This document shows, piece after piece, positions 1 to 26,604 of a stretch of DNA of 26,604 bases. The stretch's first letter is position 1. Each line of letters opens with the position of its first letter. The translations under genes and the position numbers were made by a program. Under the pieces are notes generated by a model. It was given only the letters and a program-made list of their open reading frames with translations, did not search any database and was not told where the DNA came from. Source of the stretch: a virus; IMG/VR virus record IMGVR_UViG_3300039188_000010, positions 1-26,604 of that record. One strand, 5' to 3'.

Positions 1-2
1 AA

Positions 3-485
3 CGGAAGGGCTTTTGCTCTTTTGAGCACATGGCAGACTATGGGCTGATAAAGGCCAAGGCGTCTATTGGCAAGAAGAAGCGACAGGATGTCCGCCAGGC
101 CAAAGAGAAGATCAAGACCAAGGGCGCTCACGCCAAGGACACGCAGGCAGCGTTTAACGCATACATTCGTGCAAGGGATTCTGACCTGCCGTGTGTGTCG
201 TGTGGCAGGCACCATAAAGGGCAATATCATGCAGGGCATTATCGGACAGTAGGCGCACATCCTGAACTGCGCTTTGATGAGAATAATTGTCATAAACAAT
301 GCGCACCCTGTAATAACCACAAGTCAGGCAATGTCGTTGACTACCGCATAAACCTGGCCGGCAGGATTGGCGCAGAAAACCTGGCATGGCTAGAGGGACC
401 GCACGAGGCCAAGAAATACACCATTGACGAACTGAAAGCGCTGACAAAATTTTACCGGCAAAAACTTAAAGAAATTGCAAAATAA
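3..485 (+). CDS. ninG: NinG/Rap-like recombination protein, 5'-truncated by window edge
   Basis: This is a relative of lambda NinG (Rap), a DNA-structure-specific nuclease/recombination factor of the phage ninR region. The segment CVSCGRHH, followed by AGHYRTVGAHPELRFDENN and CxxCNNHKSGN, is the NinG core with its Cys/His metal-binding pairs. The first ATG is at 30 and gives 151 residues. However, the frame stays open to base 3 and encodes KGFCSFEH before that ATG, which looks like the end of the family's N-terminal Cys motif. The true start therefore very probably lies left of the window and the ATG at 30 is internal. NinG genes usually sit in the middle/late-early region upstream of the late genes, which fits this position. 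Confidence 0.88.
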   Translation, partial: RKGFCSFEHMADYGLIKAKASIGKKKRQDVRQAKEKIKTKGAHAKDTQAAFNAYIRARDSDLPCVSCGRHHKGQYHAGHYRTVGAHPELRFDENNCHKQCAPCNNHKSGNVVDYRINLAGRIGAENLAWLEGPHEAKKYTIDELKALTKFYRQKLKEIAK

Positions 486-508
486 CCACTTCTATCCAAT
501 ACAATTAA

Positions 509-525
509 AAGCCCGCACAGGGCTT
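509..525. other. Small stem-loop just upstream of an RBS
   Basis: AAGCCC and GGGCTT form a 6-bp stem around the loop GCACA, ending one base before the AGGAG ribosome site of the next gene. On the minus strand it would be followed by TTTTAATT, so a weak minus-strand terminator is possible. A role in transcription or translation on the plus strand is only inference. Confidence 0.3.
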
Positions 526-536
526 AGGAGAACGAT

Positions 537-1013
537 ATGAGCAAGCCAGATTGGACAGAAGCACCGGAAGGCGCAACGCACTGGGATAGCAGGGGCGATT
601 GTTTTTGTACTAAGTTTGGATGGTGGAACCGCGGCGAATATCAAGAAGGAAAAACCCCAGAATGGGGCACAGACCGCCACACACCGCGCCCTGTAGGGCC
701 ACCATCAAACGACTGGGTAGACGGCTGGCCACCAGTAGGCTTTCATGGTGAGTGCCGGTGGGGTTCAAGCGTAGAGTGGTTTGAGTGCGTCGTGATACCT
801 GTCGGCCAGGTTGTTGTGCAGGGATCGGCGGGTAACTGGAATGTGGTCAGCGACCTGAAAGAATATGATTATATCTTCCGTGACACCCCAGAAGCCGACA
901 AGGCTGACCGAATACTGCTAACGGGAATTTTAAATTATATGCGCAGAGAATCCGACGTTGGCGTAATAGCTGATAAAATCATTGAGCTAGGCTTCACGAC
1001 TGCGCAAGAGTAA
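537..1013 (+). CDS. Hypothetical phage protein, Trp-rich N-terminal half
   Basis: This is a 158-residue acidic, soluble protein with no signal peptide or membrane segment. The first 95 residues are rich in Trp and Gly, opening with APEGATHWD. A similar opening is common in small phage proteins of unknown role encoded near replication or ninR regions. The C-terminal 40 residues look helical. The start is clear: AGGAG lies 6 bases before ATG 537. It sits alone between ninG and a structured non-coding interval. I do not recognise a function. Confidence 0.75.
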   Translation: MSKPDWTEAPEGATHWDSRGDCFCTKFGWWNRGEYQEGKTPEWGTDRHTPRPVGPPSNDWVDGWPPVGFHGECRWGSSVEWFECVVIPVGQVVVQGSAGNWNVVSDLKEYDYIFRDTPEADKADRILLTGILNYMRRESDVGVIADKIIELGFTTAQE

Positions 1014-1101
1014 TGTTACAGTAAACACCTCGCTGCGATAGCGACACCCTTCAGTTTCCGGTGCTGATGAAAGCCGGACACACTAAACAGAGGGTAGGAT
1101 T

Positions 1102-1203
1102 ATGGATTCTTCAGATGAGTTTGCTTCGCTTGTATGTGTATTAATCGCAGCGGTTTTGGGTACAATTACTATTTTGTGTAATGCTAGCCGGGCACAAAAC
1201 TAA
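1102..1203 (+). CDS. Small single-TM protein (33 aa)
   Basis: A 33-residue ORF starts at ATG 1102, seven bases after AGAGGG. After an acidic N-terminus (MDSSDEF) comes one hydrophobic stretch of about 18 residues (roughly residues 8-26), then a short polar tail. This looks like a tiny inner-membrane protein. It overlaps the next small ORF by 23 bases in the +1 frame. It could be an independent peptide or the membrane half of a protein split by a frameshift. Function unknown. Confidence 0.45.
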   Translation: MDSSDEFASLVCVLIAAVLGTITILCNASRAQN

Positions 1204-1321
1204 AGACGTAATGGCCGAAATGGTAGCTAGCGGAGCGGACCCAGTTGCTGTAATGTGTGCAATGGATACATCAATAGAAGGTGACCGGGCTATTTGCTTA
1301 GTGACTCTTGGCCCACGGTAA
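1181..1321 (+). CDS. Small ORF (46 aa) overlapping the TM peptide
   Basis: This 46-residue ORF begins at ATG 1181 inside the preceding ORF and has no clear Shine-Dalgarno, so translation would depend on coupling. The predicted protein contains MVASGADPVAVMCAM and a second Cys near the end (AICLV). From memory this resembles short phage proteins that have a membrane segment directly before an AGADP-type motif. That suggests the two ORFs may be one protein in relatives. Unknown function; it may not be expressed alone. Confidence 0.4.
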   Translation: MLAGHKTKDVMAEMVASGADPVAVMCAMDTSIEGDRAICLVTLGPR

Positions 1322-1335
1322 GACGTTACATGCAT

Positions 1336-1363
1336 CTCACTGGGCGCATCAGTGAGCACTGAT
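1336..1363. promoter_or_regulatory. Two overlapping, mutually exclusive inverted repeats
   Basis: CTCACTG (1336-1342) can pair perfectly with CAGTGAG (1350-1356) around a 7-base loop. ATCAGTG (1348-1354) can pair perfectly with CACTGAT (1357-1363) around a 2-base spacer. The CAGTG segment is shared, so the two stems cannot form together. As DNA, the second is a 16-bp near-perfect palindrome of operator size; as RNA, the pair resembles a switch. Confidence 0.5.
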
Positions 1364-1528
1364 AAGGGCTTCGGTCAAAGTGTTGTTGACGTTAAAAGCG
1401 TGTTCTCGAAGCGACAGCATTTCGAAGTCTTTTTCAGTGTGGTGAATGCGCAGTGCTGATGCGCACAGGACTCTCCTAAAGAAAGTGAACAGGGGAAGGC
1501 ATTTAGGGCTTTCACTTACGGAACCTAC

Positions 1529-1569
1529 CGGATGATGGGATCAGCTCCATCCGCCACACTATTTTTTTA
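1529..1569 (+). terminator. Possible weak terminator before the terminase operon
   Basis: CGGATG and CATCCG form a 6-bp stem around a 13-base loop. A run of seven T lies about nine bases downstream rather than directly after the stem. The spacing makes efficient termination doubtful. Confidence 0.3.
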
Positions 1570-1679
1570 GCCTGCCTCCGGCGATTAGTAGGAGGATGCG
1601 CTACAGCCATATGCGCGTATCTGCAAAATGGCACCTTACGCCCGCTAATCAAGGGGCATTTTTTGTTGGCGAAATAGTG

Positions 1680-1685
1680 TATAAT
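1680..1685 (+). promoter_or_regulatory. Consensus -10 box (TATAAT) touching the small terminase start
   Basis: A perfect TATAAT ends six bases before ATG 1692, so transcription would begin at or next to the start codon. No good -35 hexamer lies 16-18 bases upstream. Either this is an activator-dependent promoter giving a leaderless mRNA, or a chance match. Confidence 0.4.
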
Positions 1686-1691
1686 CGGTGT

Positions 1692-2090
1692 ATGGAAAAC
1701 ACAAAGATAGGCGCGCCAACAAAGTACACTCAAGCCCTGCAACAGCAGGCAGACGAGTACATCTATAAGTTCAAGGAGGTCGGCGACGTTATCCCTAGCC
1801 GTGTTGGGCTGTGCTGCTACTTGGGCGTGTCAAGGCGTGTAAGCTACGAATGGGAAAAACTTTACCCTGAATTTCTGCACACGTTAGAGAACATCGACGC
1901 AATGCAGGAGCGTACAGCGGTAAACCGTGGGCTTGACGGCACGTTCAACGCTGCTATCACTAAGCTAATACTGCACAATCATGGCTATAGCGAGAAGTCG
2001 GAGCTGTCACACACAAGCCCTGACGGCAGTATGACGCCAAACCCCACCCGCATTGAACTGGTTGCGCCCGTTGTCGACCCTAAGCATTGA
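1692..2090 (+). CDS. terS: Terminase small subunit
   Basis: This 132-residue protein is the likely DNA-recognition subunit of the packaging motor; it selects phage DNA and hands it to the large terminase encoded immediately downstream. The start of the form GAPTKYT, a helix-turn-helix-like segment at about residues 34-56 (IPSRVGLCCYLGVSRRVSYEW), and the following oligomerisation-type region (AVNRGLDGTFNAAITKLILHNHGYSEKSE) match gp3-like phage DNA-packaging proteins. ATG 1692 was chosen because family similarity begins here. In-frame ATGs at 1596 and 1611 would add unrelated residues, and GGAGG abuts the 1596 ATG with no spacing. There is no Shine-Dalgarno at 1692. Its end overlaps the large subunit gene. 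Confidence 0.82.
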   Translation: MENTKIGAPTKYTQALQQQADEYIYKFKEVGDVIPSRVGLCCYLGVSRRVSYEWEKLYPEFLHTLENIDAMQERTAVNRGLDGTFNAAITKLILHNHGYSEKSELSHTSPDGSMTPNPTRIELVAPVVDPKH

Positions 2091-3294
2091 GCTTCCTCCC
2101 AAGTTAATACCACTCTTTGCTGAGCCTAGAGGCAGCCTTAGATACCGTGTAATGCACGGCGGGCGAGGGTCTGGCAAATCGTTCACGTCTGCAAAGATGG
2201 CCGCTATATGGGGTGCCATAGACCCGCTGCGCATCTTGTGCGTTCGTGAGCTGCAAAACTCTATTAAAGAATCATTCCATGCCGAGTTAAAGAACGCTAT
2301 TGAGTCTTGCCCTTGGCTGTCTACGCAATACGACGTCGGCGTTGATTACCTTCGGCACCGCAGCAACGGCACAGAGTTCATCTTTCGCGGCCTGCGTCAC
2401 AACATCGGGTCTATAAAGTCGCTTGCTCAGGTGGATTTGTGCGTAGTTGAGGAAGCGGAAGATATACCGGCGGCGGGCTGGGTGGATCTGCTGCCAACAA
2501 TACGCGCTGCTAACTCCGAAATATGGATTATTTACAACCCAAAAAAGCGTAACAGTTGGGTGGCGCAAACATTTCAATTAAGTACGCCGCCGCCTCGGTC
2601 GCACATTGTCGAAATTAATTGGCAAGACAATCCGTTCTTTTCCAAAATACTAGAAGAGCAGCGCCTCGACGCACTGGAAAGACTAGACCCGTCGCTATAC
2701 GCGCACATCTGGGAGGGCCAATTCTGGGAAAGCTCACAGGCCCAAGTGTTCAGTGGCAAGTATGTGCAGCGCGAGTTTGAACCTGCGTACAACTGGGACG
2801 GTCCTTACTTCGGCCTTGATTTCGGGTTTTCTCAGGACCCCACGGCAGGGGTGAAGTGCTGGGCTTATAATGGCGACCTGTATATCGAGCACGAGCTATA
2901 TGCTCAGCACCTTGAGATTGACGACACAAGCCAGGCCATGATCGAGAGCCTGCCAGACGTTGAACGCCATACAGTACGCGGGGACAACGCCAGGCCAGAG
3001 TCAATCAGCTATCTGAAGCGCCACGGCATTCGGCGCATAGTTTCATGCAAGAAGGGTGCCGGTTCGGTTGAAGATGGCATAGAGTTCATGCGCTCGTTTG
3101 GCAAGATCATCATCCACCCGCGATGCAAAAACACATTCAACGAGTTCAACCTGTACAGCTACAAGGTTGACCGCTATTCTGGTGACATACTGCCGAAGCT
3201 GGTAGACTCTGATAATCACGCCATTGATGCGATAAGATACGCGCTGGAGCCTATTATGAAGGGAAAATTTACCAACTACGGAAAACTCCTATAA
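2053..3294 (+). CDS. terL: Terminase large subunit (ATPase/nuclease)
   Basis: This is the motor ATPase and headful/cos nuclease of DNA packaging, of the Terminase_3/PBSX type, about 413 residues, a usual length. Numbering from TTG 2053, Walker A is GGRGSGKS at 36-43, Walker B is VDLCVVEEAED at 127-137 with the catalytic Glu pair, and the YNP coupling motif is near 161-163. The RNase H-like nuclease carries D256 (GLDFGFSQDPTAG), D311 (RGDNARPES) and D387 (DSDNHAIDAIRYALEP). No ATG precedes Walker A except one at its border, so the start must be a TTG at 2053, 2062 or 2071, inside terS, with no visible Shine-Dalgarno; coupling to terS is likely. Its stop overlaps the portal start as TAATG. Confidence 0.93.
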   Translation: MNWLRPLSTLSIELPPKLIPLFAEPRGSLRYRVMHGGRGSGKSFTSAKMAAIWGAIDPLRILCVRELQNSIKESFHAELKNAIESCPWLSTQYDVGVDYLRHRSNGTEFIFRGLRHNIGSIKSLAQVDLCVVEEAEDIPAAGWVDLLPTIRAANSEIWIIYNPKKRNSWVAQTFQLSTPPPRSHIVEINWQDNPFFSKILEEQRLDALERLDPSLYAHIWEGQFWESSQAQVFSGKYVQREFEPAYNWDGPYFGLDFGFSQDPTAGVKCWAYNGDLYIEHELYAQHLEIDDTSQAMIESLPDVERHTVRGDNARPESISYLKRHGIRRIVSCKKGAGSVEDGIEFMRSFGKIIIHPRCKNTFNEFNLYSYKVDRYSGDILPKLVDSDNHAIDAIRYALEPIMKGKFTNYGKLL

Positions 3295-4553
3295 TGCCCA
3301 GCTTCCCCCGCAGATTCGCAGACGGCATCACTAGCCTCACCAACAAGCTGGCGAACCGGCGCAACGTGCACAACAACAACCGCATGACCAGCACGCGGGT
3401 AGACTTTGACGAGCTGCGGGCGATCTATAAGACGGGCGTGGGTAGCAAGATCATTCGCATCAAGTCCGGCATTGCGTTGAACGAAACTTTGCAATTCGAG
3501 AGCACAATAGACAAAGACTATTACGAGACACGCCTTCAGCAACACGTCAAAAACACCTGCAAATTCATGCTGGCGTTTGGCCGTGGGATCATCGTCACGC
3601 AAGAGCCTGGCGCTGACCTTAGCTCACCCCTGCCAGTGATTGACGATTACACGAACGTTCGATGCCTGGTGTTTAGCGGCGACATGGTGTATGTCCAGAG
3701 CGTCGAGCACAACCTAAATAGCCCCAATTACTACAAGCCAAAGTTCTACAGCATACGCGGCTTTACAATCCACCCGAGCCGCGTGGTCGATATGACTTAC
3801 GTGCAGCCGGTTGAGCTTGACGCGCCTGAATATTTCTTTGGCGGCATATCTGAATTTGAGCTGATCCGCAACGAGCTGGTGAGCGATCAAATTGTACAGC
3901 GTGCCGTGCCGGCCATCCTTGAAAAGTCATCCACAGTCTTTTACAAGGTCACCGGGTTCAAGGATCTGATCAACGACAAAAAAGAGGATGATCTGCTGCG
4001 TTACTTTGCCGGCCTAGAAGATCTTAGGTCATCATACGGCGCTGGCGTCATCGACAAAGAAGATGAGGTTGTTACGGTACAGCAAACCCTGAGCAACCTG
4101 GCAGAGTCAGACATGATTACCTTGCGCCGCTTGGCTATGGTGACGGGCTTGTCACTGTCTACCCTAGTAGGTGAGCCACCTAAAGGATTGAACGGCAGTG
4201 GCGAGGGCGACAGGCAGGTGGACATGCAGACCATCAAATCGCTGCAATCAGAGTATCTGCTGGACAAGATTAACCGGCTTATGGCTATGCACGGGCGCGG
4301 GCGCGTGTCGTTCAAAGAGAACCAGGGCCAGACCGACAAAGACCGCATCGGCCAAGAGACTGAGGTTATTAAAAACGCTCTTGTGCTATGGCAGATGGGC
4401 CTTGACTACGACAAGTATTTGCTAGATAACGGCGTGACCGAGAGTGACCCATTTGAAGAAATGTTTGGCAAGCCTGATCAGGGCGAAGCGCCGACGCCTG
4501 AGCAGGGCGGCATGAGCCTAGAGGAACTGATGGGGGGCGACAATGAAGCGTGA
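3294..4553 (+). CDS. Portal protein (DUF1073 family)
   Basis: This 419-residue protein matches the DUF1073 group of phage portals, the dodecameric ring at the capsid vertex through which DNA passes. Supporting features are its position directly after terL, the central LAFGRGIIV segment, a stem-like helical region (ISEFELIRNELVSDQIVQRAVPAILEKSS), and the conserved C-terminal part with GLSLSTLVGEPPKGLNGSGEGD, followed by a helical region and an acidic, Gly/Met-rich tail. It starts at ATG 3294 within the stop of terL and overlaps the minor head gene by 11 bases. Databases sometimes label this family 'anti-CBASS Acb1-like' because of naming history; gene order argues for portal. Confidence 0.88.
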   Translation: MPSFPRRFADGITSLTNKLANRRNVHNNNRMTSTRVDFDELRAIYKTGVGSKIIRIKSGIALNETLQFESTIDKDYYETRLQQHVKNTCKFMLAFGRGIIVTQEPGADLSSPLPVIDDYTNVRCLVFSGDMVYVQSVEHNLNSPNYYKPKFYSIRGFTIHPSRVVDMTYVQPVELDAPEYFFGGISEFELIRNELVSDQIVQRAVPAILEKSSTVFYKVTGFKDLINDKKEDDLLRYFAGLEDLRSSYGAGVIDKEDEVVTVQQTLSNLAESDMITLRRLAMVTGLSLSTLVGEPPKGLNGSGEGDRQVDMQTIKSLQSEYLLDKINRLMAMHGRGRVSFKENQGQTDKDRIGQETEVIKNALVLWQMGLDYDKYLLDNGVTESDPFEEMFGKPDQGEAPTPEQGGMSLEELMGGDNEA

Positions 4554-5385
4554 AGTCTGCTGTCCAAACGGCGCGAAAGTAAAGTCACCCGAGCCACCTA
4601 AGTCGGAGATACGGCAGTTCGGCAACGCCATAGAATACATGGTCGACCAAATGGCGCAACGCTGGCGTAACCAGATATTCAGCGAGTTGAATCAGGATAC
4701 GGTTGCCAAGTTCGCGGACTCAGTAGCCATGCAAGACGCCAAGCAATCCGGTAACTTTGCCAAAGTGTTTCTAGCCATGGCGGCACGTGTACAGCGCAAG
4801 CTATTAAAGCAGTTCGACGGCAAGCGTCTTGACAAGATGACCAACAAGTACACCGGCAAGGTCAACCGGCGCAATCAGTCAGAGTTTTACCGGCGCGTGT
4901 CTGCAAGCGTGGGGATTAGCCGAGAAGAGCTTGAAGCCACCGAAGGGCTGACGTTTCAGATCAACGCCTTTCAAGCCGAAACCCAGCAGTGGGTCAAGAA
5001 GATGCGTGACGATACCCTGCAGCAGTGGACAAGCAACACGCTTAGGTCCATGGCTGAGGGCAAGAGCTTGCCGGAGATAATGAAGCAGTTTGATGGCATG
5101 GTGGAGCAGCGCCGGGGCCATGCCAAGATGGTTGCGCGTACTCAGATTGCCACGTTCAACAGTTTAACCAGCAAGGCAAGAGCGCAGAATCTAGGCATTA
5201 AAAAGGCAGTCTGGAAAACCTCAATGGATGAGCGCGTGAGAGCATGTCACCAGGTCCGAGATGGAAAAGAATACCTATTAAGCGAGGGGCTGTATTCTTC
5301 TTGTGATGGTAAAACATTGCAGGCTGGAACAGATTATAATTGTCGCTGCACAGCAATAATGGTCATTCCCGAGATGGAGCAATAA
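4543..5385 (+). CDS. Minor head morphogenesis protein (Mu F / SPP1 gp7-like)
   Basis: This 280-residue minor capsid protein is of the phage Mu gpF/SPP1 gp7 superfamily, thought to bind the portal and travel with the DNA. The diagnostic C-terminal domain is present: VARTQIATFNS at about 197-207, then VWKTSMDERVRACHQVRDGK, and a closing CRCTAIMVIP motif near the end. The N-terminal 150 residues are helical and basic. ATG 4543 lies inside the portal gene (11-base overlap), consistent with coupled translation. After its stop comes a consensus promoter, so it ends the packaging/portal group. Confidence 0.88.
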   Translation: MKREVCCPNGAKVKSPEPPKSEIRQFGNAIEYMVDQMAQRWRNQIFSELNQDTVAKFADSVAMQDAKQSGNFAKVFLAMAARVQRKLLKQFDGKRLDKMTNKYTGKVNRRNQSEFYRRVSASVGISREELEATEGLTFQINAFQAETQQWVKKMRDDTLQQWTSNTLRSMAEGKSLPEIMKQFDGMVEQRRGHAKMVARTQIATFNSLTSKARAQNLGIKKAVWKTSMDERVRACHQVRDGKEYLLSEGLYSSCDGKTLQAGTDYNCRCTAIMVIPEMEQ

Positions 5386-5395
5386 ACGCACCAAT

Positions 5396-5424
5396 TTGAC
5401 ACCATAGCCTTAGCATATTAAAAT
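5396..5424 (+). promoter_or_regulatory. Strong sigma70-like promoter before protease/scaffold/capsid genes
   Basis: TTGACA (5396-5401), a 17-base spacer and TAAAAT (5419-5424) match the sigma70 consensus at 11 of 12 positions in the 66-base gap after the minor head gene. Initiation near 5431 would give a leader of about 20 bases with AAAGG before ATG 5451. It excludes the TTG at 5424 as the start for transcripts from this promoter. Confidence 0.75.
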
Positions 5425-5450
5425 TGCGCAAACCAGTTAAAGGCTTTTAT

Positions 5451-6593
5451 ATGCCAACGATTCGCAAGCAGTTTTCCGATCTAGCTGTTTACTCAGATAC
5501 AGCGCGTACTGCCGTGTCTGTGCGGGATGGCGTTCTTGAGTACTTGGGGGCAGAGCTTGGCCTTGAGCCACTTGATCGCGTGTTCACTGTCTACCGGGGT
5601 CCAGCTACTATTGCAAACGCAGCTTACCTTATGCCCGGAATACCGCTGACCGATGGCCATGTAAGTATGGATGGGCCGGCTGTTGAGTCTGGCTCGCAAG
5701 TGGAGTCGTCAGCGGTAATTGATTTAGTGGACGAGCCAACGCACTCGCGAATTGCAGTTCATAATAAGCTTTCTGTAAGCGATGAATTGCAGATCCTCCT
5801 AAAAGACAAACATCAATTATCTCTTGGCTATGAAGCAGACCTTGTGCCACACAGCCGTTTTGACTTTGAGCAGATAAACATACAACCCCATCACCTTGCC
5901 GCTGTCCCTGCTGGCCGTTGTGGCCCCCTGTGCAGCTTCATTGACCGCAAACCCGATACACCCGTAAAGCCCCAGGAGGGCGACACCATGAAGCCGAAGA
6001 AGTTAATCAAGGCGTTTACCGACGCTGAAGGTTCGGTGAGCCTGGAGCAGATCGTGGAGATTGCCACAGGCTTGCCCGAAGCTATCCGTAAAGTCCCAGT
6101 TGACCAGCTTGTAAAGTTGATGCCAGCCATGCAGGAAATTATGTCCTATGCCAAAGAGCAGGGTGTCATGCCTGCCGAAGAAGATATGGCGGATGAAGAC
6201 ATGGAGATGGAAGACAAAGACATGGAGGACATGGATAAAGACATGGAAGACGCTGACATGGAAGACATGAACGGCAAAGAAAACTTCGCCGACTCCACCA
6301 AGTTTAAAGATGCTGTCGCCAGCGCTGTTAAAGGCCAAGTCCGCCTGTACTCCGAAGTTGTCAACAAGGCCCGCGACTTTGTAGACGCTGATTATAATTT
6401 CGTCGGCAAGTCTGCCCGCACTGTTATGCGTGACGCCCTGGCCACCCAGAGCACTGACAAGTTCGAAGATGCCGAGCTGTCCGTCGCGTTCAAGTTGCTG
6501 CGCAAGGCGAACACTGACTACTCGCAATTTGGTGACACTAAAGCCGATTCCGGTTTGATGTCTCGTATCTCTGACACTTTGGGGGAGAAATAA
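5451..6593 (+). CDS. Prohead protease-scaffold fusion (DUF2213)
   Basis: This 380-residue protein pairs a DUF2213 protease-like domain (about 1-165) with a scaffold-like C-terminus. Family landmarks are YLGAELG (31-37), LTDGH with candidate catalytic H70, HQLSLGYEAD with candidate catalytic S124, and HHLAAVPAGRCG near 147-158. From about 243 to 276 runs an extremely acidic Met/Asp/Glu repeat (DMED-type units), then a helical C-terminal domain. It would mature the prohead and assist capsid assembly. ATG 5451 is preferred (AAAGG 7 bases upstream); an upstream TTG at 5424 overlaps the -10 box. A second in-frame start at 5988 likely yields a separate scaffold. Confidence 0.85.
   Translation: MPTIRKQFSDLAVYSDTARTAVSVRDGVLEYLGAELGLEPLDRVFTVYRGPATIANAAYLMPGIPLTDGHVSMDGPAVESGSQVESSAVIDLVDEPTHSRIAVHNKLSVSDELQILLKDKHQLSLGYEADLVPHSRFDFEQINIQPHHLAAVPAGRCGPLCSFIDRKPDTPVKPQEGDTMKPKKLIKAFTDAEGSVSLEQIVEIATGLPEAIRKVPVDQLVKLMPAMQEIMSYAKEQGVMPAEEDMADEDMEMEDKDMEDMDKDMEDADMEDMNGKENFADSTKFKDAVASAVKGQVRLYSEVVNKARDFVDADYNFVGKSARTVMRDALATQSTDKFEDAELSVAFKLLRKANTDYSQFGDTKADSGLMSRISDTLGEK
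5988..6593 (+). CDS. Nested scaffold protein from internal start
   Basis: An in-frame ATG at 5988 is preceded by AGGAGGG (5974-5980) with 7-base spacing, a far better ribosome site than that of the full-length gene. It lies right after the DUF2213 domain and would give a 201-residue product made of the acidic linker and helical C-terminus alone. Lambda makes scaffold Nu3 from within protease gene C in the same way. The internal site is seen in the sequence; its use is inference from that precedent. Confidence 0.7.
   Translation: MKPKKLIKAFTDAEGSVSLEQIVEIATGLPEAIRKVPVDQLVKLMPAMQEIMSYAKEQGVMPAEEDMADEDMEMEDKDMEDMDKDMEDADMEDMNGKENFADSTKFKDAVASAVKGQVRLYSEVVNKARDFVDADYNFVGKSARTVMRDALATQSTDKFEDAELSVAFKLLRKANTDYSQFGDTKADSGLMSRISDTLGEK
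6186..6273 (+). repeat. Degenerate GACATGGAA/GACATGGAG repeats (DMED units)
   Basis: Irregular short repeats encode a Met/Asp/Glu/Lys tract with recurring DMED units inside the protease-scaffold gene. The tract is low-complexity and nearly lacks hydrophobic residues other than Met, as expected of a flexible linker. It also creates a long but spurious antisense frame. Confidence 0.7.
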
Positions 6594-6596
6594 CCC

Positions 6597-7079
6597 ATGT
6601 CTTTTGCAAACACTGTACTCCAAGATAACCCGGACTTGGGCGCGGGCGAAGTCATTACCGCAAGCCCCTACAACGTATCAAGCTTTGAGACTTTTGAGAA
6701 CGGCTTAATTGAAGGCCGCTTTGCAAAGTTTGACTCTGGCCGCGTAGACAACATGGACGGCTCTGGAACCCCGGTAGTCGTCGGCATTGTCAAGCGCAAG
6801 ATCACCGGAGAGATCGGAACCGGCATTTACAGCACGACCGGAACCGCGATTGACTCAGCAGCAGAAATCATAAACTTCGGCTTTGCAACCGTCACCGTCA
6901 CAGACACTGCCGACCCTGCCCGTTATGACGATGTTAACTTTATCAACGCAGCAAGCGCAGACGCCGGAAAAGCTACCGAGGCGGGTGTTACTGGCGGCAT
7001 TGTAAGTGCAGGCGATGTTGTATTCTGGGAGCAGAAGTCCGCACTGGTTTGGCTCGTTCGCATCAACAAGTTTATTTAA
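6597..7079 (+). CDS. Capsid cement/decoration protein (Gp24-like)
   Basis: This 160-residue β-rich protein sits between the protease-scaffold and the major capsid genes, the standard slot for decoration proteins. The segments FENGLIEGRFAKFDSG, VVVGIVKRKI and the closing VFWEQKSALVWLVRINKF resemble the phage 'structural cement protein Gp24' group. That group binds the outside of the capsid to stabilise it after expansion. GGGGGAG precedes ATG 6597 within the end of the upstream gene, whose stop is only four bases away, suggesting coupled translation. It has no signal peptide, membrane segment or Cys. Function is assigned by position and motif memory. Confidence 0.75.
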   Translation: MSFANTVLQDNPDLGAGEVITASPYNVSSFETFENGLIEGRFAKFDSGRVDNMDGSGTPVVVGIVKRKITGEIGTGIYSTTGTAIDSAAEIINFGFATVTVTDTADPARYDDVNFINAASADAGKATEAGVTGGIVSAGDVVFWEQKSALVWLVRINKFI

Positions 7080-7093
7080 GGGGATTGACTACA

Positions 7094-8074
7094 ATGAAGA
7101 ATGACATCAAGCGAGTGCAGTCCCTTTATGGGATCAAGTCATTTGACGCTGCCGCCGCGTTTGCAAAGAAACACTTTAAAGACGAAGGCGGCATTATCTT
7201 GGCGCGGAACTTGGAGCACGTCAGTGCCGAGATCTTCACGCAAGAATTTGCTGGCCTGACATTTCTGCAGCAAGGCATTACCCTGAACAACGAGGGCGGC
7301 TTTGCTACCAGCATCCGCAAGCTGAAACTCAAGACCGTTGGCGGCTTTCGTGAGTCCGGCACCAACACCAACACCACCGGCAAGATTACCCTTGAAGGCG
7401 AAGACGACACCATCTCGGTCTTCACCAAAGAGGCCGAGTCCGACTACTCTGAAATTGAGTTGAAGCAAGCAGAGCTTGAGAACATCAACCTGCCAAGCCG
7501 CTTTTTTGAGGGTCACGCGGAGCTGTACAACCGAGAGCTGGACACTATTGGCTACCTCGGCCAAACGCGCACTGACGGCACCCAGAAGACCACCGGCCTG
7601 CTCAACTATGGCGGGTTCGCAACAGCCAACGCAGCGGCAACTGCGATTAACTCAACCGGCCAAGAGCTTTACGACGAAATCGCCACGCTGCTAACCTCGC
7701 AGTTTGCCGGTGTCCTGAACGTTGAGACGTACATGGCTGACCGAGTGGTCATGCCCAGCACTGTCTTTAACGTCGCATCAACCAAAATCCTGAACTCCAG
7801 CGGTTCAGAAATGACCGTGTTGAGCGCCTTGCGAGCCAACTTCCCGGCTGTCACTTTCGGCCTTACCACCAAAGCAGTCAGCATTGCCGGGGGCGCGTCT
7901 GTAACCGTAGCGTTTAGTTCTAACCGCCGGGCTATTCAGTTCCGTTTGCCGGTGCCGCTGAACGTGTCTGCTGTATCACAGCGCGGCTTTAAGTACTATG
8001 TCGAGTCGTTCTTTGGCGTTGCAGGCTTGGACGTTATCGAAGACGAAGCAGCTCGGTTTCTACGGGGCTTGTAA
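7094..8074 (+). CDS. Major capsid protein (DUF2184-like, HK97 fold expected)
   Basis: A 326-residue protein in the canonical major capsid position. It shows the general layout of the DUF2184 'major capsid protein' group: N-terminal ARNLEHVSAEIFTQEF, a loop with a charged Gly/Thr-rich segment, EIELKQAELENINLPSRFFEGHAELYNRELDTIGYLG, then a TTGLLNYGG motif before the A-domain. The C-terminus holds the usual β-rich end (VSQRGFKYYVESFFGVAGLDVIEDEAARFLRGL). ATG 7094 follows AAGGGG by 10 bases; an in-frame TTG at 7049 inside the upstream gene has no support. The HK97 fold is inferred from the family, not from the sequence alone. Confidence 0.88.
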   Translation: MKNDIKRVQSLYGIKSFDAAAAFAKKHFKDEGGIILARNLEHVSAEIFTQEFAGLTFLQQGITLNNEGGFATSIRKLKLKTVGGFRESGTNTNTTGKITLEGEDDTISVFTKEAESDYSEIELKQAELENINLPSRFFEGHAELYNRELDTIGYLGQTRTDGTQKTTGLLNYGGFATANAAATAINSTGQELYDEIATLLTSQFAGVLNVETYMADRVVMPSTVFNVASTKILNSSGSEMTVLSALRANFPAVTFGLTTKAVSIAGGASVTVAFSSNRRAIQFRLPVPLNVSAVSQRGFKYYVESFFGVAGLDVIEDEAARFLRGL

Positions 8075-8081
8075 CGCAGAG

Positions 8082-8112
8082 GCCAGCCGCTCACACAGGG
8101 CTGGCATTTCTT
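8082..8112 (+). terminator. Stem-loop after the major capsid gene
   Basis: GCCAGCC (8082-8088) and GGCTGGC (8099-8105) form a perfect 7-bp GC-rich stem with a 10-base loop, followed by ATTTCTT. The T-tract is poor, so it is best read as a partial terminator or mRNA-stabilising 3' end that keeps capsid message more abundant than connector message. Confidence 0.5.
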
Positions 8113-8122
8113 GAGGTGACAC

Positions 8123-8347
8123 ATGCAAGACTTTAAGCAAAGAGGCAGGCCGAAGTTAAAGAAGCCGGAAGCGGAGCCTGCAACCCCGGCTATGCTCAAG
8201 AATGTATCAAGTCATCGCCAAGTGATGTACGGCAAAATTGTGCACCCTGGCGTAACATACAAGCTCACAGACTCAGACAAGGCTGACAACCTAGCAAGCA
8301 AGCGTGTTGCCAATGCTGTCGATTGTGGCTTTTTGGAATGGGTCTAA
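8123..8347 (+). CDS. Small hypothetical head-region protein
   Basis: This 74-residue protein starts with a basic, Pro-rich stretch (RGRPKLKKPEAEPATPA) and continues with a compact domain of mixed character (VMYGKIVHPGVTYKLTDSDKADNLASKRVANAVDCGFLEWV). GAGGTG precedes ATG 8123. Short proteins of this type often lie between capsid and connector genes and may be capsid-associated. No specific function is recognised. Confidence 0.7.
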   Translation: MQDFKQRGRPKLKKPEAEPATPAMLKNVSSHRQVMYGKIVHPGVTYKLTDSDKADNLASKRVANAVDCGFLEWV

Positions 8348-8350
8348 CGC

Positions 8351-8704
8351 ATGACAGTAACCGCCGACTTTAAAGCACGCTTTCCTGAGTTCGAGACTGC
8401 AACGGTGGACCAATACCTACCGATTCTTGAGCCTATATGGCCGTGCTATTTCGGAGGCAGTTACGACGCGGCTTGTGATAAAGAAATTGTGCTGAACTTG
8501 TTGGCACACTTATTGGTTGGCGAGACATTGCCGGGCAGCGGTAACATTAAATCTGTGCAATCCAAATCAGTCGGCAGCGTGTCAATTGCCTACAGTCAAG
8601 GCATTGCGCCGGCAAGTGAGCGCAAGTCCTGGTTGCAGACTACGCGCTACGGGTCGCGTTACCTGCTGCTAACATCGCGCAACAGCGGCGGGGTGTTTGT
8701 ATGA
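8351..8704 (+). CDS. Head-tail adaptor (DUF4054-like)
   Basis: This 117-residue protein matches the DUF4054 pattern: an opening FKARFPEF, a helical repeat-like core (DAACDKEIVLNLLAHLLVG), and a closing segment with SVSIAYSQG and TRYGSRYLLL. DUF4054 proteins are head-tail connector adaptors that bind the portal ring from below. The gene is followed by three more neck-type genes, each starting within the stop of the previous one (ATGA), which supports assembly in one complex. The C-terminal TRYG motif is typical. It has no signal peptide or membrane span. Confidence 0.82.
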   Translation: MTVTADFKARFPEFETATVDQYLPILEPIWPCYFGGSYDAACDKEIVLNLLAHLLVGETLPGSGNIKSVQSKSVGSVSIAYSQGIAPASERKSWLQTTRYGSRYLLLTSRNSGGVFV

Positions 8705-9171
8705 CGCTGACACCCGAACAGATGCTAGCCCGTACCCGTGACTACCTGGCGAACCTTGAGAAAGCCAAGCGCGGCCATGTTGCTGCAGGCTTACCGGCTG
8801 AAGAAGTGGGCGGCAAGGTATACGGCGATGGGCAGACAGTTGCCACGGTGGGCGCTCAGCATGAGTATGGTGCTGGCGTTCCACGGCGGTCATTTTTGCG
8901 TACGCCGTTTACGGCCAAGCGAAATGAACTGTCTACAGCCATTGCCAAACAGTTTGAAGATGTATTCCAGCGCGGCAAGAAAGCAGAGCAGGCGCTAGGC
9001 TTGATTGGAACGGTTGCCGTTAATATCAGCAAGGGCGCATTTACAACGCGGGGCTATGGCGAGTGGCCGGACATTACGCAAGCGACCAAGGACGCCAAGG
9101 GCAGCAGCCAAGTGCTGATTGACACCGGCACCTTGCGCAACTCGATAACATACGTAGTGCGCGGCTTATGA
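8701..9171 (+). CDS. Neck/tail-completion protein (HK97 gp10/virion morphogenesis-like)
   Basis: A 156-residue protein with landmarks of the gp10-like/virion-morphogenesis neck proteins: VGAQHEYGAGVPRRSFLRTPF in the middle, and a C-terminal GEWPDITQATKDAKGSSQVLIDTGTLRNSITYVV motif. Members of this group complete the neck or tail top before head joining. ATG 8701 overlaps the upstream stop (ATGA), and its own stop overlaps the next gene in the same way. The lack of Cys and membrane segments fits a virion protein. Exact neck ring cannot be set without structure comparison. Confidence 0.75.
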   Translation: MTLTPEQMLARTRDYLANLEKAKRGHVAAGLPAEEVGGKVYGDGQTVATVGAQHEYGAGVPRRSFLRTPFTAKRNELSTAIAKQFEDVFQRGKKAEQALGLIGTVAVNISKGAFTTRGYGEWPDITQATKDAKGSSQVLIDTGTLRNSITYVVRGL

Positions 9172-9512
9172 GCATACTAGACGTATCCGACGCGCTCATA
9201 GAGTGGGAGCAGCCAACGGTAATAAAGACCGTGACGAACACCACAGTGGACTTTGTGCCAGTGCTGACCGTGGTGGCCCGGTCGCAGTTGTGCGTGGTTC
9301 AAGTGGCTGAGAAGCAGAAGCTAAACCCGCAAACGATAGACTGGGCGCTCGAATATATCCTCGTTCACAGCCGCGCAGACATAGTGATCGGCGAGCTGAT
9401 TGAAGACGACGGGCAAGACTACATCGTGACAGAACGTGGACCCTGGCGCGGCTATGGCTACTTTGAGGTCGTTGCTGCGGAAACTAAGCGGCCATTGGTG
9501 GCGCCAACATGA
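9168..9512 (+). CDS. Probable head-closure/neck protein
   Basis: This 114-residue, β-rich protein contains VADFVPV-like and QLCVVQVAEKQKLNPQTIDW segments and ends with GQDYIVTERGPWRGYGYFEVVAAE. The latter resembles the β-barrel end of head-closure proteins, which plug the portal channel. It is encoded between a neck-completion gene and a tail-terminator gene and overlaps both by four bases, so a neck role is likely by position. The similarity is too weak to name a family with certainty. Confidence 0.6.
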   Translation: MSILDVSDALIEWEQPTVIKTVTNTTVDFVPVLTVVARSQLCVVQVAEKQKLNPQTIDWALEYILVHSRADIVIGELIEDDGQDYIVTERGPWRGYGYFEVVAAETKRPLVAPT

Positions 9513-10012
9513 ACGAAGCACTGCGACTGACAGCGTTATTCGTGCGCGACTTGCTGGATTATGACGAGCAGTTAATCCGCATTGGTCGCCAGAATTACGA
9601 AATAGAAGATTTTACCATTGCGCATATTGGCATTGACGCACTTGGCGCAGCACAAAGACTTGCAAGCGGCGAAAGATACGACGACACCGCTGAAGAAATG
9701 ACATATCAACAGCAATGGCAGGCACCTTTGACCCTATCGTTTTATGGGCCTGACGCATGGACCACCGCAACACAGTTCGGCTTGCTCATACAGTCACAGA
9801 AAGCCCGCGAGCTGCAAGAGTCGTTAGGCTTAGGGGTATATCAGGTATCGACGATAACCGACGTTAAAATACTGGCTGGCATGACTTATGGAGAACGGCA
9901 GGACATGACACTGAACGTACGCTTTGCCGTCGCGGTTCATGTTGCCACGCTGCGTATTGACACCGCACAAATCGAATTACGAACTGAGCGCGGCTTAGTA
10001 ATCGAACCCTAA
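9509..10012 (+). CDS. Tail terminator/neck protein (LIC_12616/Gp12-like)
   Basis: A 167-residue protein with the pattern of the phage neck terminator Gp12-like group: LTLSFYGPDAWTTATQFGLLIQSQKARE in the centre, VYQVSTITDVKILAGMTYGERQDMTLNVRFAV in the second half. Such proteins cap the tail tube and provide the interface to the head. ATG 9509 overlaps the previous stop. It is the last of a run of four coupled connector genes; the next gene has its own ribosome site. Confidence 0.78.
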   Translation: MNEALRLTALFVRDLLDYDEQLIRIGRQNYEIEDFTIAHIGIDALGAAQRLASGERYDDTAEEMTYQQQWQAPLTLSFYGPDAWTTATQFGLLIQSQKARELQESLGLGVYQVSTITDVKILAGMTYGERQDMTLNVRFAVAVHVATLRIDTAQIELRTERGLVIEP

Positions 10013-10026
10013 CACGAGGATCAACC

Positions 10027-10302
10027 GTGGCATCACAAATCAGATTAGCACCCAGCGCGTCAGGCGATTCCGTCCAAGCGTTCCCGTTGCGGAAAGGTCT
10101 TGTTAATATATCAAGCGGTGTTGTGACCGACCCAGATACCGGCTTGCGTCCACAGCTTGCGCATTGCGTTGAGGATGGCTCGCTTACGTTGACGTGGGGT
10201 GACGCAAGTACATCGGTTGTTGCGTTTGTGGCGGGTGATGATTTCTCGATCACTGAAGCCGTGACTGTAGAAGTTACAAGCGGCGCGTTCCATTTTGCCT
10301 AG
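10027..10302 (+). CDS. Small β-rich protein, unknown
   Basis: This 91-residue protein starts at GTG 10027 after GAGGAT. It is poor in charged residues and appears almost entirely β (SLTLTWGDASTSVVAFVAGDDFSITEAVTVEVTSGAFHFA). It resembles small spike-base-like or appendage-associated domains in general character only. The neighbouring LamG-type protein suggests they may act together as an exposed virion appendage. No firm family. Confidence 0.6.
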   Translation: MASQIRLAPSASGDSVQAFPLRKGLVNISSGVVTDPDTGLRPQLAHCVEDGSLTLTWGDASTSVVAFVAGDDFSITEAVTVEVTSGAFHFA

Positions 10303-10313
10303 AGGGCGCACTA

Positions 10314-11144
10314 ATGTCCGCAAGTATTGACAACCTTATAAATGTCAACTTTACAAAAGGGAGAAATGACTTGTTAAAATTCGGCCTAATGCTAGGGGGT
10401 AAGGGGCAGCATCGGCCTTATGTTTTTACACCAGCGGATCTATTCTTTCTAGGCGAGCAAGGCGCGTATTATACCCCTGGCGACATCTCTACGCTGTTTC
10501 AAGACGCCGCAGGCACAACGCCAGTGACTGCGGACGGCGATCCCGTGGGGCTGATGCTGGATCAGTCGGGGAACGGCAATCACGCAACGCAATCAACAAG
10601 CGCAGCTAGGCCCATATATCGCACAGATGGCACGCTGCACTGGCTGGAGTTTGATGGCGTTGATGATGTGCTTTTTAGTGTTGGTTCTCGCATCATAAAC
10701 GCCTTCACAATAGCTGCCGCACATAGAGAAACATCTCGACAGAAATCTACGCTGTATGGTTTTGGTACATCTACGTCAAACAGACTCTTGGGTCATCTGC
10801 CGTTTAGCAGCGGAAACTATTTCTTTGATGTAAAATCCTCCGGAGTCGGCAGAATAACCGGCACTTGGCCTTTGTCTGTAAATGACGACGCTGTAATATC
10901 TCATTATCGTGATGCAAGCAACACGGCTTTTGGACGGATAAATGGAGCTTCGGCGGGCACTGTGAGCGTTTCTCAAGCTGTAACCTCTAATGGTTTTGCG
11001 CTTGGAAGGTCTGGCTTTACCGGCGACGATTCCGCTTTTTATGCTGGAAGAATTTATGGTTTTGCTGTTATTTTTGCAGACAAGTCGTCAAATGTTCCTG
11101 AGCTAGAAAATTACATGTCATCTCTTAACGGGGTAACACTATGA
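10314..11144 (+). CDS. LamG/concanavalin A-like lectin-fold virion protein
   Basis: A 276-residue protein whose middle and C-terminal parts carry a LamG-type jelly-roll signature: LFQDAAGTTPVTADGDPVG, MLDQSGNGNHATQSTSAARP, LHWLEFDGVDDVL, then repeated β-strands ending FYAGRIYGFAVIF. This domain commonly binds glycans in phage decoration or fibre proteins. It is embedded between neck and sheath genes rather than with the tail fibre. The 3' half of the gene is visibly more A/T-rich at third positions than the neighbouring structural genes, which hints at acquisition. A surface-adhesion role (host polysaccharide or environmental glycan) is inferred. Confidence 0.72.
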   Translation: MSASIDNLINVNFTKGRNDLLKFGLMLGGKGQHRPYVFTPADLFFLGEQGAYYTPGDISTLFQDAAGTTPVTADGDPVGLMLDQSGNGNHATQSTSAARPIYRTDGTLHWLEFDGVDDVLFSVGSRIINAFTIAAAHRETSRQKSTLYGFGTSTSNRLLGHLPFSSGNYFFDVKSSGVGRITGTWPLSVNDDAVISHYRDASNTAFGRINGASAGTVSVSQAVTSNGFALGRSGFTGDDSAFYAGRIYGFAVIFADKSSNVPELENYMSSLNGVTL

Positions 11145-11536
11145 GCACGGCATACACAAGCCGCGCCACAATCGCAGTTCCAGAGCTGCTGACACCTAAA
11201 GCAAATCAACTTGCACTGTGCTTGGGAGAATCCCGAGCAGACGATCAAACTTTTGTCGGTTCCAGCTACCAAGACGAAAACGGCAGCCTGTACTCGGTAG
11301 CGTCAACAGTCGCCAAGCCCATCTTCGCAGAACTAGCAGGCCAGCAACTACAAGCCCCGGCACACGCGCCCGACATGGACGTAGAAGCAGCCACAAGGGC
11401 TCAGGCATTGCTACAGATCAACGGCGGCAAGGCAACGCCTGATGCTATCGCGGTGATCTTAGGCGGCCGGTTGGAGTCAGCGCAGGATCACATTGCGGCG
11501 CTAGGGTTGACACCAATCCCACAAGATACGCCGTAA
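11141..11536 (+). CDS. Hypothetical protein coupled to the LamG gene
   Basis: This 131-residue protein starts at ATG 11141 overlapping the LamG stop. It has no Trp and is Ala/Gln-rich, with an early TIAVPELLTPKANQLALCLGESRADDQTF segment and a helical C-terminal half (DVEAATRAQALLQINGG, ILGGRLESAQDHIAALGL). The tight coupling suggests it acts with, or helps fold, the lectin-fold protein. Small chaperone-like proteins often follow phage adhesins, but I do not recognise this family. Confidence 0.65.
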   Translation: MSTAYTSRATIAVPELLTPKANQLALCLGESRADDQTFVGSSYQDENGSLYSVASTVAKPIFAELAGQQLQAPAHAPDMDVEAATRAQALLQINGGKATPDAIAVILGGRLESAQDHIAALGLTPIPQDTP

Positions 11537-11544
11537 CCCTTTTA

Positions 11545-11570
11545 CTGTTATCATAGAATCCGCGTAACAG
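11545..11570. other. Inverted repeat upstream of the sheath gene
   Basis: CTGTTA (11545-11550) and TAACAG (11565-11570) flank 14 bases in the 57-base gap before the sheath gene. It lacks a T-tract; it may be an mRNA hairpin or protein site. No convincing promoter accompanies it. Confidence 0.3.
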
Positions 11571-11593
11571 CACTTTAAACAGAGGATTTGACC

Positions 11594-13093
11594 ATGAGTG
11601 TGAGCATTAATAACGTCGTCACCGTCACCCTGCTGCAAAGCGGCGCATTGGCAATGGCAGACAACCCGAACGTGGTCACAATGCTGACCAGCGAGCAACA
11701 AGGCCCGCTGTCATCCGCGAGTCGCTACCGGATCTATTCCGATTCTGGCAGCGTTGCGACTGACTTCGGGACAGCGAGCAAAGCGTACGATTTCGCGCTT
11801 TCATTCTTTGGCACGTCACCCAACGCCACCAACGCGGGTGGCTTCCTGGTCATCGGCTACTGGCGCGGCGCAGAGGAAACTGTTGCGGCTACTAATGCAA
11901 GCCTAAACGGAGCACAGCTATCTGAGGCATCCGTAGTCGGCGGCCTGCAACAGGTAGCAGACGGAACCCTAACCGTGGACGTGGACGGCGTGCCCGAAGC
12001 GCTGACCGGCCTGGACTTTCAGAGCGCAACCACGCTGGCGGCGATTGTGGACGTTATCGACGCAGAGCTGACCGGCGCAACCGCGTCAATCAGTGATCAG
12101 CGTGTTGTGATTACAAGCGACACCAGCGGCGCATCCAGCACCGTCACGTTCGCAAGCGACCCAGGCACCGGAACATTCATCGGCCAGACCTTGGCGCTGA
12201 CTACCGGCTCCGGTGGCTTCCTGACTCAAGGCGCGGCGGCTGAAACGCTAACCGCTGAAACCAAGCTGGCGGCAATCACAGAGCTGTTTGCCCAGGTCAA
12301 GTTTCGCGGCGCTATGTTCATCGACAACCCAACAGATGAAGAGTCCAAGGCGCTGGCAGAGTTTGGCCAAGCTAACGACGTTCTTCAGTACGATGTGTTT
12401 GACGCGCCGGCCAACTTGACTGTTGACCCGACAAACGTGGTCTGGGACATCAAACTGTCAAGCCTGACTAACTATCGGATGCTGTTTAGCAAGGCAGGCA
12501 ACCGCAAGCTGGCGGCATCGTACATGGCGCGGGCGCACACGGTTAATTTTGCGGCTGAAAACTCGGCGCTGACAATGCATCTGAAAGAGCTGTCAGTGGC
12601 AGCAGAGGAATACACACAGACCCAGGTTAACCAGGCGCAGACTGTTGGCCTAGACCTGTACACGACCATTAAATTAACGCCTGCAATTTTGACCAGTGGC
12701 GCCAACAACTTTACCGACGAACGTTACAACCTGATTGCGTATGTGGATTTCTTGCAAATCGACATGTACAACCTGCTCAAACAAACCAGCACCAAGATCC
12801 CGCAGACCACACGCGGCGTTAACCAGTTGATTGACCAAGCCGAAAAGACGACTACTCAGTTTGTGCGGGCGGGCGTATTTGCACCTGGCACATGGTCAAG
12901 CCCAGACACGTTTGGCGACTTAGAAACGTTCAAGCGCAACATCACCAACAACGGCTTCTATTGGCTGGCCGGCACGCTAGCTGCGCAATCGCAAGCCTCA
13001 CGCGAGGCCCGCAAATCGCCTGTACTACAAGGCGCGGTCAAGCTGTCTGGCGCAATCCAGGACATTGACATCATCGTAAACGTTAACCGTTAG
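11594..13093 (+). CDS. Contractile tail sheath protein (DUF3383)
   Basis: A 499-residue protein of the DUF3383 tail-sheath group. It starts with VSINNVVTVTLL, contains LTSEQQGPLSSASRYRIYSDSGSVATDFG typical of the N-terminal domain, a Thr/Ala/Gly-rich inserted domain (about 105-215), and ends with the conserved C-terminal segment AVKLSGAIQDIDIIVNVNR used to interlock neighbouring subunits. It would polymerise around the tube and contract during infection. ATG 11594 follows AGAGGA by 7 bases; an in-frame TTG six bases upstream is not needed. The tube gene follows directly with its own AGGAG. Confidence 0.88.
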   Translation: MSVSINNVVTVTLLQSGALAMADNPNVVTMLTSEQQGPLSSASRYRIYSDSGSVATDFGTASKAYDFALSFFGTSPNATNAGGFLVIGYWRGAEETVAATNASLNGAQLSEASVVGGLQQVADGTLTVDVDGVPEALTGLDFQSATTLAAIVDVIDAELTGATASISDQRVVITSDTSGASSTVTFASDPGTGTFIGQTLALTTGSGGFLTQGAAAETLTAETKLAAITELFAQVKFRGAMFIDNPTDEESKALAEFGQANDVLQYDVFDAPANLTVDPTNVVWDIKLSSLTNYRMLFSKAGNRKLAASYMARAHTVNFAAENSALTMHLKELSVAAEEYTQTQVNQAQTVGLDLYTTIKLTPAILTSGANNFTDERYNLIAYVDFLQIDMYNLLKQTSTKIPQTTRGVNQLIDQAEKTTTQFVRAGVFAPGTWSSPDTFGDLETFKRNITNNGFYWLAGTLAAQSQASREARKSPVLQGAVKLSGAIQDIDIIVNVNR

Positions 13094-13104
13094 GAGCACG
13101 CATC

Positions 13105-13536
13105 ATGGCAGGCATTGCATTAGCAGTAGACAGTTCAACGGTGGTGCTCAACGGTACAGCCATTGTGGATTTGATTGAGGGCGATTACGTCGTCATTACA
13201 CCAGTCAACCCGGCCACCTCACACGTCAACAGCATCAACGGTGGCGTAAACATCAACGAGCGCAGCGACCGAGGCGTACACGACGTCATGCTGCGGGTTC
13301 AGCGGTTCAGCGAATCTGACATATTCATGAACAACCTGGCTCGCCAGTCGCCGCCGGTCGTTATCAATGGCAGCGCCAAAGAGAGTTTCACCCGTGACGG
13401 TGTGGCCGGCGTAGAGTCTTGGATTCTGGAGAACGGAAGCGTCACCACGCAGCCTACGAATACAAAATCCAGCACAGACGGCAACGCACTACAGGAGTAC
13501 ATGGTTCGGTTTCGGAACGCATCGCGGAACCTGTAA
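13105..13536 (+). CDS. Tail tube protein (DUF3277/KPP10-like)
   Basis: A 143-residue protein immediately after the sheath, the usual tube slot. It has short β-strands suited to a tube β-barrel, with VVLNGTAIVDLIEGDYVVITPVN near the start and GVHDVMLRVQRFSESDIFMNNL in the middle, resembling the DUF3277 tube group. AGGAG lies 8 bases before ATG 13105. A strong terminator 18 bases past the stop closes the sheath-tube transcript. Confidence 0.82.
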   Translation: MAGIALAVDSSTVVLNGTAIVDLIEGDYVVITPVNPATSHVNSINGGVNINERSDRGVHDVMLRVQRFSESDIFMNNLARQSPPVVINGSAKESFTRDGVAGVESWILENGSVTTQPTNTKSSTDGNALQEYMVRFRNASRNL

Positions 13537-13553
13537 CAGAGTCGGATTTAAAG

Positions 13554-13579
13554 CCCTGCCAATTGGTGGGGTTTTTTTT
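13554..13579 (+). terminator. Strong intrinsic terminator after the tube gene
   Basis: A 7-pair stem (CCCTGCC/GGTGGGG, two G-T wobbles) around the loop AATT is followed directly by eight T. This is a textbook Rho-independent terminator and separates the sheath-tube unit from the next cassette. Confidence 0.88.
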
Positions 13580-13583
13580 ATGT

Positions 13584-13612
13584 TTGCACTGTACGCACAA
13601 TGCGGCTATATT
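13584..13612 (+). promoter_or_regulatory. Sigma70-like promoter of the RHH cassette
   Basis: TTGCAC (13584-13589), a 17-base spacer and TATATT (13607-13612) lie just behind the terminator, 30 bases before the start of the regulator gene. The arrangement gives a self-contained unit. The spacer includes a GTAC centre that might serve as an operator for the RHH protein, but that is speculative. Confidence 0.72.
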
Positions 13613-13641
13613 GGGTACTAAGTTAATTAGGAGCAGCAGGC

Positions 13642-13797
13642 ATGACGAAGAAAGCTTCAGAATTAAGAGTTAGAACTACCCCTGAAATTAAAAGGGCAAT
13701 TGCAGTTCTTGCGGCGCAAGACGGGCGCAGCATAAATTCATACGTTAACAAAGTTCTTGAGAAAGAAGTGACAGCAAGAAAGAGGAAGGCGGCATGA
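13642..13797 (+). CDS. Ribbon-helix-helix (Arc-like) DNA-binding protein
   Basis: A 51-residue protein with the Arc/MetJ-type fold signature: SELRVRTTPEIKRAIAVLAAQDGRSINSYVNKVLEKEV. Residues 7-13 form the DNA-contacting β-strand, residues 14-27 helix A, and SINSYVNKVLEKEV helix B, followed by a basic tail. It would bind DNA as a dimer and probably controls its own promoter 30 bases upstream. AGGAG lies 8 bases before ATG 13642. It overlaps the next ORF by ATGA. In this moron position it may act as an autoregulator or modulate phage or host genes during lysogeny. Confidence 0.8.
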   Translation: MTKKASELRVRTTPEIKRAIAVLAAQDGRSINSYVNKVLEKEVTARKRKAA

Positions 13798-13991
13798 ACG
13801 ACGGCAGAGATATTTTTGAAGAACCCTTTAAAAAATCATCGCGAAACTTTGACCTCAGTAAAAGCGAGGGAGGGAACTACAAAGATTCTGATATGCGTCA
13901 GCGCTGGAGGTTGTTTTCTAAAGGATTTAAAGCCGGCCAAGAAAGCATGAGTTTATCTATTAATTTACAAAATCAGGAGCAGTTAAGATAA
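13794..13991 (+). CDS. Small unknown protein coupled to the RHH gene
   Basis: This 65-residue protein is charged and hydrophilic (MNDGRDIFEEPFKKSSRNFDLSK at the start; MRQRWRLFSKGFKAGQES in the middle, which could be an amphipathic helix). It overlaps the RHH gene by ATGA. It resembles no toxin or antitoxin family I know, although the RHH-plus-small-partner layout recalls such pairs. Its 3' end carries AGGAG serving the next gene. Function unknown. Confidence 0.6.
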   Translation: MNDGRDIFEEPFKKSSRNFDLSKSEGGNYKDSDMRQRWRLFSKGFKAGQESMSLSINLQNQEQLR

Positions 13992-14332
13992 AAGCACACG
14001 AACTAATTCCCGGCATTGTCGGCGGAATCGCATTCTACTCAGTCTACAAGTTCGGCACTGACGACGCGGCATCAATGACATTGATGGGCTTTGCTGTAGC
14101 CTTTCTGATTTGCTGTCACATCGGCCAAGCTGTAACCTTGAGGGCTGTCATCTCTGGCCTATTGGCGGCACCTGCCGGCCTGTTTACGATAGGCTTGCTG
14201 CACATGGACATTGGCAACTATGAGGGCGGTTGGCTCTTAATGAGCCTTATAGTGTATGTTTTTGTAGGATTAGCGTATCAGGTGGGCAAGAAGTGCAAGC
14301 CGGTAAACTCAATAGTTAAACAAGGAAAATAG
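13988..14332 (+). CDS. Integral membrane protein with apparent AUA start
   Basis: The frame encodes 114 residues from ATA 13988. No ATG, GTG, TTG or CTG exists in frame between the upstream stop at 13961 and ATG 14075. However, the first 29 codons encode a sensible N-terminus (KAHELIPGIVGGIAFYSVYKFGTDDAAS), and AGGAG at 13975-13979 sits 8 bases before the ATA. The ATAA overlap with the preceding stop mirrors the usual ATGA. The protein has about four hydrophobic segments (near 8-24, 33-46, 53-69, 79-95) and a basic tail. If ATG 14075 is the real start, the product has 85 residues and lacks the first segment. A superinfection-exclusion or lysogenic-conversion role is inferred from context only. 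Confidence 0.62.
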   Translation: MKAHELIPGIVGGIAFYSVYKFGTDDAASMTLMGFAVAFLICCHIGQAVTLRAVISGLLAAPAGLFTIGLLHMDIGNYEGGWLLMSLIVYVFVGLAYQVGKKCKPVNSIVKQGK

Positions 14333-14334
14333 CA

Positions 14335-14694
14335 ATGACCGAACAAAACACAGCACTTGAAATGTTAAAAGCTATCCACGAAGACCAATCAGCAACCCTA
14401 CCCAGTGGCCGGGAATACAAGCTAACGACCGTTACGCACAATCAGCGGCGCCGAGTGTTTGCCTTTTTCTCCAAACGGCAAGGTGAGATTCAAGGGGGCG
14501 ACTTTTCGTTTCTGGATTCTGTTGATTTTGAGCCGGTTGAGAAGGTGATTCTCGAAACCGTGCTGTTTGAGGATCAGCAGCTCAGCAAGCTAAAAATCCA
14601 CTTTGACCAGTACCCGGAAGATTACGTTATTTTTATTACGACGATGCTGGGCGTATATAGCTACCCTTTTTTGAAAGGGAACCTTGGCGGCTAA
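14335..14694 (+). CDS. Tail assembly chaperone, short (zero-frame) form
   Basis: A 119-residue protein between tube and tape measure, the position of lambda gpG-like tail assembly chaperones. It begins MTEQNTALEMLKAI, holds a charged β-region (LPSGREYKLTTVTHNQRRRVF), and ends LGVYSYPFLKGNLGG. These chaperones coat the tape measure protein during tail assembly. The start is ATG 14335 after AAGGA. Near its end lies TTTTTTG in the slippery register, giving a longer fusion. This is the major expected product. Confidence 0.78.
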   Translation: MTEQNTALEMLKAIHEDQSATLPSGREYKLTTVTHNQRRRVFAFFSKRQGEIQGGDFSFLDSVDFEPVEKVILETVLFEDQQLSKLKIHFDQYPEDYVIFITTMLGVYSYPFLKGNLGG

Positions 14695-14909
14695 CTGTCC
14701 CGATACCACTGTCCGAACCCAGCCTTGTCAAGCGCACAAACCTTAGCAACCAGGCGATGATAGAGCACGCCTTGGTTCGTCACGGTTACGGCACGCTTGC
14801 CGAGATCCGGCAGATGGACACGCGGGACTTCCTCGACGCGGTGGAGTATCAGGAGATCGCGTCAGCTATCGAGCAGTACCACATGAACGAAGCTCAGCGG
14901 GCACGGTGA
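14335..14909 (+). CDS. Tail assembly chaperone, -1 frameshift fusion (gpGT-like)
   Basis: T_TTT_TTG at 14667-14673 is exactly in the X_XXY_YYZ register of the zero frame. A -1 slip reads through 14673 again and continues to TGA 14907, giving about 191 residues. The added 78 residues are a coherent domain (LSNQAMIEHALVRHGYG, then LAEIRQMDTRDFLDAVEYQEIASA) with no start codon suited to independent expression near its beginning. Lambda G/GT and many other phages make the long chaperone this way. A GGGA/TCCC stem downstream (14677-14701) could stimulate slippage. Junction is predicted, not measured. Confidence 0.82.
14667..14673 (+). promoter_or_regulatory. Programmed -1 frameshift slippery heptamer
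   Basis: TTTTTTG is read as T TTT TTG in the chaperone frame and lies seven codons before the zero-frame stop, where lambda-type G/GT slippery sites lie. The -1 frame downstream is open for 78 codons and encodes an appropriate domain. Confidence 0.82.
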
Positions 14910-14933
14910 CACGGCCCGCTGCTGTGCTATACT
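14906..14933 (+). promoter_or_regulatory. Possible extended -10 promoter before the tape measure gene
   Basis: GTGACA (14906-14911), a 16-base spacer and TATACT (14928-14933) with TG two positions upstream (TGC-TATACT) form a plausible extended -10 promoter. It would start transcription about 26 bases before the tape measure ATG. An ATACTTGT...AAAYGCAA arrangement similar to that before gene 24503 follows. Confidence 0.45.
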
Positions 14934-14965
14934 TGTGCGAAATGCAATCAGCATAGGCTCAATCT

Positions 14966-16912
14966 ATGGCCGTCGTCACGGAACTAATCACCAGGTTTGG
15001 CTTTGAAGGCTCACTTGATCCGCTACAAAGTTACAATTCATCTTTAGGCAAGGGCATTGGTTTGCTGGCCGGCCTAGCTGCGGGACTCGGTGTTGCCGTG
15101 CTTGGTGTCGGCAAGTTTGTGACTGGGATCAGTCAATCACTTCAGCCGCTTATAGACCTTAACGCGCAAACCGGTGTGTCCGTCGAGAAGATCCAGGAAT
15201 TGTCTTTCATTGCAGAGCAATCCAGTTCATCAAGCGAAGCTCTTTTTTCGTCACTTAGCGGACTAAGCGCTAAGGTTGGCGAGGCCGCACAAAAGGGCAG
15301 TGAAGATTTTTCACGGCTTGGCATTAGCGTTAGGGATGCTAACGGGCAAGTAAAGTCTACAGATTCCGTTTTGGCAGAAGTGAGCAGCCGCTTTAAGCAG
15401 TTAGGGCTGTCCATGAGCGAGCAGCAGGGATTTGCTGAAGCACTTGGCATAGACCCCAGCCTGCTAAGCATGCTAAATAAAACCGGTTCTGAAATGGCCG
15501 CACTGCGCGAAGAGTCTCAACTGCTGGGTGTGCTTACGACCAAACAAGTAAAGAGCGCAGAGGATTACAACGAATCGCTTAGCAAGCTAGGGTTTGGCAT
15601 GCAGTCGGTCAAGCGGTTTATTGCTGTTGGCCTTGCGCCCGAGCTGACAGAAATGGCCAATGACTTTACCAGCCTGCTGGCGTCCAACAAAGACTTTATC
15701 ATCAACGGCATCACGGCGACTGTGGGGATATTGCGCGACCTGGTTGACGCCCTCATAAGGGTTGCGCCCTTTATAGCGGCAGTCGGCGCAGCTTTCTTGC
15801 TGGCAAAAGTTTATACGCTCGGGTTTGCCGGCTCGCTGGCGCTTGTGTTCTCGCCCGCCATTCTTATTGCTGCTGGGATTGCAGCCGTTATAGTTGTATT
15901 GGATGATTTGATAGTTGCTTTTCAGGGTGGTAATTCAGTTATCAGAAACTTCTTTTTAGAATTTCTTGGCTTTGACATTAGACCGGTATTGCAGGGTATT
16001 GCTGATGTATTTGGGAAGCTTGTCAGCGGAATATCCGGCGGGGCCAAAATAATATTTGATCTTTTGGAACCGTTTAGTGGATTGATTGCTGGTGTTGCTG
16101 CCGCCTTTGCTGTCGCTGCGGCTGGCCCGGCTATATTCGCAGGTGCTCTGGCGCTTATAACCTCACCCGTAACCCTCATAGTTGCCGGTATTGCTGGAAT
16201 ATTATTTGCGGTGGATGATCTATCAAAGGCGCTGAGCGGTGGCCAGTCCGTCATAGCTGATTTCTTTCAAGAGTTTCTTGGTTTTGACATACAGCCGGTG
16301 CTTGTTGACATCATAGACGGATTTAAAGAAGTGTTTAGCCTCGTGCTCGGCCTTGCCACTGGCTTTTTAGCGACATTCGGAGGTATATTTTCTGGCATCG
16401 GTAAGCTGATGACCGGTAATTTCTCCGAAGGCATTGCTGATTTGACAGATAGTTTTTCGATATTCGTAGACACCATTGCCATAGCTTTTGAGAATGTTTT
16501 TGGTGCGGCTTTTGACTCCATTAAGCAAATGGCTTTAAGCATACTGCCCGACTGGGCTGTCAGCTTAATCGGCGGAGCAGCCGAAGGTGTTGGGAACGCA
16601 ACGGAGTCTGTCGGCAATCTTGCCAGCGAGGCAGGCGGGGCCATCAGTGGGCTTTTCGGTGGGGCTACGGACGCTATAAGTGGGCTTTTCGGTGGCGGAG
16701 AAAGCACAATGCCAATGGCCCAGTCGTCACAAGTCTTTCAGCCAGGCGGCGGGCGAGCCAACAACCTCGCGCAGTCCAGCACAGTAGAGCAAAACGTTAC
16801 CATGGACATTCGCACATCAGATCCAGAACGGGCCGGTAAAGCGGCTTCAGACGGCTTGCAGCGACAGCTTGAAGACGCACGGAATCAGACAGTGGGCAGA
16901 GGGGGCAGTTAA
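14966..16912 (+). CDS. Tape measure protein
   Basis: A 648-residue protein that sets tail length and may help DNA entry. It has the expected long helical layout: a polar N-terminal third (residues about 56-245), hydrophobic Gly/Ala-rich segments (about 246-460), and a flexible C-terminus with an AISGLFGG duplication. Two copies of a 52-residue unit containing SP..LI.AGIA and EFLGFDI.PVL occur at residues 291-342 and 395-446. The length is short for a myovirus and predicts a tail near 100 nm by the rule of about 0.15 nm per residue. The start ATG 14966 has only a weak ribosome site. Confidence 0.88.
   Translation: MAVVTELITRFGFEGSLDPLQSYNSSLGKGIGLLAGLAAGLGVAVLGVGKFVTGISQSLQPLIDLNAQTGVSVEKIQELSFIAEQSSSSSEALFSSLSGLSAKVGEAAQKGSEDFSRLGISVRDANGQVKSTDSVLAEVSSRFKQLGLSMSEQQGFAEALGIDPSLLSMLNKTGSEMAALREESQLLGVLTTKQVKSAEDYNESLSKLGFGMQSVKRFIAVGLAPELTEMANDFTSLLASNKDFIINGITATVGILRDLVDALIRVAPFIAAVGAAFLLAKVYTLGFAGSLALVFSPAILIAAGIAAVIVVLDDLIVAFQGGNSVIRNFFLEFLGFDIRPVLQGIADVFGKLVSGISGGAKIIFDLLEPFSGLIAGVAAAFAVAAAGPAIFAGALALITSPVTLIVAGIAGILFAVDDLSKALSGGQSVIADFFQEFLGFDIQPVLVDIIDGFKEVFSLVLGLATGFLATFGGIFSGIGKLMTGNFSEGIADLTDSFSIFVDTIAIAFENVFGAAFDSIKQMALSILPDWAVSLIGGAAEGVGNATESVGNLASEAGGAISGLFGGATDAISGLFGGGESTMPMAQSSQVFQPGGGRANNLAQSSTVEQNVTMDIRTSDPERAGKAASDGLQRQLEDARNQTVGRGGS
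15836..16303 (+). repeat. Internal 52-residue duplication in the tape measure gene
   Basis: Segments 15836-15991 and 16148-16303 encode the same 52-residue unit without gaps, 32 residues being identical by hand alignment, offset by 104 residues. The DNA has diverged, so the duplication is old or kept by selection on protein. Confidence 0.75.
16646..16695 (+). repeat. Exact 17-bp repeat in the tape measure 3' end
   Basis: AGTGGGCTTTTCGGTGG occurs at 16646-16662 and 16679-16695, 33 bases (11 codons) apart, encoding SGLFGG twice. The identity at DNA level suggests a recent duplication. Confidence 0.8.
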
Positions 16913-17673
16913 TGAGCGTTCGTGATTATCTTAGCAGCCAGTTCGGCAACGATGAAAAAGAGGCTGTAGGCATCGGCGGATTCATTACAGCAGCTCGCGT
17001 CAGCGAGCGGGTAAACCGCAGCGCATCTGTGCCGACCACATTCCTGGAAGACGGCACACACATAAACGATCACATTATTCGCAACCCAATAACATTGAGC
17101 ATTGAGGGGAGCGTGTCGGACACGTTTGTAATGCCAAACCCTGCTATTGCCGCTTTACAGGCTGCCCAGTCACAAGTTGGAAACATTACGCAGTACGCGC
17201 CCGCTAGAACCCAAGCCCAGCTCAGCAGAGTGTCGGAGCTTGCAAATGACTTTAACAATGTCGTGGGCCAAGTTGATAGATTTCTTGAGGCAAGCGACCG
17301 AATAGCTGGTTATCTGGGAATGCAGGACAGTACAGAAAAAAGCAACATCGAGAATTTTATCGACACAATGGAATCATTGCAGGAAGGCGATCAGCTAATA
17401 AGCATTGATATGCCGTTCCGCACTTACGACAGAATGTATATCATTTCCCTTGAGACTAGTCGAAGCAACGAAAAAAACGCGCTAGACTTTACAATGGAGC
17501 TACAGCAATTCCGGTTTGCTGCTGTCATATTTGCAGAAATAACAGCGGCACCTGCTGCGTCAACCGCTACTAATGGGCAAACGGAATCGTCAAAAGACAA
17601 AGGCGTTCAAGAGGGCGATGACGTTGCCGACAGCCTCGCCACTTCCTTTAAAAACCTAGTGTCTGGGGGTTAG
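16912..17673 (+). CDS. Dit-like baseplate protein
   Basis: This 253-residue protein is directly downstream of the tape measure gene (TAATG overlap), the slot for the distal tail hub. The N-terminal part (FITAARVSERVNRSASVPTTFLEDGTHINDHIIRNPITLSIEGSVSD) and the later SIDMPFRTYDRMYIISLETSRSNEKNALDFTMELQQFRF match the Dit-like N-terminal domain of compact myoviruses. A helical region separates them (about 95-150). The last 45 residues are polar and disordered. It would form the central ring below the tube. Confidence 0.8.
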   Translation: MSVRDYLSSQFGNDEKEAVGIGGFITAARVSERVNRSASVPTTFLEDGTHINDHIIRNPITLSIEGSVSDTFVMPNPAIAALQAAQSQVGNITQYAPARTQAQLSRVSELANDFNNVVGQVDRFLEASDRIAGYLGMQDSTEKSNIENFIDTMESLQEGDQLISIDMPFRTYDRMYIISLETSRSNEKNALDFTMELQQFRFAAVIFAEITAAPAASTATNGQTESSKDKGVQEGDDVADSLATSFKNLVSGG

Positions 17674-17674
17674 C

Positions 17675-18013
17675 ATGAAACGATTACAAAACATCACTGA
17701 TGAGCCTATCCAGCGGCACACTATTCTTTTTGAGCAAGATGAGATCACGTTCGTTTTGAGGTTTTACCCGCGCACACAGGTATGGCTTTTTGACGTAGAG
17801 TTTGGCTCCAGGCAGGTGTACGGCCTGAAGATGTCGGTGGGGGTGCTTCACCTAATAAGCCAGAATCAGCCGTTTGACTTTTTCTGCATTGATAAAAGCG
17901 GCAACGGTATTGACCCATTTACTCGACAGGATTTCAGCGCAGGCCGGTGCGAAATCTATTTGCTCGAGGCTGCGGATATGGTGCAGATTCGGGGCGTGGA
18001 GGTGCAGTTTTGA
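17675..18013 (+). CDS. Baseplate plug-like protein
   Basis: This 112-residue β-rich protein resembles the small plug protein described for simple myovirus baseplates such as cyanophage Pam3. Key stretches are HTILFEQDEITFVLRFYPRTQVWLFDV and a final GRCEIYLLEAADMVQIRGVEVQF. It lies between Dit-like and hub genes. Its stop overlaps the hub's TTG start. The assignment rests on position and the EITFVLRFYPRTQVW-type core. Confidence 0.72.
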   Translation: MKRLQNITDEPIQRHTILFEQDEITFVLRFYPRTQVWLFDVEFGSRQVYGLKMSVGVLHLISQNQPFDFFCIDKSGNGIDPFTRQDFSAGRCEIYLLEAADMVQIRGVEVQF

Positions 18014-18843
18014 GCACCCAAAGATTTAACAGAACCTACACGCTAGAGATCGACATAGGCACGCGCACCGAAATTATCCGGCCACCCATGCGTATCACCT
18101 TTGAGGTTGACAAATCTACTAGCGGCGGGCTTAACAAGGCCCGCATTCAGCTTTACAACATCGAAGAGCGCAAGCGCCTGGCGTTGGCAAAGGATGCTGA
18201 GCAGCAGGGCAAGCGCATCCCAATACGTCTGTCGTGTGGCTATCAGGACAGGCAAGAACTGATATTCAAAGGAACGATATTTACCGGCGGCACCGAGCGC
18301 CAGGGGCCGGATCTTGTCACTACTATAGAGTCTCAAGATGGCGGATTTGACTTTGCCAACAGTTTCACAAGCAGGACAGTGGAGGGCGGTCGACGGGCTG
18401 TGGATTCGGCTCTTCAAGACATGACCAACACGGGTGTGGGCAAGATTACCGAGCGGCCTGTATTGACACGGCCCAAGGTTTTAGTGGGGAACAGCGTCGA
18501 GCTGATAAACGAAATGGTCGGGCCTGAGGAAAACTGGTACATAGAAGACGAGCAGCTTTACATTATTAAAGAAGATGAGGTGACAAGCAGGTTTATTTCA
18601 GTTGTTAGCGCAGCAACGGGACTAATCAGCACGCCGACGCGTAAGAGCAAGCGCGTGACGTTTCAGACGCTTATCAATCCAACCGTAAAGATCGGGCGGC
18701 GCGTCAAGCTAGAGAGCACGACAGCGCCGTATATGGACGGGGTTTACAAGATCGAAACCATAACTTATAGCGGCGACAACTACGGGGACGCATGGAGCCA
18801 GACGTGCACCGGAATGCTAGGGCAAGGAACGGTGGTTTTATGA
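18010..18843 (+). CDS. Baseplate hub protein (gp27/gp44-like)
   Basis: A 277-residue protein with the hub layout of T4 gp27/Mu gp44-like proteins: TLEIDI at the start, ITFEVDKSTSGGLNKARIQLYNIEERKR, IRLSCGYQDRQELIFKGTIF, and a later PEENWYIEDEQLYIIKEDE segment. It joins tube to spike. The TTG at 18010 is preferred: GGAGG (17998-18002) is 7 bases upstream and the codon overlaps the previous stop as TTGA. An upstream GTG at 17947 would add an unlikely Gly-rich leader from inside the plug gene. Family similarity also begins after the TTG. Confidence 0.82.
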   Translation: MSTQRFNRTYTLEIDIGTRTEIIRPPMRITFEVDKSTSGGLNKARIQLYNIEERKRLALAKDAEQQGKRIPIRLSCGYQDRQELIFKGTIFTGGTERQGPDLVTTIESQDGGFDFANSFTSRTVEGGRRAVDSALQDMTNTGVGKITERPVLTRPKVLVGNSVELINEMVGPEENWYIEDEQLYIIKEDEVTSRFISVVSAATGLISTPTRKSKRVTFQTLINPTVKIGRRVKLESTTAPYMDGVYKIETITYSGDNYGDAWSQTCTGMLGQGTVVL

Positions 18844-19463
18844 ATGAAAAAAGACAGCTTATAGACGTCATTAATGATGCAATTTTTTTTGCAATGTCCA
18901 ACCTGCACACTGCGACTATTGCCAAAGTGACTGGCGTGCAATCCAAAACAATCAGCGTACAGCCGGTCATTAACCGAGTCGTTAACAAAGTTTCTATAGA
19001 GTTGCCCGAGTTCACAATGGTTCCGCCTGTATTCATGCAAGGCGGCGGAAGCCACACAGCTTATCCGATAGTCGTGGGAGATTACTGCCTGCTGATCCTG
19101 ACAGAGCGGTGCTTCGACCGGTGGTACGGCGGCGCAGACTTTCAAAGCCCTGCCGAATTTAGGATGCACGACTACAGCGACGGGTTGGCAATTGTTGGCG
19201 TAAACCCGCTGGCCAGCGCAATTACCATACCAAGCGTTATCCAACAGACTGGCGACACGAATCAGGACGGCAACTATACGCATCAAGGCAACATGGTCCA
19301 GATTGGCGATCTAACTGTCACTGGTAATCTACAGGTCAACGGCGACATTACGTGCACCGGCACGCTGGTGGTGGCAGCAGCGACGATTGGCGGCATAGAC
19401 TTTGGCACACACACTCACAGCGGCGTAGATACCGGGCCGGGCAGCACAGGAGGGCCGCAATAA
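18840..19463 (+). CDS. Baseplate spike protein (Gp138/gpV-like)
   Basis: A 207-residue spike. The N-terminal OB-type part (DAIFFAMSNLHTATIAKVTGVQSKTISVQPVINR) corresponds to the Gp138 N-terminal domain. It is followed by a β-helix-like stretch (QIGDLTVTGNLQVNGDITCTGTL) and a tip with FGTHTHSGVDTGPGSTGGPQ. The HTH triplet in the tip is the kind of HxH motif that binds iron at the point of gpV-like spikes. It would pierce the outer membrane. ATG 18840 overlaps the hub stop (ATGA); longer in-frame starts lie within the hub gene and add unrelated residues. Confidence 0.88.
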   Translation: MNEKRQLIDVINDAIFFAMSNLHTATIAKVTGVQSKTISVQPVINRVVNKVSIELPEFTMVPPVFMQGGGSHTAYPIVVGDYCLLILTERCFDRWYGGADFQSPAEFRMHDYSDGLAIVGVNPLASAITIPSVIQQTGDTNQDGNYTHQGNMVQIGDLTVTGNLQVNGDITCTGTLVVAAATIGGIDFGTHTHSGVDTGPGSTGGPQ

Positions 19464-19822
19464 TGCAGGTCAGTGGACTAGACAGCAACTTAGATTGGCG
19501 ATTCGGCAAGGGCCGGGCGGTATACAAGCGCGACTCTGCCGCTATTGCACAGAACGTTTTGACGCGGCTGCGATCCTTCCGAAACGACTGGTACTTAAAC
19601 ACCGAAGCCGGCATAGATTGGATACAACTTTTAGGCAACATTGGCACGGAAAAGCGCATCATCCGCGCTGTGGAATCTGCCGTATTGCAGACTGACGGCG
19701 TGATCTCTATTCAGCGGCTTGGCATAATTCGGCGAAATGCCAATAGAGGTGTTACAATCGAACTCCAATATACCGACGTTTTCACGCAACAAGATTTGCA
19801 GACCCTGGAGCTAACCGCATGA
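19463..19822 (+). CDS. Baseplate wedge protein (gp25/gpW-like)
   Basis: This 119-residue protein shows the gp25/gpW wedge pattern: a start near DWRFGKGRAVYKRDSAAIAQNVLTRLRSFRNDWYLNTEAGIDW, and a final half with REF-type strands (GVISIQRLGIIRRNANRGVTIELQYTD). It forms the wedge core that triggers sheath contraction. ATG 19463 begins within the spike stop (TAATG) and its stop overlaps the gp47/J-like gene. A longer frame from 19352 encodes a basic, Arg/His-rich leader that is out-of-frame spike sequence and was not used. Confidence 0.86.
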   Translation: MQVSGLDSNLDWRFGKGRAVYKRDSAAIAQNVLTRLRSFRNDWYLNTEAGIDWIQLLGNIGTEKRIIRAVESAVLQTDGVISIQRLGIIRRNANRGVTIELQYTDVFTQQDLQTLELTA

Positions 19823-21000
19823 CAGCGCCACGATTCACGCCAGACGGCATTCAGGTACAGACCTTTCAGGAAATCTATGACGAGCTGGCGGCGGGCTACC
19901 GGGTAATCTATGGCGAAGATATAAACCTTGAGCCGAACAGCCCTGACGGTCAGCGCGTAGCCATAGAGGCACAGCTAGTTCTTGATTCGCAGTCGTTCGG
20001 CGCACTTGAATACAATCAACGCGATCCAGACTTTGCCCTTGGCCAGTCTCTGAACTCTATCGTTAAGCTGTCCGGCATCACGCGCAGGCCCGCCACGCGG
20101 TCGCAGGTGGACGTTGCTGTCGTGACTGATAGACCGCTTACCCTGCCGATTGATTACACCGTAGAAGACGACCTAGGGCAGTCGTGGTCAACGCTTGCAG
20201 TCAGAACTCTGATCGCCGGGACCACAACCGTCACGCTGTTCGCTCTGAGCTTTGGCGCAATAGCCGCAGACGCTGACACAATCGTTAACCCTGTGACTGT
20301 TGTTATTGGCGTTACCTCAGTTACAAACCCGTCATCTGCAACCGTGGGCATTGACGAAGAAACGGATCAAGAGCTTCGGGTACGTCGCAACAGGTCGCTT
20401 GAAACACCGCAGTCGTCTAGCATAGGCCGGATGTTTAACGCACTTGCAAGCGTGCCGAACGTCATTGATGTCGCTGTTTATGAGAACGACACGGCAACAA
20501 CAGATTCCAACAGTATACCGGCGCACAGTCTGCTTGTAGTTGTCGAAGGCGGCTCAGTGGCAAATATTGTTGAGACTATGACTAAGAACAAGACGGGCGG
20601 CAAAGGCATGATTGGCGCTGTAACCGGAGACTTTACCGAGGAATTTACTCGGCCAAACGGAACAATCTTTACCATTGTTAGCACCATGACGTTTGACCGG
20701 CCTGTTTTTGTTTCTGTGCTTGTTCGCTTAAATGCTACTTTTATTAACCCAAACCTGCCGATAGATGACGAAGCTATCCGCCAAGAAATCGCCACAAAGC
20801 AATTCAGCATTGGCGATGACCTGCTCGCGGGGGACTTGTATCAACTTGCATTTAGAGGCGGCTCTAACTTCATACCCACGAATTTAGAGATCAGCAGTGA
20901 TAACGGCGCAACGTATACGGACGGGCGAATATCTACTGCTTTGAACGGCAAGCTCAGAATATTGGCAGATAACGTAACTGTAACAGAGGTCATCCCATGA
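19819..21000 (+). CDS. Baseplate J/gp47-like protein
   Basis: A 393-residue protein of the Mu gp47/P2 J baseplate family. Landmarks are FTPDGIQVQTFQEIYDELAAGYRVIYG, LEPNSPDGQR in the N-terminal helical bundle, the β-domain with a variable Thr/Val-rich stretch, and GIDEETDQELRVRRNRSLETPQSSSIG. It joins the wedges into the baseplate ring and links to fibres. It overlaps its neighbours by ATGA on both sides. Length and order match compact myoviruses. Confidence 0.9.
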   Translation: MTAPRFTPDGIQVQTFQEIYDELAAGYRVIYGEDINLEPNSPDGQRVAIEAQLVLDSQSFGALEYNQRDPDFALGQSLNSIVKLSGITRRPATRSQVDVAVVTDRPLTLPIDYTVEDDLGQSWSTLAVRTLIAGTTTVTLFALSFGAIAADADTIVNPVTVVIGVTSVTNPSSATVGIDEETDQELRVRRNRSLETPQSSSIGRMFNALASVPNVIDVAVYENDTATTDSNSIPAHSLLVVVEGGSVANIVETMTKNKTGGKGMIGAVTGDFTEEFTRPNGTIFTIVSTMTFDRPVFVSVLVRLNATFINPNLPIDDEAIRQEIATKQFSIGDDLLAGDLYQLAFRGGSNFIPTNLEISSDNGATYTDGRISTALNGKLRILADNVTVTEVIP

Positions 21001-21605
21001 GCTTTGAGTCAGATTACGTTAACCTCCTAATAAAGCAATATTGGGAGAAGCCAAAAGCTAACGCCGAGATAGAGTTTAAAGCAGGCGTATGGAAAAAAAC
21101 ATTTGAGTTTATAGACTCGTTCACAGGGGAATTTGACCTAGACACAGCAACCGATGACCGCCTTGACATCATTGGGCGAATTGTAGGCATAGGCAGAGCA
21201 ATCCCTTTTTCTATTCCTAAAATTGCCTTTGGCTTTGATGAGAACCCAAACTCTCGCGGCTTTGACGATAAGTTTTCGCCCTTAGAAGATCGCGCACCTT
21301 TTCAAGATAAATTTGAATCGCCGTCAACTGATCTGGTTCTTGACGACAACGCATACAGACAGTTTATTCGTGCCAAGATTGCAAAGAATACATTTGGCCC
21401 CTATATGTCCGGCAATGATTCCTTGTCAATACAGCAAGCTGTTATAAATATTTTTGGCGGGCTAGCCTTTGTTACAGACAACTATGACATGACACTGACT
21501 CTGCATGTGTCGCCCCTTTTTAATAGCACCACACTTGATGCGCTTTTGGATTTATCGCTTATCCCTAAACCTCAAGGGGTCGGATACATCACAGTTATAG
21601 AATAA
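20997..21605 (+). CDS. Baseplate/tail protein (DUF2612)
   Basis: This 202-residue protein has the DUF2612 pattern: an N-terminal LIKQYWEKPKANAEIEF, then DRLDIIGRIVGIGR, a central FGFDENPNSRGFDDKFSPL segment, and a C-terminal YRQFIRAKIAKNTFG plus helix-strand end. By its place after J it is the counterpart of tail protein I/gp48 proteins that connect the fibre to the baseplate. Start ATG 20997 is coupled to the J-like gene. It is the last gene before the fibre and there is a fresh ribosome site afterwards. Confidence 0.82.
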   Translation: MSFESDYVNLLIKQYWEKPKANAEIEFKAGVWKKTFEFIDSFTGEFDLDTATDDRLDIIGRIVGIGRAIPFSIPKIAFGFDENPNSRGFDDKFSPLEDRAPFQDKFESPSTDLVLDDNAYRQFIRAKIAKNTFGPYMSGNDSLSIQQAVINIFGGLAFVTDNYDMTLTLHVSPLFNSTTLDALLDLSLIPKPQGVGYITVIE

Positions 21606-21622
21606 TTACGGGAGCTTTCTAG

Positions 21623-22573
21623 ATGGCAAAAATAGACAGATTCGATGGCAACGTGAAGGCGTTTGCCAGCTCAGCAGTGGGCACTGAACGAACAGTATTC
21701 GGTGACACGTCGCAGTCGGACACCCTAGACGCCAACGTTGTGGCAGACTTTTTTCGGGGCTGGGGCATTACCGGGCCTGCCTTCAACCCAACAAAGCAAG
21801 ACTTTAACGGGCTGGCGTTTACTCTTGGCCAGCTTATTGCTTACCTGCATCAGCAGGGCATACCGGAGTGGAACACCTCTCAGGAATATTACAGAGGTTC
21901 GGTAGTAACTACCTTAGCGGGAATTTACCGGCTAAAAAATGGCGGCAATGCAACTGTAGATCCAGACAACGACAACGGCACAAACTGGGAGCTTGCACCT
22001 ACTCGGGCTCAGGTGGACGCTAAAGCAAACCAAGCCACGACCTACACCGAGACGGAAGTTGATGGCCTACTTGACGACAAGGCGGACAAGGCCACAACCT
22101 ACACAGAGACGGAAGTTGACAATCTTCTTGACGCTAAAGCTGATCAAGCCACAACCTACACTGAAACAGAAGTTGACAGCCTTCTTAATGCCAAGGCAAA
22201 TCTATCAGGAGCTACGTTTGCGGGGAACATATCCGCCACAAACCTAAGCGGAACAAACACTGGTGATCAAACGCTAAATGAAATTGGCGTTGGGCAGACT
22301 TGGCAAAATGTAAAAAGTAGTCGGTCACTTGGTATAAACTACACAAATTCAACCGGAAAACCTATATCCGTTTCAGTATCTAGCGTCGGCAACGCAAGCA
22401 CGATAGGCCTAAAGTTGATTGTGGACGGGGTGAGCGTCGTGGAGAATTTTGTAAGCAGTACCGGCAGCGGCCAAAAGTACGTTATAGTTTCAGCAATTGT
22501 GCCAAATGGAGCGGTATACAAAGTTAATCAAATAAATTCTGTTTATATTGGTGAATGGGCTGAACTTAGATAA
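21623..22573 (+). CDS. Tail fibre protein with 19-residue tandem repeats
   Basis: A 316-residue receptor-binding fibre. The N-terminal part (about 1-130) probably attaches to the baseplate. Three tandem 19-residue units of the type ATTYTETEVDxLL follow (residues 135-191), likely a trimeric coiled-coil shaft. After GNISATNLSGTNTGDQTLNEIGVG comes a β-rich tip (QTWQNVKSSRSLGINYTNSTGKPISVSVS), a motif seen in many phage fibres. GGGAG lies 8 bases before ATG 21623. No catalytic residues are evident, so it is a binding fibre. The tip is the likely site of host-range change. Confidence 0.85.
   Translation: MAKIDRFDGNVKAFASSAVGTERTVFGDTSQSDTLDANVVADFFRGWGITGPAFNPTKQDFNGLAFTLGQLIAYLHQQGIPEWNTSQEYYRGSVVTTLAGIYRLKNGGNATVDPDNDNGTNWELAPTRAQVDAKANQATTYTETEVDGLLDDKADKATTYTETEVDNLLDAKADQATTYTETEVDSLLNAKANLSGATFAGNISATNLSGTNTGDQTLNEIGVGQTWQNVKSSRSLGINYTNSTGKPISVSVSSVGNASTIGLKLIVDGVSVVENFVSSTGSGQKYVIVSAIVPNGAVYKVNQINSVYIGEWAELR
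22025..22195 (+). repeat. Three 57-bp in-frame repeats in the tail fibre gene
   Basis: Units at 22025-22081, 22082-22138 and 22139-22195 encode 19 residues each with a shared ATTYTETEVD core. Synonymous differences are present in each copy. Such arrays change copy number readily and can lengthen or shorten a fibre shaft. Confidence 0.9.
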
Positions 22574-22581
22574 GGATAAAT

Positions 22582-23046
22582 ATGAAAAATTACACTGATC
22601 CAGATACAAAAGAGATTTACGCATACGAATCTGACGGCTCACAAGACGAATTTATCAAAGAAAACTTGGTTGCCATCAGTGATGAGGACTTGGCTATTCT
22701 GAGAGCGCCAACGCCTGAGCAATTGGTCGCACAGCTATCAGCCGCCCGCAAAGCACAGGAGCGGCAAGGCGTAACATTAAACGGCATCCGCTACGCAGGC
22801 GACCCCGGCAACCGCCAAGCGCTGCAAGAGGCGATCGCGTTTATGGACAACGCGGGCCTAACCGAGTTTTCAAATTGGAAGTGTTCAGACGACGAGTTTC
22901 ACTTCGATCACCCGCTGGCCGATGTGTTTGACGCATACCGCGCCGTAGGGATGCGCAGAGTCGCGCTAATTGCAGCCGAGGGCGAGTACGCTGCACAGAT
23001 TACGGCAGGCACGCTAACGGACTTAAGCGAGGTTGTATGGCCATGA
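22582..23046 (+). CDS. Tail fibre-associated protein (DUF4376-like)
   Basis: A 154-residue protein placed directly after the fibre. The second half (KAQERQGVTLNGIRYAGDPGNRQALQEAIAFMDNAGLTEFSNWKCSDDEF) fits the DUF4376 domain common in tail fibre assembly or fibre-tip proteins. The first half is acidic and could be the attachment part. AAGGAT precedes ATG 22582. Its role is likely fibre folding or attachment. Its stop overlaps the start of the PagL-like gene. Confidence 0.75.
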   Translation: MKNYTDPDTKEIYAYESDGSQDEFIKENLVAISDEDLAILRAPTPEQLVAQLSAARKAQERQGVTLNGIRYAGDPGNRQALQEAIAFMDNAGLTEFSNWKCSDDEFHFDHPLADVFDAYRAVGMRRVALIAAEGEYAAQITAGTLTDLSEVVWP

Positions 23047-23519
23047 ACAAAACCAGAATAGCAGTAGCGCTTTTTGTCGTAATACTCATCGCAGCCGGAT
23101 ACGCCGCAACAGCCCGCGCCGACACCGTCAACATCGGCTTGGGCAAATCAATCCTAAATTCTTCGGCCACTGTTGGCGAAATCGGATACGAGCGCAACGG
23201 CTGGGAAGTGCAGGCCACGTTGATGGGTGCAGGTGACACAAAGAACGGGCATCAGGATCAGATGTCTATCTACTCAGTGTCGTACATTACGCGCCCTGGC
23301 TGGGGCTATAAAGGTGCAGAGCCATACGTCCGGCTCGGGGTCAGCCACAACACTGGCAGCACGCTGATCGGCTCTAGCAACTTCCGGCTAGGCTTGGGCG
23401 TTGAATTTAGCAAAGTGTTCCGGCTTGAGTATGTGCACCATAGCAGCGCAGGAATACATGATCCGAATACGGGGCTTGATTACGTAGCGTTGAGTTACGT
23501 TATGCCAGCGCCTTGGTAA
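23043..23519 (+). CDS. PagL-like lipid A 3-O-deacylase (acyloxyacyl hydrolase)
   Basis: A 158-residue protein with a signal peptide (basic MNKTR, hydrophobic core to about 24, ARA cleavage near 26) and a small β-barrel. The C-terminus FRLGLGVEFSKVFRLEYVHHSSAG continues with IHDPNTGLDYVALSYVM, close to the PagL active-site region. Pseudomonas PagL uses His126, Ser128 and Glu140. Here H132 and S134 keep the HxS pair, and D146 stands at the Glu position with the same 14-residue spacing. It would sit in the outer membrane and trim lipid A. The start overlaps the preceding stop (ATGA at 23043); ATG 23037 is an alternative. It follows the fibre-associated gene and precedes the amidase. Confidence 0.78.
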   Translation: MNKTRIAVALFVVILIAAGYAATARADTVNIGLGKSILNSSATVGEIGYERNGWEVQATLMGAGDTKNGHQDQMSIYSVSYITRPGWGYKGAEPYVRLGVSHNTGSTLIGSSNFRLGLGVEFSKVFRLEYVHHSSAGIHDPNTGLDYVALSYVMPAPW

Positions 23520-23535
23520 ATTAGGAGCGTTCGCT

Positions 23536-23964
23536 ATGAAAATCAGCAAAGTAATCATCCACGCAGCAGACACCCCGGCAAGCATGGACGTGGGTGCAGC
23601 AGAGATACGCCGCTGGCACGTTGATGGCAATGGCTGGTCAGATATAGGCTATCACTACGTTGTACGGCGCAGCGGGCTTGTGGAGACTGGCCGTGACCTG
23701 GATGGCGACGGCGACATAGAGGAGGAAGTAGGCGCTCACGTTTACGGCCACAACCGGGGCACGCTGGGGATTTGTATGGTGGGCGGCAAACCTGGCTGTA
23801 ATTTCACCTCGGCGCAATGGCGCGGCCTTTCGTTTCTTGTCACTGACATCTGCAAGCGGCACGGCTTAACGGCTGCTTACGTGTACGGACACCGCGACTT
23901 TGACAGCGGCAAGACCTGCCCTACGTTTGACGCCCACGCATGGGCGACCACACTGGATCTATGA
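23536..23964 (+). CDS. Endolysin: T7 lysozyme-type N-acetylmuramoyl-L-alanine amidase
   Basis: A 142-residue Amidase_2/PGRP-fold zinc enzyme that cleaves the amide between MurNAc and the peptide stem. Zinc ligands can be matched to T7 lysozyme: H9 (VIIHAADTP), H119 (YGHRDF) and C128 (GKTCPTFDA), with Y41 and K126 as likely catalytic partners. A short Asp-rich insert (DLDGDGDIEEE) at 54-64 is a possible cation-binding loop. There is no signal peptide, so the holins must release it. AGGAG lies 8 bases before ATG 23536. Confidence 0.92.
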   Translation: MKISKVIIHAADTPASMDVGAAEIRRWHVDGNGWSDIGYHYVVRRSGLVETGRDLDGDGDIEEEVGAHVYGHNRGTLGICMVGGKPGCNFTSAQWRGLSFLVTDICKRHGLTAAYVYGHRDFDSGKTCPTFDAHAWATTLDL

Positions 23965-23965
23965 C

Positions 23966-24454
23966 ATGAGTGCATGGGACAAAATCAAAGACGTTGTGGG
24001 CAATGTTGCACCCGTGGCAGGCTCTTTGCTTGCCGGGCCTGCCGGTGGTGCCATAGGCGCTATGCTGGCCAGTGCGCTCGGCGTAGACAGCACACCGGAC
24101 GCCGTAGCCGCGGCAATAAAGTCTGACCCAATGGCCGCTGTCAAGATACGGCAGATTGAGGCACAGCTGGAGCAGACTCGGCTCGAAGTTCGCGGGCAGG
24201 CTGTGCAGGCAGAGGCAAAGGGCGATTCATGGCTGCAACGCAACTGGCGACCTTTGACTATGGTGTGGTTTAGCTTTCTGGTCGGTGCATACTGGTTTGG
24301 CTACACACCTGAGAACTTGTCAGAGGAAGCCATACTGTCTTTGTTCGGGCTGATTAAGCTGGGCCTTGGTGGTTATGTGATTGGGCGCAGTGCGGAAAAG
24401 ATCACAAAGGAAATCAGCGGGTCTGGTTTGCTTGGAAAGATTCTTGGCAAGTGA
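23966..24454 (+). CDS. Holin-like protein (GTA-type 3TM family)
   Basis: This 162-residue protein fits the 'holin of 3 TMs' gene-transfer release family: a Gly/Ala-rich N-terminal hydrophobic region (VAPVAGSLLAGPAGGAIGAMLASALG), a helical charged middle (IRQIEAQLEQTRLEV), an RNWRPLTMVWFSFLVGAYWFG membrane segment, and a C-terminal one (ILSLFGLIKLGLGGYVIGRSAEK). It follows the amidase by one base. It would form the membrane lesion that frees the endolysin. ATG 23966 is preferred to a longer frame reaching back into the amidase gene. Confidence 0.82.
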   Translation: MSAWDKIKDVVGNVAPVAGSLLAGPAGGAIGAMLASALGVDSTPDAVAAAIKSDPMAAVKIRQIEAQLEQTRLEVRGQAVQAEAKGDSWLQRNWRPLTMVWFSFLVGAYWFGYTPENLSEEAILSLFGLIKLGLGGYVIGRSAEKITKEISGSGLLGKILGK

Positions 24455-24456
24455 GG

Positions 24457-24472
24457 TGATACAATACTTGTA
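24457..24472 (+). promoter_or_regulatory. Possible extended -10 element with inverted repeat
   Basis: TGA-TACAAT (24457-24465) matches an extended -10, and TACAA/TTGTA (24460-24472) is an inverted repeat around TAC. No good -35 is visible. It lies about 38 bases before the second holin-like gene and resembles the element before the tape measure gene. Confidence 0.35.
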
Positions 24473-24502
24473 ATTAAACGCAACTCAAAACGAGCCAGAC
24501 GC

Positions 24503-24772
24503 ATGACTCTAAAGACTGTAGTAGAAAGCGCCCCAAGTGCTTTGAAGCCAGACTCGATTGCAGCCAGCTCGACATATCTGACAAACGGAATAGTATTTAC
24601 ATGGGGCGCGATGACAGTTAACGAGGTAATGATGATGATTGCCACCGGATTTGGTGTAGCCACTTTCTTTGTCAACCTGCACTTTCAAAAGAAACGCGAA
24701 AAGAGAGATCAGGAGCTGCACGAAATCCGCAAGCAACCCCCCACCCCCTGCTCTAATCCGCCGACTCAGTAG
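24503..24772 (+). CDS. Second holin-like protein (HP1-type, one main TM)
   Basis: An 89-residue protein: polar N-terminus, hydrophobic segment (roughly 41-58, VNEVMMMIATGFGVATFF), then a strongly charged tail (HFQKKREKRDQELHEIRK) and a Pro-rich end. The GxxTFFVNxxFxxKR pattern fits HP1-family holins. It could alternatively be an antiholin for the upstream 3TM protein. The start ATG 24503 has no strong Shine-Dalgarno. Its stop overlaps the convergent minus-strand gene by seven bases. Confidence 0.68.
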   Translation: MTLKTVVESAPSALKPDSIAASSTYLTNGIVFTWGAMTVNEVMMMIATGFGVATFFVNLHFQKKREKRDQELHEIRKQPPTPCSNPPTQ

Positions 24773-25194
24773 TACGCCACGAACGGCCCTGGCGATGGCG
24801 TGAGCGGCTTTGTGTAGATCCTGTGATACCCGTCAGAGTAAGGCAGATCAACGCTCACAGGTGCATCCACACGATGCTGTGCCCACAGCTTCTCGACGTT
24901 ACGTGGTGACCGTTTCATATCTTCGCCAATTTGCTTTGATTTGTCCTGCAATATGAGCGCGTCTAATTTCACGCCGTATTGATGCTCTGCCCGGACCTTT
25001 TCCACGATCTCTGCGTCTATGCTGTTGGTCTTGAAGCCTTTGGCTAAGTAGTTGACAGTACTGGCCGCTACGTCGTAACGAGCACCAATCATCACCATCG
25101 TGTAATTCTTGCGCTCAATCTTTAGCGCATCCCGTTGCTTGTACCGGCGTAGGATTTCTTCGATTTCGCGTTTAGTGGCTGGCTTGTTTCTCAT
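24766..25194 (-). CDS. Hypothetical protein with HTH-like N-terminus
   Basis: A 142-residue basic protein. The first 55 residues are helical (ATKREIEEILRRYKQRDALKIERK) and include YTMVMIGARYDVAASTVNYLAKGF, which resembles a helix-turn-helix. The C-terminal part is loosely structured, Pro-rich. It is the last gene of a four-gene minus-strand operon and overlaps the upstream gene by ATGA. It may bind DNA; no named family recognised. Its 3' end overlaps the converging lysis gene by seven bases. Confidence 0.68.
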   Translation of the reverse strand: MRNKPATKREIEEILRRYKQRDALKIERKNYTMVMIGARYDVAASTVNYLAKGFKTNSIDAEIVEKVRAEHQYGVKLDALILQDKSKQIGEDMKRSPRNVEKLWAQHRVDAPVSVDLPYSDGYHRIYTKPLTPSPGPFVAYY

Positions 25195-25691
25195 GACTTC
25201 TGCTCCTGCTTAATGGCCAAACTGCAAAGTTTAATGGCGATGCGGCCAAGCTCTGCTCCAGCTTGCCGAATATCCTCAAAAGGTGTTCCAATGTCATCCT
25301 CTGCTGACCGGGCAATAAACGCAGCTTTGTTTATTGCGATTGATTGCAGGTCACACCAGCCGCACGGGTATGGACATTCTGTCACATCTTCGCTAAGCCA
25401 AGTACACCGGCCCATATCAGTCACCGCACAAACTCTGCCGTCCTGGTTCTGCGCCAGTACGCCAATGAAGGGGCCAATCTGTGCGGCTTTGCGCTGGCCG
25501 ATGCTGGGGCGGCTCTCACCCTCAAGCGCCTGGCGGCTGGCTTGCCATGCCCTCCATGATGACTCTGCCGCCTTTGTTGCGTAAGTCCATTCATTATGGC
25601 CCGACGGACTAACTAGCGATAAATCTATCCATCCTGCAAAATTCTTCATCTTGGATGCCGCCCACTTTTCAAATGCTTCTCTGCTATCCAT
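25191..25691 (-). CDS. Hypothetical phage protein with W-x-x-W core and Cys motif
   Basis: A 166-residue protein. Its opening (SREAFEKWAASKMKNF, then ESSWRAWQASRQ) is the start often found in unnamed phage early proteins. The middle has a Cys cluster (VCAVTDMGRCTW, then ECPYPCGWC), which may bind metal. It begins at TAATG overlapping the upstream stop and ends in ATGA with the next gene. Function unknown; early accessory genes of this kind are common in temperate phages. Confidence 0.7.
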   Translation of the reverse strand: MDSREAFEKWAASKMKNFAGWIDLSLVSPSGHNEWTYATKAAESSWRAWQASRQALEGESRPSIGQRKAAQIGPFIGVLAQNQDGRVCAVTDMGRCTWLSEDVTECPYPCGWCDLQSIAINKAAFIARSAEDDIGTPFEDIRQAGAELGRIAIKLCSLAIKQEQKS

Positions 25692-26023
25692 TAAAAATTC
25701 TCCCGCTGATACTCGTCAATCTCTTTGCCGCTCATACTGTCAGCTAGCGCGACAAACTTATCGGTCAGCCAATCGCGCCAGGTTTCGGCCATGTCATAGT
25801 CAGGGTCTGTCATCGCCGAGAACAGGTAGTCTTCAAGCTGCGTGCTTTCTTCACCTAGCCATTCTGCGGCCTGCCAGCTTAGTTTGTGATTGTCTTCCGT
25901 GTACTCTTGCATAAGCATTTCTGCAAAGTCCTCGCGGTACTTTTCCAGAGCCGCTTCTTCGTCTGCCTGCTGGTCAATTATGCGCTGGTGGTGGTCCATG
26001 GCTTGCGTGTTGTAGTCGGTCAT
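25691..26023 (-). CDS. Small acidic hypothetical protein
   Basis: This 110-residue protein is highly acidic and Trp-containing (EEAALEKYREDFAEMLMQEYTEDNHKLSWQAAEWLGEE; MAETWRDWLTDKF). It looks helical throughout, without membrane segments. Start ATG 26023 is preferred to GTG 26029: GGAG lies 7 bases before the ATG, and it overlaps the upstream stop as ATGA. A DNA-mimic or inhibitor role is possible for such acidic phage proteins but not supported by a motif. Unknown family. Confidence 0.68.
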   Translation of the reverse strand: MTDYNTQAMDHHQRIIDQQADEEAALEKYREDFAEMLMQEYTEDNHKLSWQAAEWLGEESTQLEDYLFSAMTDPDYDMAETWRDWLTDKFVALADSMSGKEIDEYQRENF

Positions 26024-26217
26024 TTGCACTCTCCATATCCGTCAAGTTTTGGCCAGCCGTATTTTGAATCAGTGGCCTTGAATATTGCCCGCATTTCGCA
26101 GTAATGATCTTGCACCGCCGCCTGATTTTCGTTGGCATCTGTCGCGCTTAAGATCAGAGCGATAAAGATGACGCAGGCAAGAATGCTGATTGCGGGTACT
26201 GGCTGTATGTTTGTCAT
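26020..26217 (-). CDS. Small membrane-anchored protein, two Cys
   Basis: A 65-residue protein with one N-terminal hydrophobic segment (SILACVIFIALILSA, residues 10-24) and a short outside domain with YCEMRAIFKATDSKYGWPKLDGYGECK; the Cys pair could form a disulphide in the periplasm. Small phage proteins with a closing YCEM...GWP...C pattern recur next to early genes, function unknown. It is the first gene of the minus-strand operon; AAGGAG lies about 10 bases before ATG 26217, and a promoter lies just upstream. Confidence 0.66.
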   Translation of the reverse strand: MTNIQPVPAISILACVIFIALILSATDANENQAAVQDHYCEMRAIFKATDSKYGWPKLDGYGECK

Positions 26218-26244
26218 GTTTCACTTTCTCCTTAGTGTTGTGTT

Positions 26245-26273
26245 ACCATATACGCTCATTCAGTTAATGTAAA
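26245..26273 (-). promoter_or_regulatory. Promoter for the minus-strand operon
   Basis: Read on the minus strand, TTTACA (26268-26273), a 17-base spacer and TATGGT (26245-26250) form a good sigma70-like promoter for the leftward four-gene operon. On the plus strand TTACCA (26243-26248) with TAATGT (26265-26270) is a weaker candidate for the HTH gene. Both lie in the 71-base gap, so one bound regulator could affect both. Confidence 0.65.
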
Positions 26274-26288
26274 CATAAAGGTGATGAA

Positions 26289-26531
26289 ATGAGGAAAGAT
26301 ATTTACGACCTCTTGGCGACAGCGAATTACTTGGGAATTGAGCAGCGTGCAATACAGCACAAGGCCGGGCTGCCAATTAACACACTAAGCCTGTGGAAAT
26401 CCGGCCAGCGCATACCAGAGGAGGGCCGATTCTCCGCTGCACAGTGTGCCCTGGTGGACCTTGCGGGGCTGCTGGAGGAGTACAAAGAGCTGCCGATTGA
26501 CTTCGTTGCAAGAACAATAATCAACGGTTGA
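26289..26531 (+). CDS. Small HTH (Cro-like) regulator
   Basis: This 80-residue protein has a helix-turn-helix-like core: IEQRAIQHKAGLPINTLSLWKSGQRIP (about 17-43), in the XRE/Cro style, followed by a helical C-terminus (LVDLAGLLEEYKELP). It is divergent from the minus-strand operon, so it likely controls the shared promoter region. AAGGTGA lies upstream of ATG 26289. A strong terminator follows. It is too short to be a full CI-type repressor with a cleavage domain. Confidence 0.72.
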   Translation: MRKDIYDLLATANYLGIEQRAIQHKAGLPINTLSLWKSGQRIPEEGRFSAAQCALVDLAGLLEEYKELPIDFVARTIING

Positions 26532-26541
26532 CCAAATGACC

Positions 26542-26564
26542 AAGCCCCTCGCGGGGCTTTTTTT
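26542..26564 (+). terminator. Strong intrinsic terminator after the HTH gene
   Basis: AAGCCCC (26542-26548) and GGGGCTT (26553-26559) form a perfect 7-bp stem with the loop TCGC, and the T-tract runs to 26564. This isolates the HTH gene as a single-gene transcription unit. Confidence 0.9.
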
Positions 26565-26604
26565 ATCTGCCTTGTATCGTTCGACGCTGGTAGTCATCCC
26601 GGCA

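Follow-up and report, generated by a model that had tools for sequence, protein, structure and literature searches.

A gene for a PagL-like lipid A deacylase lies directly before the endolysin gene of a viral contig from a metagenome, and the locus raises the question of what such an enzyme would do for a phage and at which point of infection it would act. The window, meaning the whole IMG/VR record that we analyzed (26,604 bases, linear and incomplete), carries head, contractile-tail and lysis genes on its + strand, and this series ends in the order fibre, DUF4376, PagL-like, Amidase_2 endolysin and two holin-like genes, so that an endolysin does adjoin the PagL-like ORF, as the initial annotation had it. 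The C-terminus of the tail fibre is related to the fibres of other phages that carry PagL or the partner protein described below. The fibre also contains tandem repeats of the form TTYTETEVDxLLDxKADKA (21990-22200) whose DNA recurs in T7-like and T4-like fibres and whose number varies among relatives. The endolysin site is itself variable in close relatives, with an Amidase_2 protein in the window, an amidase in L011, and a different protein, M15-peptidase-like as judged by eye, in L012, L022 and L077. Four small genes on the - strand (24766-26217) follow the lysis cassette in an order that is at least partly kept in relatives, and none could be assigned to a family except for one matching phrog_343. 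A small cationic ORF at 24669-24803 was weighed as a candidate disruptin but discarded, as it overlaps the holin-like gene out of frame and has no support.

Table 1 Features of the PagL-like locus and its neighbours in the window.
Feature	Position	Strand	Basis
Tail-fibre gene with repeated segment	21623..22573	+	ORF; repeats common to T7-like and T4-like loci
DUF4376 gene, tail-fibre chaperone type	22582..23046	+	PF14301 E 2.3e-11; stop overlaps PagL start (ATGA)
PagL-like lipid A 3-O-deacylase homologue	23043..23519	+	158 aa; Pfam PF09411; 2erv match; AF2 8-strand outer-membrane barrel (predicted)
Signal peptide MNKTRIAVALFVVILIAAGYAATARA (predicted)	23043..23120	+	Sequence; hydrophobic segment 6-23; N-terminal helix in model
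Active-site motif H132-x-S134 ... D146 (HHSSAGIHDPNTGLD)	23436..23480	+	Aligned to H, S and E of PagL
Endolysin, Amidase_2	23536..23964	+	PF01510 E 1.6e-17; phrog_822 E 5.3e-46
Holin-like protein	23966..24454	+	phrog_3427 holin E 1.6e-19; PF11351 (GTA_holin_3TM) 21.4 bits, below cut-off 24.8
Second holin-like protein, superfamily II type	24503..24772	+	phrog_20 E 5.7e-11; PF16082 27.9 bits, below 30

The assignment of the gene to the PagL family is supported, as are the outer-membrane location of its product, its motif and its position beside the endolysin. The longest form of the ORF (23037-23519) would encode 160 residues; the start at 23043 is the better one, its ATG sharing the sequence ATGA with the stop codon of the preceding gene. 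The PagL profile PF09411 matches the ORF with an E-value of 6.7e-8 and 33.2 bits against a curated cut-off of 23, which 18 of the 21 searched records pass, and the nearest solved structure by sequence is Pseudomonas aeruginosa PagL (2erv), in which HYSNAGLKQPNDGIE aligns with HHSSAGIHDPNTGLD at an overall identity of ~17-18%. The extended PagL motif is present in just one of the 106 window ORFs of at least 60 residues, the PagL-like ORF itself, and appeared once in 200,000 shuffles of the protein. Additionally, dN/dS against close relatives is 0.07-0.08, and the protein is thus under purifying selection. An AF2 model computed with 18 phage sequences as input (pLDDT 82) contains eight main strands and an N-terminal helix, and a Foldseek search of the PDB with this model returns 2erv first (E 2.6e-5, TM 0.52). 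As this TM is moderate and other eight-strand barrels rank closely after 2erv, the fold alone is insufficient for a PagL identity, and it is the profile and the motif that carry the assignment. Cleavage of the signal peptide is predicted before D27, and its conservation (0.69) is about equal to that of the mature part (0.75).

The active site gives a clear picture of what the phage proteins keep and what they change. H132, S134 and D146, numbered on the 158-residue form, are invariant in 18 phage homologues, 17 of them other than the window protein and 51-96% identical to it, and the +2 and +14 spacings are exactly those of PagL, which confirms the H-x-S pair and acidic residue that had been recognized at this numbering from the outset. 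The PN-segment Asn and the motif Gly are as strictly kept as the His, Ser and Asp. The initial annotation had also singled out the Asp as a replacement of Glu; the Asp is indeed present, but there is nothing unusual about it. In a comparison set of six PagL homologues from plasmids, the +14 residue is Glu in two Stutzerimonas proteins, Asp in those from two Pseudoalteromonas and a Shewanella (L174, L175 and L177) and Asn in that from Cupriavidus. Since marine cellular homologues carry it too, Asp at this position is ordinary variation within the family, and the proposal that it marks a dead enzyme is rejected. What sets the phage clade apart is instead the residue after the catalytic Ser, which is Asn in 2erv and all six plasmid homologues, Ser in 18 of 18 phage homologues as well as in G016, and Thr in a divergent protein from contig L130. 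We count this as a point of difference that does not place the phage proteins outside the family, as six homologues and 2erv do not establish that the Asn is essential.

The PagL gene is an accessory insertion between the DUF4376 chaperone gene and the endolysin. Five siblings of the window phage (L077, L078, L081, L088 and L092), with 82-92% holin identity across the aligned portion, have no PagL at the site. In most of them the stop codon of DUF4376 and the start codon of the endolysin gene overlap within GGTTGTATGGCCATGA or a sequence almost the same, at the junction where PagL begins in the window. The gene is found in ~25 IMG/VR contigs that differ widely in type: window-type phages, T7-like contigs with T7-type holin or terminase genes adjoining (L018 and L026), T4-like contigs of 42-138 kb (L023-L025 and L028) and tRNA-flanked contigs (L044-L047). 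The T7-like and T4-like labels are our reading of neighbouring genes, and the PagL-carrying related records are all metagenomic viral contigs, mostly fragments. A pattern scan found no close relative in the cellular genome collection, and a tblastn search of a cultured phage collection of 50,697 records returned no match. The gene upstream of PagL is DUF4376 or tail-fibre-assembly-like in window-type phages, the T7-like L018 and L026, the T4-like L023 and L025, L032 and G016, with some of these matches falling below the curated cut-off. At the DNA level, the DUF4376/PagL segment of the window is 72% identical to that of the T7-like L018 over 778 bases, and its DUF4376 DNA is 78% identical to that of the T4-like L025. 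A DUF4376 protein, gp27 of Alteromonas phage V22, is a demonstrated tail-fibre chaperone (PMC7289586), and fibre/chaperone modules are swapped across unrelated phage families by the V22/A5 Alteromonas phages (PMC10579305). Taken together with the shared DNA, this indicates that PagL travels with an exchangeable block of a type already known.

For the activity of the phage protein, its timing and its benefit, we infer the following sequence of events. The protein would be translated in a manner coupled to the DUF4376 gene, as an accessory gene at the end of an exchangeable tail-fibre/chaperone block, exported by its signal peptide, and folded into the outer membrane of the host as an eight-strand barrel. 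There its His-Ser-Asp site would remove an acyl chain from outer-leaflet lipid A late in infection, and the deacylated lipid A would loosen and curve the outer membrane around lysis, which we take to be the most likely benefit. PagL is known to remove the 3-O acyl chain of lipid A, and in Salmonella an active PagL raises vesiculation ~4-fold while a His/Ser mutant does not, with the deacylated lipid A leaving in the vesicles (PMC4958258). Our favoured reading, which we hold tentatively and at a little under even probability, is that the phage enzyme assists the other lysis proteins in this way rather than serving as a spanin. A late, lysis-time role is consistent with the same-strand late region and the ATGA coupling, and lysis genes lie directly downstream of PagL in window-type phages, L018, L032, G015 and G016. 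Against it, there is no lysis gene near PagL in the T4-like and tRNA-flanked contexts (L020-25, L028 and L044-47), and in G009 the spanin lies 43 kb away. Furthermore, vesiculation in Salmonella came without an envelope stress response (PMC4958258), and PagL may therefore be too mild for an effect at lysis. The initial annotation had also raised expression in lysogens and a dampening of host-immune sensing; no phage integrase was found in the 23 records searched, so a prophage, lysogen or host-immune role is unsupported, and the window phage is probably lytic.

At many PagL loci the next gene, which often overlaps PagL (ATGGTAA), encodes a protein of 74-81 residues that has a single N-terminal helix and the conserved tail PADxSNRINHFRLVWFALTRE...FPWLKNDE. 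This partner has no convincing match in Pfam or PHROG and was not found in the cellular collection by pattern scan. Its family spans 73 viral loci, most of them without this PagL and one in the Xanthomonas phage LucasX (LUCX_160). As an additional observation, the family includes single-helix membrane proteins of 74-90 residues with the SNRINHFRLVWFALTRE motif (L013:6471-6695, L031:6477-6722, L055:5001-5225 and ~70 other viral loci). In phages without PagL the partner is often near endolysins and holins; among 97 sampled proteins neighbouring it, the commonest PHROG matches are endolysins, peptidases and related lysis families, each with small counts. Contig L130 has a divergent PagL (18.1 bits, under the cut-off, with Asp at +14) that lies together with the partner between an M15-type endolysin and a gene that reads by eye as holin-like. 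The partner is absent in the window, L011, L012 and L027; the window phage has lost this gene. It is conceivable, although on balance we think it unlikely, that PagL and a single-helix inner-membrane partner form a mobile two-gene envelope-remodelling system, swapped between unrelated phages along with the tail-fibre chaperone block and targeting the envelope of the host as infection ends, of which the window phage would keep the outer-membrane half only. In a separate arrangement, L165 (2543-3004) and the Acidovorax phages ACPWH, ACF1 and ACP17 encode an HHSC (H-x-S) protein with a predicted signal anchor, possibly a second barrel family, which in L165 directly follows a tail-fibre-assembly-like gene and precedes the partner.

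The lysis-gene neighbours and the partner favour a role at lysis, while the link to the fibre chaperone favours an effect on re-adsorption or superinfection, and we regard these two readings as near even. On the latter, the outer leaflet of the LPS would be changed or shed as vesicles, such that the dying cell no longer binds progeny virions and shuts out related phages, and the gene would travel with the fibre/chaperone block because its product acts on the receptor of the fibre. The recurrent chaperone-type gene upstream of PagL, the DUF4376/PagL DNA common to window-type and T7-like phages, the DUF4376 DNA shared with T4-like phages as well, and the module swapping of the Alteromonas phages all fit this account, and phage changes to LPS with exclusion are known for O-antigen (PMC11436027). 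However, the acyl chains of lipid A lie buried, and removal of the 3-O chain makes no direct change to O-antigen or core. The position of the gene may also be hitchhiking, as fibre neighbours are exchange hot spots, and the L130 PagL sits within a lysis cassette and lacks a neighbouring chaperone gene. We consider an action at the cell surface possible but somewhat doubtful.

A further reading is that the protein is a PagL-shaped barrel that has lost the reaction or changed it, acting on another lipid or serving as a pore or a binding protein. The replacement of Asn by Ser or Thr beside the nucleophile in every phage member is in line with this, as are the moderate fold match and the closeness of other eight-strand barrels, and catalysis could differ from that of cellular PagL given this replacement. 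The strict retention of the His, Ser, Asp, PN-segment Asn and motif Gly under purifying selection argues the other way, and we judge a lost or altered reaction improbable.

The initial annotation had found no spanin in the lysis cassette and had seen in PagL a possible stand-in. Our scan used a relaxed lipobox filter, the stricter version of which misses an Rz1 control, and it recovered the Rz1 proteins of G015, G016 and KLEP17-4 as positive controls; the Rz/Rz1 profiles are loose and match control bacteria too, and a spanin was therefore called only for an adjacent pair or for a lipobox protein of suitable architecture. The absence holds beyond the cassette: the scan of both window strands found no lipobox ORF, and the Rz/Rz1 profiles matched nothing in the window, in G000-G006 or in the 44-kb G012. 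The lipobox scan also found none in the PagL-like signal peptide, and the model is a beta barrel; the protein thus lacks the build of a spanin (a lipobox lipoprotein and/or an inner-membrane anchor with a periplasmic domain). Elsewhere, PagL and spanins coexist in five phages. The cassette of G016 runs PagL, small membrane protein, SLT-like endolysin, Rz and Rz1, and that of G015 PagL, partner, membrane protein, Rz and Rz1; G009 has an Rz/Rz1 pair in addition to its distant PagL; G033 has an Rz1-like lipoprotein ~2 kb downstream of PagL; and the T7-like L026 (G032) has an apparent unimolecular spanin (L026:3971-4336, lipobox LAAC and a C-terminal TM), the gene for which follows that of the large terminase. 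The PagL-less siblings, which are fragments with the same cassette, show lipobox matches at chance level only. PagL thus occurs in phages with spanins too, and within the window clade its presence does not track the loss of a spanin. That PagL takes over the outer-membrane step of lysis from the spanin, which would suit its place directly before the endolysin and the lack of a match in the window and in seven related records, the 44-kb one included, is rejected as a general role and is highly improbable here, since PagL coexists with spanins in these five phages and PagL-less siblings show no spanin either; moreover, ~13% of such phages are without identifiable spanins anyway, as Kongari et al. 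(2018) are cited in a passage of PMC12819732.

No description of a phage PagL was found in the literature that we searched. If the enzyme is active, lytic phages remodel the lipid A of their hosts in the course of infection, which would bear on how the outer membrane fails in spanin-less phages and on the LPS of phage-released lysates and vesicles in nature. The module of PagL and its partner offers a direct genetic test.

Among known systems, Rz/Rz1 and unimolecular spanins resemble the phage PagL as envelope proteins encoded beside an endolysin, but PagL lacks the lipobox, coiled-coil or C-terminal TM, is predicted to be a barrel with an esterase-like site, and co-occurs with spanins in other phages. 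The host-recognition modules of the Alteromonas phages V22, A5 and P24 likewise place a DUF4376 chaperone block in unrelated virion types, although no PagL is known there, as judged by the tblastn search of the phage collection. The prophage-borne LpxR of pathogenic E. coli (PF09982) is also a phage-associated outer-membrane lipid A deacylase (PMC13192938), but it belongs to a different family and is found in prophages beside the antitermination gene Q, whereas no integrase was found with the phage PagL. There is also a likeness to P. aeruginosa PagL itself (2erv; PF09411), with which the phage protein shares a predicted eight-strand barrel, a signal peptide, the H-x-S pair, the acidic residue at +14 and the PN-x-G segment; it differs in its low sequence identity, in having Asp for Glu and Ser/Thr for the Asn after the nucleophile, and in being encoded by phages, in a tail-fibre chaperone or lysis neighbourhood.
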